A stretch of 64,000 nucleotides of DNA from Alphaproteobacteria bacterium (GCA_030429105.1 JAUIDE010000008.1:16239-80238); one strand, 5' to 3'. Counted from the first letter of the stretch, positions 1 to 64,000 are shown. Program-made: numbers and translations. Notes: generated from the sequence alone by a model not told the origin.

Positions 1-48
1 GTGCCCGCCCGTCCCCCCCGCGGCGATGACGAGAAGCCGCCCGCTCAT
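1..48 (-). CDS. murG: MurG N-terminus (partial, runs off window start)
   Basis: Reverse complement of 1-48 reads MSGRLLVIAAGGTGGH, the MurG glycine-rich N-terminal motif; follows ftsW with 4-bp overlap. Confidence 0.9.
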   Translation of the reverse strand, partial: MSGRLLVIAAGGTGGH

Positions 49-1205
49 CGCCGGCCGAGCCTGTCCGTCACATGGTCCTGCGGCCGGCGGCGCGTGAGCG
101 AGAGGAGGAGGCCCATCGCGATGCCGGAGGCGAGCATGGAGGAGCCGCCATAGGAGATGAAGGGCAGCGTCATCCCCTTCGCGGGCAGGAGCGTGAAGGT
201 CACGCCGATGTTGATGAAGGCCTGCACGCCGAAGAGCACGGCGAGCCCGGCGCCGGCGACGCGGGCGAAGGCGTCCCGCTCCCGCATCAGGCGGGTCAGC
301 GCGCGGAGCGTGACGAAGAGATAGAGCCCGATCACCGCGACGCAGAACAGGAGCCCGTATTCCTCCGCCGCCACCGCCATGACGAAATCGGTATGCGCGT
401 CCGGCAGGGACCATTTCACCGACCCTTCCCCGGCGCCGACGCCGAAGAGCCCGCCCTTCTGGATCGCGGTGGTGGCGTAGCCGATCTGGCTCGTCGGGTC
501 GATCTCGGGCGCGAGGAAGTCGTCGATCCGGCTCGCGACATATTCGAAGTTCGTGTAGGCGAACCAGACGAGGCCGACGCCGAGCCCGACGAAGCCGACG
601 ATGAGGAGGATCGGCGCGCCCCAGGCGAAGAACATCGCCCCCCAGGCGGCGACGACGAGCAGCGCCTGCCCGAAATCCGGCTGGATCGCCAGCGAGGCGA
701 CGACGGCGAGCGTCACGAGGAAGGACATGGCGACGCCCGGCGGCCCGCCGGGCCGGAGCGCCGCCGCCATCATCCATCCGGTCAGCACGGCGAGGCCGGG
801 CTTCAGGAACTCGGAGGGCTGGACGGAGATCCCGAAGGAATACCAGCGCACCGCGCCCTTGCCGAAATCCGTGCCGAAGGCGGGCAGGAACAGCACCGCG
901 ACGAAGGCGAAGAGGAAGAGCCGCACGCCGTTCCGCCGCGCCTGATCCGGCGGCATGACCGAGATCGCGACGATGACGGCATAGGCGACGACGGCGAAGA
1001 CGACATGGCGCGTGACGAAATAGAAGGGCGGCAGGCCCCGCTTCTCCGCCAGCGGCACCGAGGCGGCGAAACTCATCAGGAGCCCGACGAGGATCAGGAG
1101 CGCGAGCGCGCCGAGCGAGAGCTTGTCCACCGTCCGCCACCAGCGGCCGAGGATCGACGGGTCGCCATAGCCGGCCGGCGCGGCGTGGTAGCTGATATCG
1201 GTCAT
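45..1205 (-). CDS. ftsW: Peptidoglycan polymerase / cell division protein FtsW
   Basis: 386 aa multi-TM SEDS protein (QPSEFLKPG, LPFISYGGSS motifs), dcw context. Confidence 0.95.
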   Translation of the reverse strand: MTDISYHAAPAGYGDPSILGRWWRTVDKLSLGALALLILVGLLMSFAASVPLAEKRGLPPFYFVTRHVVFAVVAYAVIVAISVMPPDQARRNGVRLFLFAFVAVLFLPAFGTDFGKGAVRWYSFGISVQPSEFLKPGLAVLTGWMMAAALRPGGPPGVAMSFLVTLAVVASLAIQPDFGQALLVVAAWGAMFFAWGAPILLIVGFVGLGVGLVWFAYTNFEYVASRIDDFLAPEIDPTSQIGYATTAIQKGGLFGVGAGEGSVKWSLPDAHTDFVMAVAAEEYGLLFCVAVIGLYLFVTLRALTRLMRERDAFARVAGAGLAVLFGVQAFINIGVTFTLLPAKGMTLPFISYGGSSMLASGIAMGLLLSLTRRRPQDHVTDRLGRR

Positions 1206-2599
1206 GCGCCCCCCTCGACGATGCGGCGGGCGGCCTCGCGGAAGGCGTCGCCCCGCGCCTCGAAATCCCGGAACTGGTCGAAACTCGCGCAGGCGGGGGA
1301 GAGGAGCACCACGTCCCCCGGCTCCGCCTCCGCCGCGGCGAGGGCGAGCGCGGCGGCGAGGTCGCCGCAGAGCGCGTGCGGATGGCCGCCCAGCGTCTCC
1401 GCGAAGGCCGGCGCCGCCTGCCCGATCAGATAGGCCTTCGCCACCCGGGGAAAGAGCGGCGCGAGCGGCGCGATCCCCCCCTCCTTCGGCACGCCGCCCG
1501 CGATCCAGCGAATGCGATCATAGGTCAGGAGCGCCTTCTCCGCCGCGTCCGCGTTCGTCGCCTTCGAATCGTTGACGAAGCGCACGCCCTTCGCCTCGCC
1601 AACCAGCTCCAGCCGGTGCGGCAGGCCGGGGAAGCTCCGCATCCCCGCCTCGATCGCCTTCGGCCCGAGTCCGAGCGCGCGGAGCGCGGCCCAGGCGGCG
1701 CAGGCGTTCTGGTGGTTGTGCGCCCCCGGCAGCGCCTTCGCCTCGCGGAGGTCGAAGGCGGCGGCCTGCTTCGCGCCGTCCCATTCCGTTAGGTGGTTGC
1801 GGTTCATGAAGATCGCGCGGCCCGGCCCCTTCAGCTTCGCGCCTGCGGAGACGCGGGTGAGGCGCGCGCCGTCCTCCGATGGGTCGTCCGTCGCCGCGGC
1901 GAGGAAGCGGCCGAAATCGTCGTCCACCCCGATCACCAGCGCCTCCGGCGCGCCAAGCTCAAAGAGCCTGCGCTTCGCCGCGAAATAGCCGCCGAGGCCG
2001 CCGTGCCGGTCGAGATGGTCGGGCGAGAGATTGAGGAAGACGGCGACATCCGGCGCCAGCGTCCGCGCAAGGTCGGTCTGGTAGGAGGAGAGCTCGAGGA
2101 CGATCGTCTCCCCGTCCGCCGGCGGGTCGAGGTCGAGGACGCCGCGGCCGATATTGCCGCCCATTTGCCGGGGGCGCCCCGCGGCGCCGAGAACGTGGTC
2201 GATCAGCGCCGTCGTCGTCGACTTCCCGTTCGAGCCGGTGACGGCGACGATCCGCACCCGCGCGCCCGTCATCTGCACGGCGCGGAAGAAGAGCGAGACG
2301 TCATTGTCCACCAGCGCGCCCGCCGCCCAGGCCGCGCGGATCGCCGGATGCGCGTCGGGCGGGAGATGCGGCACGCCGGGGGAGACGACGAGGAGGGGAA
2401 TGTCCGCCCAGGGCTTCTCCCGCGTCAGGTCCTCCACCGCGAAGCCCTCGGCCTCGGCCGCCGCCCGCGCGGCCTCTCCGTCATCCCAGAGCACGGGCTG
2501 CGCCTCCCCCGCCCGGAGCGCGCGCGCCGCGGCGAGGCCGGAGCGGCCGAGCCCGAGCACGCCGACGCGGCGGCCCTCGTATCCGCGCACGGCGATCAT
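1202..2599 (-). CDS. murD: UDP-N-acetylmuramoyl-L-alanine--D-glutamate ligase
   Basis: Internal start MIAVRGYEGRRVGVLGLGRSG; VTGSNGKSTT P-loop; the longer ORF to 3250 is an N-terminal artefact. Confidence 0.95.
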   Translation of the reverse strand: MIAVRGYEGRRVGVLGLGRSGLAAARALRAGEAQPVLWDDGEAARAAAEAEGFAVEDLTREKPWADIPLLVVSPGVPHLPPDAHPAIRAAWAAGALVDNDVSLFFRAVQMTGARVRIVAVTGSNGKSTTTALIDHVLGAAGRPRQMGGNIGRGVLDLDPPADGETIVLELSSYQTDLARTLAPDVAVFLNLSPDHLDRHGGLGGYFAAKRRLFELGAPEALVIGVDDDFGRFLAAATDDPSEDGARLTRVSAGAKLKGPGRAIFMNRNHLTEWDGAKQAAAFDLREAKALPGAHNHQNACAAWAALRALGLGPKAIEAGMRSFPGLPHRLELVGEAKGVRFVNDSKATNADAAEKALLTYDRIRWIAGGVPKEGGIAPLAPLFPRVAKAYLIGQAAPAFAETLGGHPHALCGDLAAALALAAAEAEPGDVVLLSPACASFDQFRDFEARGDAFREAARRIVEGGA

Positions 2600-3213
2600 G
2601 CGCGCCTCCAGCGGCGGCGCAGGAAAGCGGCGGCTCCGGCGAGAAGGCCGAGGCCGGAAAGGCCGGCGACGAAGGGCGCGGCTGAGGCTCCGACGGCGCG
2701 CGCGAGGAGGACATCGGGGGAATAGGGGGAGACGGGGAAGACCGAGGCCGACCGGCAGAGCCTCATCCCGACATCCGGCGGGACTGCATCCGAGCCGGGG
2801 GGCGTCGCCTGCACGGGAAGAGCGGGCGCATCGTCGCGCACGGCCGTCTCCGGCAGGTTGAAGACGAAGCGGTAGGGGCCTTCGCCAAGGTCGGGTCGCC
2901 CCACCGGCACGTATGTCGGCGATGAACGTAGCGCCAGGCGCCATTCCGGCCGCCTTTCCCCCCTCACTGTCCGGATGGTTTCGACCAGAATAACCCAGGG
3001 CCGCCCGAATATCTCGCCGCCATGCCAGATCTCGTTTCGCACGACGCTCCTGACGAAGCCGACGATCTCGACCTCGCCTTGCCGCTTTTCGTCGCCGCCC
3101 GCGCCGATCCATTTCGGTTTGCGCAATTCGTCCGCCGTGATCTTGCAGGTATAGGCCTGCGCCGAAGTCGCGGAGAGGAGAGTGGTGACTGCGAAGACGG
3201 CCCGCGCGATCAT
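2596..3213 (-). CDS. Hypothetical exported protein inside the dcw cluster
   Basis: 205 aa, signal peptide MIARAVFAVTTLLSATSAQAYT, C-terminal TM segment; ATGA overlap with murD. Confidence 0.75.
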   Translation of the reverse strand: MIARAVFAVTTLLSATSAQAYTCKITADELRKPKWIGAGGDEKRQGEVEIVGFVRSVVRNEIWHGGEIFGRPWVILVETIRTVRGERRPEWRLALRSSPTYVPVGRPDLGEGPYRFVFNLPETAVRDDAPALPVQATPPGSDAVPPDVGMRLCRSASVFPVSPYSPDVLLARAVGASAAPFVAGLSGLGLLAGAAAFLRRRWRRA

Positions 3214-3380
3214 GCCTGGCCCTCCCGCCCCTTCGCCCGCGCCGCCTCAAGCCGCGCTTCCTCCCGCTTCGCCTCCTCCCGCGCGCGGAGGAGCCGCGCG
3301 ACCGCCTCGCCGAAGGGCGCGGGCCTCGCGGCGCGGAGCTTCAGCCAGAGGCCGGCGATCCAGGGGGAGGCGACGCTCAT
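3210..3380 (-). CDS. Small basic hypothetical protein (56 aa)
   Basis: [56 protein letters not shown]; start overlaps mraY stop, stop overlaps next start. Confidence 0.6.
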   Translation of the reverse strand: MSVASPWIAGLWLKLRAARPAPFGEAVARLLRAREEAKREEARLEAARAKGREGQA

Positions 3381-4468
3381 CACCGCAGCTTCAGCGAGGC
3401 GAGCCCGATGAGGGCGAGGATCAGCGCGATGATCCAGAAGCGGATCACCACGGTCGGCTCGCGCCAGCCCTTCTGCTCGAAATGATGGTGGATCGGCGCC
3501 ATGCGGAAGACGCGCTTGCCGGTCAGCTTGAAGCTCGCGACCTGCACGATGACCGAGACCGCCTCCAAGACGAAGAGCCCGCCGATCACGGCCCAGACGA
3601 TCTCGTGCTTGATCGAGACGGCGATGGCGCCGAGCGCGCCGCCAAGGGAAAGGCTCCCGGTGTCGCCCATGAAGACCATCGCGGGCGGCGCGTTGTACCA
3701 GAGGAAGCCGAGCCCGCCGCCGATCAGCGCCGCGGCGAAGACGGTGATCTCCCCCGTCCCCGCCACATAGTGGATCTGGAGATATTCGGTGAAATCCGTC
3801 CGCCCGACGACATAGGCGATGACGCCGAGCGAGCCCGCGGCGATCATCACCGGCATGATGGCGAGGCCGTCCAGCCCGTCCGTCAGGTTCACGGCGTTCG
3901 CGCTGCCGACGATGACGAACATCGCGAAGGGGAAGAAGAGGAGCCCGAGCGGGATCAACACCTCCTTGAAAACGGGCACGGCCAGCTGCGTCTGGAGCGG
4001 CTCCGGCTGAAGGGTCGTCGCCCACCAGGAGGCGAGGGCGGCGATGGCGAAGCCGATGGCGAGCCGGTGCCGGCCCGAAAAGCCGCGATGCGTCTGCTTC
4101 GTCACCTTCAGATAGTCGTCCACGAAGCCGATCGCGCCGAAGCCGAGCGTGACGAAGAGGACGAGGAGGACGAAGCCGTTGTCCATCCGCGCCCAGAGAA
4201 GCGTCGAGACGACGATGGCGGCGAGGATGAGCACGCCGCCCATGGTCGGCGTCCCGGCCTTTTCGAGGATGTGGCTCGCCGGCCCGTCGGAACGGATCGG
4301 CTGCCCCTTGCCCTGCATCCGGCGCAGCCCGTCGATGATCGGCCGCCCGAAGAGGAAGCCGAAGACGAGCGCGGTGAAGAACGCGCCGCCCGCGCGGAAG
4401 GTGATGTAGCGGAAGAGGTTGAAGACGTCCCCGCCGGTCGAGAGCGGGGTGAGGAGTTCATAGAGCAT
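3380..4468 (-). CDS. mraY: Phospho-N-acetylmuramoyl-pentapeptide-transferase
   Basis: 362 aa, [26 protein letters not shown] motifs. Confidence 0.97.
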
Positions 4469-5908
4469 TCAGGCCTCTCCCCCTTCCGGCGCGGCGGCGC
4501 CCATGCGCTTCACCGCCGCCGCCACGGCGGCCATCTTCGAGCCGAGCGAGCCCTTCACCATGGCGACGTCGCCGGCGTCAAGCTTCCGCCCCGCCGCCTC
4601 CGCGAGTTCGGCGGAGGAGGGGAACCACTTGCCCCGCTTCTCCGCCGGCAGCGCCTCATGGAGCGCGCGCATCAGCGGCCCGCAGGTATGGACGACATCG
4701 ACCCCGGCGATCTCCTCGCAGGAAGCGAGGCCGGCGTGCATCGCCTCCGCCTCCGGCCCGAGCTCGAGCATGTCGCCGAGGAAGGCGACGCGGCGGCCCT
4801 TCGCGATCCGGCCGATATCGTCCTCCGGCTTGGCGGCGGAGAGGACGGCGAGCGCCGCGCGCATGGAGACCGGGTTGGCGTTGTAGCTTTCGTCGATCAG
4901 CGTCACCCCGCCGTCGATCCCGCCCGCGCCGAGCGCGATCCGCCAGCGCGAGCCGCGGCCCTCCGGCGGGGCCCAGCCGCCGAGCGCGAGCGCAGCGCGC
5001 GCCACGTCCGCCCCCGCCGCCTCCGCCGCCGCGAGCGCGGCCAGCGCGTTCATCGCGAGATGCCGGCCCGGCGCGCCGATCTTGAAGATGAGCGGACGGC
5101 CATGGAGGCTCGCCCGCACCACCGTCGCCGGCCCGGCGAGCCGCGCGCCTTCGAGACGCGCCTCCGCCCCCTCCGCCGCGCCGAAGCGGAGGATGCGGGC
5201 GCCCTTCGCCCGCGCCGCCGCTTCGAGCCGCGCGAAATGCCGGTTGTCCACGTTCAGGACGGCGAGCCCGCCCTCCGCCAGTCCCTCGAAGATCTCCGCC
5301 TTCGCGTCCGCGATCCCCTCCTCGTTCGCGAAATTCTCGAGATGGACGGCCTCCACGGTCGTGATGATCGCGATGTCCGGCCGCACGAGGCGGGAGAGGG
5401 GCGCGATCTCCCCCGCATGGTTCATGCCGAGTTCCGCGACGATGAAGGCCGCGCTCCGCGGCGCCCGCGCCAGCGTCAGCGGCGCGCCCCAGTGGTTGTT
5501 GAAGCTCTTCTCCGCCGCATGGACCTCCCCCGCCGTCGCGAGGCAGGCGCGCAGCATCTCCTTCGTTCCCGTCTTGCCGACCGAGCCGGTGACGCCGATG
5601 ACCTTCGCGCCCGAGCGCGCCCGCGCCGCCGCGGCGAGCCCGCGGAGCGCGGCCAGAACGTCCTCCACGATCAGGAGCGGCGCGCCCTTCGGCAACCCCT
5701 CCGGAATGCGGGAGACCATCGCGGCGGCGGCCTCGGCGGCGAAGGCGGCGGCGACGAAATCGTGCCCGTCCCGCTGGTCCGCCAGCGCGACGAAGAGATC
5801 GCCGCGGGCGAGCGAACGGCTGTCGATGGAGACGCCGGAGGCGGAGAAAGGCGCCGTCGCCCGCCCGCCCGTCGCGGCCTCCGCCTCTTCCGAAGTCCAG
5901 AGCGTCAT
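4469..5908 (-). CDS. murF: UDP-N-acetylmuramoyl-tripeptide--D-alanyl-D-alanine ligase
   Basis: Mur ligase VTGSVGKTGTKEM, SFNNHWGAPLTL motifs; position between mraY and murE. Confidence 0.95.
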   Translation of the reverse strand: MTLWTSEEAEAATGGRATAPFSASGVSIDSRSLARGDLFVALADQRDGHDFVAAAFAAEAAAAMVSRIPEGLPKGAPLLIVEDVLAALRGLAAAARARSGAKVIGVTGSVGKTGTKEMLRACLATAGEVHAAEKSFNNHWGAPLTLARAPRSAAFIVAELGMNHAGEIAPLSRLVRPDIAIITTVEAVHLENFANEEGIADAKAEIFEGLAEGGLAVLNVDNRHFARLEAAARAKGARILRFGAAEGAEARLEGARLAGPATVVRASLHGRPLIFKIGAPGRHLAMNALAALAAAEAAGADVARAALALGGWAPPEGRGSRWRIALGAGGIDGGVTLIDESYNANPVSMRAALAVLSAAKPEDDIGRIAKGRRVAFLGDMLELGPEAEAMHAGLASCEEIAGVDVVHTCGPLMRALHEALPAEKRGKWFPSSAELAEAAGRKLDAGDVAMVKGSLGSKMAAVAAAVKRMGAAAPEGGEA

Positions 5909-7401
5909 GGCGCCGCCTCCCCGTTCAGCGCGGCGACCGCGGCGCGGGCGATTTCCGCGTCGTCGAAGGGATGCGTCACGCCCATGATCTCCTGCCCGGT
6001 CTCATGCCCCTTTCCCGCGATGAGAAGGCGGTCTGACGGCGACAATGAGTCGACGCCGCGGAGAATGGCCTCCGCCCGGTCCCCCGCCTCCTCCGCGCCG
6101 GGGCAGCCCGCGATCACCTCGGCGCGGATCGCGGCCGGGTCCTCGCTCCGGGGGTTGTCGTCCGTCACGATCACCACATCGGCTCCGGCGGCGGCCGCGC
6201 GGCCCATCTCCGGCCGTTTGCCCCGGTCCCGGTCCCCGCCCGCGCCGAAGACGACGACGAGCCGCCCCGGCGTGTGGAGCCGGAGCGCGGCGAGCGCGAC
6301 AGCGAGCCCGGCGGGCGTATGGGCGTAATCGACATAGACCGCCGCGCCGTTCGCCCGCGTCGCGACCCGCTCCATCCGGCCCCGGACGCCGACGAGCGCC
6401 TCCATCGCGCCGAACACCGCCTCCGGCTCCTCGCCGGCCCCGATGGCGAGCCCCGCCGCCGCCATTGCGTTGAGCCCCTGGAAGCCGCCGACGAGGCCGA
6501 GCCGCACGCGCCGCGGCGCGCCCCGCCATTCGAGGTCGAGACTCTGCCCCTCGGCGTCGAACCGCGCGTCGATCAGGCGAAGGCCCGGCGCCGCCTCCCG
6601 GTCCCGCCCGTAGGGAATGACCTCGGCGCGCCGCGCGGCGCGGAAGGCTTCCGGGAAGCAGGCCTCGTCCGCGTTGATCACCGCCGCCGCGCCCTCCGGC
6701 AGCACTTCGGAGAAGAGCCGGAGCTTCGCGGCGAGATAGGCCTCGAAGGTCTCGTGATAGTCGAGATGGTCGCGGCTGATATTGGTGAAGGCCGCCGCGG
6801 AGAGCCGCGCGCCGTCCACCCGATGCTGCGCGAGCCCGTGGCTCGACGCCTCCATCGCCGCATGGGTCACGCCCTCCGCCGCCAGCGCGGCGAGGAGGCG
6901 GTGGAGCGCCACCGGGTCCGGCGTCGTCATCGCCGGGGCGGGAATGTCCGCCCCCTCCACGCCGACCGTGCCAAAGCTGGCCGCGCGGCGGCCGAGCGCG
7001 GCGAAGATCTGCCGCGCGAAGCTGGCGACCGAGGTCTTGCCGTTGGTCCCCGTCACGGCGACGAGCGTTTCTGGCTGCGCGCCGAAAAAGGCCGCGGCGG
7101 CGAGGGCGAGGCGGCGGCGCGGCTCGGGGTCGATCAGGAAGGGGACAGGCCAGGAGCCGATATCGGCCTTCGCCCGCTCCGCCCCCGCCTCGTCCGCCAG
7201 CACCGCCGCGGCGCCCATCCGGACCGCGTATTGCGCGAATTCCGCGCCGTCGAGCCGCCCGCGGAGCGCGGCGAAGAGGAAGCCCGGCCTCACCTCCCGG
7301 CTGTCCGCCGTCAGCCCCGCTATGGCGAGATCGGGCGCGGGCGCGGGACCGCGATGCGCCAGCCCCGCGAGGCCGAGCGCTCCGAGCGTCCGCCCGCTCA
7401 A
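5905..7401 (-). CDS. murE: UDP-N-acetylmuramoyl-tripeptide synthetase
   Basis: VTGTNGKTS, DYAHTPAGL, VFGAGGDRDRGKRPEMG, DDNPRSEDP motifs. Confidence 0.95.
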   Translation of the reverse strand: MSGRTLGALGLAGLAHRGPAPAPDLAIAGLTADSREVRPGFLFAALRGRLDGAEFAQYAVRMGAAAVLADEAGAERAKADIGSWPVPFLIDPEPRRRLALAAAAFFGAQPETLVAVTGTNGKTSVASFARQIFAALGRRAASFGTVGVEGADIPAPAMTTPDPVALHRLLAALAAEGVTHAAMEASSHGLAQHRVDGARLSAAAFTNISRDHLDYHETFEAYLAAKLRLFSEVLPEGAAAVINADEACFPEAFRAARRAEVIPYGRDREAAPGLRLIDARFDAEGQSLDLEWRGAPRRVRLGLVGGFQGLNAMAAAGLAIGAGEEPEAVFGAMEALVGVRGRMERVATRANGAAVYVDYAHTPAGLAVALAALRLHTPGRLVVVFGAGGDRDRGKRPEMGRAAAAGADVVIVTDDNPRSEDPAAIRAEVIAGCPGAEEAGDRAEAILRGVDSLSPSDRLLIAGKGHETGQEIMGVTHPFDDAEIARAAVAALNGEAAP

Positions 7402-9197
7402 AACCGCGCCCTCGCGGCCGCTCCGGCCGCATCCGCCGGGTCGAGCGGCGCCGGCGCCGGGCGGATGCCGAGCACTGGGGCGATGCGGCGGACGGCGAGC
7501 CCCGCGGTCGGCGCCGCCGTCCAGCCCGCGGTGCGCCAGGTCCGCCCGTATTTGAAGGTCGAGGCCTCGTCGAGCGTCACCACGATCACATAGCGCGGGT
7601 CCGACATCGGGAAGGCGCCGGCGAAGGTGGTGATGTTCCGCCCGCCGTCATAGCCGCCCGCCGAGGGCTTCTCCGCCGTGCCGGTCTTGCCGCCGACCTC
7701 GTAGCCCGGAACCTCGGCGAGGTTCGCCGTGCCCTTCTCCTCCGCCACCACGGCGCGCAGCATCTCGCGCAGATGGCGGGAGGTCTGGGCGGAGATCACG
7801 CGGTCCGCCTCCGTCGGCGCCGGCGCGCCGGGGATCAGCGTCGGCTTCACCTTCAGCCCGCCGTTCAGCAGCGTCGCATAGGCCGCGGCGAGGTGCAGCT
7901 GCGTCGCGGCGAGGCCGTGGCCGTAGGAGATCGTCATGGTCGAGAGCTGGCTCCAGTTCGCCGGATAGAGCGGCTGGCCGAGCCGCGCCTCCGCGATCTC
8001 CACCGGCGTGGGGGAGAGGAGCCCGAGGGAGTCCAGAAACGCCTTCTGCCGCTCCGCGCCGATGGCGATGGCGACGCGGGCTGTGCCGACATTGGAGCTT
8101 TCCACGATCACGTCGCGGAGCGACATCTGCGGCGGCATCTTGTGGAAGTCGCTGATGCGGAACCTGCCGACGCGGAGCGGCCCCGTCGTGTCGATCATGG
8201 TTTCCGGGCCGTAGAGGCCGAGCTCCATCGCCTGCGCGGCGGCGAAGGTCTTGAAGGTGGAGCCGAGCTCGAACACGCCCTCCGCCGCCCGGTTCATCAT
8301 CGGGCGCGTCTTGGCCACCACGGGGTCGCGCGTGTCAGGCCGCGCGTTCGGGTCGAAATCGGGCAGGGAGACCATCGCGATGACCTCCCCGTTCCGCGCG
8401 TCCATCAGCACGGCGGAGGCGGCGATGGCCTTGAAGTCGCGCATCGCGGCCTCCAGCACCTCCGTCATCGCCGTCTGCGCCGCAAGGTCGAGGGAGATGC
8501 GGAAGGGCTCGCCGGCGCGCGCCGGGTCCCGCAGCGCGTCGTCGAGCCGCCGCTCGACGCCGGCGAGGCCGACGAGCTCGGCATGGTCGACGCCCTCCGC
8601 CCCCACGGTCGCGCCGCCGAGGACATGCGCGGCGATGCGCCCGGCGGGGTAGATGCGCGTCTCCCGCCGTCCGAACTCGACGCCGGGGAGGCCGAGATCA
8701 TGCACGGCCTGCTTCTCCGCCGGGCTCGCCGGCCGCTTGATCCAGACGAACTTGCGGCCGGGCGCGAAGCGGGCGCGGAGCGTCTCCTCCCCGACGCCCG
8801 GGAGCGCGGAGGCGAGAAGCTGCGCGGCCTCCGCCGCGTCGATCCCGGCGCGGGCGGCGACCTCGGGATGCGCGTAGATCGCCCAGGTCGGCAGGTTGGC
8901 CGCGAGGAGCCGCCCCTCCCGGTCCACGATCGGCGCGCGCTCCGCCAGCGGCGGCCCGCCCGCCACCTCCAGCGCCGGCTCCTCAGGCTCCGCGACGGCG
9001 GTGAGCGCCATCTGGCCGGCGAGCGTTGCGTAGCCAAGCGCGAAGCAGCCGGCGACGAGCCAGAGCCGCCATTCGGCGAGGTCGGCGCGCGCCTTGCGCC
9101 GGGCCTCCCGCGCATTCTCGCGCTTTTTCGCGCGCTGCGCGATGCGCTCCGCGCCCTGGTCGCCGAGAACGCGGATGAGCTCGTCGCGCCGCGTCAT
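7398..9197 (-). CDS. ftsI: Peptidoglycan D,D-transpeptidase FtsI (PBP3)
   Basis: 599 aa, class B PBP, ELGSTFKTF (SxxK), SSN, KTGTAEKP motifs. Confidence 0.94.
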   Translation of the reverse strand: MTRRDELIRVLGDQGAERIAQRAKKRENAREARRKARADLAEWRLWLVAGCFALGYATLAGQMALTAVAEPEEPALEVAGGPPLAERAPIVDREGRLLAANLPTWAIYAHPEVAARAGIDAAEAAQLLASALPGVGEETLRARFAPGRKFVWIKRPASPAEKQAVHDLGLPGVEFGRRETRIYPAGRIAAHVLGGATVGAEGVDHAELVGLAGVERRLDDALRDPARAGEPFRISLDLAAQTAMTEVLEAAMRDFKAIAASAVLMDARNGEVIAMVSLPDFDPNARPDTRDPVVAKTRPMMNRAAEGVFELGSTFKTFAAAQAMELGLYGPETMIDTTGPLRVGRFRISDFHKMPPQMSLRDVIVESSNVGTARVAIAIGAERQKAFLDSLGLLSPTPVEIAEARLGQPLYPANWSQLSTMTISYGHGLAATQLHLAAAYATLLNGGLKVKPTLIPGAPAPTEADRVISAQTSRHLREMLRAVVAEEKGTANLAEVPGYEVGGKTGTAEKPSAGGYDGGRNITTFAGAFPMSDPRYVIVVTLDEASTFKYGRTWRTAGWTAAPTAGLAVRRIAPVLGIRPAPAPLDPADAAGAAARARF

Positions 9198-9787
9198 CGG
9201 TCCACCCTCTCGCGGGCGGGCGAAGGCGCGCCGCGCGCTGCGGTCGCGTCCGGCTGCGGCGCGGGGGCCGGGGCGGGCGCGGCGACGAAGGCCGGCGCCG
9301 GGGCGACGGCGGGAGCCGAGGCGGGGGCGGGCTTCGGCGCCGCGCCGCGCTCGGGCTCCGCCCGAATGGCGGCCGTCTCGACTCTGCCCGAAGCCGCGCC
9401 CGCGGCGGGCTCACGCGCGGGCGCGGACCGGCGCGGCGCGGCCTCGCCGGGGAAGAGCGCGTCGAGATCGATCAGCGCGACCGGGTCCATCCCGTCATCC
9501 GGCTCGATCAGCGGCGCCTCGGCCGTCTCGCCGAAGCGCTCCGGCGTCAGCGGCTCGAGCCCGAGCGGCTGCCCGTGCGCCGCGACGAGCGCCGAGAGCC
9601 GGTCCGGCGCGTTGAGCCAGGCCCATTCGGCGCGCAGCACCGCCAGCGCCTCCCGCTCCGCCGCGATGTCCCGGTTGAGCCGGGCCACGTCGCGCAGCGC
9701 GTCCTTCGTCCGGTAGGTGACGGAGAAGGACCAGGAGGCGACGGCGACGAGCGCGGCGAAGGCGAAGAGATGGAGGACCCAACGCAT
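9194..9787 (-). CDS. ftsL: FtsL-like cell division protein with long Ala/Pro-rich C-terminal tail
   Basis: Short N-term, single TM, coiled coil (LNRDIAAEREALAVLRAEWAWLNAPDRL), between rsmH and ftsI. Confidence 0.75.
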   Translation of the reverse strand: MRWVLHLFAFAALVAVASWSFSVTYRTKDALRDVARLNRDIAAEREALAVLRAEWAWLNAPDRLSALVAAHGQPLGLEPLTPERFGETAEAPLIEPDDGMDPVALIDLDALFPGEAAPRRSAPAREPAAGAASGRVETAAIRAEPERGAAPKPAPASAPAVAPAPAFVAAPAPAPAPQPDATAARGAPSPARERVDR

Positions 9788-10800
9788 CAGCGCATCCCCC
9801 GCGCGGCGCCCGAAAGCGCGGGCAAGCCAAGCGCGGCGGCGGAAACGGCGCCGGCCGGCGCGCCCGTCCGCCTTGCGGCGCGAAGCTTCGCGGACCGCGC
9901 GCGCGGGTTCCGCGCCAGCTCCGCCGCGCCGGGCTCCAGCGCCTTCTTCGTGACGATCTCGAAGGCGGGCGCCGCGCCCGCCGCCGCCGGGGCGTGGCGG
10001 GAGCCGCCGGGCGCCGCCCCGCCGCGGAGCCGCAGGAAGCGCTTCACGATCCGGTCCTCCAGCGAATGAAAGCTCACCACGGCGAGAATCCCGCCCTCCG
10101 CCAGCAGCGCCTCGGCGGCGGAGAGGCCGCGGGCCAGCTCCCCGAGTTCGTCGTTCACCGCGATGCGCAGCGCCTGGAAGACCCGCGTCGCCGGATGCGG
10201 CCAGCCCGGCTTCGGCCGGGGCAGGCAGCGCTCCACCAGCGCGGCGAGCGCGCGCGTCGTCTCTATGGGCGCGTCGGCGCGCGCCGCGACGATGGCCCGC
10301 GCGATACGGCGGGAGGCGCGCTCCTCCCCGTAGAGGAAGAAGATGTCGGCCAGGGCCGCCTCCTCCGCCCGGTTCACGATCTCCGCCGCGCTCGGCCCTT
10401 CCGATCCCATCCGCATGTCGAGGGGGCCGTCCTTCATGAAGGAGAAGCCGCGCCGCGCCTCGTCGATCTGCATGGAGGAGACGCCGATGTCGAAGACGGC
10501 CCCGTCGAGCGGCCCGTCAACCAGTTCCGCAAGGTCCCCGAACCGGCCCTGAACGATCTCCAGCCGCCCTTCGAAGGCCGGCGCCCATTCCCGCCCGCGG
10601 GCGACCGCCTCCGGGTCCCGGTCGAGCGCGATCACGCGCCCCGCGCCGGCCTCCAGCAGACCGACCGAATAGCCGCCCGCGCCGAACGTCCCGTCGAGAA
10701 AGGTCCCGCCCCGCCCCGGCTCCAGCACGGAGAGAACCTCCGCGAGCATCACCGGCTCGTGGAGCGCGCGCGCCGCGCGGAGCGCCGCCTCCGCGCTCAT
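9787..10800 (-). CDS. rsmH: 16S rRNA (cytosine(1402)-N(4))-methyltransferase
   Basis: [13 protein letters not shown]...[20 protein letters not shown] motifs; start at 10800 chosen over the longer ORF. Confidence 0.95.
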
Positions 10801-11264
10801 GCCGTGCGCGCCACGGACCAGGGCAGCGCCGAGGCGTTCTCCCGCGCCGTGCGGCGGAGATCGGCCTTCATCGCCGCGTAGTTCTCGGGCTTCCATATCT
10901 GGAAATGGGTGAGCCGGGAGATGAAGAGCGCGTCCTCCTCGATCTCCGCCAGCGCCTTCAGGTCCGCCGGCAGCACGATCCGCCCCGTCCCGTCGAGCGG
11001 CAGTTCCCGCGCCTCGCTGCCGAGCGCGTCCGAAAGCGCCTCGGCGACCGGGTCGAAGGGCGGCATGCTCATCACGCTTTCGGCGAGGCGGCGGTAATGG
11101 CCTGCGCCGAAGCCCATGATGGCCGGGCGCTCCATGATCTCCGGCATGAGGTAGAGCGTGGAATCCCCCCCGTCCCGCAGCGCATTGCGGAAGGGCGCCG
11201 GGATCGAGACCCGGCCCTTCGCATCGACCTTGTTGGTCGCGCTGGAGTGGAAGATCGTCTGCAC
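10797..11264 (-). CDS. mraZ: Transcriptional regulator MraZ (probable GTG start)
   Basis: [25 protein letters not shown]; first gene of dcw cluster. Confidence 0.92.
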
Positions 11265-11492
11265 CGCCCGCTCCCGCCTCTCCCTCTGTCTCCGCGCCGT
11301 TCCCGCCGCCCGGATGTGAAACGGGCCGCGCACCTCTCGGGATGCGCGGCCCTCAGCCTGTCCCTCGGCGCCGTCTGACTGCGCCCGCCGCGTTTTCGCG
11401 GTCGTCTTCGCCTCACGCAGCGCCCCGGCGCCTGTATGAACCTGCCGATTTATCGTTGAGGCCGGAGGTCGCTGCGTTTCATGGTGATAGCA

Positions 11493-11640
11493 TGGGATGG
11501 CATGGTCAGCAAGGGATTCGTATGGGCATTTCATGGGAAAGCGCCCGAAGAATCGCTCGAATGCGAGATAAGTCACAGCCTGGCCGTGTATTTGTTTTTG
11601 ATTTGTTCCCTTTGTTCTTTAATTGTTCACCAAGGTTAAC
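11493..11640. promoter_or_regulatory. Candidate dcw/mraZ control region
   Basis: AT-rich stretch ~11585-11640 upstream of mraZ plus GGG-containing repeat series at 11493-11540. Confidence 0.4.
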
Positions 11641-11684
11641 AGGATTCTCGTGGGATTTCCCGCCAAAGCGGGCGGACAGGCGGC

Positions 11685-13922
11685 TCAGAGCTCTGCGGAG
11701 CGGGCCAGAAGGGCGCCGATGGCCGGGCGGGCCGGGGCGCCGCCGCTCATCGCCTCCTCGATGATGGCGCGCACGGCGCCGAGTTCGACCGAGCGGAGCG
11801 CATATTTCACCCGGCCGACCGAGGCCGGGCGCATCGAGAGGCTGCGGAAGCCGAGCGCGGCGAGCGCCAGCGCCTCCTCCGGCCGGCCCGCCGCCTCCCC
11901 GCAGAAGGAGACCGGCGTCCCCGCCGCCGAGGCGCGGGAGGCGACGCGGCGGAGGAAGGAGAGGAAGGGCGCCGAAAGCGCGTCATAGCGCCGGCGCACC
12001 CGCTCGTTCCCCCGGTCCGCCGCGAAGAAGAACTGCATCAGGTCGTTGCCGCCGACCGAGAGGAAATCGACCTCGCGGAAGAAGGCGGCGGAGGCGTAGG
12101 CGAGCGAGGGCGTCTCAAGCATCGCGCCGACCTTCAGTTCGGTCGTCACCGTATAGCCGAGCCGCTGGAGCCGCGCATGCGTCTCCGTCAGGATCGTCCG
12201 CGCGGCGTAGAACTCCGCCTCGTCCGCCACGAACGGGAACATGACGGAGAGCGGCCGCGCCCCCGCCCCGCGCAGCAGCGCCTGAAGCTGCATCTTCAGC
12301 GCGAAGGGCTTGTCGAGCCCGACGCGGATCGCCCGCCAGCCGAGCGCCGGGTTCTCCTCCTCCGGGCGCTTCATGTAGGGCAGCACCTTGTCCGAGCCGA
12401 TGTCGAGCGTGCGGAAGATCACCGGCGCGCCCTGCGCGGCGTCGAGCACCCGGCCATAGAGCGCCGCCTGGTCGGCCCGCCGCGGCAGGGTCGGACGGGT
12501 CAGGAACTGCAATTCCGTGCGGTAGAGGCCGACGCCCTCGGCCCCGACCTCGAAGAGATTGGGCATGTCCGAGAGGAGCCCCGCATTGATCTGGAGCGAG
12601 ATGCGGTGGCCGTCCCGCGTCTCCGCCGGCAGGCTGCGGATCGCGCGATAGCGCGCCTCCGCCTCCGCCGCGAGCGCGACCTTCTCCTCATAGGCGATGC
12701 GGAGATTTTCCGGCGGGCGGAGAAAGGCCTCGCCCCGGTCCGCGTCCACCACGATGGCGTCGCCGTTCCGCGCCTCCGCCACGATCCGCTCCGCGCCGAC
12801 GACCATCGGGATGGCGAGCGCCCGGGCGACGATGGCGGCGTGCGAGCCGAGCCCGCCCTCCTCCATCACCACGCCGCCGAGCCGCTTGCCGTGGTCGAGC
12901 AGCTCGCCCGGCCCGATGGTGCGGCCGACCAGCACCGCGCCGTCCGGCGGCGCGCCGTTCGGCGCCCCGCCCCCGAGCCGGCGCAGGAGCCGGTTGGCGA
13001 GATCGTCGAGATCGTGCAGCCGGTCCCTCAGATAGGGGTTCGCGGCGCGCTCCATCCGGCTCCGCGCGGCGGATTGCACCCGCTCCACCGCCACCTCGGC
13101 GACGACGCCGGCGGCCACCGCCTCATGGAGCCGCCGGAGCCAGCCCTTGTCATGCGCGAACATCCGGTAGGCTTCGAGCACGTCGCGATATTCCGCCGTC
13201 GCCTCGCCCATGTCCGCCGTCACCAGCGCGTCGACCTCCTCCCGGAGGCTCGCCATCGCCGCGTCGAGCCGCGCGCGCTCGCCCTCGACATCTTCGGTGA
13301 AGGGGTTGGTGATCGCCGCTTTCGGCTCGTGCAGGTGAACGACGCCGATCGCCGCGCCGTCCGAGGCGCCGACGCCCTCATAGGCCTTCGGCGCGGAGCG
13401 GACGAGGTCGAACCCCTCCCCGGTGAACTGCCCGGCGTCCGCCATCTCGGCGATCACCATGGCGATCACCTCGAGCGCGTCGATCTCCTCCTCCGAATAA
13501 TCCCGCGCCGCCGCGTTCTGCACGACGAGAACGCCCATGACCTTGCCGAGCCGCTGGATCGGCACGCCGCAGAAGCTCGAATAGATCTCCTCGCCCGTCT
13601 CGGGCCGGTATTCGAAGCCGGGCGCGCGCGGCGCGTCGCGGGAGGCGAAGGGCTCCGCCGAGGCGGCGATGCGGCCGACGAGGCCCTGCCCGAAGCGGAA
13701 GCGGGTGCGGTGGACGGCCTCCTTCCGGAGCCCCTCCGTCGCGCAGAGCTCCAGCATCTGCTCCTCGCGCAAGAGATAGATGGAGCAGACTTCCGCCACC
13801 ATGTTGACGGCGATGACGGAGACGATCCGGTCGAGCCTCGCCTGCGCGTCTCCCGGCTTCGCCATGACCTGGCGAAGCCGGCGCAGCAGCACGCGCGACC
13901 CTATGTCCGCCGGTGGCGGCAT
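11685..13922 (-). CDS. ptsP: Phosphoenolpyruvate--protein phosphotransferase PtsP (EI-Ntr, N-terminal GAF)
   Basis: 745 aa; GGLGSHAAIVARALAIPMVVG phospho-His region, TLDIGSDK, FCGEAAGRPEEA motifs. Confidence 0.94.
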   Translation of the reverse strand: MPPPADIGSRVLLRRLRQVMAKPGDAQARLDRIVSVIAVNMVAEVCSIYLLREEQMLELCATEGLRKEAVHRTRFRFGQGLVGRIAASAEPFASRDAPRAPGFEYRPETGEEIYSSFCGVPIQRLGKVMGVLVVQNAAARDYSEEEIDALEVIAMVIAEMADAGQFTGEGFDLVRSAPKAYEGVGASDGAAIGVVHLHEPKAAITNPFTEDVEGERARLDAAMASLREEVDALVTADMGEATAEYRDVLEAYRMFAHDKGWLRRLHEAVAAGVVAEVAVERVQSAARSRMERAANPYLRDRLHDLDDLANRLLRRLGGGAPNGAPPDGAVLVGRTIGPGELLDHGKRLGGVVMEEGGLGSHAAIVARALAIPMVVGAERIVAEARNGDAIVVDADRGEAFLRPPENLRIAYEEKVALAAEAEARYRAIRSLPAETRDGHRISLQINAGLLSDMPNLFEVGAEGVGLYRTELQFLTRPTLPRRADQAALYGRVLDAAQGAPVIFRTLDIGSDKVLPYMKRPEEENPALGWRAIRVGLDKPFALKMQLQALLRGAGARPLSVMFPFVADEAEFYAARTILTETHARLQRLGYTVTTELKVGAMLETPSLAYASAAFFREVDFLSVGGNDLMQFFFAADRGNERVRRRYDALSAPFLSFLRRVASRASAAGTPVSFCGEAAGRPEEALALAALGFRSLSMRPASVGRVKYALRSVELGAVRAIIEEAMSGGAPARPAIGALLARSAEL

Positions 13923-13940
13923 CAGCGATCCCCCCTGTCA

Positions 13941-13959
13941 CCGGCGCTTTCTGCGCCGG
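13941..13959 (-). terminator. Hairpin between lysC and ptsP
   Basis: ccggcgc-tttct-gcgccgg perfect 7-bp stem. Confidence 0.4.
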
Positions 13960-13962
13960 CGT

Positions 13963-15213
13963 TCAGACCTTGTCGAGACCGAAGGCCGCGTGCAACGACT
14001 GCACGGCCAGTTCAAGATACTTGCGGCTGATGAGCACGCTCACCTTGATCTCGGAGGTCGTGATGACCTTGATGTTCACGCCGTCAGCCGCGAGGGCGCT
14101 GAACATCGTCTGCGCCACGCCGGAATGGGAGCGCATGCCGACGCCGACGACGGAGACCTTCGCCACGTCGTCGTCCACCACGATCTCGCGATAGCCGATC
14201 TTCGGCTCCGCGTTCTCGAGGAGATGCTTCGCCCGCGCCACGTCGTCCTCCGCGCAGGAGAAGGTCATGTCGGTGAACCCGTCCTCGGAGATGTTCTGGA
14301 CGATCATGTCCACGTTCACCCCGCCCTCGGCGAGCGGGCCGAAGATCGAGGCGGCGACGCCCGGCCGGTCCGCCACCTTCAGCAGCGTGACCTTGGCCTG
14401 CCCGCGCTCGGCGGCGATGCCGGAGACGACGTTCTTCTCCACGATTTCCTCCTCTGGGCAGACGAGCGTGCCCGGATCGTCGCTGAAGCTGGAGCGGACC
14501 ATCAGCTTCACGTTATGGTTCATGGCGAGCTCGACGGAGCGGGTCTGGAGCACTTTCGCGCCGAGCGAGGCAAGCTCCAACATCTCCTCGAAGCTGATGC
14601 GGGAGAGCTTCCGCGCCTTCCGCTCGATCCGAGGGTCGGTGGTGTAGACGCCGTCCACATCCGTATAGATGTCGCAGCGCTCCGCGCCGAGCGCGGCGGC
14701 GAAGGCGACGGCGGAGGTGTCCGAGCCGCCACGGCCGAGCGTGGTGATCCGCCCCTCCGGGCTCACGCCCTGGAAGCCGGCGATGACGGCGTGCATCCCC
14801 TGCCCGAACCGCTCCACGATCTTCGTCGTGTCGATGCCGGTGATCCGGGCCGAGCCGTGGGCGGCGGTCGTCATCACCGGGGCCTGCCAGCCGGCCCAGG
14901 AGCGGGCGGGCACGCCCATCTCCTGCAGGACGATGGCCATGAGCCCGCTCGTCACCTGCTCGCCGCTCGCAACCACGCTGTCATATTCGCGCGCGTCGTA
15001 GAAACCGGGGCTGTTCGCGCCCGGCGTCGCCGCCGCCTCGCGCACATAACCCACCAGCCGGTTCGTCTCCCCCGCCATGGCGGAGACGATGACGGCGACG
15101 TGATAGCCCGCCTCGACCTCGCGTTTGACGCGCGCCGCCGCGTTGCGGATTCGCTCCATGTCGGCGACCGAGGTGCCGCCGAACTTCATCACGAGACGGG
15201 GGGGTGTCGTCAT
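13963..15213 (-). CDS. lysC: Aspartate kinase
   Basis: 416 aa; MKFGGTSVADMERI, GRGGSDTSAVAFAAAL, C-terminal ACT repeats. Confidence 0.96.
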   Translation of the reverse strand: MTTPPRLVMKFGGTSVADMERIRNAAARVKREVEAGYHVAVIVSAMAGETNRLVGYVREAAATPGANSPGFYDAREYDSVVASGEQVTSGLMAIVLQEMGVPARSWAGWQAPVMTTAAHGSARITGIDTTKIVERFGQGMHAVIAGFQGVSPEGRITTLGRGGSDTSAVAFAAALGAERCDIYTDVDGVYTTDPRIERKARKLSRISFEEMLELASLGAKVLQTRSVELAMNHNVKLMVRSSFSDDPGTLVCPEEEIVEKNVVSGIAAERGQAKVTLLKVADRPGVAASIFGPLAEGGVNVDMIVQNISEDGFTDMTFSCAEDDVARAKHLLENAEPKIGYREIVVDDDVAKVSVVGVGMRSHSGVAQTMFSALAADGVNIKVITTSEIKVSVLISRKYLELAVQSLHAAFGLDKV

Positions 15214-15515
15214 CCGCGGCTCCTGCTCGCCCGGCCGTCCCGGCGGGCGGGTGCGCTATATCGCCGGGGGCGCGGGGGGGCAAGGCGTTCCGCTTGACGG
15301 GAGGGGGCGAGGATTCCCGCCTTATGCCGGAACCATGATCCGCCGGCGGGAGAGAGATCGCTCAACCATTTTCACCCGATCAAGGCCGTCCCGTCAGCAG
15401 CCTGAGCCATAGCACCGGGAGGAGCCCCGAATGCCCCGCGGGCACGCTGGGGTATCATGATAGGTTCACCTTTTAAGCCAGATACTTGACGCCCCTGCGC
15501 ACTGTGCGCAGCCCC

Positions 15516-15950
15516 TCAATCGTCCCGCCGCGGCAGGAACGGCAGCGGGGCGACCGGCACGCCCTCCTCGATCAGCGCCTTCGCCTCCTCGGCGGTCGCC
15601 TCGCCGTGGATCGGGCGGGCCTCGGCCTCGCCGAGATGCATGGCCCGCGCCTCCGTGGCGAAGCGCCGGCCGACCCAGGCGGATTTCGCCTCGATCTCCC
15701 GCCGGAGCGCGGCGAGCTTCTCCACGATCTCGGCCGGGGCGGGGGCGGAGAGCATCGGCTCCGCCGGGGCCGCCCGCTTGTTGCCCTTCACCGGCACGCC
15801 CGGCGCCATCAGCGCCTTCTCCACCTTCGGCGAGCCGCAGAGCGCGCAGGAGACGAGGCCCCGCGCCGCCTGTTCGTCATAGGCTGCGGCGGAGCCGAAC
15901 CAGGCTTCGAAGGCGTGGCCCTCGGCGCAGCGAAGGTCGTAGCGGATCAT
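15516..15950 (-). CDS. DUF1178 family protein
   Basis: MIRYDLRCAEGHAFEAWFGSAAAYDEQAARGLVSCALCGSPKVEKALMAP matches the DUF1178 pattern. Confidence 0.85.
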   Translation of the reverse strand: MIRYDLRCAEGHAFEAWFGSAAAYDEQAARGLVSCALCGSPKVEKALMAPGVPVKGNKRAAPAEPMLSAPAPAEIVEKLAALRREIEAKSAWVGRRFATEARAMHLGEAEARPIHGEATAEEAKALIEEGVPVAPLPFLPRRDD

Positions 15951-15990
15951 GGCCCCTCTCTTCTCACAGGGGCATATATAAGACGTTTCC

Positions 15991-17292
15991 GTGAAAGCCA
16001 TCGCGCTTCTTTCGCGGCCCGGGCTCGGCTATCAGGGATGGATCATGCCGCGCCTCCCCGACCTCGCCCGCCTCGCGGGCCGCCTTTTTGTCCGCCCGTC
16101 CGAGGCGGAGCCGGAAGCGGCGTCTCCGGCCCCGGAGCCGCCGCCCGTCGCGCCGCCGCCGCCGGCCCGCTCGCCCGATTCCGAGGCGCTGGATCGGTTG
16201 CCCGCCGCCCTCCTCCTCGTCGACGAAGACCTCCGCATCCGCCGCATCAACCCGGAGGCGCTGCGGCTCCTCGCCGAGGAATCGGGGCCTAGCGTGGAGG
16301 CGGCGGTCGACCTGCCGCTCGTCTCGCTGATCCGCGCGCCGGGGCTGATCGAGGCGATCGAGGACACAATCACCGACGGCGCGCCGCGGAGCGTCGAGGC
16401 GCCGCTGATCCGCAAGCGGACGGAGCGGCGGCTCCTCGCCCATGTCCGCGCCCTCGGCCCCGCCGCCCCGCGGGAGCCCGCCGCGCTCGTGCTGATCGAG
16501 GACCGCACGCGCATCCGCCAGATCGAGGAGATGCGGCAGGACTTCATCGCCAATGCGAGCCACGAGCTGAAGACCCCGCTCGCCTCCATCATCGGCTTCA
16601 TCGAGACCCTTCAGGGCCCCGCGAAGGACGACCCGGCCGCCCGCGCCCGCTTCCTCGGCATCATGGCGACGCAGGCGGAGCGCATGAAGCGGCTGGTGGA
16701 GGACCTCATGTCCCTCTCCCGCATCGAGATGAACGCCCATGTCCGGCCCAAGGGCGCGGTGGACCTCGCCGCCCTCGCCCATGCGACCGTGGCGGCGATG
16801 GAGCCGGTCGCGCGCGAGGCGGGGGCGACGCTTGCGCTGGAGGTGGAGGGCGAGGGGCCCGTCGTCGCGGGCGACCAGGACCAGCTCGCCCAGCTCCTGA
16901 CCAACCTCCTCGACAACGCGATCAAGTATGGCGGCGAGGGCGTGACCGTCACGATCCACCGCGCCGCGCCCGCGCCGGAATGGCCCGGAATGGTCGGCCT
17001 GACCGTGGCCGACGACGGCCCCGGAATCCCACGGGAGCACCTGCCGCGGCTGACCGAGCGGTTCTACCGGGTCTCCGTCGCGCGCAGCAAGGCGGTGGGG
17101 GGCACAGGGCTCGGCCTCGCCATCGCCAAACACATCCTCACGCGCCATCGCGGCGAACTCCAGATCCGCTCGAAACTCGGCGAGGGCAGCGCCTTCACGA
17201 TCTGGATGCCGCCGGCGCCCGACTCGCGAACGGCGCCCGCTTCTGTGACGAAACCGGCGGAGACGCGGCCCGCCAGCGTCGACAAATCCTGA
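15991..17292 (+). CDS. phoR: Phosphate regulon sensor histidine kinase
   Basis: HisKA FIANASHELKTPLASIIGFIETL, HATPase GTGLGLAIAKHIL; adjacent to pst operon; start may be 16045. Confidence 0.9.
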   Translation: MKAIALLSRPGLGYQGWIMPRLPDLARLAGRLFVRPSEAEPEAASPAPEPPPVAPPPPARSPDSEALDRLPAALLLVDEDLRIRRINPEALRLLAEESGPSVEAAVDLPLVSLIRAPGLIEAIEDTITDGAPRSVEAPLIRKRTERRLLAHVRALGPAAPREPAALVLIEDRTRIRQIEEMRQDFIANASHELKTPLASIIGFIETLQGPAKDDPAARARFLGIMATQAERMKRLVEDLMSLSRIEMNAHVRPKGAVDLAALAHATVAAMEPVAREAGATLALEVEGEGPVVAGDQDQLAQLLTNLLDNAIKYGGEGVTVTIHRAAPAPEWPGMVGLTVADDGPGIPREHLPRLTERFYRVSVARSKAVGGTGLGLAIAKHILTRHRGELQIRSKLGEGSAFTIWMPPAPDSRTAPASVTKPAETRPASVDKS

Positions 17293-17319
17293 ATTTCGCC
17301 GCTGTTCCAGCGCTTAACA

Positions 17320-17348
17320 CTGTCACAAAACTGTTTTCCGTTCGTCAT
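17320..17348 (+). promoter_or_regulatory. Pho-box array upstream of pstS
   Basis: CTGTCAC-AAAA-CTGTTTT-CCGT-TCGTCAT, 7-bp units on an 11-bp period. Confidence 0.75.
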
Positions 17349-17449
17349 AGAAACACGTCGCCCGGCGGCTAGGCACGGCCCCCGAGACAGGGCGCGCGTC
17401 GTTCTGCTCGTCAAAACGCAGAAACGATCCTCGATATGGAGAGATTCAC

Positions 17450-18484
17450 ATGAACAAGCGCATCGCAGCCGCCGCGATCGCCGCCGCGGCGGTCGCCGTC
17501 GCCGGAGCCGCCTCGGCCCGCGACCAGGTCCAGATCGCCGGCTCCTCGACCGTTCTTCCCTACGCCCAGATCGTGGCGGAAGCCTTCGGCGAGACCTATT
17601 CCAACTTCAAGACGCCGATCGTCGAATCCGGCGGTTCCTCGGGCGGCCTGAAGGAATTCTGCAAGGGCGCCGGCCCGGCGACCATCGATATCGCGAACTC
17701 CTCCCGCCCGATCCGCGAGAGCGAAGTGAAGGCCTGCGCCGACGCCGGCGTGACGGACATCATGGAAGTCCGCATCGGCTATGACGGGATCGTCTTCGCG
17801 ACGGACATCAACGGCCCGGACTTCGCCTTCACCCCGGCGGACATCTACAAGGCGCTGGCCGCCGACGTCGTCGTCGACGGCGCGCTCGTTCCCAACCCCT
17901 ACGAGACCTGGAAGGAAGTGAACCCGGCCTTCCCCGACTGGAAGATCGCGGCCTACATCCCGGGCGAGAAGCACGGCACCCGTGAAGTCTTCGAGGAGAA
18001 GGTTCTCGCGCATGGCTGCGAGGAGACCGGCGCCATGAAGGCGATGATGGACGGCGGCATGGAGAAGAAGGCGGCGCAGGAAGCCTGCATCCGCGTCCGC
18101 AAGGACGGCGCCTCCATCGACATCGACGGCGACTATACCGAGACGCTTTCGCGCATCGACGCGAACCGCACCGGCGTCGGCGTGTTCGGCCTCGCCTTCT
18201 ACGAGAACAACAAGGACCGTCTGAAGGTCGGCACCATGTCCGGCGTCGTCCCGACCACGGAGTCGATCGCCGCGGGCGAGTATCCCGTCTCCCGTCCGCT
18301 CTTCTTCTATGTGAAGAAGGCGCATCTCGACGTGATCCCGGGCCTTCGCGAGTATGTCGAGTTCTTCACAGCCGACGAGATGATCGGGCCGGCGGGTCCG
18401 CTCGCCAACTATGGCCTCGTCGCCGCGCCGAAGGCCGAGCGTGAGGCGCTCCGCGCCCGCATCGCCGCCGGCGAGACGATGTGA
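17450..18484 (+). CDS. pstS: Phosphate ABC transporter substrate-binding protein
   Basis: Signal peptide, IAGSSTVLPYAQ, SGGSSGGLKEFC. Confidence 0.95.
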   Translation: MNKRIAAAAIAAAAVAVAGAASARDQVQIAGSSTVLPYAQIVAEAFGETYSNFKTPIVESGGSSGGLKEFCKGAGPATIDIANSSRPIRESEVKACADAGVTDIMEVRIGYDGIVFATDINGPDFAFTPADIYKALAADVVVDGALVPNPYETWKEVNPAFPDWKIAAYIPGEKHGTREVFEEKVLAHGCEETGAMKAMMDGGMEKKAAQEACIRVRKDGASIDIDGDYTETLSRIDANRTGVGVFGLAFYENNKDRLKVGTMSGVVPTTESIAAGEYPVSRPLFFYVKKAHLDVIPGLREYVEFFTADEMIGPAGPLANYGLVAAPKAEREALRARIAAGETM

Positions 18485-18504
18485 TCGGACCCCGGTCCTG
18501 AACG

Positions 18505-18533
18505 CGCCGGGGGCGGAACGCCCGCCCCCGGCG
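18505..18533 (+). terminator. Strong intergenic hairpin between pstS and pstC
   Basis: cgccgggggcg-gaacgcc-cgcccccggcg perfect 11-bp stem. Confidence 0.6.
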
Positions 18534-18557
18534 ACCTGACGCGAGGGGAAGAGGATC

Positions 18558-20021
18558 ATGGGCGTCTCGACGCTGATACTGGTCGTGCTGGCGCTCGCCG
18601 CCGCCGGCTACATCGCCGGCCGGATGAAGGCGAAGGCGATGGAGAGGGCCGGGGCGAGGCCCCATTCGCGGAGCGGCTTCCACGCCGCCCATGTGATGAA
18701 CTGGGTGCTGCTGCCCTCGCTCGCCGTCATCGTGCTGATCGTGATCGCGCGCCCCATCATCGTGGACAACGCGGTGCGCGCCGAATTTCCGGCGGAGCTT
18801 CGCCAGGACGAGACGCAATCCAACCTCATCGCAGGGATGGTCTCGCAGATCGCCGGCGGGCTGACGCTGCTCGACGAGGGCGAGCGCGAGCAGGTCCGCG
18901 TCGGCCTCGTCCCGCTCCGCCCGCTGCTGGCGGAGAAGGGCGTCGCGCTCGGCGGCGCAGACATCGAACCCTTCATGGTCCGCGCCGCGGACACGCTGAA
19001 CGGGCTGAACTCGACCTTTTCCGGAGCGCTCTGGCTCCTCACGATCCTCGCCGCGGTCATCGGCGGCGCGCTCGGCTGGCTCCAGATCAAGCCGGAGATG
19101 CGCGCGCGGAACCGCGTCGAGACGGTCATCAAGGGCGTGCTCATCGCCGCCTCCGCCATCGCGATCCTCACCACGGTCGGCATCGTCTTCTCGATGCTGA
19201 GCGAGAGCCTGCGCTTCTTCAGCATGGTCTCGCCCGTCAACTTCTTCTTCGGCTCGACCTGGGACCCGCGCTTCGCCGCCGCGGACTCGACGGGCGACGA
19301 GGGTGGGCAATACGGCCTCCTGCCGCTGCTTTGGGGCACGGCCTACATCTCGATCATCGCGCTCATCATCGCCGTCCCCATCGGGCTCTTCTCGGCGATC
19401 TACATGGCCGAATACGCCTCGAAGCGCGTGCGCGGGATCGTGAAGCCGATCATCGAGGTGCTGGCCGGCATCCCCACCATCGTCTACGGCTTCTTCGCCC
19501 TCGTGACGGTCGGCCCGATCATCCGCGACGCGGTGGCCGTGCCGCTCGGCCTCGGCTCCTCCGGCTCCTCGGTGATGACGGCGGGCGTGGTGATGGGCAT
19601 CATGATCATCCCTTTCATCTCCTCGCTCTCCGACGACATCATCAACGCGGTGCCGCAATCGCTGCGCGACGGCTCCTACGGACTCGGCGCCACGAAGTCG
19701 GAGACGGTGCGGCAGGTCGTGCTGCCCGCCGCCCTGCCCGGCATCGTCGGCGCCGTGCTCCTCGCGGCCTCGCGCGCCATCGGCGAGACGATGATCGTCG
19801 TGCTCGCCGCGGGCGTCGCGACGCGCATCTCGCTCAATCCCTTCCAGGAAATGACCACGATCACCGTGAAGATCGTGAGCCAGCTGACCGGCGACACCGA
19901 ATTCACCTCGCCGCAGGTGCTGGTGGCCTTCGCGCTCGGCCTCACGCTCTTCGTCGTCACGCTGGGGCTCAACATCTACGCGCTGCACATCGTGCGCAAA
20001 TATCGGGAGCAGTACGACTGA
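18558..20021 (+). CDS. pstC: Phosphate ABC transporter permease PstC (N-terminally extended)
   Basis: 487 aa; GLLPLLWGTAYISIIAL, EYASKRVRGIVKPIIEVLAGIPTIVYGFFAL. Confidence 0.94.
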   Translation: MGVSTLILVVLALAAAGYIAGRMKAKAMERAGARPHSRSGFHAAHVMNWVLLPSLAVIVLIVIARPIIVDNAVRAEFPAELRQDETQSNLIAGMVSQIAGGLTLLDEGEREQVRVGLVPLRPLLAEKGVALGGADIEPFMVRAADTLNGLNSTFSGALWLLTILAAVIGGALGWLQIKPEMRARNRVETVIKGVLIAASAIAILTTVGIVFSMLSESLRFFSMVSPVNFFFGSTWDPRFAAADSTGDEGGQYGLLPLLWGTAYISIIALIIAVPIGLFSAIYMAEYASKRVRGIVKPIIEVLAGIPTIVYGFFALVTVGPIIRDAVAVPLGLGSSGSSVMTAGVVMGIMIIPFISSLSDDIINAVPQSLRDGSYGLGATKSETVRQVVLPAALPGIVGAVLLAASRAIGETMIVVLAAGVATRISLNPFQEMTTITVKIVSQLTGDTEFTSPQVLVAFALGLTLFVVTLGLNIYALHIVRKYREQYD

Positions 20022-21334
20022 TGGCCGACATCGCCGCACCCCGTCGCGCGGCCTCGCTGGCCGAGGTCACGCCCAGCCTGAAGAAGCGCCGCGCCGCGGA
20101 GGCCCGGTTCAAGGCCTATGGCATCGCCGCGATCTCCGTCGCGCTCTTCTTCCTCGTCGCCTTGCTCTCGACCGTCTTCTACAACGGCGCGAGCGCCTTC
20201 CAGCAGACGTCGATCCGCCTGACCGTCGACCTGAAGCAGGACGTGATCGACCCGCAGGGCCGCAACACCGCGGACGCCGTGATGACCGGCAACGTCTTCC
20301 GCTGGGGCGGCCTCGTGGACGAGGCGCTGCTCTCGCAGCTCGGCATCGACCCGAATGACGAGCTTCTCGCGGCGGACGCGCAGAAGCTCATCTCCGGCGG
20401 CGCGCGCATCTATCTGCGCGACTATGTGGCCGAGAATCTCGACCAGATCGGGACGAAGCAGGAGATCTGGTTCCTCGCCGACGGCGTGGTCGACGCCTTC
20501 ATGAAAGGCTCGATCAGCGAGGAGACGGAGGAATCCCGCCGCCCGATCAAGGACCGGCAGATCGCGATGCTGCGCCAGCTCGAAGAGGCGGGCGCGCTGG
20601 AGAAGAAGTTCAACACCGGGCTCTTCACCTTCGGCGCCTCCTCCCGCGCCGAGACGGCGGGCGTCGGCGCCGCGATGGTGGGCTCGATGTACATGATGCT
20701 CGTCGTGCTTGCCCTCGCGCTGCCCATCGGCGTCGCCGCCTCGATCTATCTCGAGGAATTCGCGCCGAAGAACCGCTGGACCGATCTGATCGAGGTCAAC
20801 ATCAACAACCTCGCGGCGGTGCCCTCCATCGTGTTCGGCATCCTCGGCCTTGCGGTCTTCATCAACTTCTTCGGCCTGCCGCGCTCCGCCGCGCTGGTCG
20901 GCGGCCTCGTGCTCACGCTGATGACCCTGCCCACGATCATCATCGCGACGCGCGCCTCGCTGAAGGCGGTGCCGCCCTCGATCCGGGAGGCCGCGCTCGG
21001 CGTCGGCGCCTCGAAGATGCAGGCGGTGTTCCACCACGTCCTGCCGCTCGCGATGCCCGGCATCCTGACCGGGACGATCATCGGCCTCGCCCAGGCGCTC
21101 GGCGAGACCGCGCCGCTGCTGATGATCGGCATGGTCGCCTTCATCGCGGACATTCCGTCCGGGCCGACCGACCCGGCGACGGCGCTGCCGGTTCAGATCT
21201 TCATGTGGGCCAACATGGCCGAGCGCGCCTTCGTGGAGCGGACCTCCGCGGCGATCATCGTGCTGCTCGGCTTCCTGCTGATCATGAACGTCACCGCGAT
21301 CCTGCTCCGCAAGCGCTTCGAGCGCCGCTGGTGA
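20021..21334 (+). CDS. pstA: Phosphate ABC transporter permease PstA (N-terminally extended)
   Basis: [56 protein letters not shown]-type overlap with pstC. Confidence 0.93.
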
Positions 21335-21335
21335 C

Positions 21336-22151
21336 ATGGGGGACAGAGAGATGGAAGGAAACTTCATGAAGGACGGCGACGGGGCGCTGATGGGGGATAC
21401 GAAAGTCTCCGCCACGAACGTGAACGTCTATTACGGCGAGGCGCACGCCATAAAGGACGTCTCCGTCGAGATCGGGGACAAGGCGGTGACGGCCTTCATC
21501 GGCCCCTCCGGCTGCGGCAAGTCCACCTTCCTCCGTTGCATCAACCGGATGAACGACACGATCGACATCTGCCGGGTGACGGGCTCGATCCTGCTCGAAG
21601 GCGAGGACATCAACGCGAAGTCGGTCGACCCGGTGCAGCTCCGCGCCCGCGTCGGCATGGTGTTCCAGAAGCCGAACCCCTTTCCGAAGTCGATCTACGA
21701 CAATGTCGCCTACGGGCCGAAGATCCACGGCATGGCGACCAACAAGCCCGATCTCGACGCCATCGTCGAAAGCTGCCTCCGCAAGGCCGCGCTCTGGGAC
21801 GAGGTGAAGGACCGGCTGGACAAGCCGGGCACCGGCCTCTCCGGCGGCCAGCAGCAGCGGCTCTGCATCGCCCGCGCCATCGCCACCTCCCCGGAAGTGT
21901 TGCTGATGGACGAGCCCTGCTCCGCGCTCGACCCGATCGCCACGGCGCGGGTGGAGGAGCTGATCGACGAACTGCGGGACAGTTTCGCCATCGTCATCGT
22001 CACCCACTCGATGCAGCAGGCTGCGCGGGTGAGCCAGAAGACGGCGTTCTTCCACCTCGGCGTGATGGTCGAATACGACGACACGGACAAGATCTTCACG
22101 AACCCGTCCGACAAGCGGACGCAGGACTACATCACCGGCCGGTTCGGCTGA
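21336..22151 (+). CDS. pstB: Phosphate ABC transporter ATP-binding protein
   Basis: Walker [35 protein letters not shown]. Confidence 0.96.
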
Positions 22152-22161
22152 GGAGGCCATC

Positions 22162-22863
22162 ATGGGCGAACACATCGTCACCTCGTTCGACGACGACCTG
22201 ATCGAGCTCCGCGCCCGCATCGCGGAGATGGGCGGGGTGGCGGAGACGCAGCTCTCCCAGGCGCTCGACAGCATTGAGCGTCGAGATTCCGATCTCGCCG
22301 AGGAAGTGATCGGCAAGGACCGGCGGCTCGACGCGCTGGAGCACGAGGTGGAGCGGCTCGCCACCCAGATCATCGCGAAGCGGCAGCCGATGGCGAAGGA
22401 CCTGCGCCTCGTCGTCTCCGCCATGAAGCTTTCGACCACGCTGGAGCGGGTCGGCGACCTCGCCAAGAACATCGCCAAGCGCTCCCGCGCGCTGACGGCG
22501 ACGAGCCCGGTGCGGATTTCGGGCTCCGTCGTCCGCATGGGCCGGCAGGCGCAGGCCCAGCTCACCGAGGCGCTGGACGCCTATGTGAAGACCGACGTGG
22601 ACGCCGCGATCGCCGTCTGGCGCCGCGACGTGGAGATCGACGACGCTTACAACGCCCTCTTCCGCGAGACGATCACCTACATGATGGAGGACCCGCGGAC
22701 GATCTCCCTCGGCTCGCAGCTCCTCTTCATCGCGAAGAACCTGGAGCGGATCGGCGATCACGCGACCCATATCGCGGAGATGATCCACTACAGCGCCAAG
22801 GGCGAGGCCATCGGGCCGGAGCGGCCGAAGGGCGAGGCCGACGATATCGGGCAGACAGTCTGA
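22162..22863 (+). CDS. phoU: Phosphate signalling complex protein PhoU
   Basis: 233 aa; ERIGDHATHIAEMIHY; follows pstB. Confidence 0.95.
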   Translation: MGEHIVTSFDDDLIELRARIAEMGGVAETQLSQALDSIERRDSDLAEEVIGKDRRLDALEHEVERLATQIIAKRQPMAKDLRLVVSAMKLSTTLERVGDLAKNIAKRSRALTATSPVRISGSVVRMGRQAQAQLTEALDAYVKTDVDAAIAVWRRDVEIDDAYNALFRETITYMMEDPRTISLGSQLLFIAKNLERIGDHATHIAEMIHYSAKGEAIGPERPKGEADDIGQTV

Positions 22864-22877
22864 ACGGGAGCGAAGAG

Positions 22878-23573
22878 ATGAGCGCGCGGATCACCGTGGT
22901 CGAGGACGAGGAGGCGCTCGGCGCGCTCCTCGACTACAATCTGACGCAGGAAGGCTACCAGGTCCGGCTTTGCGCGGACGGGGACGAGGCGCTGCTGACC
23001 CTCGACGAGGAGGCGCCGGACCTGATGATCCTCGACTGGATGCTGCCCGGCGTCTCCGGCATCGAGATCTGCCGGCGCGCGCGCGGGCGGGCCGACATGC
23101 GGGACCTGCCGATCATCATGCTGACCGCCCGCGGCGAGGAGGAGGACCGGATTCGCGGTCTCGACACCGGGGCGGACGACTATCTGACCAAGCCCTTCTC
23201 GATGACGGAGCTTCTGGCCCGCGTCCGCGCCGTGCTCCGCCGCTCCCGCCCCACCCTCGCAGGCGACGTCGCCACCTTCGGCGACATCGTGCTGGACCGG
23301 GAGACGCGGCGCGTCCATCGCGGCCCGCGGGAGGTGCATCTCGGGCCGAAGGAGTTCCGCCTGCTCGATTGCCTCATCCGCCGGCCGGGCCGCGTCTTCA
23401 GCCGCGAGCAACTGCTCGACATGGTCTGGGGCCGCGACGTCTATGTCGAGGCGCGGACGGTGGACGTGCATGTCGGCCGGCTCCGCAAGGCGCTCAACCG
23501 CCGCGGCGACGCGGACCCGATCCGCACCGTCCGCGCCGCGGGCTACGCGCTCGACGAGACCTATCTCTCCTGA
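22878..23573 (+). CDS. phoB: Phosphate regulon response regulator PhoB
   Basis: Receiver domain plus OmpR-type winged helix (VWGRDVYVEARTVDVHVGRLRKAL). Confidence 0.93.
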   Translation: MSARITVVEDEEALGALLDYNLTQEGYQVRLCADGDEALLTLDEEAPDLMILDWMLPGVSGIEICRRARGRADMRDLPIIMLTARGEEEDRIRGLDTGADDYLTKPFSMTELLARVRAVLRRSRPTLAGDVATFGDIVLDRETRRVHRGPREVHLGPKEFRLLDCLIRRPGRVFSREQLLDMVWGRDVYVEARTVDVHVGRLRKALNRRGDADPIRTVRAAGYALDETYLS

Positions 23574-23613
23574 CGGGCTGGCGGCGCCACGCCGCCGGCC
23601 CTATCCTCCGGGC

Positions 23614-24471
23614 ATGGACCCGCAACCACTCGACCGGCCCGCGCTGATCGCCGCGCTTCTCTTCCAGATGGAGGCGGGGGCGGACGAATGCATCGGCGCG
23701 GAACCGGTGGACAGGTTCGCCGCAGCCGCCGCAGCGCGCGAGGCCGCCGCGGCCCGGGCGGAAGCGCGCGCGCCCCTGCCGAAACCGGCGGCGCCCTCCA
23801 TCCTCAGCCCGAAACCGCCGGCGGAGGCGGATGCGGCGGAAGCCGTGACGGAGGCGCGGAGGCTCGCCGCCGGGGCGCGGACGCTCGACGAACTCCGCGC
23901 GGCTATGGAAGGCTTCGAGGGCTGCGCGCTGAAACAGGGCGCGCGCAACACCGTCTTCGCCGACGGCGACCCGGCGGCGCGCGTGATGTTCGTCGGCGAG
24001 GCGCCGGGGCGGGACGAGGACCGGGAGGGCAAGCCCTTCGTCGGCCGCTCCGGACAGCTCCTTGACCGGATGCTCGCCGCCATCGGGCTGGACCGGCGCG
24101 CGGCGGGGCCGGAGCGCGGCGCCTACATCACCAACCTCCTGCCCTGGCGGCCAGCGGGCGACCGCGACCCGGCGAGCGACGAGGCGGGGATGCTTCTCGC
24201 CTTCCTCGAACGCCATATCGAACTCGCCGCGCCGGAGATCGTCGTCACCCTGGGCCGGGCGCCGGCCTCTGCGCTCTTCGACGAATCCGTCTCCATCACG
24301 CGGGTCCGCGGGCGCTGGCGGAGCGCGACCCGTGCGGGCGGGCGGCCGGTCCTGCCGACGCTGCATCCCGCCTATCTCCTTCGCCAGCCCGCCGAGAAGG
24401 CGAAGGCCTGGCGCGATCTACTCTCCCTGCGCGCCGTGCTGGACGGCGCGCCGCCGCCCGAGGCCCGATGA
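23614..24471 (+). CDS. Uracil-DNA glycosylase (family 4-like, cysteine-depleted)
   Basis: VMFVGEAPGRDEDREGKPFVGRSGQLLDRML, TLHPAYLLRQP; lacks most Fe-S Cys ligands. Confidence 0.85.
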   Translation: MDPQPLDRPALIAALLFQMEAGADECIGAEPVDRFAAAAAAREAAAARAEARAPLPKPAAPSILSPKPPAEADAAEAVTEARRLAAGARTLDELRAAMEGFEGCALKQGARNTVFADGDPAARVMFVGEAPGRDEDREGKPFVGRSGQLLDRMLAAIGLDRRAAGPERGAYITNLLPWRPAGDRDPASDEAGMLLAFLERHIELAAPEIVVTLGRAPASALFDESVSITRVRGRWRSATRAGGRPVLPTLHPAYLLRQPAEKAKAWRDLLSLRAVLDGAPPPEAR

Positions 24472-25007
24472 TGAGCGAGCGCGAATTCATCCCCGTCCGC
24501 ATCGCGGTGCTGACCGTCTCCGACACGCGCACGCCGGCGGACGACCGCTCGGGCGACACGCTGGTCGAGCGGCTGGAGGCGGCGGGGCATCTGCTGGCCG
24601 CCCGCGCCATCGTGAAGGACGACGTGGAGGCCATCGTCGCGCGGGTCCGCCCCTGGATCGAGAGCCCGGAAGTGGACGTCGTGATTTCCACCGGCGGCAC
24701 CGGCCTGACCGGGCGGGACGTGACGGTGGAGGCGATGAAGTCCCTGTTCGAAAAGGAGATCGAGGGCTTCGCCGTCGCCTTCCACATGATCTCATGGGCG
24801 AAGATCGGAACCTCCACCATCCAGTCCCGCGCTTGTGCGGGCGTGGCGGGCGGCACCTATCTCTTCGCCCTGCCCGGCAGCCCCGGCGCCTGCCGCGACG
24901 GCTGGGACGCGCTGCTGGCGCCCCAACTCGACTATCGGCACAAGCCCTGCAATTTCGTCGAGATCATGCCGCGGCTCGAGGAGCACAGGCGCCGCAAGCC
25001 GGGCTGA
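24468..25007 (+). CDS. moaB: Molybdenum cofactor biosynthesis protein B
   Basis: VLTVSDTRTPADDRSGD, VVISTGGTGLTGRDVT, FALPGSPGACRDGWD. Confidence 0.93.
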   Translation: MMSEREFIPVRIAVLTVSDTRTPADDRSGDTLVERLEAAGHLLAARAIVKDDVEAIVARVRPWIESPEVDVVISTGGTGLTGRDVTVEAMKSLFEKEIEGFAVAFHMISWAKIGTSTIQSRACAGVAGGTYLFALPGSPGACRDGWDALLAPQLDYRHKPCNFVEIMPRLEEHRRRKPG

Positions 25008-25020
25008 GCCGGCTCAGCCC
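25001..25020. terminator. Palindrome at convergent moaB / DUF1217 gene ends
   Basis: GGGCTGAGCCGGCTCAGCCC perfect 20-bp palindrome containing both stop codons. Confidence 0.55.
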
Positions 25021-25853
25021 AGATTGGAGAGCAGCAGGTTCTGCGCCGCGCTCGGCCCCACCGCGCCCTGCAGGAGCGAAAGCGCCGCCATGCCGGGTGT
25101 CGAAGCCGAAGGGCCGTTCTCGATCGACTTGCGGATCAGATAGCGGTTGATCGCCTTGTCCACGTTCTCCGGATCGTTGAACACCGCCATGGACTTCGAG
25201 CCGAAATCGCGCAGCGCCACGCGTTGCAGTTCCTCCCGCTGCCGGTCCACGTCGAGCTGGGAGAAGCCGGCGGGCAGGTTGAACGCGCCTTCCAGCACGG
25301 CGCGCACCGGCTGGTCGCCGAGGGCGGAGAGCCAGGCGGTGCTGACCGGATCATTGGCGTTCGCGAACTTGCCGATCTCGCGCCGGAAATTGAGCGCGAG
25401 GCGAAGCGATTCGTCCTGCTCGCCCACCGCGATCTCGAAGGCGCGGACGCGGTAGGCGTCGGTGATCCGCTGGCCGAAGCCCGGGTCCCCGGTCCGGGCG
25501 CCGGCGAGATTGCCGAAGCCGAAGGCCTTGGCGATCTCGCCATAGCGCGGATCGACGAACTTGTTGGCGAGCGCCTCCCGGTTCTCCGTTCCTTCGGCAA
25601 GGATCTTCCGGATGAACGCCTTCTTGTCGATCTCGTCGCCGAGGCCGAAGGCGCCGAGCGCGACCGTCAGCAGCCGCCGGTCGGCCACGAGCTGCTCAGC
25701 GCTCGTGACCTTCGCGATGTTCTCCTGAAAATACGCGACGTCTCGGGCGATCTCCGGCTGCCGGTCGAAGACGGCGCGCTGCGTCGTCTCCGTCCGGACG
25801 AGGAGCCGGTAGCCGGCGACGCCGCCGACGGGGACGATGGGATCGAAGCTCAT
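25014..25853 (-). CDS. DUF1217 family flagellar-associated protein
   Basis: MSFDPIVPVGGVAGYRLLVRTETTQRAVFDRQPEIARDVAYFQENI; adjacent to flbT/flaF. Confidence 0.85.
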   Translation of the reverse strand: MSFDPIVPVGGVAGYRLLVRTETTQRAVFDRQPEIARDVAYFQENIAKVTSAEQLVADRRLLTVALGAFGLGDEIDKKAFIRKILAEGTENREALANKFVDPRYGEIAKAFGFGNLAGARTGDPGFGQRITDAYRVRAFEIAVGEQDESLRLALNFRREIGKFANANDPVSTAWLSALGDQPVRAVLEGAFNLPAGFSQLDVDRQREELQRVALRDFGSKSMAVFNDPENVDKAINRYLIRKSIENGPSASTPGMAALSLLQGAVGPSAAQNLLLSNLG

Positions 25854-26272
25854 TGCGGTCTCGGCTCCGCCCCGGCCGCATAGGCCATGAGCTTTTCTTC
25901 GAGCGGGAGGAGCCCGCGGAGCGCGCGGAGCGCCGGGTAGAACCGTTCGAGCGCGACATCCTCCGCGGCGCGGGAGAGGCGCGTTCGCGATTCGGGGTCG
26001 TTGAACACGAAGCCGAGCTGTTCGATGCCGGTCGCGATCTGCCGCTTCGCCTCCATCACGTCGGCCTCGCCCGCCAGGGCTAGCTGGACGATGTAGAGCA
26101 CGCGGCGGACGGGCGTGTTCGCCTGGTCGGGATGCAGCGCGTCGCGAAGGCGCAGGACGTTGGAATCCGGCGTCAGGATGTTGAGCCGGGCGCGCCTGTC
26201 CCCGTTCTCGATGACGACGCCGTTGGCGACGAATCGCTCGCCGGGCGCGAGTTTGAGGATCAGGCCGGGCAT
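25850..26272 (-). CDS. flbT: Flagellar biosynthesis repressor FlbT
   Basis: MPGLILKLAPGERFVANGVVIENGDRRARLNILTPDSNVLRL. Confidence 0.92.
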   Translation of the reverse strand: MPGLILKLAPGERFVANGVVIENGDRRARLNILTPDSNVLRLRDALHPDQANTPVRRVLYIVQLALAGEADVMEAKRQIATGIEQLGFVFNDPESRTRLSRAAEDVALERFYPALRALRGLLPLEEKLMAYAAGAEPRPQ

Positions 26273-26652
26273 AGCGCCGCCTCGTTCTGGGCTCTGAGAC
26301 CGCGCATGATCGCGGTGTTGATCTCGACAAGCGCCTCCGCCGTCGCCTCGCGGGCGAGGACGCGGGACGTATGCTCCCGCGTGAAGAGGGCGAGGGAGAG
26401 GAGCTGGGCGCGGAGTTTTTCGGGGAGGCCGTTGTTCGGGTCGGCCATTTCGCCGGCGAGAATGGTCCAGAGCCGGAGGTTCTGGTGCATCGCCTCGGCG
26501 AGGGCGGGGAAGGCGCCGGGGCCTTCGGCGGCGATCGCCGCGTTGAGGCCGTGCGTGATGCGCGCGAAGGCCTGGTATTCGATCTGCCTCGGGGCGTTCA
26601 CGGCGCGAGAGGTGTCGCCATAGCCAGCCTGAGCGCGGTGGTGGGACGTCAT
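26260..26652 (-). CDS. flaF: Flagellar biosynthesis regulator FlaF
   Basis: 130 aa; YGDTSRAVNAPRQIEYQAFARITHGL; between flbT and flagellin. Confidence 0.9.
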   Translation of the reverse strand: MTSHHRAQAGYGDTSRAVNAPRQIEYQAFARITHGLNAAIAAEGPGAFPALAEAMHQNLRLWTILAGEMADPNNGLPEKLRAQLLSLALFTREHTSRVLAREATAEALVEINTAIMRGLRAQNEAALCPA

Positions 26653-26728
26653 ATGCGTATCCTCGCAAGAGCGCCGGTCCAGCCGGCGGCGGTGTCATAC
26701 GCGGCTTCGGCCGCGCGACGAGGAAGTG

Positions 26729-26757
26729 GCCGGAGCCGGGGTTCACCCGGCTCCGGC
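26729..26757 (-). terminator. Hairpin downstream of flagellin
   Basis: gccggagccggg-gttca-cccggctccggc perfect 12-bp stem. Confidence 0.6.
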
Positions 26758-26766
26758 AGGCTCTCC

Positions 26767-28044
26767 TTACCGGAAGAGCGCCAGGATGGACTGCGGCGCC
26801 TGGTTGGCGATCGAGAGCGCCTGGGTGCCGAGCTGCTGCTGGACCTGGAGCGCCTGGAGGCGCGCCGCGGCTTCTTCCATGTTCGCGTCCACGAGGGAGC
26901 CGATGCCCGACTTGAAGCTGTCGATCAGGGCGCCCATGAACTCGTTCTGGATCTCGATGCGGCTCTCGGACGTGCCGAGCGCAGCCTGCGCGTTGGTCGT
27001 GGTCTGGATCAGGCCCTCGATGGCGGCGAGCGCCGCGGTGGCCCCGTCTTCCGTCGAGACGTCGATCAGGCTGAGCGTCTCGAGACCGCCGGAGGACGTG
27101 CCGCCGGTGGTCAGCGTGCCGGTGGCCGTGACGGCCGCGCCGGTGTTGTTCGTCAGCGTGATCGCCGCGCCGGAGACGGACGCCGTCAGGGCGATGCCGT
27201 CCGCCGCCGCCTGCAGGTTGATGCGCTCCGCGATGCCGGCGGCGATGTCGTTCACCGTATCGCCGTCACGCGCCACATAGCGCACCGCGCCCGTCACGCC
27301 GGTCAGACCGCCGATCGTGTAGCTGTCGCCAGCCAGCACGCGGTTGCCGCCGCGGGCCGCCGTGGCGACGTCGCCGACGACCGTGAGCGTGGCCGTGGAG
27401 CCGAGGGCCGCAGCCGCCGCGCCGGAGACGGTGAAGGCCGCCGCCGCGATGTCCGTGCCCGTGCCCGCGACCGCGGTGCGGTTCGTGAGGTCCTGCTTGT
27501 TGACCGTGATCGAGGCCGTGGAGACCGACTGGTCCGCGCCGCGGTCGAGCGAGGCGAGGACGGTGTTGGCCTGCGAGCCGACATTGGCGACGATGTTCGC
27601 CGTCGTCACCGCCGCGCCGGTGGCCACGGTGTCGCCGTTCGACAGGAGGTTGAGGCCGTTGAACTGCGCCGCCGAGGCGATGCTGGACACCTGGTTGACG
27701 AGCGAGGCGACCTCGTCCTGGATCTTCGCGCGGTCGACGTTGTTCTCGCCCGCGGTGACGATCTTCTTCTTGATGTCGAGCAGCAGGTCGCCGATGCCCT
27801 TCGCCGCGTCGGAAGCGACGGCGACGGTGGACTGGCCGAGCGAGAGCGATTCGGAGATCGCCTCGAAGCCCTTCACGTCGGAGCGCATGACCTGGCTGAT
27901 GGCGAAGACGGCCGCGTTGTCCTTCGCGGAGCCGACCTTGAAGCCGGTCGAGATCTCCTTGGAGACGGTCGTGAGGTTCTTGTTGATGGTGTTCAGGGTC
28001 TGCAGCGCGATCATCGCGCTGTTGTTCGTGAGAATGCTGCTCAT
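26767..28044 (-). CDS. Flagellin
   Basis: 425 aa; conserved N-term MSSILTNNSAMIALQTLNTINKNL and C-term QLGTQALSIANQAPQSILALFR. Confidence 0.95.
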   Translation of the reverse strand: MSSILTNNSAMIALQTLNTINKNLTTVSKEISTGFKVGSAKDNAAVFAISQVMRSDVKGFEAISESLSLGQSTVAVASDAAKGIGDLLLDIKKKIVTAGENNVDRAKIQDEVASLVNQVSSIASAAQFNGLNLLSNGDTVATGAAVTTANIVANVGSQANTVLASLDRGADQSVSTASITVNKQDLTNRTAVAGTGTDIAAAAFTVSGAAAAALGSTATLTVVGDVATAARGGNRVLAGDSYTIGGLTGVTGAVRYVARDGDTVNDIAAGIAERINLQAAADGIALTASVSGAAITLTNNTGAAVTATGTLTTGGTSSGGLETLSLIDVSTEDGATAALAAIEGLIQTTTNAQAALGTSESRIEIQNEFMGALIDSFKSGIGSLVDANMEEAAARLQALQVQQQLGTQALSIANQAPQSILALFR

Positions 28045-28283
28045 CTTGAGCTCTCCTGCATCGGTCGCGGCGATTTTCCGCCGCCATGTCGTCTTCCGGG
28101 TCTCGCCCCGGAGGTGAAACGCCCTTGCTGGCGTCTCGCCGGATCGTCGCCTTCGGCGCCGTCGGCCGGGGCCTTCCTGTCCCCGCCGCCCTTCTGCCGG
28201 GCGGCGCTTAACAAAGCCTTGCGAGGGGGAGGGGATGAGCGGAGACTTTCGCAGGGTTTTTAGACGCTTCGCGGCGGTTCCCC

Positions 28284-29603
28284 TCAGCGGCCCTGCGCGA
28301 GGATGGCGCGGAGACGCGCGAAGCCGTCGCCCTTCGGGCTCGGCTCGGAGACGAAGGCGTCAAGCGCGGGCCAGAGCTTCACCGCACGGTCGAGCAGCGC
28401 GTCCGCTCCCGGCTGGTAGAGGCCTGTCTGGATCATCGGCTCCGCCTTCTCATAGGCGCCGATGAGGCGGCGAACCTCGAGAATCGTCTCGTTCTCGCCC
28501 GGGCTCGCCGCCGCCGGCAGGGCGCGGGAGACGGAGCGGCCGACATCGATGGCGGGGAACCGCCCGCGCTCCGCGATGGAGCGGTCGAGGACGACATGGC
28601 CGTCCAGAACGCCGCGGGTGATGTCCGCCACCGGCTCGTCCATGTCGGAGCCGGCGACGAGGACGGAATAGATCGCGGTGATCGCCCCGTCCGCCGCCCG
28701 GCGCCCGGCGGGCCCGGCGCGCTCCGCCAGGGCGGCGATCATGTTGGCGGTCGAGGGCGGGAAGGCGCGGAGGCTCGGCGTCTCCCCCGCGGTCAGCGCG
28801 ATCTCGCGATGCGCCTCGGCGAACCGGGTGATCGAATCGAGGATGAGGAGCACATGCTTGCCCTCGTCGCGGAAATGCTCGGCCACCGCCGTCGCCGTCC
28901 AGCCCGCGCGGCGGCGGGCGAGGGCCGATTCGTCCGAGGTCGCGACGACGAGCACGGCCCGCCGCAGGCCGTCCGGCCCCAGCCCCTCATGGATGAACTC
29001 GTTGAGCTCCCGCCCCCGCTCCCCGATCAGGCCGAAGACGACGACATCCGCCTCCACGCCGCGGGCCAGCGCCGCGAGGAGGCGGGACTTGCCGACGCCG
29101 GAGCCGGCGAAAACGCCGATTCGCTGCCCCCGCGCGAGAGGGAGGATCGTGTCGAAGACCGAAAGCCCGGTGCGGAGCCGCGGCCCGAGCCCGCCGCGCG
29201 TCGCCGCCGGCGGGGGCGCGCGGCGAATCGGGGCCGCGACCTTGCCCTCGGGCAGGGGCCGCCCGTCGAGAGGGGCGCCATAGGCGTCGATCACCCGGCC
29301 CAGCCATGAGGCGGCGGGCCGCGGCGGCTCCTCCGGCGCGAGCCAGACCGGATCGCCGAGAGCCACGGGCGCGCCGGCGCCGAGCACCATCGCGCGCGCG
29401 CCCTCGGCCGTCAGGCCGACGATCTCCCCGCCCGGGCCCGACGAGTCGGGGCGCTCCGCCAGCAGGATGCGGTCGCCAAGCCGCGCCGAGGCGCCGAGGC
29501 CGGTGACCAGAATCGATCCGTCGCCGGCCGCCGCGACCTGTCCGCATCTCCTGCGCGATGGGGCGCGGGCGAGCTCCGCCTCCAGATGCGTCACGTCGAC
29601 CAT
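28284..29603 (-). CDS. fliI: Flagellum-specific ATPase FliI
   Basis: RIGVFAGSGVGKS, LIGERGRELNEFI, DSITRFAEAHREIALTAGE. Confidence 0.92.
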   Translation of the reverse strand: MVDVTHLEAELARAPSRRRCGQVAAAGDGSILVTGLGASARLGDRILLAERPDSSGPGGEIVGLTAEGARAMVLGAGAPVALGDPVWLAPEEPPRPAASWLGRVIDAYGAPLDGRPLPEGKVAAPIRRAPPPAATRGGLGPRLRTGLSVFDTILPLARGQRIGVFAGSGVGKSRLLAALARGVEADVVVFGLIGERGRELNEFIHEGLGPDGLRRAVLVVATSDESALARRRAGWTATAVAEHFRDEGKHVLLILDSITRFAEAHREIALTAGETPSLRAFPPSTANMIAALAERAGPAGRRAADGAITAIYSVLVAGSDMDEPVADITRGVLDGHVVLDRSIAERGRFPAIDVGRSVSRALPAAASPGENETILEVRRLIGAYEKAEPMIQTGLYQPGADALLDRAVKLWPALDAFVSEPSPKGDGFARLRAILAQGR

Positions 29604-29705
29604 TCCAAACTCTCCTCAATTCGACGGAAATCGCCGGCTTCGGGTTACCGCTTGTAAAGTTTCGATCCTTAAGACCCGGTTTCGAAAGCGGATGGAGAAC
29701 TCTCC

Positions 29706-30134
29706 GTGTCGAACGACCTGACGATCCTCACCATGGCCAAGAGCCTCGCCGCCCATGCGACGACGCGGCAGGGCCTTGTTACACAGAACGTCGCCAACGC
29801 GGACACGCCCGGCTTCGCGGCGCGGGACGTGCGGCCTTTCGCGGAAGTCTATCGGGGCCCCGGCGCAGAGACGGCGGGCCCGAACGCGCTCCGCGCCGCG
29901 GCCTTCGCCCCCTCGGCGAGCCGGCCCGGCCATGCCGGCTTCGAAGCGGCCGGCGCCGCCGCGACCGCCTACGACATCACCAAGATCGACGCGGCATCCC
30001 CCAACGGCAACACCGTGAGCCTCGAAGACCAGATGGTCCGCGGCGCGCGCGCACAGGCCGATCACGACATGGCGCTCGGCGTGCTGCGGAAATCGATGGA
30101 CCTCATCCGCATGGCCATCGGCCGCGCGCGGTGA
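29706..30134 (+). CDS. flgB: Flagellar basal body rod protein FlgB
   Basis: 142 aa; TRQGLVTQNVANADTPGFAARD; followed by flgC. Confidence 0.9.
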   Translation: MSNDLTILTMAKSLAAHATTRQGLVTQNVANADTPGFAARDVRPFAEVYRGPGAETAGPNALRAAAFAPSASRPGHAGFEAAGAAATAYDITKIDAASPNGNTVSLEDQMVRGARAQADHDMALGVLRKSMDLIRMAIGRAR

Positions 30135-30153
30135 ACCCTGAAAGGAGCCGGAG

Positions 30154-30546
30154 ATGAGCGATCTTCTGAAGGGCATGGCCGCCGCGGCGAGCGGGATGAA
30201 CGCGCAGTCCACGCGCCTCCGCATCGTCTCGGAGAACATCGCGAACGCCGACACGCCGGGCTTCCGCCGCAAGCTGGTGAGCTTCGAGTCGATGGTGAAC
30301 GGATCGGACGATTCCCGCGCCGTCGCCGCCCGCCGCGTCTCGCTCGACCAGAGCCCGCTGGAGCGCGTCTTTGACCCCGCGCATCCGCTGGCCGACGCCG
30401 AAGGATATCACGACGGCTCCAACGTCCAGTCGATGATCGAGATCGCGGACGCCCGCGAGGCGCAGCGCAGCTACGAGGCGAACCTCCGGATGTTCGACCA
30501 GTCCCGCCGGATGCTCTCCTCCCTCTTCGAACTTCTCCGCCGATAG
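30154..30546 (+). CDS. flgC: Flagellar basal body rod protein FlgC
   Basis: AAASGMNAQSTRLRIVSENIANADTPGFRRK. Confidence 0.94.
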   Translation: MSDLLKGMAAAASGMNAQSTRLRIVSENIANADTPGFRRKLVSFESMVNGSDDSRAVAARRVSLDQSPLERVFDPAHPLADAEGYHDGSNVQSMIEIADAREAQRSYEANLRMFDQSRRMLSSLFELLRR

Positions 30547-30595
30547 CCGCGGAGACCCGCCCGCAACCCGATAATCCGCCAGAAAGGGGATCGTC

Positions 30596-30898
30596 ATGGA
30601 AGTGAATTCAGCACTCGCAAGCCGGCTCTACCAGAACGTCCAGGGCGCGCTCGCCCCCGGAGACGGGAACCGGAAGGCGCGCCCCGGCATGGCCGAGACG
30701 GCGCAGGAGGCGGCGCAGAGCTTCGTCGAGACGCTGCGGGCGGGCGAGGAGACGGCGAAGGCCGGCATGGTCGGCAAGGCCGATCCGCAATCGGTCGTCA
30801 CCGCCCTCGCCAGCGCCGAGCTCGCGGTGCAGAGCGCGATCTCGATCCGCGACCGGGTGGTGGAGAGCTACCAGGAAATCCTGCGGATGCCGGTCTGA
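30596..30898 (+). CDS. fliE: Flagellar hook-basal body complex protein FliE
   Basis: 100 aa; DPQSVVTALASAELAVQSAISIRDRVVESYQEILRMPV. Confidence 0.92.
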   Translation: MEVNSALASRLYQNVQGALAPGDGNRKARPGMAETAQEAAQSFVETLRAGEETAKAGMVGKADPQSVVTALASAELAVQSAISIRDRVVESYQEILRMPV

Positions 30899-30923
30899 CC
30901 CGGCCCTGCGGGGCCGCGCTCCG

Positions 30924-31190
30924 ATGAGTCCGGGCGAAATCATGGACCTGACGAGGGCGATGCTTTGGGTCGCCTTCGTCGTATCGCTGCCGATCCTCCT
31001 GGTCGCGCTCGTCGTCGGCCTCGTGATCGGCCTCTTTCAGGCGCTGACCTCGGTGCAGGAGATGACGCTGACCTTCGTTCCGAAGCTCGCCGCCGTCGCC
31101 GTCACCTTCTGGATCAGCATGGGCTTCATGAGCGAAGCGATCGTCTCCCTCTGGCGCGACTCGCTCATCCCCGTCATCGCAGGAGGCTGA
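30924..31190 (+). CDS. fliQ: Flagellar export protein FliQ
   Basis: 88 aa; two TM; VGLVIGLFQALTSVQEMTLTFVPKL. Confidence 0.95.
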   Translation: MSPGEIMDLTRAMLWVAFVVSLPILLVALVVGLVIGLFQALTSVQEMTLTFVPKLAAVAVTFWISMGFMSEAIVSLWRDSLIPVIAGG

Positions 31191-31194
31191 ACCC

Positions 31195-31953
31195 TTGCCG
31201 CGCGCCGCGCTCCTCGCCCTTCTCCTCCTCGCGGCGCCGTCCGTCTCCGTCGCGGCGCAAAGCCCCGCGGCGGCGACGGCTGCGATCTGCGACGCCTCGG
31301 CGGCGGCGGGGGCGGCCTCCGGCGCGGCGGCGGGCGGCCCGCCCGTCGAGATTCTCCGCGCGCTGACGCGGACGGAGACGGGGCGGCGGCTTGAAGGCGC
31401 GCTCCGCCCCTGGCCCTGGACCGTGAACATGGAGGGCGAGGGCTTCTGGTTCGACAACCGGGAGGAGGCGCTCGCCTTCGTCCGCGCCCGGCACGCCGCG
31501 GGCGCGCGCTCATTCGACATCGGCTGCTTCCAGATCAACTTCCGCTGGCACGGCGAAGCCTTCGAGAGCTTCGAGGAGATGTTCGACCCGGCCGCCAACG
31601 CCGCCTACGCCGTCCGCTTCCTGACCGAGCTGAAGGCGGAGGGGGGGGACTGGCGCGTCGCCGTCGGCAAGTACCATTCGCGCACGCCGGAATTCGCCGG
31701 CCGCTACACCAAGCGCTTCGATTCGATCCTCGCCAGCCTCGACCCGGCGGAGGACCTTCCCGCCCTCGCCGCGCCGCGCATCCTCCTCGCCGCGGCCGGG
31801 GAGGGGGCCGCCTCGCCCGGCGGCCTCTTCATCGCCGGCCCCGCCCATGCCGCGCCGGACCGCGCGCGCTCCAACTGGCGCGGCGGCGTCGCGCTTTCCG
31901 CCCTCTCCGCCGGCGCGCCGCTGCTGCGCGCCGGCCGCCCCCTTTTCGACTAG
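31195..31953 (+). CDS. Exported lytic transglycosylase-like (SLT) protein, TTG start
   Basis: Signal peptide; EILRALTRTETGRR, SFDIGCFQINFRWHG, DPAANAAYAVRFL. Confidence 0.8.
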   Translation: MPRAALLALLLLAAPSVSVAAQSPAAATAAICDASAAAGAASGAAAGGPPVEILRALTRTETGRRLEGALRPWPWTVNMEGEGFWFDNREEALAFVRARHAAGARSFDIGCFQINFRWHGEAFESFEEMFDPAANAAYAVRFLTELKAEGGDWRVAVGKYHSRTPEFAGRYTKRFDSILASLDPAEDLPALAAPRILLAAAGEGAASPGGLFIAGPAHAAPDRARSNWRGGVALSALSAGAPLLRAGRPLFD

Positions 31954-31959
31954 ACGATC

Positions 31960-34035
31960 ATGGACATCTCGAAACTCTACCAGCCGACGATCCTGCTCGC
32001 CCTCGCGCTGCTGGCGGTCATCCTCATGATGATCCTGCCGATGCCGGCATGGGTGCTGGACCTCGGGCTAACCGTCTCCTTCGCGCTCTCCATCCTCGTC
32101 TTCACCAACACGCTCTTCATCCAGCGCCCGCTCGACTTTTCGGCCTTCCCGACGATCCTGCTCGCCTCGCTTATGCTGCGCCTCTCGCTCAACGTTTCCT
32201 CCACCAAGCTCATCATCGGGGAGGGGCATAACGGCACCCATGCCGCGGGCGAGGTGATCGAGGGCTTCGCGATGTTCGTGATGGGGGGCTCGATCTGGCT
32301 CGGCCTCGTCGTCTTCGGCGTGCTGCTGATCGTGAACTTCATCGTCATCACCAAGGGCGCGGGCCGCATGGCCGAGGTCGGCGCGCGCTTCGCGCTGGAC
32401 GGGATGCCGGGCCGGCAGCTCGCCATCGACAGCGACATGGCCGCCGGCGCGATCTCGCACGAGGAGGCGCGGGAGCGGCGCAAGCTGGAGCAGGAGGAGA
32501 CGACCTTCTTCGGCTCGCTCGACGGCGCCTCGAAATTCGTGAAGGGAGACGCGATCGCCGGCCTCCTCATCACCCTTCTGAACCTCGTGATCGGCCTCGC
32601 CATGGGCGTGATCGGGCACGGGATGCCGATCGGCGAGGCGTTCGAGACCTACGCCATCCTCACCGTCGGCGACGGTCTGGTGAGCCAGATCCCGGCCGTC
32701 ATCATGTCCATCGCCGCGGCCCTTCTCCTTTCGAAGGGCGGGGTGCTCGGCTCTGCCGACAAGGCGGTGATCGGGCAGCTCGGCGGGTTTCCCGCCGCGC
32801 TCGCCACGGTGGCGGGGCTCATGACGCTGCTCGCGCTCGTCCCCGGCCTGCCGATGGCGCCCTTCCTGCTCGGCGCCGTCGTTCTCGGCGCCGCCGCCTG
32901 GGCCGGGGCGCGAAAGACGAAGCTCCTCGCCCTCGCCGCGCCGAAAGGCCCCGAGCAGGAGAAGAAGCGCCCGACGGAGAAGCGGGTCGGCGACATGCTC
33001 GACCTCGACGACATCCATGTCGAATTCGCCGCCGACATGGTGGAATCGGTGCTCGACGAGGTCACCGGCCTCGGCAACCGAATCACCAACATGCGCAACC
33101 ACATCATCGGCCTCTACGGCGTCGTGATCCCCGAGATCCGACTGACGGACGATGCGAGCCTCCCCTCCGGCGGCTATGTCATCCGCATCCAGGGCGTTGA
33201 AATGGCGAGGGCGACGCTGAGGCCCGGCCGAGCGCTCGTCCTCCTCGGGGACCAGCCGCATCTCGCCCCGGCGGGGGAGGACGCGGCGGAACCGGTCTAT
33301 GGCGCCCCCGCCCGCTGGATCGCGGAGGAGGAGCAGGAGAACGCCTCCCTCGCCGGCTTCTCCGTCATCACGCCGACCGAAGTGGTGGCGACGCATCTCC
33401 TCGAGATCGTGAAGGCGAATTTCGGGCGGCTCTTCACCCGCCGGGCGCTCCGCAAGCTCCTCGACGAGTTCGTCGCCGTCTCCGACCCGAACCGCGCCGC
33501 CGCGAACCGCCGCCTGCTGGACGAGTTCGTGCCCGACAAGGTGCCGGTCGACCTCCTCCAGGGCGTGCTCAGGCGGCTGCTGGAGGAGCAGGTCTCCGTC
33601 CGCAACCTGCCGCTCATCCTCGAGGCGATCCAGGAGGCGAAGGCCATGGGCGCCGCGCCCGACGCCATCGTGGAGCATGTGCGCCGGCGGCTCGGCTTCC
33701 AGCTTGTCGCGGGTCTCACGGAGCCGGACGGCGCGCTGCCGATGATCCAGCTCCGCCCGGAATGGGAGGAGATCTTCACCCGCCACACCATCGAATCGAC
33801 CGAGGGCGTGCCCGATATCGCGCTCCCGCCCTCCGAGTTCAACCGCCTCGCCGCCTCGGTGGCGGAGAAGGTGGCGGAGGCCGGACGGCTCGGCCGCTAT
33901 CCGGTGATCGCGGTGGGCGCGGCGCGGCGGCGCTTCCTCAAGACGGTGCTGGAGGCGAAGGGCGTTCGGAACGCCGTCCTCTCCTTCGACGAAATCGGCA
34001 CGAATGCGCGGCCCTCGCTGATCGGCGTCGCCTGA
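31960..34035 (+). CDS. flhA: Flagellar biosynthesis protein FlhA
   Basis: 691 aa; FPTILLASLMLRLSLNVSSTKLII, KGAGRMAEVGARFALDGMPG. Confidence 0.97.
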   Translation: MDISKLYQPTILLALALLAVILMMILPMPAWVLDLGLTVSFALSILVFTNTLFIQRPLDFSAFPTILLASLMLRLSLNVSSTKLIIGEGHNGTHAAGEVIEGFAMFVMGGSIWLGLVVFGVLLIVNFIVITKGAGRMAEVGARFALDGMPGRQLAIDSDMAAGAISHEEARERRKLEQEETTFFGSLDGASKFVKGDAIAGLLITLLNLVIGLAMGVIGHGMPIGEAFETYAILTVGDGLVSQIPAVIMSIAAALLLSKGGVLGSADKAVIGQLGGFPAALATVAGLMTLLALVPGLPMAPFLLGAVVLGAAAWAGARKTKLLALAAPKGPEQEKKRPTEKRVGDMLDLDDIHVEFAADMVESVLDEVTGLGNRITNMRNHIIGLYGVVIPEIRLTDDASLPSGGYVIRIQGVEMARATLRPGRALVLLGDQPHLAPAGEDAAEPVYGAPARWIAEEEQENASLAGFSVITPTEVVATHLLEIVKANFGRLFTRRALRKLLDEFVAVSDPNRAAANRRLLDEFVPDKVPVDLLQGVLRRLLEEQVSVRNLPLILEAIQEAKAMGAAPDAIVEHVRRRLGFQLVAGLTEPDGALPMIQLRPEWEEIFTRHTIESTEGVPDIALPPSEFNRLAASVAEKVAEAGRLGRYPVIAVGAARRRFLKTVLEAKGVRNAVLSFDEIGTNARPSLIGVA

Positions 34036-34037
34036 TC

Positions 34038-34880
34038 ATGGAGGGGATCGACCCCGCCTCCTCGGAGACGATGCGGCTCTTCGCGCTGCTCGGCCAGCTC
34101 TTCGCCTTCTCCGAGGCGGAGATCAACGCGCTCGTCGCCGTCTTCGCGCGCGTCGGCGCCGTCGCCGCGCTTCTGCCCGGGTTCGGGGAGATGCTCGCCC
34201 CGGCGCGGGTGCGGCTCGTCGCCGCCATCGCCTTCACCGCGCTCGTCTGGCCGACCATCCTGCCCGGGCTCGACATCCCGACCGCGCCGCCCGTCGGCCA
34301 GACGGCGGAGCCGGGACTCGCCCTTGGCCGCCTGATCCTGGCGGAGACGGCCTCGGGCCTCGCGCTCGGCATCGCGATCCGCTTCTTCGTCTTCGCCCTG
34401 CAGCTCGCCGGCGCGATGGCCGCGCAGGCGACCTCGGTGGCGCAGATCTTCGGCGGCGGCGCGACGCCGGACCCGATGCCGGCCATCGGCAACATCCTCG
34501 TCGTCGCCGGCATCGCGCTCGTGCTCGCCTCGGGCCTCCATGTGAAGGCGACGGCCGCCATGATCGGCTCCTACGAGGTGTTCCCCTTCGGCGTCTTCCC
34601 GGTCGCCGGCGATCTCGCCGAATGGGGCGTCAGCCGCGCCGCTTCGGCCTTCGGCCTCGCCTTCACGCTGGCCGCGCCCTTCCTCGTCGCCGCGCTCGTC
34701 TACAACGTGGCGCTCGGCGCGATAAACCGGGCGATGCCGCAGCTTATGGTCGCCTTCGTCGGCGCGCCGGCGATCACGGCGGGCGCGCTGCTCTTCCTCC
34801 TCCTCTGCGCGCCGGCAATGCTTCTGCACTGGTCCGGCATGCTTGACGAGGCGCTCGCCGCGCCGTTCCGGGGGCGCTGA
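34038..34880 (+). CDS. fliR: Flagellar biosynthetic protein FliR
   Basis: Multi-TM, between flhA and flhB; ETASGLALGIAIRFFVFALQLAG. Confidence 0.92.
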   Translation: MEGIDPASSETMRLFALLGQLFAFSEAEINALVAVFARVGAVAALLPGFGEMLAPARVRLVAAIAFTALVWPTILPGLDIPTAPPVGQTAEPGLALGRLILAETASGLALGIAIRFFVFALQLAGAMAAQATSVAQIFGGGATPDPMPAIGNILVVAGIALVLASGLHVKATAAMIGSYEVFPFGVFPVAGDLAEWGVSRAASAFGLAFTLAAPFLVAALVYNVALGAINRAMPQLMVAFVGAPAITAGALLFLLLCAPAMLLHWSGMLDEALAAPFRGR

Positions 34881-35974
34881 TGGCGGAGGAAGAAGACAGC
34901 TCCTCGGGCGAAAAGACCCATGAGCCGACGCAACAGAAGCTGGATGACGCGCGAAAGCGCGGCGACATCGCCAAGTCGAACGACATCTCGGCCGCAGCCG
35001 CCTATTTCGGCCTTCTCGCCGGGCTCGGCCTCTTCGGCGCCGCCGCCGTCTCCTCTTCTGGGTCGACCCTCGCCGCCTATCTCGCGCGGGCGGAGACGCT
35101 GGCGCCGCGGCATCTCTCGATGGGCGGCGGCGCGCTCTCGCTCGGCATGGCGTCGGAGGCGGTGGCCGGGCTCGTTCCGCTCTTCGCCCTGCCGTTCCTC
35201 CTCGTCGTCGTCGCCCTGTTCGCGCAGCAGGCCCTCGTCTTCGCGCCGGAGAAGCTGGAGCCGAAATTCAGCCGCATCTCCCTGATCGCGAACGCGAAGA
35301 ACAAGTTCGGGCCGACCGGCCTCTTCGAGTTCGCGAAGTCGGCGGTGAAGCTTCTCATCATCGCCGCGCTGCTCGCTATCTTCCTCGCCAACGAGGCGGA
35401 CCGGGTGATCGGACTCGTCCGGGCGGAGCCGGCGATGGTGGCGGCGGAAATGTCCCGCCTCGCCTTTTCGCTCCTCGTCCAGATCGCCGTCGTCGTGGCG
35501 GCGGTTTCGGCGGTGGATTATCTCTGGCAGCGGTTCGACCATGCGCGGAAGCTCCGCATGTCCTACCAGGAGATGCGGGACGAGGCGAAGAACGCCGAAG
35601 GCGACCCGATGCTGAAGTCCCAGCGCCGGCGCCGGGCGGAGGAGATCGCGACCAACCGGATGATGCACGACGTGCCGAAGGCCGCCGTCGTGATCGTAAA
35701 CCCCACCCACTACGCCGTCGCCCTGAAATGGGACCGGAGCATGGGCGGCGCGCCCGTCGTCGTGGCGAAGGGCGTGGACGGCGTCGCGCTCCGCATCCGC
35801 GAGACGGCGGAGCGCGCGGGCGTCCCGATCCGGCACGATCCGCCGACGGCCCGCGCGCTGGAGGCGACGACGGAGATCGGGCGGGAGATCGAGCCCACGC
35901 ATTACCAGGCCGTCGCCGCGGCGATCCGCTTCGCCGAGGCGATGCGGAAGCGCGCGAAGGAACAGGGCCGATGA
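34880..35974 (+). CDS. flhB: Flagellar biosynthesis protein FlhB
   Basis: EEEDSSSGEKTHEPTQQKLDDARKRGDIAKS; autocleavage VNPTHYAVAL. Confidence 0.96.
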   Translation: MAEEEDSSSGEKTHEPTQQKLDDARKRGDIAKSNDISAAAAYFGLLAGLGLFGAAAVSSSGSTLAAYLARAETLAPRHLSMGGGALSLGMASEAVAGLVPLFALPFLLVVVALFAQQALVFAPEKLEPKFSRISLIANAKNKFGPTGLFEFAKSAVKLLIIAALLAIFLANEADRVIGLVRAEPAMVAAEMSRLAFSLLVQIAVVVAAVSAVDYLWQRFDHARKLRMSYQEMRDEAKNAEGDPMLKSQRRRRAEEIATNRMMHDVPKAAVVIVNPTHYAVALKWDRSMGGAPVVVAKGVDGVALRIRETAERAGVPIRHDPPTARALEATTEIGREIEPTHYQAVAAAIRFAEAMRKRAKEQGR

Positions 35975-36405
35975 CGCCGGAAGCGGCCGGCCGCCTCGTC
36001 GCGCTTGCGGCGCAGGCGAAGCTCAGGGACCTCGCCGCACTCGCCGCACTCCGCCGCCGCGACAGCGCGCTCCTCGCCGCATCGGCGGAACTGGAGGCGG
36101 CGGCGCGGGAGGAGGCGGCGGCAGCGGCCGAGGGCGGCCTCGCCGCGCAGGCCGCGTTGGACTCCTTCCGCGCCGCGGTCCGTCTCCGCCGGACCGAGAT
36201 CGCGGCGCGGCGGCAGGCCCTCGCTCCGGACCTCCTGGCGGCGGAACGCGCCGCCGCGGCCGCAGCGGGCCGCGAACAGGCGGCAGAACGCCTCTTCCGG
36301 GAGGCGCGCGCGGCGCGGCGGGCGGACGAGGCGCGAAAGGAGGAGCGGGAAAGGCCGCCGCCCCGTCGCCGCAACGCCGTTTCCGCACCGGTTCCGGCGC
36401 CTTGA
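35971..36405 (+). CDS. Coiled-coil hypothetical protein, FliJ-like candidate
   Basis: 144 aa Ala/Arg/Glu-rich helical ORF overlapping flhB stop. Confidence 0.55.
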   Translation: MTPEAAGRLVALAAQAKLRDLAALAALRRRDSALLAASAELEAAAREEAAAAAEGGLAAQAALDSFRAAVRLRRTEIAARRQALAPDLLAAERAAAAAAGREQAAERLFREARAARRADEARKEERERPPPRRRNAVSAPVPAP

Positions 36406-36643
36406 GACGGCGTCGCGAGAGGCGTTCCCCGCGCTCGCGGCCTCTGCTAGCGTTCCGCGGGAGCGGGGCGGAGGGGCGCCCGGTTCCGGGGGAGCGGGGG
36501 GCGGCGCACGGCGCCCCGGGGCGCACGAAGCGGGCGTTCCGGAATCTCGCCGCTGAAAGAAGGTGTTGTTAGAGAGTCTTCAAGTGGTGTAGGCTGCAGA
36601 AGGCGCGGCGTGACGCCGCCCTTGGGGCGGCGAACACGGACGG

Positions 36644-37300
36644 ATGAAACGGAGAACCGGAATGTCACGTTTTTTCAGAATGCTGGGCGCCGCCGCGGCG
36701 ATCCTGTCTCTCGGCCTCGTCATGACCGCCGCGGCCCAGGAAGTCGAGGAGGGCGACGAGGAGGTGGAGCGCTACGTCCTCGCCCCGGGCGACCGGATCG
36801 ACATTTCGGTGCTCGAGGATCCGTCGCTGAACCGGCAGGCGCTGGTTCTGCCGGACGGCCGCATCTCCCTCCCGATCGCGGGCACGCTCCGCGCCACCGG
36901 CAAGACCCCGGAACAGCTCGCCGCGGAGGTGCAGGGCCGGCTCGCCAGCATCTTCGTCGCGCCGCCGACTGTCACCGTCTCGGCCGTCGGCCTCGGCGCG
37001 CTCGGGGCCGAGCCGGAGCCGCAATCGCTGATCTACGTTCTCGGCGAGGTGCGCTCTCCCGGCGCCGTGCCGTTCGACGAGGAGACGCCGCTGACCGTGG
37101 TGCAGACCCTCGCCCTCGTCGGCGGGCCGGCGCCCTTCGCGGCGCGCAAGCGGATCCAGATCCACCGCGAGGTGGACGGGATGAAGACGGTGGAACTCTT
37201 CGACTATGACGCGCTCGAGACCGGGCGGTCGACCGAGGTCGGCCCCCTGCTCGGCGACGGCGACGTCATCATCGTGCCTGAACGCAGCCTCTTCGACTGA
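36644..37300 (+). CDS. Polysaccharide biosynthesis/export (Wza-like) protein
   Basis: Signal peptide; YVLAPGDRIDISVLEDPSLNRQALVLPDGRISLPIAG; SLBB-like YVLGEVRSPGAVPF. Confidence 0.9.
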   Translation: MKRRTGMSRFFRMLGAAAAILSLGLVMTAAAQEVEEGDEEVERYVLAPGDRIDISVLEDPSLNRQALVLPDGRISLPIAGTLRATGKTPEQLAAEVQGRLASIFVAPPTVTVSAVGLGALGAEPEPQSLIYVLGEVRSPGAVPFDEETPLTVVQTLALVGGPAPFAARKRIQIHREVDGMKTVELFDYDALETGRSTEVGPLLGDGDVIIVPERSLFD

Positions 37301-37313
37301 GGCGCAAGCCCCG

Positions 37314-38513
37314 ATGCCATCCACCGGCGCCGAAACCCGCGCGCGCTGGCGCCGCCTCTTCGCCGGGGCGGCGCTGGCTTCGCTCGCCTGCGGCGCGGCC
37401 AGCGCGGACGGCTGGACCATTTCCGGCGCCCTCTCGCAGCGCTTCGGCGCAGACAGCAACCTTACCCTCTCGCAAGGGGGCGACGACCCCACCTTCAGCT
37501 CGACGACGACCGGCAACGTCTCCTTCTCCAGCGCGACCCCGCGCACGTCGCTGAGCGTCACTCCCGGCTTTCGGGCGACGCGGTTCGTCGGCGAAGGCGG
37601 CCGGAACCAGATCACCCCGAGCTTTGGCGGCGGCCTCTCGCATCGCGTCGGGTCGCTCGACCTCAGCAGCGGCCTCTCGCTCGACATCCGGCCGACCGTC
37701 TTTTCCGAACTGGAGGAAGTCGACGACGGCTCCACCGATCTCGACGTCATCCAGCGGAACGCCACCTCGATCAGCGTGCGCGCCTCCGCCGGCGCGGCCT
37801 ACCGGATCGACTCGCGCAACCGGTTCAACCTCGGCTCGAACCTCTCGCTCAGGCGCTTCACCGACGATGCGGACACGCTTACGCCCAGCACCACGATCGG
37901 CGCGAGCGGCGGCTTCTCCCACAGCGTCACCGACTTGACGTCGCTCAGCCTGAACGCCGGGCTGAGCCGCGTCACCTTCGGCGGGACCAACGATTCGGAA
38001 TCGGTCACGGCCAGTTTCGGCGGCGGCGTCAGCACCTCGATCAATCCCGGCTTCAGCTTCGGCGGCCAGATCGGGCTCAACTATTCAGAGACGACGCGAC
38101 CCAACGCCGATGACAGCAGCCGCCTCGGCTTCAGCTTCTCGGCGAACGCCGGCTACGCCGTGAACGAGGCCACGCGCCTCTCCTTCAGCGCGAGCCAGTC
38201 GCTCCAGGCCGGCGCCACCGGCGAGCTGCAGGACCGGCTGCGGGTCAACATGGGCCTCGGCCACAGCATAAACCCGCGCGAGAACGTCTCGTTCTCCCTC
38301 GGCCTGTCGCGGCAGAGCCTCGCATCGACGCTGGGCGGCGGCGGCTCCGGCTCCACCCTCGTGCAGACGAGCCTCGGCTATCAGATCGCGCTCACGCCGG
38401 ACATCAACGCCGGCCTGAACTACAGCCTCCGGCTGCAGCCGGAGGACAGCCTCGATTCCGCGTCGCACAGGCTTTTCTTCACGATCTCGAAAGCCTTCAC
38501 GCTCCAACGCTGA
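37314..38513 (+). CDS. Outer-membrane beta-barrel protein of exopolysaccharide locus
   Basis: 399 aa, signal peptide, alternating hydrophobic strands, C-terminal aromatic-rich strand. Confidence 0.7.
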   Translation: MPSTGAETRARWRRLFAGAALASLACGAASADGWTISGALSQRFGADSNLTLSQGGDDPTFSSTTTGNVSFSSATPRTSLSVTPGFRATRFVGEGGRNQITPSFGGGLSHRVGSLDLSSGLSLDIRPTVFSELEEVDDGSTDLDVIQRNATSISVRASAGAAYRIDSRNRFNLGSNLSLRRFTDDADTLTPSTTIGASGGFSHSVTDLTSLSLNAGLSRVTFGGTNDSESVTASFGGGVSTSINPGFSFGGQIGLNYSETTRPNADDSSRLGFSFSANAGYAVNEATRLSFSASQSLQAGATGELQDRLRVNMGLGHSINPRENVSFSLGLSRQSLASTLGGGGSGSTLVQTSLGYQIALTPDINAGLNYSLRLQPEDSLDSASHRLFFTISKAFTLQR

Positions 38514-38650
38514 AAGGCCGGCGCCCTCATGTCGCAGGGGGAGAGGCGAATTGCAGGGCGGGCGCGGTTGCGACATAAGGGCTTGGGGGGTGGCCATGTG
38601 GAATCCGGCGTCGAAAGGCGTGGCTCTGTCGCGTAGCGAGGTATGCAGGC

Positions 38651-40096
38651 GTGTCTGATCCGGCTCCGGGCCCATCGGCGTCAGTCGATGGCGGCCGCAA
38701 GTCCTCGGTCGCGATCGTGCCCGGCCTTGTCGGCCTCCTCGACGCGTTCCTGCTCGGCCTCTGCGCGCTGCTCACCTATCGCCGGCTCGTGATCTTCTCG
38801 CACGAGACGGTGGACATCTATGTCGCCACGACCTTCTTCGTCTGCTTCCTCGCGCTCTTTCTCTTCCAGCGCGCGGGGCTCTACGAGATAGACGCGATCA
38901 TGCGCCCGCTGCGCTTTTCGGACACGGTGATCGCCGCGATCGCGACATCCGTCCTCTTCTTCCTCAGCATCGTGGTCGCGCTCCGGGCCGGCGCCGGTTT
39001 GAGCTTCACCTGGCTCCTCGCCTTTGCGGGCTCGGGCGTCGTCGTGCTGATCACCGCGCGGATGCTGGTCTACCTGTTCCTTCTCCGGCTCTCGCGGAAG
39101 GAGCTCATCGGCCGCACCCTCGTCGTCTACGGGGACGGCGAGCAGGCGCGCCGGTTCCTGAAGCGGATCGACGAGGTCCGCCCCTATTTCACCGTGGTGC
39201 GCGGCGTCTACGCCGATGCGGGCGAGCAGGCGCCGACCGAGGTCGCGGGCCGCCCCGTCCTCGGCGGAACGGACAGGCTTCTGCGGGACGTGCGCGCCGG
39301 CTGGATCGACGACGTCGTCATCGCCCTGCCCTGGAGCGAGGACCTCGAACTGGCGCGCATCGTCGAGCGGCTGAAGGAGCTGCCCGTCAACGTCCACATC
39401 GCGAGCGACCTTGTGGGCTTCCGGCTCCGGTTCCGCCCCGTCCTCGGCTCGCTCCAGCAACTCTCGATGTTCGAGGTGGAGCGGCGGCCCATCGCCGGCT
39501 GGAGCTCGCTGCTGAAGGCGCTGGAGGATTATCTCTTCGCCGGGCTCGCCCTGCTCTTCCTCAGCCCGCTTCTGCTGATCGTCGCCATCGCGATCAAGAT
39601 CGACGACCCGAAAGGCCCCGTCTTCTTCATGCAGAAGCGGCTCGGCTTCAACAACCGGCCCTTCGAGATCTACAAGTTCCGCTCCATGTATCACAACCGG
39701 CCGGACGAAGCGGTCGTCCGCCAGGCGACGAAGGGCGACCCACGGGTGACCCGCGTCGGCCGCATCATCCGCGCCACGTCGATCGACGAGCTGCCGCAGC
39801 TCTTCAACGTCCTGAACGGAACCATGTCCCTCGTCGGCCCGCGACCCCACGCGCTCGACCATAACGAGGAATACGGCAGGCAGATCCGCGGCTACTTCAC
39901 CCGTCACAAGGTCAAGCCGGGGATCACCGGCTGGGCGCAGGTGAACGGGCTGCGCGGAGAGACCGAGGATATCGCGAAGATGGAGGCCCGCATCCGGCAT
40001 GACATATACTATGCCGAGAACTGGTCCCTCCTCTTCGATATTAGAATCCTTGTGATGACGGCGCTGGTGGTGTTCTTCCAGAAATCGGCTTATTGA
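38651..40096 (+). CDS. Undecaprenyl-phosphate sugar phosphotransferase (polyprenyl glycosylphosphotransferase)
   Basis: KFRSMYHNR, DELPQLFNVLNGTMSLVGPRPHA, KPGITGWAQVNGLRGET. Confidence 0.93.
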   Translation: MSDPAPGPSASVDGGRKSSVAIVPGLVGLLDAFLLGLCALLTYRRLVIFSHETVDIYVATTFFVCFLALFLFQRAGLYEIDAIMRPLRFSDTVIAAIATSVLFFLSIVVALRAGAGLSFTWLLAFAGSGVVVLITARMLVYLFLLRLSRKELIGRTLVVYGDGEQARRFLKRIDEVRPYFTVVRGVYADAGEQAPTEVAGRPVLGGTDRLLRDVRAGWIDDVVIALPWSEDLELARIVERLKELPVNVHIASDLVGFRLRFRPVLGSLQQLSMFEVERRPIAGWSSLLKALEDYLFAGLALLFLSPLLLIVAIAIKIDDPKGPVFFMQKRLGFNNRPFEIYKFRSMYHNRPDEAVVRQATKGDPRVTRVGRIIRATSIDELPQLFNVLNGTMSLVGPRPHALDHNEEYGRQIRGYFTRHKVKPGITGWAQVNGLRGETEDIAKMEARIRHDIYYAENWSLLFDIRILVMTALVVFFQKSAY

Positions 40097-40216
40097 TCAG
40101 CTGTTGCGCGCTGATCGCGCGTTGCATTCAGCCGAAATTGTTTACCGTTCGTTTGCTAAGTGCGGTCTCCCGAATTTCGCATGCGCGGCGAGCCCGCGCT
40201 GTCACGGAGATCAGCC

Positions 40217-40483
40217 ATGTCCAACCCCTTCGATTCCCGCGCAGCCTCCCTCTCCGGCCCGGGCCTCGACTATGCGCCGGTCGCCCCGTCGAACACCGCG
40301 GCGCTGCCCGACGTCGCCATCGCGCTCTATGTCGAGGCGGGCGGCGCGGTGCGCTTCGTGAGCCAGAAGGGCGCGACGCGGACGGTGACGGTCCCCGATT
40401 ACGGCTGGGTGCTCTGCGGCGTCCGGCAGGTGCTGGCGACCGGAACGACCGCCGGCGGGATCCATGCCGTCGTCGTCAGCTGA
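40217..40483 (+). CDS. Spike base protein, RCAP_rcc01079 (RcGTA head spike)-like
   Basis: 88 aa MSNPFDSRAASLSGPGLDYAPVAPSNTAALPDVAIALYVEAGGAVRFVSQKGATRTVTVPDYGWVLCGVRQVLATGTTAGGIHAVVVS; recalled family pattern. Confidence 0.75.
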   Translation: MSNPFDSRAASLSGPGLDYAPVAPSNTAALPDVAIALYVEAGGAVRFVSQKGATRTVTVPDYGWVLCGVRQVLATGTTAGGIHAVVVS

Positions 40484-40491
40484 GGCCCGGG

Positions 40492-40905
40492 ATGCGGATC
40501 TCTCCCCTTCCCGCCTTCGTGGCGCGGCGCGGGCCCGGAGGGCTCACCGCGTCCCTCGCGGCGACGCTCCCGCATGATGCGGCGGTCGCTGCGCTCGGCC
40601 CGATCCGGGCCTTCGGCGCCGCCGGGCCGCTCTCCCTGCCGGGCGGCGACCTCTCCGCCGCGTCCGGAAGCGCCGGCGGCCGCTTCACGACCTCGACCAC
40701 GGGCGGCGCGATCTCCGTGACCTTCGACAGGAACGGCCTCGGCGACGGCTTCGCCGAGGGCGAGGCGGTCACGACCGCCATAGGCCCGACCGTGACGGAC
40801 GGGGTCTCCGCCGTTCCGGCGCGGCTTCGGGTGACGGTGCGCCGCGCCTACGCCCCGCCGCAACTTCTCGGCCCCATTCCCGATCAGGTGGACCTGCTGT
40901 CATGA
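40492..40905 (+). CDS. Beta-rich hypothetical protein; C-terminus looks like the first strand of a putative-Ig domain
   Basis: 137 aa, ends PPQLLGPIPDQVDLLS*; ATGA overlap with next ORF. Confidence 0.65.
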   Translation: MRISPLPAFVARRGPGGLTASLAATLPHDAAVAALGPIRAFGAAGPLSLPGGDLSAASGSAGGRFTTSTTGGAISVTFDRNGLGDGFAEGEAVTTAIGPTVTDGVSAVPARLRVTVRRAYAPPQLLGPIPDQVDLLS

Positions 40906-43688
40906 CAACCCAACTCGATCTTTCGCTCCATTTCTCCGGCGGCGGCCTCACCTTCTCGGCCGAGGGCCTGCCGCCCGGCCTCTCCATCGATCCGGCGACG
41001 GGAATCGTCTTCGGCGCGCCGACGGCCATCGGCGCCAGCACGGTCACCGTCACCGCCGCGAACGAGAGCGGCGAGGCCTTCGCCAGCTTCTCCTGGCGGA
41101 TCGAGGCGGCGAGCCTCCCCGTCAACGCCGCGGCGCCCGAAATCCTCGGCGCCGCCACGGTGGGCGGAAGCCTGACGGTCGCGCCCGGCTCCTGGACGGG
41201 CCAGCCCGCGCCGACCTTCGGATACCAGTGGCTCCAGAACGGCGTCGCGATCCCCGGCGAGACGGGCGAGACCTATCTCGCGACGGCGGCCGATGTCGGC
41301 GGCGCCCTTTCCGTCGAGGTCACGGCGTCGAACAGCCTCGGCGCGGCGAGCGCGACAAGCGACCCCGTCGTGATCTCGGGCGTGAGCTTCGCGACCGAAC
41401 TCACGCTATCGCCCTTCGCGACCGGCCCCGGCGGCGCGGCGCCGGTCTTCTCCGGGCGGCGGGAGCAGAATTCCGGCCTCGTCCTCGTCTCGGGCGCGGG
41501 GCAGCCCGGCGAGGTGGTGCAGGGCCGCATGGTCCGCGCGGCGGACGGCGCGGCCGTCTCCCCGTGGATGGACATCGCGACGGCGGACGCCGGAAACGGC
41601 GCCTTCGAGGGCTGGATCGAGGGCGCCCCGCGCAGCTTCGACGCGCTCCGCGCGCAGGTCCGCTACCGCGACGCCGGCAACGCCCCGGCGGCGACCCCGA
41701 ACACCTGCCATGTCGGCTGGGTCATGTCGCTCTTCGCGCAGTCGGACCAGCGCTGGCTGGGCGATACGACCTTCGAGGGCGTCTCGCTCACGCCGACCGT
41801 CGCGCTGGCGGACAACGCCGTCAGGGTCATCTCGCTGGCGCGGGACGCGATCACGCCGGCGCCCGTCACCGCGGCCCAGTTGCTCGTCTTCGACGTGGCG
41901 GGCGCGGCGCCGGCGGGGCGCGATCCGGTCTGGCGCTTCGCCAACACGCTGGCGGAGACGCTGGATGACGGCCCGATCGTCGTCATGGGTCACGCCGTCT
42001 CCGGCACGAACGACCGGCAGACGGTCAACGATTCCGACAATGGCCGCTTCTGGGAGGACGAGGTTCTCATCGCGCAGGCGGGCCAGCCCCATCTGATCGA
42101 GACGGACCGGCCGGTCGCGCTCGATCTCGTCTACTGGGCCTATTCCTCCTCGGCCAACTACAACACCGCGGCCTCCGCCCTTGGCGTCACCGGCCGCGTC
42201 GCCTTCGGGCTGGACCCGTCCGGAAATCCGGTGCCCCCCGGCACGGCGATCACCGATCTCGGCGGCTCCTTCAACTATGTGCAGCATCATTCCTGGGCGG
42301 AAATCTACGACTGGGCGCATACCCGCCTCGCCTTCAAGCAGCACCCGGACGCGCCCGTCGTGGCGGCGCAGGAGGCCTTCATCGGCCATCCGGTCTACGG
42401 ACAATACGTCATCGGCTTCCCCGCCGCGTTCTCGGCCTACTGGCTCACGAACGGGACGCGCGCAGCGGACGGGACATGGTTCGACGGCGGCCATTCCTCC
42501 ATCAACCAGATCGGCGGCGCCTCGGAAATCGCCGCGCTGGCGGCGGCGGGCATGGCCCGGGCGGTCGGCGCCTACGATCCGGGCCCGCTTGTCCTCGACT
42601 ATATCGACTGGCCGACGGCCTCGGGGGACGATCCGAAATACGTCCATGTCGGCATCGGGGGCCGGGACGTCACGACCATGCGCGCCCTCTATGCGGAGCA
42701 GACCCCGCCAGTCGCCATCGGCGGCGACCCGGTGCTCGGCGGCGTCCTCGGCTTCACCGTCAACGGGACGCGGACGGTGAACACCGCCCTCGCGGCGCAT
42801 GAGGGCTTCCAGCGAATCCGCATCGGCAAGCAGGACGGCTCCGACTGGACCAATGCCGACACGCTCGCCTACGAAACGGTCTCGATCAACTACGGCGACC
42901 TCGTGGGCGTGACGCCGGACCAGGGCCGGGACACGCTCTCGCGGTTCCAGGACTTCCCCATCGTCGAGAGCGGCCTCGTCTCGAAGCCGGGAATGCCGGT
43001 TTCGGACCGGGTCGCGGCCGGGCTCTTCGCCAACCAGATCCCCGCCCCGGCGGGCGCATCGCTTGTCCATCTCGGCAGTTTCGAGCCCGGCGGGATCAAT
43101 TCCACCCCGGTGACGATAGGCTCTATCGTTTCCGACGGCCGCCCGATCCTGATCGCCCTCGGAACGCGCGGCACCTCGAACATCGAGAACGGAACCTTCG
43201 ACTTCCCGGCCACGATCACGCTTGGCGGCGTGGACATCGGCGCGGCGCTCGTCGCCCGGCAGGACCGGATGAACATCAAGGCGTCGGTCTACTACATCGC
43301 CGCTCCGGCGACGGGCGCGCTCGATCTCGTCGCGACGATGAACACGAACACCTTCGTCAACGTCGCGCAGGCGTTCCATGTCGCCAACGGGGCGGGCCTC
43401 GGGAGCGTATCGCAGGTCGGGGTATCCGCCGGCGGGACGATCAACCCGGCGCTCGTGTCCTCGGCGGCGGGCTCGACGCTCGTCAACGTGCTGGTGACGG
43501 AGGTGGTCATCAACTCGGTCGCGGGCGGCTATCTCGCGGCCCCCATTCAGGGCACTGGCGGCGGCGCCTTCCTCGGCATGGCGGTCGCGACGACCGTGGT
43601 GCCGGGGGTCGGCGAGAAGACGACGACCTTCGGCGTCGCCGGCTTCAATGACACGGTGCAGCTCGGCGTCGAGGTGCGGAAGCTCTGA
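40902..43688 (+). CDS. Large spike/fibre-like protein with Ig-like domains and an SGNH-esterase-like block
   Basis: 928 aa; LTFSAEGLPPGLSIDPATGIVFGAPT, LTVAPGSWTGQPAPTFGYQWLQNGVAIPGETGETY, WFDGGHSSINQIG; beta-rich C-terminus. Confidence 0.7.
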   Translation: MTTQLDLSLHFSGGGLTFSAEGLPPGLSIDPATGIVFGAPTAIGASTVTVTAANESGEAFASFSWRIEAASLPVNAAAPEILGAATVGGSLTVAPGSWTGQPAPTFGYQWLQNGVAIPGETGETYLATAADVGGALSVEVTASNSLGAASATSDPVVISGVSFATELTLSPFATGPGGAAPVFSGRREQNSGLVLVSGAGQPGEVVQGRMVRAADGAAVSPWMDIATADAGNGAFEGWIEGAPRSFDALRAQVRYRDAGNAPAATPNTCHVGWVMSLFAQSDQRWLGDTTFEGVSLTPTVALADNAVRVISLARDAITPAPVTAAQLLVFDVAGAAPAGRDPVWRFANTLAETLDDGPIVVMGHAVSGTNDRQTVNDSDNGRFWEDEVLIAQAGQPHLIETDRPVALDLVYWAYSSSANYNTAASALGVTGRVAFGLDPSGNPVPPGTAITDLGGSFNYVQHHSWAEIYDWAHTRLAFKQHPDAPVVAAQEAFIGHPVYGQYVIGFPAAFSAYWLTNGTRAADGTWFDGGHSSINQIGGASEIAALAAAGMARAVGAYDPGPLVLDYIDWPTASGDDPKYVHVGIGGRDVTTMRALYAEQTPPVAIGGDPVLGGVLGFTVNGTRTVNTALAAHEGFQRIRIGKQDGSDWTNADTLAYETVSINYGDLVGVTPDQGRDTLSRFQDFPIVESGLVSKPGMPVSDRVAAGLFANQIPAPAGASLVHLGSFEPGGINSTPVTIGSIVSDGRPILIALGTRGTSNIENGTFDFPATITLGGVDIGAALVARQDRMNIKASVYYIAAPATGALDLVATMNTNTFVNVAQAFHVANGAGLGSVSQVGVSAGGTINPALVSSAAGSTLVNVLVTEVVINSVAGGYLAAPIQGTGGGAFLGMAVATTVVPGVGEKTTTFGVAGFNDTVQLGVEVRKL

Positions 43689-43718
43689 CCGCCGCGCCCC
43701 GGCGCAGGCGCAGTGAGC

Positions 43719-43740
43719 GCCCGGCCCGAAAGGGCCGGGC
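43719..43740. terminator. Bidirectional terminator hairpin between spike cassette and phn operon
   Basis: gcccggccc-gaaa-gggccgggc perfect 9-bp stem, GAAA loop, between convergent genes. Confidence 0.7.
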
Positions 43741-43742
43741 AT

Positions 43743-45074
43743 TCATGCGCCCTTGATGAGCCTCCGCCGCAGCCAGCCGGAAACCGTGTCCATGAACATC
43801 ACCATGAGGACGATGAGGACCATGTAATAGGTCACCTCTTCCCAGTCCTTCTGCGTGATGATCGCCTGCGTGAGCAGCAACCCGATCCCGCCGCCGACGA
43901 TTGCGCCGATCACCGTGGCCGAACGGGTGTTGGACTCGAGATAGTAGAGCACCTGGGAGAGGATCACCGGCATCACCTGCGGGATGACGCCGAAGCGATA
44001 GCGCTGCACCGGCTTCGAGCCCGTGGAGCGCACCCCCTCGATCTGCTTCTCGTCCACGTTCTCCAGCGCTTCGGAGAAGATCTTCCCGAATGTCCCGGTA
44101 TCCGTGATGAGGATGGCGAGCGAGCCGGTCAGCGGCCCCGGCCCGAAAGCGCGGGAGAGGATGATCGTCCAGATCAGCCCGTCCACCCCGCGCAGGAAGT
44201 CGAAGAGCCGCCGCACGCCGAACCGGGCCGCCGCCGCCGGCGCGAAGTTCTTCGCCGCGACGAAGCCGAGCGGCAAGGCGATGATCGCCGCGCCCATCGT
44301 GCCGAGGAAGGCCATCAGGATCGTCTCGAAGATCGCCCAGGCGACATCGCCGTGCCGCCACATCCTGTTCGTCCAGAACTCGGAAAGCATGTAGCCGAGA
44401 TTGGACCGCGCCTCGTCGATCCGCGGCTCCCAGAGCGCGAGCGCCCTGAGCTCGCCGAGGGAGCGGCCGGAGAACGGGCTGTCCAGCGTGAAGAAGAAGA
44501 GCTCCCAGCCCGCGAAATAGCGGAACGCCTCCGTCCTGTTGCGGGTCAGCGAAAGGCGCCCCGCCTCGGTGTTGATCGCGACGCGCGTGTCGGAGGCGTT
44601 GATCCAGTCGGGGACCTCGGAAAGCGCGGGCGGAAGCGTCAGCGCGATCCGCCGCCCCTCGGTGCGCAAGACGATCTCCCCGTATTCCGGGTGGAGATAG
44701 CGCGCGCCCTCCGGCTCGAAGATCGCCTCATGGCCGTCCCGGAGCGCGATGCGGACGCCGCCTTCCGTCTCCTCCACCCAGTCCGGGAAGGTCCCCGCCG
44801 GATAGGCGCCCTTCGCCTCGCCCTCGATGGCAGCCGTGATCTCGCCGTTCCGGTTGTCCTTCGTGACATGCGTCTTGTAGCTCCAGAAATCGGAGACGAG
44901 GATCGCCGCATTGTCGAGCCGCGCCCGCTGCGCGAGGCCAGGCAGGTCGAAGGCGAAGAAGATATAGACGAAATAGAGGAGGATCGCGGCGGGAACCCCG
45001 AAGGCGACGATCCGCTTCCGCCGGAACAACCCGTGCGCCGCCTCCCGATGGCCGCCTCCCAAAGCCACGCTCAT
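43743..45074 (-). CDS. phnE: Phosphonate ABC transporter permease (N-terminally extended)
   Basis: 443 aa; FFDFLRGVDGLIWTIILSRAFGPGPLTGSLAI. Confidence 0.9.
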   Translation of the reverse strand: MSVALGGGHREAAHGLFRRKRIVAFGVPAAILLYFVYIFFAFDLPGLAQRARLDNAAILVSDFWSYKTHVTKDNRNGEITAAIEGEAKGAYPAGTFPDWVEETEGGVRIALRDGHEAIFEPEGARYLHPEYGEIVLRTEGRRIALTLPPALSEVPDWINASDTRVAINTEAGRLSLTRNRTEAFRYFAGWELFFFTLDSPFSGRSLGELRALALWEPRIDEARSNLGYMLSEFWTNRMWRHGDVAWAIFETILMAFLGTMGAAIIALPLGFVAAKNFAPAAAARFGVRRLFDFLRGVDGLIWTIILSRAFGPGPLTGSLAILITDTGTFGKIFSEALENVDEKQIEGVRSTGSKPVQRYRFGVIPQVMPVILSQVLYYLESNTRSATVIGAIVGGGIGLLLTQAIITQKDWEEVTYYMVLIVLMVMFMDTVSGWLRRRLIKGA

Positions 45075-45946
45075 CGCATCGCCCCCTTCACGAGCCGGTC
45101 CCGATAGACGCTGGAGATCTGATCCACCACCACGATGGTGATGAAGAGCACGATGAAGATCGCCACCACCTCGTCATAGCGCCCCTGCCCCCACTGGAAG
45201 GCGATGCGGAGGTCATAGCCGATGCCGCCCGAACCGACGAAGCCGAGGATGGCGGAGGCGCGGATGTTGATCTCGAAGCGCAGCAGCGCATAGCTTATCC
45301 AGTTCGGCGCGACCTGCGGCAGCACGCCGAGCCACATGCGCTGGAGCCAGCCCGCGCCGACGGATTGCAGACCCTCCACCGGCTTCATGTCCGCATTCTC
45401 CGCCGCTTCGGAGAAAAGCTTGCCTAGCGCGCCGGCGGTGTGGATCGCGATGGCGATCATTGCGGGCACGGGCCCGCCGCCGATGATGAAGATGAGGACG
45501 AGCGCGATCACGATCTCCGGGATCGCCCGCATCCCGTCCATCATCCGCCGGAAAAGCCCGATCAGCCGCGGCCAGCGCGCCAGCCCGCGCGTCGAGAGAA
45601 GCGCGAGGACTATGCCGGCCAACCCGCCGATCAGCGTCGAGACGGCGGCGATGTTCACCGTCTCCACCATCGAGGGGATGAAATGGACCACAAGGCCGGG
45701 GAGGTTCGCCGCCTTCTCCGCCGCCTCGGAGACGACCTCGGAGGGAAACTGGAAGATGTTGAGGATGCCGTCCCAGAACCCGCCGGCGTTCCGCTCGTCC
45801 GCCAGCTGGAAACCGGCGACCATGAGCACGATGAAGATGGCGAGGAGCACGCCGCCATAGAGCCGCTTGCGCCGCACTTCCGCGAAATAGGCCTCGCGGA
45901 TCGTCGGGCCGCCCGCGTGCGCCGCCCCGGCTGTCGCCTCTGTCAT
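45071..45946 (-). CDS. phnE: Phosphonate ABC transporter permease
   Basis: 291 aa; RMMDGMRAIPEIVIALVLIFIIGGGPVPAMIAIAIHTAGALGKLFSEA. Confidence 0.92.
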   Translation of the reverse strand: MTEATAGAAHAGGPTIREAYFAEVRRKRLYGGVLLAIFIVLMVAGFQLADERNAGGFWDGILNIFQFPSEVVSEAAEKAANLPGLVVHFIPSMVETVNIAAVSTLIGGLAGIVLALLSTRGLARWPRLIGLFRRMMDGMRAIPEIVIALVLIFIIGGGPVPAMIAIAIHTAGALGKLFSEAAENADMKPVEGLQSVGAGWLQRMWLGVLPQVAPNWISYALLRFEINIRASAILGFVGSGGIGYDLRIAFQWGQGRYDEVVAIFIVLFITIVVVDQISSVYRDRLVKGAMR

Positions 45947-45966
45947 CGGATCATCCTGTGGGAAGA

Positions 45967-45994
45967 GGGGCGGAGGGCCGAAGCCCCCCGCCCC
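45967..45994 (-). terminator. Hairpin between phnD and phnE
   Basis: ggggcggagggccgaagccccccgcccc: 7 bp + 1 mismatch + 4 bp, CGAA loop. Confidence 0.5.
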
Positions 45995-46011
45995 GGTTCA
46001 TGGCCGGCGGA

Positions 46012-46926
46012 TCAGCCCTTGGACTGGCGCGCCGCGATGATCGAGAGATAGGCGTCGTGGTTGATCGGCTGGAAGCCGAGCGCCTCGCCCGCCATGAAGT
46101 TGTAGGCGCACTCGGCGTCCATGTAGGGCAGCGAGGCGATGAGCGTGGTCATGTCGATCTTCACCCGCTCCGGCAGCGCCTTGCGGAGCACGATCGGGCC
46201 TTCCGGGATCGGCTTGGAGCGCCAGATCTCGACCATGTCGTTCATGTCGACGAGCCCGGCGTCCACCGCCTTGCGGAGCGCGCCGGAATTGAACCCGTCC
46301 TCCCAGGCGCCCATGCCGTCGGCCCAGGTCACGCCCGCGTCGACTTCGCCGTTGGCGACGGCGACGATGGTCTGCTCATGCCCGCCGGTGAACTTCACCT
46401 CGCCGAAATAGGCGCCGTTCTCCATCGAGGCGCCGGTCTGCTGCGGGATCTCGATGGAGGGGATGAGGTAGCCCGAGGTCGAGTTCGGGTCGCCAAAGGC
46501 GAAGACCTTGCCCTTCATGTCGTCGAGCGAGGTGATGTTCCGGTCCTTGCGGGCGAAGCCGATGGAATAATAGCCGTAGGACTTGTCGAGATTGGTCTTG
46601 ACCATGATCGGCTCGACCGCCTCGGGGTCCGTCAGATAGGCCTTGGCGTAGGCGGAGGCGCCGAGCCAGGCCATGTCGATCGTGCCGCCGAGCAGGCCCT
46701 GGATCACGCCGTCATAATCGGCGGGGGTGAAGAGCTTGGTCGGAACGCCGAGCAGCTCCTCGGTCTTGGCGCGGAAGCACTCGTTGGAGGTCATCCGGTC
46801 CTGCGCGTTCTCGCCGCCGAGCACGCCGATGCGGAATTCCGTGATCCCGTCGGCCGCTGCGGCGCCGGCGAGGGTCAGCGCCGCGACGGCGGCGGCGATG
46901 AAGGTCTGCGTCGTCTTCATGTTCAC
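46012..46926 (-). CDS. phnD: Phosphonate ABC transporter substrate-binding protein
   Basis: Signal peptide; EFRIGVLGGENAQDRMTSNECF, KVFAFGDPNSTSGYLIPS. Confidence 0.93.
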   Translation of the reverse strand: MNMKTTQTFIAAAVAALTLAGAAAADGITEFRIGVLGGENAQDRMTSNECFRAKTEELLGVPTKLFTPADYDGVIQGLLGGTIDMAWLGASAYAKAYLTDPEAVEPIMVKTNLDKSYGYYSIGFARKDRNITSLDDMKGKVFAFGDPNSTSGYLIPSIEIPQQTGASMENGAYFGEVKFTGGHEQTIVAVANGEVDAGVTWADGMGAWEDGFNSGALRKAVDAGLVDMNDMVEIWRSKPIPEGPIVLRKALPERVKIDMTTLIASLPYMDAECAYNFMAGEALGFQPINHDAYLSIIAARQSKG

Positions 46927-46940
46927 TCTCCCATGAAAAA

Positions 46941-46965
46941 CGGCCCGACCGGGAGGGCCGGGCCG
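46941..46965 (-). terminator. Hairpin in phnC-phnD intergenic region
   Basis: cggcccg-accgggagggc-cgggccg 7-bp stem. Confidence 0.35.
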
Positions 46966-46975
46966 GTTGTCGGCC

Positions 46976-47815
46976 TCAGTTCAGGGTCGGCGCCTTCGTC
47001 TTCAGCGCGCGGGCGACGACCTTGTCCTCGATGTTGAGCGTCTCGAGCTCCGTCGACGTCGCCGCCTCCGAGAAATCCTCGCCGGCGCCGTAGATTTCGC
47101 GCGCGACAGCCGTGGTCAGCTCGGAGGAAGGCCCGTCGAACACGATCCTCCCCGCCCGCATCCCGATCACCCGGTCGCAATAGCGCCGCGCCGTGTCGAG
47201 CGTGTGGAGGTTGCAGAGCACCGTCCGCCCGTCCTCGGTATGGATGCGGCGCAGCGCCTCCATCACCGCCTGCGCGTTCATCGGGTCGAGCGAGGCGATG
47301 GGCTCGTCCGCCAGCACCATCTTCGGGTCCTGCATCAGGGCGCGGGCGATGGCGACGCGCTGCTGCTGCCCGCCCGAAAGCGCCTCGGCCCGCTTCGCCG
47401 CATGTTCCGCGATGCCGAGCCGCTCAAGGATGTCGAGCGCGCGCTCGATGTCCGAACGCGGAAAGAGGTTGAACATCGTCGCGAGCGCCGAACGCCGGTT
47501 CAGCGCGCCGAAGACGACGTTGGAGACGACATCGAGCCGCGGCACGAGGTTGAATTGCTGGAACACCATCGCGCATTCGGCCTGCCAGCGCCGCATCTCC
47601 GCGCCCTTCAGCGCCAGAACGTCCCGCCCCTCGACGAGGATGCGCCCCGAGGTCGCGTCCGTCAGCCGGTTGATCATGCGGAGCAGCGTCGACTTGCCGG
47701 CGCCGGAGCGGCCGATCAGGCCGATCATCTGCGGCTTCTCGACGACGATCTCCGCCCGGTCCACGGCCGTGGCGGCGCCGAATGTCTTGGTCAGGCTTTC
47801 GATGTGCAGGAACAT
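46976..47815 (-). CDS. phnC: Phosphonate ABC transporter ATP-binding protein
   Basis: [50 protein letters not shown]. Confidence 0.95.
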
Positions 47816-47868
47816 GGCGGCCCTTCGAAGCTTCGAGAGCCGCGCTAAAGGCGCCGGGAGGCGATTCC

Positions 47869-47897
47869 GTTACGAATCTGTAAAAGTTCTGTGACGG
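47869..47897 (-). promoter_or_regulatory. Pho-box array upstream of phnC
   Basis: Minus strand CCGTCAC-AGAA-CTTTTAC-AGAT-TCGTAAC, same 11-bp period as the pstS site. Confidence 0.65.
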
Positions 47898-47909
47898 TCC
47901 GCTTCGCGC

Positions 47910-48737
47910 TCAGGTCGCCGCCCGGCGCGCCCGCACATTCGCCGCGGCGAAGGCGGCGATGAAGACGACCGTCATCAGCAGCACGATGGTCGGCGCCGGC
48001 GCGCTGTCGAGGAAGAAGGAAAGCCAGACGCCGAGGAGCGAGGAGCCGAGCGCGACCGCGACGGCCACCGCCAGCATCGCCCCGAACCGGCGCGTGACAA
48101 GAAAGGCCACCGCCCCCGGCGCGATCAGGAGCGCGATGGCGAGAATGATCCCCGCCGCCTTCAGCGCCGCGACGATGGTGAGCGCGAGTAGCGCGAGGAG
48201 CCCGTAATGCAGCGCCCGGACCGGCAGGCCCGCGGCGCGCGCATGGGCCGGGTCGAAGGCGTGGAGCATGAAATCCCGCCATTTCACGAGCAGAACCAGC
48301 GAGACGAAGGCCGCCGCCGCGCCCGTCTCCAGGATGTCCCTCGCGGAGACGCCGAGAATGTCCCCGAAAAGGATATGGTCGAGATGGAGGCTCGTCTCGG
48401 AGGCCGCGAACATCACCACGCCGAGGCCGAACATGCCGGAAAACACCACGCCGAGCACCGTGTCCGGCTTCACCCGGCTGTTCTCCTGCAGATAACCGGC
48501 GGCGAGCGCGCAGACCATGCCCGCCGCGAAGGCGCCGAGCGCGATGGGCAGGCCGATCATCCAGGCGCCGACGACGCCGGGCAGTACGGCATGGGAGATC
48601 GCATCCCCCATCAGCGCCCAGCCCCTGAGCACGAGGAAGCAGGAGAGGAGCGCCGCCGGAACCGAGACGAGCGCGGCGATCAGCATCGCGTCCGTCATGA
48701 ACGGGAAGCGAAACGGCAGGAGCAGCGCCTCCATCAC
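47910..48737 (-). CDS. sitD: Metal (Mn/Fe/Zn) ABC transporter permease
   Basis: FLVLRGWALMGDAISHAVLPGVV; last of four-gene sitABCD-order operon. Confidence 0.85.
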   Translation of the reverse strand: MMEALLLPFRFPFMTDAMLIAALVSVPAALLSCFLVLRGWALMGDAISHAVLPGVVGAWMIGLPIALGAFAAGMVCALAAGYLQENSRVKPDTVLGVVFSGMFGLGVVMFAASETSLHLDHILFGDILGVSARDILETGAAAAFVSLVLLVKWRDFMLHAFDPAHARAAGLPVRALHYGLLALLALTIVAALKAAGIILAIALLIAPGAVAFLVTRRFGAMLAVAVAVALGSSLLGVWLSFFLDSAPAPTIVLLMTVVFIAAFAAANVRARRAAT

Positions 48738-49591
48738 GCCGCCCGCCTGATCGCCGCCGCCCGGATGCGCCGCGCCGCGAGCCGCCCGTGCTTCGGCGCG
48801 AGGAAGAAGGCGGCGAGGAAGAGGAGCGTCTGCAGGACGACGATCACGCCGCCCGTCGCCCCGTCAAGGAAATAGCTGAGATAGGCGCCTACGAGGCAGC
48901 TCCCCGCCCCGAGGAGGACGGAGAGGAGGATGAGCCGCGGGAACCGGTCCGTCAGCAGATAGGCCGTCGCCCCCGGCGTCACCACGAGGGCGATGACGAG
49001 GAACGCCCCCACCGTCTGCATCGCCGCCACCGTCGCCGCGGCGAGCAGCGTGAAGAAGACGCCCTTGAGCAGCCCGGCGCGGAGCCCGATCGCCCGCGCA
49101 TGGGCCTCGTCGAAGAACACCGCCATCAGGTCCCGCCAGATCAGGAGCAGAATCGTGAGAGAGACGCCGCCGATGATCGCGAGCTGAAGCGTGTCCGCCG
49201 GCGTGATCGCGAGGATCTGCCCCATGATGATCGTCTGCACGTTCACCGAGGTCGGCGAGAGCGAGACCATGAAAAGCCCGAGCCCGAAGAAGGAGGTGAA
49301 GATCAGGCCGATCACCACATCCTCCTTCAACCCGCTCCGCTGGTTCAGGAACAGCATCGCCGCCGCCGCGAGCCCGCCCGAGAGGAAGGCGCCGAAGGCG
49401 AGCGGCAGGCCGAGCATGAAGGCGCCGGCGACCCCCGGCACGATGGAATGCGCCAACGCGTCCCCGATCAGGGACCAGCCCTTCAGCATCAGGAAGGCGG
49501 AGAGAAAGCCGCAAAGCGCGCCGACGAGCGCGGAAACCCACATGGCGTTGACCATGTAGCCATAGGCAAAGGGTTCGGCGAGCGCGCTCAC
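48734..49591 (-). CDS. sitC: Metal ABC transporter permease
   Basis: FLMLKGWSLIGDALAHSIVPGVAGAFMLGLPLAFGAF. Confidence 0.85.
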   Translation of the reverse strand: MSALAEPFAYGYMVNAMWVSALVGALCGFLSAFLMLKGWSLIGDALAHSIVPGVAGAFMLGLPLAFGAFLSGGLAAAAMLFLNQRSGLKEDVVIGLIFTSFFGLGLFMVSLSPTSVNVQTIIMGQILAITPADTLQLAIIGGVSLTILLLIWRDLMAVFFDEAHARAIGLRAGLLKGVFFTLLAAATVAAMQTVGAFLVIALVVTPGATAYLLTDRFPRLILLSVLLGAGSCLVGAYLSYFLDGATGGVIVVLQTLLFLAAFFLAPKHGRLAARRIRAAAIRRAA

Positions 49592-50427
49592 TTCGCCTTC
49601 TCGTCGTAGAGGACGAAGGGCCGCTCGTCATCCGTCAGCACGGTGACAGTGCGCGCGTCGTCATCGTCATGGAGGTCCGGCCCGCCGAGATCGAAGCGCC
49701 GGAGCGCGCCGCCGAAGGCGCGCGCGAGATTGGCGTGGGTGAAGACCTCTTCCGTCGGGCCGTAGGCCAGAACCGTCCCCTTCACCAGCGCAACCCGGTC
49801 GCAGAATTCCGGCACCGAGCCGAGATTGTGGGTGGAGACAAGCATCACCCGCCCTTCCGCCCGCAGCGCCTTCAGCAGCGCGACGATGGCCGCCTCTGTA
49901 TCAACGTCCACCCCGGTGAAGGGCTCGTCGAGCAGGATCACCTGCGCGTCCTGCGCCAGCGCGCGGGCGAGGAACACCCGCTTCCGCTGCCCGCCCGAAA
50001 GCTCCCCGATCTGCCGGCGGCGGAAGGCCGCCATGCCGACCCGTTCGAGCGCGAGGTCCACCGCCGCCCGGTCCTTCGCGGAGGGGCGGCGGAGGAAGCC
50101 CATATGGCCGTAGCGCCCCATCATCGCCACGTCCTCGACGAGCACGGGGAAAGACCAGTCCACCTCCTCCGCCTGCGGCACATAGGCGACGAGGTTCTTC
50201 CGCACCGCCTCCCTGACCGGCAGGCCGAGGATGCGCACCTCGCCCGAAGCGGCTTCGAGAAAGCCCATCGCCGCCTTGAAGATGGTGGACTTGCCGGCCC
50301 CGTTCACGCCCACGAGCGCGGTGATGGAGCCCTTCGGCACGGTGAAGCTCGCATCCCGCAGCGCCACGACGCCGTTGCGATAGGCGACCGTGACATGGGA
50401 GACGTCGAGCCCCGCCGTCCCGTTCAT
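49588..50427 (-). CDS. sitB: Metal ABC transporter ATP-binding protein
   Basis: GVNGAGKSTIFKAAMGF, LSGGQRKRVFLARALAQDAQVILLDEPFTGVD. Confidence 0.87.
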   Translation of the reverse strand: MNGTAGLDVSHVTVAYRNGVVALRDASFTVPKGSITALVGVNGAGKSTIFKAAMGFLEAASGEVRILGLPVREAVRKNLVAYVPQAEEVDWSFPVLVEDVAMMGRYGHMGFLRRPSAKDRAAVDLALERVGMAAFRRRQIGELSGGQRKRVFLARALAQDAQVILLDEPFTGVDVDTEAAIVALLKALRAEGRVMLVSTHNLGSVPEFCDRVALVKGTVLAYGPTEEVFTHANLARAFGGALRRFDLGGPDLHDDDDARTVTVLTDDERPFVLYDEKAK

Positions 50428-51302
50428 TCCGAGAGCCCCTCCGCAATCGTCTGCGCGGTCACCCGCAGGAGGTCGAGATAGGTCGGCGCCGGCCCGTCCG
50501 CCTCGCTCAGGCTGTCGACATAGAGCACGCCGCCATAGGAGGCGCCCGTCTCCCGCGCGATCTGCTGCGCCGGGTCGGCGGAGACGGTGCTCTCCGAGAA
50601 GATCACCGGGATGTCGTTCGCCCGCATCGTGTCGATCACGTTCCGCACCTGGCTCGGCGTCCCCTGCTGGTCCGCGTTGATCGGCCAGATATAGAGTTCC
50701 TTCAGGCCGAAGTCGCGGGCGAGATAGCTGAACGCCCCCTCCCCCGTCACCAGCCAGCGCCGGTTCTCCGGCAGGGCGGAAAGCGCGGCGCGGATCGGCT
50801 CCGCCACCGCGTCGATCTCGGCCATATAGGCCTCGGCGTTCGCGCGATAGGTCTCCGCATTCGCCGGGTCCGCCGCGATGAAGGCGTCGCGGATATTGGC
50901 CACATAGGTCTTCGCGTCGGTCGGGCTCATCCAGGCATGCGGGTTCGCCTTGCCCTCATAGGGCCCGGTCGAGATGCTGATCGGCTCGACCCCCTCGGAG
51001 ACGACGACGGCGGGAACGTCGCTCAGGTTGCGGAAGAACCGTTCGAACCAGAGTTCGAGCCCGAGCCCGTTCCAGATGACGAGATCGGCCTCCTGCGCCT
51101 TCAGGATGTCGCGCGGCGTCGGCTGGTAATTGTGGATCTCCGATCCGGGCCTGGTGATCGACTCCACCTCCGCCGCGTCGCCGGCGACGTTCTGCGCGAT
51201 GTCCGCGATGACGGTGAAGGTGGTGACCGCCTTCAGCTTCTCGGCGGCGGCGGGGGTCGCAAGAGCGGCGAATGCGAGTGCGAATGCGGCGAGGCGCTTC
51301 AT
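50424..51302 (-). CDS. sitA: Metal ABC transporter substrate-binding protein (no His-rich loop; Mn/Fe type suggested)
   Basis: Cluster A-I SBP: GSEIHNYQPTPRD, ANPHAWMSP, VTGEGAFSYLARDFGL. Confidence 0.87.
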   Translation of the reverse strand: MKRLAAFALAFAALATPAAAEKLKAVTTFTVIADIAQNVAGDAAEVESITRPGSEIHNYQPTPRDILKAQEADLVIWNGLGLELWFERFFRNLSDVPAVVVSEGVEPISISTGPYEGKANPHAWMSPTDAKTYVANIRDAFIAADPANAETYRANAEAYMAEIDAVAEPIRAALSALPENRRWLVTGEGAFSYLARDFGLKELYIWPINADQQGTPSQVRNVIDTMRANDIPVIFSESTVSADPAQQIARETGASYGGVLYVDSLSEADGPAPTYLDLLRVTAQTIAEGLSE

Positions 51303-51328
51303 GGGGGGCTCCGTTGGAAGTTTAGAAT

Positions 51329-51347
51329 GATAATGAGAACGATTTGC
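51329..51347. promoter_or_regulatory. Fur-box-like operator between sitA and fur/mur
   Basis: GATAATGAGAACGATTTGC matches 14/19 of GATAATGATAATCATTATC by eye. Confidence 0.5.
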
Positions 51348-51418
51348 AACTTGTCAAGGCGAGCCCAGTTGCGACCCTTCGCATTTACGCGCCCCGCAGC
51401 CGCCGTTATGATGGGGCC

Positions 51419-51844
51419 ATGACCGGATCGAACGCCACCGCAGCGGAAATGGAGGAGGCGCTCCGCGCCGACGGCGTGCGCATCACGCGCCAGCGCGCCG
51501 CGCTCCTGAAGGTGCTCGCCGAGGCGGACGACCACCCGGACGCGAACGAGCTTCACCGCCGCGCGCGGGAGATCGAGGAGACGGTCTCCCTCGCCACCGT
51601 CTACCGCACCCTCTCCGCGCTCGAGTCACAAGGCGTCGTCCACCGCCTCGCCTTCGAGGGCGCCCCCGCCCGCTTCGAGACGACGGACGCCCCCCATCAC
51701 GACCACATCATCGACGTGGAGACGGGCGCGGTGATCGAGTTCAGATCTGAAAAGATCGAGGCGCTGCAGGCCCTGATCGCGGAGGAGCTTGGCTACGAGG
51801 TGGTCCGGCACCGGCTGGAATTGTATTGCCGGAAGCGGAAGTAA
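51419..51844 (+). CDS. Fur-family regulator (probable Mur)
   Basis: RITRQRAALLKVLAEADDHPDANELHRRA, SLATVYRTLSALESQGVVHRL, HHDHIID. Confidence 0.92.
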   Translation: MTGSNATAAEMEEALRADGVRITRQRAALLKVLAEADDHPDANELHRRAREIEETVSLATVYRTLSALESQGVVHRLAFEGAPARFETTDAPHHDHIIDVETGAVIEFRSEKIEALQALIAEELGYEVVRHRLELYCRKRK

Positions 51845-51937
51845 CCGGCGCCGCAACGTGCCGGCCCTCGCTACCAAACCCGTTGCACACAGATTTTGTT
51901 CCTGATATGTTCCAAGGGTGATGGGTGGGAGAGCGCG

Positions 51938-52486
51938 ATGCCTGTCGGCGCGAAACTCAACGGAACGCTTCGGCGCTTCATCGAGCGTCAGCCGCTCTTC
52001 TTCGTGGCGACGGCGGCGGAGACCGGGCGCGTGAACATGTCGCCGAAGGGCGCGGATTCGCTGCGTGTGCTGGGCGACGACCGTATCGTCTGGCTCAATC
52101 TCTCCGGCAGTGGCAACGAGACGGCGGGCCATCTTCGCCGTATAAACCGGATCACGCTGATGTTCTGCGCCTTCGACGGCGAAGCCCTGATCCTGCGCGT
52201 CTACGGGCGCGCCGCCGTCGTCCATCCCCGCGATCCGGAGTGGGAGGCGCTGTCGCGCCTTTTTCCGGCGATGGCCGGCAGCAGGCAGATCTTCGATGTG
52301 GCCGTCGAAGCGGTCCAGACCTCGTGCGGAACCGGGGTGCCAATCATGGCTCTGCAAGGCCAGAGGGCGGACAAGGAACTGATCCCCTATTACGACGATC
52401 TCGGGCCGGAGGGCGTTGCCGACTACTGGCGCAGGAAGAACCTGAAGACGATCGACGATTTTGAAACCGGGTTGTTCGAGGGGTAG
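51938..52486 (+). CDS. Pyridoxamine 5'-phosphate oxidase-fold family protein
   Basis: FFVATAAETGRVNMSPKGADSLRVLGDDRIVWLNLSGSGNETAGHL. Confidence 0.88.
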   Translation: MPVGAKLNGTLRRFIERQPLFFVATAAETGRVNMSPKGADSLRVLGDDRIVWLNLSGSGNETAGHLRRINRITLMFCAFDGEALILRVYGRAAVVHPRDPEWEALSRLFPAMAGSRQIFDVAVEAVQTSCGTGVPIMALQGQRADKELIPYYDDLGPEGVADYWRRKNLKTIDDFETGLFEG

Positions 52487-52495
52487 CCGCCCCCC

Positions 52496-53314
52496 TCAGC
52501 TCAACCAGCGCTTCCGCCGCCGATAAGACCGCACATCCCGGAAACTCTTCCGCCCCTTGTCGGACATGCCGAGATAGAACTCCTTCACGTCCGGGTTCTC
52601 CCGCAGGTCCTTCGCCGGCCCGTCCATCACCACGCGGCCCGACTCCAGAATATACCCGTAATGCGCATAGCGGAGCGCCACGTTGGTGTTCTGCTCCGCG
52701 AGCAGGAACGTCACCCCCTGCTCCTCATTGAGCCGCTTCACGATCTCGAAGATCTGCTCCACCAGCTGCGGCGCGAGGCCCATCGAGGGTTCGTCGAGGA
52801 GGATCGTCTCGGGCCGGCTCATCAGTGCGCGGCCGATGGCGCACATCTGCTGCTCGCCGCCTGACGTATAGCCCGCCTGGCTCTTCCGCCGCTCCTTGAG
52901 CCGCGGGAAATAGGTGTAGACCAGCTCCAGGTCCTCCGCCGTCTCCTTCGCGCTCTTGCGCGTATAGGCCCCGGTGAGGAGGTTCTCCTCCACCGTGAGG
53001 TGCTGGAAGCAGTGGCGCCCCTCCATCACCTGGATCACGCCCATCTTCACGAGCGTCGAGGGGTTCAGGTCCGCGATGGGCTCGCCCTTGTAGAGGATGC
53101 GCCCCTTCGTCACCTCGCCCCGCTCCGAATGGAGGAGGTTGGAGATCGCCTTCAGCGTCGTCGTCTTCCCCGCGCCGTTGCCGCCGAGGAGCGCGACGAT
53201 CCCGCCCTTCGGCACGGAGAGGCTGACACCTTTCAGAACGAGGATCACATGATTGTAGATCACCTCGATATTCGAGACGTCGAGCAGGGTGTCGGTCTTG
53301 GCGCCGTCGAGCAT
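52496..53314 (-). CDS. livF: Branched-chain amino acid-type ABC transporter ATP-binding protein (LivF-like)
   Basis: LGGNGAGKTTTLKAISNLL, QAGYTSGGEQQMCAIGRALMSRPETILLDEPSMGLAP. Confidence 0.9.
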   Translation of the reverse strand: MLDGAKTDTLLDVSNIEVIYNHVILVLKGVSLSVPKGGIVALLGGNGAGKTTTLKAISNLLHSERGEVTKGRILYKGEPIADLNPSTLVKMGVIQVMEGRHCFQHLTVEENLLTGAYTRKSAKETAEDLELVYTYFPRLKERRKSQAGYTSGGEQQMCAIGRALMSRPETILLDEPSMGLAPQLVEQIFEIVKRLNEEQGVTFLLAEQNTNVALRYAHYGYILESGRVVMDGPAKDLRENPDVKEFYLGMSDKGRKSFRDVRSYRRRKRWLS

Positions 53315-53337
53315 CGGGGAATTCCTGTGGCAGGGGT

Positions 53338-53380
53338 CGCCCCCGGCCCGCCCCCCCCTTGCGGAGAGCGGGCCGGGGGC
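53338..53380 (-). terminator. Strong hairpin between liv SBP gene and livF
   Basis: cgcccccggcccgc ... gcgggccgggggcg perfect 14-bp stem. Confidence 0.6.
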
Positions 53381-53389
53381 GCGATCAGA

Positions 53390-54679
53390 TCACTCGCAGC
53401 TGCGCGGGGTGATGTTGTTCTCGGAGGCGTAGGCCATGCTGTCCGCCTCGATCAGCGGCTGCACCACCTCCTCGTCCGGCGTGTAGAAGTCGGAGACGAT
53501 GGTCCACTTCTGCGCCGCCGCGTCCCATTGCTGGATCGCCGCAAGGCCCGGCGCGCCGTGATCGGCGCAGGAGATCTTGATCGGCGCGGTGAAGCCCGGC
53601 AGCCCGAGCTCGGCCCAGCGCTCCGCCGTGATGTCGAGATTCTCCATCCCGTCGCGCATCATCGCCGGGGTGATCTGCGCGACGCCGTGGATTTCCTGCG
53701 CCTTGCGGATCGCCTCCGTCGTCACGATGGCGGAGAAGACGCCGCGGTTATAGAGCACCTCGCCGACCTTCGTGCCGTCGCCCGCCGCGTTCCCCTTGTC
53801 GTAGACATGCGTCTTGAGGTCCGCATAGAGCGGGAAGTCGCTCCCCGGGCTGTGCCAGGTGACGGCCTTGTAGCCGTTCGCGCCGTCGCCCGCCGGCTTC
53901 ACGTCCGCCTCGGAGCCCGACCACCAGACGCCGATGAAATTCTCCATCGGGAACTTGATGTTCGCGGCCTCCTGCACGGCGACCTGGTTCATCACGCCCC
54001 AGCCCCACATGAAGACGAAGTCGGGCCGCTCGCGCCGGATCTGGAGCCACTGGGATTTCTGCTCCTGCCCCGGATGGTCCACCGCGATCAGGTTGAGCGT
54101 GTAGCCGTGCTTCTTCGCGAGGTCCTCCAGCGTCCGGATCGGCTCCTTGCCGTAGGCGCTGTTGTGATAGACCAGCGTGATCTTCTTGCCCTCGAGCGAG
54201 CCGCCGGACTGGTCCATCGCATATTTCACGATGATCGAGGCCGCGTCCCAATATGTGCCGGGATAGTTGAACACCCATTCGAAGACCTTGCCGTTTGCGG
54301 CGGAGGTCCGGCCGTAGCCGATGGAATGGACGGGGATCTGGTCCACCGTCGCCTTGGGGATCAGCTGATAGGTGATGCCGGTCGACTGCGGGATGAAGAC
54401 GAGCGCGCCTTCGCCCTTCAGCGCCTCATAGCATTCGACGCCCTTCTCGGTGTTGTAGGCCGTCTCGCATTCCCGCTCGACGATCGGCACGCCGCCCACG
54501 CCGCCGTCGCGCGCGTTCAGGAGCCGGAGATAGTCGGAGAAGCCGTCCGCATAGGGGATGCCGCTCGGCGCATAGGGGCCGGTGCGGTAGTTCAGCGTGG
54601 GGATGACGAGGTCGGCGAGGGCCGGCGCGGCCGCCAGCATCGTCGCCGCCGCCATCGCGGTGAAAGCGCCCGTTTTCAT
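53390..54679 (-). CDS. ABC transporter substrate-binding protein (LivJ-like)
   Basis: Signal peptide MKTGAFTAMAAATMLAAAPALA; LNYRTGPYAPSGIPYADGFSDYLRLLNARDGGVGG. Confidence 0.9.
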   Translation of the reverse strand: MKTGAFTAMAAATMLAAAPALADLVIPTLNYRTGPYAPSGIPYADGFSDYLRLLNARDGGVGGVPIVERECETAYNTEKGVECYEALKGEGALVFIPQSTGITYQLIPKATVDQIPVHSIGYGRTSAANGKVFEWVFNYPGTYWDAASIIVKYAMDQSGGSLEGKKITLVYHNSAYGKEPIRTLEDLAKKHGYTLNLIAVDHPGQEQKSQWLQIRRERPDFVFMWGWGVMNQVAVQEAANIKFPMENFIGVWWSGSEADVKPAGDGANGYKAVTWHSPGSDFPLYADLKTHVYDKGNAAGDGTKVGEVLYNRGVFSAIVTTEAIRKAQEIHGVAQITPAMMRDGMENLDITAERWAELGLPGFTAPIKISCADHGAPGLAAIQQWDAAAQKWTIVSDFYTPDEEVVQPLIEADSMAYASENNITPRSCE

Positions 54680-54755
54680 CTTGGTCAGTCCTCCCTGAGG
54701 GTTCACTTTGCATAGTCCGGCCCCGGCTGCCCCGGGGTCTCGCGGTCCGGCCATC

Positions 54756-55832
54756 CTAGTGCGGGAAGGGCCAGAGCCGAAGTTTTTCTTTGGCGAGCCG
54801 CCAGAGCTGCGCCAGCCCGTGCGGCTCCACGATCAGAAAGCCGACGATCAGCAGCCCGACGATCAGGAGCTGGAGATGCTGCGCGAGGTCCGAGGGCCAT
54901 CCGAGCGACCCCACCAGCGTGTTCTTCAGCAGCACCGGCAGCAGCACCATGAAGGCCGCGCCGACGAAAGAGCCGAAGATGGAGCCGAGCCCGCCGATGA
55001 TGATCATGAAGAGGACGAGGAAGGACTTGTCGATGTTGAACGCCTCCCCCACCTCCGCCGCGCCGAGATAGACGGAGAAGAAGAGCGCGCCCGCAAGCCC
55101 GACATAGAAGGAGGAGACGGCGAAGGCCGTCAGCTTCGCCTTCAGCGGATTGACGCCGATGATCTCCGCCGCGATGTCCATGTCGCGGATCGCCATCCAT
55201 TCCCGCCCGTTCCGCCCGCGCGTCAGGTTCCGCGCCACCCAGGCGAAGACAAAGACGAAGACGAGGCAGAAGAGATAGGTCGCCCAGGCCGGGCTCTCCG
55301 GCCCCGTCACCGCGACGCCGAAGATCGTCCGCTCCGGCGCCGTGATCTGCCCCGTGGCGGAATAGTTGTAGAACCACGGCACCTTGTTGAAGAGCCAGAC
55401 GAGGAAGAACTGCGCCGCAAGCGTCGCCACCGCGAGATAGAAGCCCTTGATCCGGAGCGAGGGCAGGCCGAAGAGCAGCCCCACGCAGGCCGTGATCCCG
55501 CCCGAAAGCAGGATGATGAAGAAGATGTTAAGGTCGGGGAAAGCCGTCATCAGCTTGTAGCAGGCGAAGGCCCCGCAGGCCATGAACCCGCCCGTGCCGA
55601 GGGAGACCTGCCCGCAATAGCCGGTGAGGATGTTCAGCCCGATCGCCGCCAGCGCATAGATCAGAAACGGCAGCAGGATCGCCTTTTCCCAGTAGTCGTT
55701 GATGATGAACGGCACGACGAGGAAGGCGAAGCCGATCACGAGGAAATAGCGCCAGCGGTCGAAGGCGATGGGAAAGGTCGCGGCGTCCGCCGGGTAGGAC
55801 GTCTTGAAGTCTCCGGCCTCGCGGTAGAACAT
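54756..55832 (-). CDS. livM: Branched-chain amino acid-type ABC permease (LivM-like)
   Basis: ALAAIGLNILTGYCGQVSLGTGGFMACGAF. Confidence 0.92.
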   Translation of the reverse strand: MFYREAGDFKTSYPADAATFPIAFDRWRYFLVIGFAFLVVPFIINDYWEKAILLPFLIYALAAIGLNILTGYCGQVSLGTGGFMACGAFACYKLMTAFPDLNIFFIILLSGGITACVGLLFGLPSLRIKGFYLAVATLAAQFFLVWLFNKVPWFYNYSATGQITAPERTIFGVAVTGPESPAWATYLFCLVFVFVFAWVARNLTRGRNGREWMAIRDMDIAAEIIGVNPLKAKLTAFAVSSFYVGLAGALFFSVYLGAAEVGEAFNIDKSFLVLFMIIIGGLGSIFGSFVGAAFMVLLPVLLKNTLVGSLGWPSDLAQHLQLLIVGLLIVGFLIVEPHGLAQLWRLAKEKLRLWPFPH

Positions 55833-55833
55833 C

Positions 55834-56838
55834 TCACACCCTCTCGATGATCTTGTCGCCGAAGAGCCCCTGCGGGCGGAAGACGAGGAAGAGGAGCGCC
55901 AGCATGTAGGCGAACCAGTTCTCCGTCGCGCCGCCGATCATCGGGCCGATGGCGAACTCGAAGAGCTTCTCCCCCACCCCGATGATGAGCCCGCCGACGA
56001 TGGCGCCGGGGATCGAGGTGAAACCGCCAAGCATCAGGACGGGGAGCGCCTTCAGCGCGATGAGCGAGAGCGAAAACTGCACGCCCAGCTTCGCGCCCCA
56101 CATGATCCCCGCCACCAGCGCCACGAACCCCGCAATGGCCCAGACGATCACCCAGATCGCGCGGAGCGAGATGCCGACGGAGAGCGCCGCCTGATGATCG
56201 TCCGCAACCGCGCGGAGCGCACGGCCCGTCTTGGTGTATTGCGAGAAGAGCGTGAGGGCGACGACGAGCGCCACCGCGATCATCGTCGCCCAGACGTCCA
56301 GCACGTCGATATACATCCCGTAATAGTCGGAGCCCTCGGAGGCCCAGCCCGCCGTCTGCTCCTCCAGCCAGAAGGAGCCGCCCTGCGGCAGGCCGACATC
56401 GAGCTTCTTGATGTCGGCGCCCCACATCAGGTCCCCGAACCCCTCCATGAAGAAGGCGAGGCCGATGGTGGCCATGAAGAGGATGATCGGCTCCTGGTTC
56501 ACCAGATGCTTGAGGATGTAGCGCTCCACGAGGAAGGCGAAGAGGATCATCACCGCCATCGAGCCGAGAATGGCGAGGATCGAGGGCAGCTCCCAGCCGA
56601 AATGATGCAGCTGCGTCCCGAAGATCGCGTTGATGAGATGCGCGAAAGGCACCTGCCCCGTCTGCAACCCCACCAGAGTCAGCGCCGCGAAGAGCGCCAT
56701 CACGCCCTGCGCATAGTTGAAGATGCCCGAGGCCTTGAAGATCAGCACGAAGCCGAGCGCGACGAGCGAATACATTACCCCCGCCATCAGCCCGTTCAGG
56801 ATCACTTCCAGCGTGTTGAGAACGACGGGATCCATCAC
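55834..56838 (-). CDS. livH: Branched-chain amino acid-type ABC permease (LivH-like)
   Basis: LNGLMAGVMYSLVALGFVLIFKASGIFNYAQG. Confidence 0.92.
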   Translation of the reverse strand: MMDPVVLNTLEVILNGLMAGVMYSLVALGFVLIFKASGIFNYAQGVMALFAALTLVGLQTGQVPFAHLINAIFGTQLHHFGWELPSILAILGSMAVMILFAFLVERYILKHLVNQEPIILFMATIGLAFFMEGFGDLMWGADIKKLDVGLPQGGSFWLEEQTAGWASEGSDYYGMYIDVLDVWATMIAVALVVALTLFSQYTKTGRALRAVADDHQAALSVGISLRAIWVIVWAIAGFVALVAGIMWGAKLGVQFSLSLIALKALPVLMLGGFTSIPGAIVGGLIIGVGEKLFEFAIGPMIGGATENWFAYMLALLFLVFRPQGLFGDKIIERV

Positions 56839-57365
56839 TCGGCCTCGCTCATGGAGACGACCCCGGCGGAAACCCCGTGCTGGGCGTCATGGTAGGAGGA
56901 ATAGACGAGGCTGCGGCCCTGCCCGCTCGGGTCCTCGAGGAAGGCGCGGGCGTTGATCACCGCCTCGTCCGCCGCCTGCCCGACATAGTCGGGATAGGTC
57001 TCCTTCATCAGCCGCGCGAACCGCGCCGCCGTGAATTCGCGCGTGACGACGGCGCAGCGCTCGCTCTTCGCCGTCTCCTCGACGACGAGGATGAGCGCGC
57101 CCGAAGCGTCCCCCGGCGCGGCCCAATAGGCGAGCCTGCGCCCTTCGAGGTCGGCGTAGCCCGGCACGGTCGGGAAGCGCGCCGCGATTTCCGGCGCGGC
57201 GGGGGCCAGCCCCTCCGTCACCGGATGCAGCCCCGCCTGGATCGGCCGCGCGCAGCGTTCCTGGAACCAGCGGACGAACTCCGCCGCCACATCGTCGGCG
57301 GCGAGGGCGGGAGCCGCGACGAGGCCGAGCGCGCCCGCCAGCGCCGCGGAAAGACCCCTATTCAT
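56835..57365 (-). CDS. Hypothetical exported protein in liv operon
   Basis: 176 aa, signal peptide MNRGLSAALAGALGLVAAPALA; ATGA overlaps both neighbours. Confidence 0.75.
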   Translation of the reverse strand: MNRGLSAALAGALGLVAAPALAADDVAAEFVRWFQERCARPIQAGLHPVTEGLAPAAPEIAARFPTVPGYADLEGRRLAYWAAPGDASGALILVVEETAKSERCAVVTREFTAARFARLMKETYPDYVGQAADEAVINARAFLEDPSGQGRSLVYSSYHDAQHGVSAGVVSMSEAE

Positions 57366-58176
57366 GCGGCACCCCCAGATAGGCGTCGATCACCGCCTGG
57401 TCGTTCCGCACCTCGTCCGGCGGCCCGTCCCCGATCTTGCGGCCATAGTCGAGCACCACCACGCGGTCGGAAATGTCCATCACCACGCCCATGTCGTGCT
57501 CGATGAGCGCGATGGTCGTCCCGAACTCGTCGTTCACGTCGAGGATGAAGCGGCTCATGTCCTCCTTCTCCTCCACGTTCATGCCCGCCATCGGCTCGTC
57601 GAGGAGGAGGAGCGAAGGCTCCGCCGCCAGCGCCCGCCCCAGCTCCACCCGCTTCTGGAGCCCGTAGGGCAGCCGCCCCACCGGCGTCTTGCGGATCGCC
57701 TGGATCTCGAGGAAGTCGATGATCCGCTCGACCGCCTCCCGATGCTCCGTCTCCTCCCGCTCCGCCGCGCCGAACCAGTAGGCCTGGCTGAACATCGAGG
57801 CCTTCATCTTCGTCAGCCTGCCGGACATGATGTTGTCCAGCGTCGACATGCCCTTGAAGAGCGCGATGTTCTGGAAGGTCCGGGCGATGCCCTGATGCGC
57901 GATCTGGTGCGGCTTCATCGGCCCGCGCTTCTGGCCGCGGAACCAGACCTCGCCCTCCTGCGGATGATAGAAGCCGTTGATGACGTTGAGCATGGAGGAT
58001 TTGCCGGCGCCGTTCGGCCCGATGATCGCCCGCACCTCGCCTTCCCGGATGTCGAAGGAAATGTCGGAAAGCGCGGTGACGCCGCCGAAGCGGAGCGTGA
58101 TGTTCTTCACCTCCATCACCGGCCCGCCGATCCGCCGCCCGTCCGGCGTCACGAAGCCCTGCCCCATGTCCTTCAC
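57358..58176 (-). CDS. livG: Branched-chain amino acid-type ABC transporter ATP-binding protein (LivG-like)
   Basis: GPNGAGKSSMLNVINGFYHPQEGEV, RTFQNIALFKGMSTLDNIM. Confidence 0.9.
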   Translation of the reverse strand: MKDMGQGFVTPDGRRIGGPVMEVKNITLRFGGVTALSDISFDIREGEVRAIIGPNGAGKSSMLNVINGFYHPQEGEVWFRGQKRGPMKPHQIAHQGIARTFQNIALFKGMSTLDNIMSGRLTKMKASMFSQAYWFGAAEREETEHREAVERIIDFLEIQAIRKTPVGRLPYGLQKRVELGRALAAEPSLLLLDEPMAGMNVEEKEDMSRFILDVNDEFGTTIALIEHDMGVVMDISDRVVVLDYGRKIGDGPPDEVRNDQAVIDAYLGVPHE

Positions 58177-60137
58177 GCCGCCGCCCTCCGCTGGGCGGAA
58201 ACGACCGCCGCATCCTCGATCCTCAGCGTCGCGCTGATCTTGCCCTTCCGCCCGTCCTCATAGGTCACTTCCGTTTCGGCGAAGACCTCCTTCGCCCCGG
58301 AATAGAGCGCCTCGATGATCGGCGCATAGCGGTCCGCGATGATCGTCCGCCGCACCTTCTGCGTCCGCGTCAGCTCGCCGTCATCGGCGTCGAGCTGCTT
58401 GTGGAGCACGACGAAGCGGTGGATCTGCCCGCCCGCCAGCATCGGGTCCTCCGCCAGCGAGCGGTTCACCGCCTCCACATGCGCCCGGATCGTCTCGTAG
58501 ACGCGCGGATGCTGCGCCAGCTCGGTATAGGAGGCGTAGGCGATGTTGTTCCGCTCCGCCCAGTTGCCGACAGAGCCGAGATCGATGTTGACGAAGGCGC
58601 AGCACATATCCCGCCCCGCGCCGAACACCACCGCCTCGAGGATGTCGGGGAAGAATTTCAGCTTGTTCTCGATGAACTTGGGCGCGAAGAGCGAGCCGTC
58701 CGCCATCTTCCCCACATCCTTGGCGCGGTCGATGATGCGAAGGTGGCCCGTCCCCTCCTCGATGAAGCCGGCGTCGCCGGTGGCGACCCAGCCCTCCGCA
58801 TCCTTGGTCTCGGCGGTCTTCTCGGGCTGCTTGTAATACTCGACGAAGACGCCCGGGGAGCGGTACCAGACCTCCCCTTTCTCGTCGATCCGGAGTTCCA
58901 CGCCAGGGCTCGGCACGCCGACCGTGTCCGCCCGCACCTCGCCATTCGGCTGCATGGTGATGAAGACGGAGGCTTCCGTCTGCCCGTAGAGCTGCTTCAG
59001 GTTCACGCCGAGCGCGCGGTAGAACTGGAAGATCTCGGGCCCGATCGCCTCGCCCGCCGTGTAGCCGAGCCGGACGCGGGACATGCCGAGCGTGTTCTTC
59101 AGCGGGCCATAGACCAGAAGATCGCCGAGCCGGTATTTCAGCCGGTCCATGAAGCCCACCGGCTTCCCGTCCAGAATGTCGGGGCCGACGCGCTTCGCAT
59201 GGTCCATGAAGGTGCGGAAGAGCCATTTCTTCAGCTTCCCCGCATCCTCCATCCGGATCGTCACGCTCGTCAGCAGATTCTCGAACACCCGCGGCGGCGC
59301 GAAGAAATAGGTCGGCCCGATCTCCTTGAGGTCGGAGAGCATCGTCTCCGCGCTTTCCGGGCAGGCGACGGAGAAGCCACAGACATAGGCCTGCCCCATC
59401 GAGAAGATGAAGTCGCCAACCCAGGCCATCGGCAGATAGGCGAGCACGCTGTCCGCGGCGCAAAGATCGTCGAAGACGGAGGAGGAGCGGGCTGCGGAGA
59501 GAATGTTGTCATGGCTCAGCACGACGCCCTTGGGCTTGCCCGTCGTGCCGGAGGTGTAGAGCATCACGCAGGTGTCGGCGCCCTTGGCGGAGGCGATCAG
59601 CGCGTCGAGTTCCTCCGCCCGGTCCGCCCCCGCGCGGCCGCGCGCCTGCACCTCGCCGAAGGCGTGGAGCCGCTCATGGTCATAGCGCCGGAGCCCGCGC
59701 GGCTCGACATAGATCATCCGTTCGAGCGCGGGCAGACGGTCCTTCACCGAAAGGAGCTTGTCGACCTGCTCCTGGTTCTCGACCACGGCGAAGCGGGCGC
59801 CGGCATGGTCGAGAACGTATTGCATCTCCTCGGCCACGCTGTCCTGATAGACGGGCACGGGCACCGCGCCGCACATCTGGCTCGCCGCCATCGCCCAGTA
59901 GAGCCGCGGCCGGTTCTCCCCCACGATCGCCACCCGGTCCCCGGGCGCGAGGCCGAGATTGAGGAGGCCGAGCGCGAAGGCGCGCGCCTCCTCCCGCACC
60001 TCGGCCCAGGTGAAGCTCTGCCAGATGCCGAACGCCTTTTCCCGGCTCGCCGGCAGGCCGGCGCGCGCGGTCGCGTTCCAGTCGAGGATTTTCGGCAGCG
60101 TATCGAGCGCCTCCGGCGGCGCGACATGGTCGCCCAA
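58173..60137 (-). CDS. AMP-dependent synthetase / long-chain acyl-CoA ligase
   Basis: CVMLYTSGTTGKPKGVVLSHDN, YGQTEAS. Confidence 0.93.
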   Translation of the reverse strand: MGDHVAPPEALDTLPKILDWNATARAGLPASREKAFGIWQSFTWAEVREEARAFALGLLNLGLAPGDRVAIVGENRPRLYWAMAASQMCGAVPVPVYQDSVAEEMQYVLDHAGARFAVVENQEQVDKLLSVKDRLPALERMIYVEPRGLRRYDHERLHAFGEVQARGRAGADRAEELDALIASAKGADTCVMLYTSGTTGKPKGVVLSHDNILSAARSSSVFDDLCAADSVLAYLPMAWVGDFIFSMGQAYVCGFSVACPESAETMLSDLKEIGPTYFFAPPRVFENLLTSVTIRMEDAGKLKKWLFRTFMDHAKRVGPDILDGKPVGFMDRLKYRLGDLLVYGPLKNTLGMSRVRLGYTAGEAIGPEIFQFYRALGVNLKQLYGQTEASVFITMQPNGEVRADTVGVPSPGVELRIDEKGEVWYRSPGVFVEYYKQPEKTAETKDAEGWVATGDAGFIEEGTGHLRIIDRAKDVGKMADGSLFAPKFIENKLKFFPDILEAVVFGAGRDMCCAFVNIDLGSVGNWAERNNIAYASYTELAQHPRVYETIRAHVEAVNRSLAEDPMLAGGQIHRFVVLHKQLDADDGELTRTQKVRRTIIADRYAPIIEALYSGAKEVFAETEVTYEDGRKGKISATLRIEDAAVVSAQRRAAA

Positions 60138-60310
60138 GCTGAACCCTCCCTGTTCGCCCGTCGTTGCGGGCCCTCTGTCATTTTATGTCAGAGCGGGCGG
60201 AAAGTGCGCAGCATTCTTGCCGCGGTCAAGCGCCGTAAGGGCGGATTTTCGAAATTCCGGAGGAAGCGTTACGGAACAAGCGCCTGTGACTTGCCACCCG
60301 TAACGCGAAA

Positions 60311-60334
60311 CGCGCGCCGGTCGCCCGGCGCGCG
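60311..60334 (-). terminator. Terminator hairpin downstream of hsp20
   Basis: cgcgcgccgg-tcgc-ccggcgcgcg perfect 10-bp stem. Confidence 0.55.
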
Positions 60335-60361
60335 CAGAATCATCAGGCTTGTCGCCGCGGC

Positions 60362-60832
60362 TCAGGCGTCGGCGCGGCCCTTGCCCTTTCCTTCGATGGT
60401 CTTCATCCCACCGATCTCGATCTTCCGCGGCTTCAGCGCCTCCGGAACCTCGTGGACGAGGTCGATATGGAGAAGCCCGTTCTCCATGGTGGCGCCCGTG
60501 GCGCGGACATGGTCGGCGAGCTGGAAGCGGCGCTCGAAGCTCCGCTCTGCGATGCCGCGGTGGAGATAGACGGGGGCGTTCTCGCCCTGCTCCTGCGCCT
60601 TGCCGCCCTTGACGAACAGCACGCCCTCGCGCGCCTCGATGTCGAGGTCGCCCATGCCGAAACCGGCGACGGCGAGCGTGATGCGATAGGCGTTATCGCC
60701 CGTCTTCTCGATGTTGTAGGGCGGATAGGAAGGCTGCGCGCCCTCGGTCGTCAGCACCTGGTCGAGCAGGTTGGCGAAGCGGTCGAAGCCGACGGTGGAG
60801 CGATAGAGCGGGGAAAGGTCGAACGTGCGCAT
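60362..60832 (-). CDS. Small heat shock protein, Hsp20 family
   Basis: MRTFDLSPLYRSTVGFDRFANLLDQ, YNIEKTGDNAYRITLAVAGF. Confidence 0.95.
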   Translation of the reverse strand: MRTFDLSPLYRSTVGFDRFANLLDQVLTTEGAQPSYPPYNIEKTGDNAYRITLAVAGFGMGDLDIEAREGVLFVKGGKAQEQGENAPVYLHRGIAERSFERRFQLADHVRATGATMENGLLHIDLVHEVPEALKPRKIEIGGMKTIEGKGKGRADA

Positions 60833-60945
60833 GTCAGTTGTCCTCCTTGGAGCGATCCTGATGCGGCGCCCCCTGCCGGGCGGCGCCTCCTTACGTTTCG
60901 CCGGGCCCCGTCCGGGCGCCCGACATCAGTGAGTTAGGAAGCCGA
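60833..60945 (-). promoter_or_regulatory. Candidate ROSE-like RNA thermometer in hsp20 5' UTR
   Basis: UCGCUCCAAGGAGGA at 60841-60855: UYGCU pairs AGGA of the Shine-Dalgarno with bulged G; upstream GGCGCC hairpin 60865-60887. Confidence 0.55.
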
Positions 60946-60989
60946 AAACCCCGCTTCAAGAGCGCCGCCACCGCCCCGCGCAACCGGCT

Positions 60990-61039
60990 CCCTCTCCCCG
61001 CCGGGGAGAGGGATGGGGAGAGGGGCGCAGCCGCCCCTC
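60990..61039. repeat. REP-like tandem hairpins
   Basis: ccctctcccc-gcc-ggggagaggg and gaggggcg-cagc-cgcccctc, both perfect. Confidence 0.6.
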
Positions 61040-61128
61040 GCCACGCCTGAAACAATCGATCACGACTTTTTTCTTTTAGAATCAGGGCTCCGAGGCCGAT
61101 AACCATGGTTATCCGCCGAAATCGCCCC

Positions 61129-61812
61129 TCAATCCGCCGCCAGAACCGGCCCGAGCGCCGCGTCGAGCGCCACGGCGAAGGCGGCTTTCTCCCCGCGCCA
61201 TTGCCCCATCGCGGAGATGACGGCGACGATGCGCCACTCCCCGTCCACCCGCCGGAAGACCGGCGCGCCGGATACGCCCCAGGTCACGTCGCAATCCAGC
61301 ACCGCCACCGCGCCCCGCCGCGCGAGCACGCCGCAGGGCGATTGCAGGGAAGGGATTTCCGGCCGGTCCCGCGCATAGGAGAGGATCGTCACCTCGTCGC
61401 CCTTCTCGATCCCCGGGGCGATCCCGAAGGGCGCCGGCGCCAGCGGCTCCGCCAGCCGCACGAGCGCGAGATCGGCGGCGATCTCGTCCATCCCCGCCTC
61501 CGGGTCGAAGACGTAATCGGGGTGGATCACGAACCGCGCCGCCTTGGCGAAGCCCTGATGCTTCATCATCCGGTAGCCCGCGACGAAGGTCAGCCGCTCC
61601 GGCAGCCGCTTCACCCCGGTCCGCGGCGCATAGAGGCAATGCGCGGCGGTGACGACGAGATCGGGCGCGATCAGCGCGCCCGAACAGAACCCGCCGCCGA
61701 GATTGAGCCGCCCCGCCGCATTCCACGCCCCCTGCTCATGCGCGGGCAGCAGAGCCCGCCCCTCCGCCGCCGCGGCGAGAGGCAGGAGCAGGAGGAGCAG
61801 AACCCTCAGCAC
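61129..61812 (-). CDS. Exported trypsin-like serine protease (GTG start)
   Basis: CSGALIAPDLVVTAAHC, DLALVRLAEPL, CDVTWGVSGAPVF. Confidence 0.85.
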   Translation of the reverse strand: MLRVLLLLLLPLAAAAEGRALLPAHEQGAWNAAGRLNLGGGFCSGALIAPDLVVTAAHCLYAPRTGVKRLPERLTFVAGYRMMKHQGFAKAARFVIHPDYVFDPEAGMDEIAADLALVRLAEPLAPAPFGIAPGIEKGDEVTILSYARDRPEIPSLQSPCGVLARRGAVAVLDCDVTWGVSGAPVFRRVDGEWRIVAVISAMGQWRGEKAAFAVALDAALGPVLAAD

Positions 61813-63092
61813 AAGCTGGGCGGCTTCGGCCCGCCCGTCGCCCAGTCGATCAGCTCGACCGTATGGACGACGGGAACCTCCATCGCCGAGCCGATCTGCA
61901 TCATGCAGCCGATATTCCCGGCGGAGATCACCTCCGGCTTCGTCGCCGCCAGGTTCGCCGCCTTCCGCGCCTTCAGCTGCGCGCTGATCTCTGGCTGCAT
62001 CAGGTTGTATGTCCCCGCCGACCCGCAGCAGAGATGCCCCTCCGCCGGCTCCACGACCTCGAACCCCATTTTCCTGAGGAGCGTCTTCGGATGATCCTTG
62101 ATCTGCTGCCCATGCTGGAGCGAGCAGGCCGCATGATAGGCGACCCGCATCCCCGGCGCCGCGCCCGTCGGCTCCGGCGCGAGCTTCACGAGGACTTCCG
62201 AGACATCCTTCGCCAATCCCGCCACCCTCGCCGCCTTCTCCGCATAGGCGCCGTCCGTCCGGAACATGTGCCCGTAATCCTTCACCGTCGTGCCGCAGCC
62301 GGAGGTGTTGATGACGATCGCGTCCAGCCCCTCCCCCGCCATCTCCCGCGACCAGGCGTCGATGTTCCGCGCCGCCGTCGCATGGCTCTCCTTCGTCTTG
62401 CCCATGTGATGCGTGAGCGCGCCGCAGCACCCCGCACCCTCCGCGATCACCACGTCGCAGCCGAGCCGGGTGAGAAGCCGGATCGTCGCCTCGTTGATGT
62501 CGGTGTTGAGCGCCCGCTGCGCGCAGCCCGTCATCAGCGCGACCCGCATCCGCCGCTCGCCCTCCGCCTTGTGGACCTGCGGCTCCTCCATCCGGCTCGG
62601 CGGCGGCGTGGAGGAAGGCGCGAAGGCGACCATGGAGCGGAGCTTGCCCGGCAGGAGAAACGCGAAGGGCTTCGCGAACCGCGCCCCCAACATCGCGAAG
62701 CGAAACCGCATCGGATAGGGCAGGATCCGCGCGAGCAGCCAGCGCAGCGCCCGGTCGCCAAGCGGCCGGCGATAGGTCTCCTCAATATACTCCCGCGCAT
62801 GATCGACGAGATGCATGTAGTGGACGCCCGAAGGGCAGGTGCTCATGCAGGCGAGGCAGGAGAGGCAGCGGTCGATATGCTTCACCGTCTTCTCGTCCGC
62901 CGGCCGCCCTTTCTCCAGCATGTCCTTTATGAGGTAGATGCGTCCGCGGGGGCTGTCGAGCTCGTCCCCCAGCACCTGATAGGTCGGGCAGGTCGCCGTG
63001 CAGAACCCGCAATGGACACAGGTCCGAAGGATCTGGTTCGACCGCTTGATCGCAGGAACCTCTAGCTGCTCTTCGGTGAATGAGGTTTGCAT
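61806..63092 (-). CDS. glcF: Glycolate oxidase iron-sulfur subunit
   Basis: CVHCGFCTATCPTYQVLGDELDSPRGRIYLIK, second CLSCLACMSTCPSGV cluster. Confidence 0.95.
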   Translation of the reverse strand: MQTSFTEEQLEVPAIKRSNQILRTCVHCGFCTATCPTYQVLGDELDSPRGRIYLIKDMLEKGRPADEKTVKHIDRCLSCLACMSTCPSGVHYMHLVDHAREYIEETYRRPLGDRALRWLLARILPYPMRFRFAMLGARFAKPFAFLLPGKLRSMVAFAPSSTPPPSRMEEPQVHKAEGERRMRVALMTGCAQRALNTDINEATIRLLTRLGCDVVIAEGAGCCGALTHHMGKTKESHATAARNIDAWSREMAGEGLDAIVINTSGCGTTVKDYGHMFRTDGAYAEKAARVAGLAKDVSEVLVKLAPEPTGAAPGMRVAYHAACSLQHGQQIKDHPKTLLRKMGFEVVEPAEGHLCCGSAGTYNLMQPEISAQLKARKAANLAATKPEVISAGNIGCMMQIGSAMEVPVVHTVELIDWATGGPKPPSLC

Positions 63093-63102
63093 GGCCGCGC
63101 TT

Positions 63103-63447
63103 TCAGATGAGGGAGGCGAAGACGAGGCCGAACATCGCCGACAGGGCGAGATAGACGGCGGAGAACACCCCCCTCGCCGCCCAGACCCGCTCGAACCGGC
63201 CGAGATAGAGATGGTAGAGCATCCCCGCCGCGGCCGCCGAGATGAGCCCGACCGCGAAGGCGGCGAGGCCCTCGGGCTCGACGCCGAGGACAGGGCCGTC
63301 CGCGATGATCGCCACGAAGACCAGCGAAGCGGCGAAGGCAAGCCCGACCTGCGCAAGGAACGCGCCGCGCTTGCGGTCGGACATGAGCGTGAGCGCGCCG
63401 AAGGCGGCGGCGGAGGCGAGGGCGATCAGGGCGGCCTGCGGCAACAT
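63103..63447 (-). CDS. Small membrane protein between glcE and glcF
   Basis: 114 aa, four predicted TM segments. Confidence 0.65.
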   Translation of the reverse strand: MLPQAALIALASAAAFGALTLMSDRKRGAFLAQVGLAFAASLVFVAIIADGPVLGVEPEGLAAFAVGLISAAAAGMLYHLYLGRFERVWAARGVFSAVYLALSAMFGLVFASLI

Positions 63448-63461
63448 GGGCGTCCTCTCCC

Positions 63462-63835
63462 TCACGGTCCCATCCGGCCCGGGTTCAGGATTGATTTCGG
63501 ATCGAAGGCCGCCCGGAGCCGCGCCTCCAGCGCCGCGATCCCCGGCGCGGCCGGTTCGAAGGGCTCGACCGCAGCGCGCGTCGCCGCGGAGCCGCGGACG
63601 AGCGTGGCATGCCCGCCCCGCGTCCGGGTCTCGGCCCGGATCGCCGCCGCGCCCGCGTCGCCCTCCTCCGCCGTCAGCAGCCAGACGAGCCCGCCGCCCC
63701 AATCGTAGAGCGCCGCGAACTCCCCTTGCGCCTTCAGCGCCGAGACGAGAAGCGGCCCGTCCGACGGCTTCACGGAGACGCGCCAGACGGCCCCCTCCCG
63801 CCCGTGGAACGCCTCGACGTCCCGCACCCCGCGCT
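63462..63835 (-). CDS. glcE: Glycolate oxidase FAD-binding subunit, C-terminal part (partial)
   Basis: VRDVEAFHGREGAVWRVSVKPSDGP ... FDPKSILNPGRMGP; upstream residues do not look like GlcE. Confidence 0.8.
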
Positions 63836-64000
63836 CCACGAAGTGTGTTCCGCGCAGGAGGAGTCGGGCGCGGCGCCGGACCAGCGACAACACCGCGCTC
63901 GTGTCACGCTGCGGGACCGGCGCGTCGATCGAGCGCAGCCCCGTCTCCAGCAGCGCGATCCCTTCGTCGACGTGGCCGGCCCGCAAGAGCTGCTCGGCGG
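63836..64000 (-). other. In-frame segment resembling AAA-ATPase/protein-kinase TPR region; probable chimeric junction
   Basis: AEQLLRAGHVDEGIALLETGLRSIDAPVPQRDTSAVLSLVRRRARLLLRGTHFVERG fused to GlcE C-terminus. Confidence 0.55.

Follow-up and report, generated by a model that had tools for sequence, protein, structure and literature searches.

A detached GTA-type head-spike cassette with a putative two-chain fibre and an esterase-like module beside polysaccharide genes in an alphaproteobacterium

Gene transfer agents (GTAs), virus-like particles that carry DNA, are believed to pass genes between related cells, which raises the question of how they find their kin. The closest described system is the head spike of the Rhodobacter capsulatus GTA (RcGTA), formed by GhsA and GhsB (Rcc01079 and Rcc01080). 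The base family attaches to capsids, and residues 2-10 of the 325-aa, single-chain fibre bind the base pentamer (PMC7296036). Capsule genes of R. capsulatus lie beside its head-spike genes and share their regulation (PMC10218006), and CtrA half-sites have been reported at ghsAB (PMC9638019).

The cassette described here lies in a 64,000-nucleotide stretch of DNA (the window) on a contig of ~80 kb, from an alphaproteobacterial genome of 4.46 Mb. It resembles ghsAB in the family of its base, its detached locus, the fibre gene directly behind the base, and the adjacent polysaccharide genes (PMC10218006, PMC7296036). It differs from the RcGTA genes in that the base belongs to a sister clade, the fibre comprises 1065 aa in two chains and carries an esterase-like module, and the upstream region lacks a CtrA half-site. 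The original prediction, which had read the cassette as an RcGTA-type spike locus, is supported as to the kind of locus, although the base is not of Rcc01079's own clade and the locus has no CtrA half-site of its own. To that prediction the analysis adds a fibre putatively split within an Ig domain, a module resembling esterases, and statistical support for the link to polysaccharide genes.

The spike base, its relatives, and the GTA cluster

Three ORFs of 88, 137, and 928 aa make up the unit, all on the + strand and at the places originally predicted: the spike base gene (40217..40483), p137 (40492..40905), and p928 (40902..43688), the last encoding the distal fibre part. The HMM search proposed for the 88-aa protein bore out its assignment, as it scores 84.9 bits (cut-off 28, E 3.5e-24) against NF048002, "spike base protein, RCAP_Rcc01079 family," and it is the single such protein in the genome. 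Its best PDB match is Rcc01079 of the RcGTA particle (6tb9, E 8e-5). Alignment A1 and a tree bear on its placement. In the tree, NF048002 proteins divide into two clades split at 100/99, with Rcc01079 in one and the window's base in the other. Judged by sequence, the window's spike base is thus a member of a sister clade of Rcc01079/GhsA within the same family.

Of 150 genomes from the bacterial family, 46 encode NF048002 proteins. The window's clade is found in the named Rhodobacterales genera Halovulum, Oceanibium, Thioclava, Celeribacter, Ruegeria, Aliiroseovarius, Roseovarius, Maritimibacter, and Rhodovulum, and it occurs both as stand-alone cassettes in many genera and in phages, prophages, and viral contigs. 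In some of these viral contigs the base lies close to apparent head genes or follows a gp15-like gene; because the window's clade served as query for the viral sample, it supports no inference on viruses of the other clade. Related loci on bacterial chromosomes usually consist of a base and one fibre gene of ~240-430 aa, mostly joined by a 4-nt ATGA overlap. Against this typical length, the 137 + 928 aa of the window bear out the suggestion of an enlarged receptor-binding variant.

Several minor features of these relatives deserve mention. The viral contig L171:331-7209 holds a spike base that is among the nearest relatives of the window's (65%), together with a GTA-like tape measure fragment (46%). 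Two spike-base loci each are found in G060, G061, G001, and G132, with one per clade in G060 and G061, which suggests interchangeable or alternative spikes. In many related cassettes a third small gene (~104-140 aa, with a start like MRITIACPEALIVEANQLM) lies directly behind the fibre (L041:10611-11006, L071, L106, L112, L122, L136, L148, L150, L159, L169, and L174:9445-9834); it has no Pfam or PHROG match, and the window does not contain such a gene.

In agreement with the original prediction that the window has no capsid or tail genes, searches with ten GTA structural proteins gave no homologue there or in the sequence at either end of the contig. An RcGTA-type cluster is present on another contig, C90, which encodes an HK97-type portal, protease, capsid, and head-tail connector, the RcGTA-type tape measure NF058675 (above cut-off), and TIGR02217, TIGR02218, TIGR02219, and GTA_TIM proteins, the GTA_TIM gene reaching near the contig end. 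Since the cluster is located there, the spike unit is detached. A third contig bears a 386-aa open frame with a DUF6456 domain (E 2.8e-55), the annotation given to GafA homologues (PMC9638019), which makes the frame a candidate GafA-type regulator. The second species of the genus, G102, has a one-contig genome in which the spike unit lies ~1.5 Mb from a GTA cluster whose capsid and portal are 84% and 81% identical to those on C90. A GTA is present in 13 of 16 genomes with this spike type against a background of 111 of 150, which is not clearly above it; GTA clusters are so widespread that such co-occurrence carries no information. In G113 (C2:304593-305249), the RcGTA-type tape measure frame contains one internal TGA.

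A putative two-chain fibre with an esterase-like module

The two larger ORFs had been described as Ig-like and fibre-like, and this holds for p928 in particular, which contains a He_PIG domain and an Ig stretch common to phage virion proteins. Residues 1-67 of p928 (41 bits to PF05345; 40902..41102, +) would form the rest of a He_PIG Ig domain: residues 11-67 match profile positions 32-95 only, and the first 31 positions are unmatched in p928 and, by profile, in p137. Running the Pfam He_PIG profile on the joined chains gave no extension into p137. The joined chains align with a large adhesin of G052 ungapped across the junction, however, with PPQLLGPIPDQVDLLS/MTTQLDLS opposite APVVVTPQADQVSTDGEVISLDVS. 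The case for a split domain is therefore one of alignment and not of profile match, since the profile stops short of p137; its bases are the pairwise alignment to this one adhesin chain and conservation in G102. p137 comprises an N-terminal anchor-like peptide, an Ig/cadherin-like domain, and, by alignment, strand A of the He_PIG domain. It aligns to adhesin segments, of which a fragment matches Big_9/Cadherin_4. The second Ig-like domain of p928 (residues 73-159; 41118..41378, +) matches phrog_12736 (E 2e-12), a "virion structural protein," and phrog_26223 (E 1e-13), and it recurs in other spike-locus fibres.

The two genes overlap at ATGA (40902..40905, +), where the p137 stop and the p928 start meet in a -1 frame relation. 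The same split is found at the same place in G102, with p137 53-54% and the start of p928 50% identical, so that the arrangement is known from two species. Differences between the two species by codon position are 0.39/0.26/0.58 for p137 and, as a weaker pattern, 0.30/0.35/0.46 for the p928 start. Sequencing error as the origin of the split was ruled out, as the one-contig assembly of G102 shares it.

Related fibres start with a short peptide rich in alternating hydrophobics (MIGFSLGL, MLISIGIG, MKFTCDFSFTS), reminiscent of RcGTA fibre residues 2-10 (PMC7296036). The p137 N-terminus, MRISPLPAF, resembles its close relatives MRLGPALSPM and MRFAPGLTLT and fits the alternating IALGLGLGL poorly. 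On these sequence comparisons, we infer that p137 and p928 complement each other as chains of one enlarged fibre.

The central part of p928, an acetylesterase-like module (residues 188-719; 41463..43060, +), can be aligned to fibres from other genera, which start with an anchor-like peptide. Modelling the entire p928 chain from seven sequences gave low confidence (pLDDT 44.5), whereas AlphaFold on the module alone with 22 sequences gave pLDDT 75.5 and pTM 0.79, predicting a beta-sandwich plus an SGNH-type fold. The best Foldseek matches were XAC1771 (2e-9), SIAE (8e-9), and CE20 (2.5e-5), and all seven significant PDB matches were carbohydrate acetylesterases, among them XAC1771, two SIAE entries, FI8, and PpCE20_II. 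TM-scores to the PDB entries were a modest 0.14-0.41, so the match holds at the level of fold class. Viral structure matches include the adhesion protein of Salmonella phage ViI, a capsule deacetylase. QS, GT, and D..H are invariant in the six-sequence alignment A4, and the candidate catalytic residues Ser281 (41742-41744), Asp528 (42483-42485), and His531 (42492-42494, all +) fall in such columns; QS is at least 90% conserved in the 22-sequence module alignment. No esterase-family profile in Pfam or NCBIfam matches the module. Its activity is thus a prediction, and it is classed as fold-like and not as a CE20 or SIAE member. The resemblance to phage capsule deacetylases, CE20, and SIAE lies in the predicted fold, the Ser and Asp-x-x-His motifs, and the position on a virion receptor-binding protein; the module differs from them in a sequence similarity undetectable by profiles and, from the phage deacetylases, in that it would sit on GTA head spikes and not on a phage tail.

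A profile search found the module in 22 of 397 genomes; in eight genomes a spike base is no more than 1.5 kb away from it, and single-ORF fibres with the same module adjoin spike bases in other genera. Relatives of the module were undetectable by tblastn in phage records and IMG/VR. Going by the model, the module probably removes acetyl groups from polysaccharide. There is some, lesser chance that it serves as a non-catalytic binding domain, given its low identity to any characterised enzyme and the missing profile match, the AQSD in place of GQSN in block I of the window, and the low-confidence stretch of the model (331-341) that spans the Asp position. Against a purely binding role speak the Ser281, Asp528, and His531 columns, invariant across the six sequences, and nearest structures that are all acetylesterases.

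How the two chains are produced and joined allows other readings. Programmed frameshifting yields Ig extensions in phages (PMC5009743), as in capsid and tail proteins of T3, A2, and A118, where Ig domains are likewise reached through a frame change, and here the frames are -1 related and the domain runs on without a gap. A -1 frameshift would let a single message encode both a short root and the complete fibre. In neither species does the stretch from PDQ to the stop contain a slippery heptamer (CCTGCTGTCATGA, TTTCCTGCCATGA), which is why coupled reinitiation producing two chains is preferred; in addition, the base-fibre overlaps of related loci are also mostly the 4-nt ATGA that is the usual sign of such coupling. 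Frameshifting is accordingly considered unlikely. The window also departs from the T3, A2, and A118 extensions in that its break falls inside an Ig domain, where stop and start overlap at ATGA and there is no slippery site. Less probable again is that p928 forms a second, independent fibre docking to the base through its own N-terminus, giving two kinds of spike per particle. The alternation at residues 5, 7, 9, and 11 in QLDLSLHF does resemble the RcGTA anchor (PMC7296036), but in the adhesin chain homologous to the fibre this stretch is part of the He_PIG domain, and p928 by itself would be one strand short of that domain.

Linkage to polysaccharide genes

Polysaccharide genes adjoin the spike unit upstream and on the same strand, as the original prediction had noted. 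The block's first gene (36644..37300, +) encodes a polysaccharide export protein with Poly_export and SLBB domains (PF02563, E 8.7e-20) and has a 59% identical counterpart at the equivalent position in G102. It is followed by an outer-membrane beta-barrel protein (37206..38513, +; weak TIGR03016/OMP matches, 38% identical in G102), whose true start is probably near 37300, and by a WcaJ-type undecaprenyl-phosphate glucose phosphotransferase (38651..40096, +; TIGR03023 at 460 bits, cut-off 411). WcaJ is the one match detected in the genome to PF02397, a group of enzymes that initiate the synthesis of surface polysaccharides; the family average is two. From the export protein through the barrel and WcaJ to the base, p137, and p928, the genes form a single same-strand block in both this genome (G000) and G102, and the genes flanking it differ.

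The proposed check of synteny between spike base and sugar transferase revealed a PF02397-type homologue within 8 kb in 15 of the 80 related spike-base loci, where 0.57 were expected; the matches come partly from related genomes, and an estimate of ~8 independent lineages gives P ~2e-7. Linkage between polysaccharide and spike genes as such is already known from R. capsulatus (PMC10218006); what is new is that it recurs in a second clade. The draft genome of another congener, G151, provides a single case of a different arrangement: no PF02397 gene and no p137 relative were detected, and its spike base (L079:9019-9282) is followed by an epimerase gene, with no fibre beside it.

Proposed function and transcription of the cassette

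It is likely, from the genes, that the cassette functions in GTA particles. The fuller reading, which we hold to be fairly probable, is that the cassette specifies head spikes for the bacterium's own RcGTA-type GTA, with a two-chain esterase fibre targeting the neighbour-encoded polysaccharide. As established for RcGTA, base pentamers would sit on capsid vertices with one fibre each. The root of the fibre would be p137, its N-terminal peptide docked in the base; behind this peptide would come a stalk domain of Ig type and then a single strand of the next Ig domain. Translational coupling at ATGA would yield p928, contributing the remaining strands of that domain, so that p137 and p928 would join without a covalent bond to form one fibre. 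The distal part, given its predicted esterase fold, may take O-acetyl groups off a capsule or matrix polysaccharide during binding. The linkage suggests that the target is probably the polysaccharide begun by the upstream WcaJ, in which case receptor and key would be inherited together.

Two accounts of the whole unit dispense with a GTA particle. The cassette could be the leftover of a decayed prophage that serves no particle now; related bases do occur in prophage head or tail regions, and no other phage gene lies close by. This is improbable given that stand-alone cassettes of the clade recur across many genera, that the three ORFs are intact in two species, that changes in the base and p137 are in excess at third codon positions, and that the genome has a GTA cluster. 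The same cluster weighs against a cell-surface adhesin unrelated to any particle, to which Ig and cadherin-like domains, typical of adhesins, and the polysaccharide genes next door might point. With a base family that attaches to capsids (PMC7296036) and virion-type domains in p928, an adhesin is very unlikely.

A further extension of the head-spike reading is put forward tentatively and is less likely than not: a GTA whose split-Ig, two-chain head fibre deacetylates the neighbour-encoded polysaccharide could make of the cassette a heritable lock-and-key, directing exchange to cells with the same polysaccharide. G151, with no detectable PF02397 sugar transferase and no fibre beside its spike base, is in line with this. 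The spike cassette has its own putative polysaccharide-modifying enzyme and is linked to polysaccharide genes in many genera, beyond R. capsulatus, and this linkage makes inherited recognition directly testable in culturable relatives such as Halovulum, Thioclava, and Celeribacter. Should particles prove to contain both chains, the split Ig domain would be an unusual joint between an interchangeable receptor-binding head and a fixed root.

In the 200 bases upstream of the 80 related bases, TTAACC/GGTTAA occurs 19 times against 3.8 in shuffles (maximum 10), in agreement with the CtrA half-sites at ghsAB (PMC9638019). The window's own upstream region contains no TTAA/CtrA half-site, and no sigma-70-like promoter was found for the unit, which may be read through from wcaJ. 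Behind the last gene, between convergent genes, lies a stem-loop (43719..43740, +) with a perfect 9-bp stem and a GAAA loop that is more stable than shuffles (z -4.1). It had been called a perfect terminator, which is right for the stem only, as a T-run is absent. The convergent gene (43743-45074, -) encodes a PhnE-type permease with ~220 extra N-terminal residues, and its neighbours encode another PhnE, an ATPase, and a phosphonate-binding protein.
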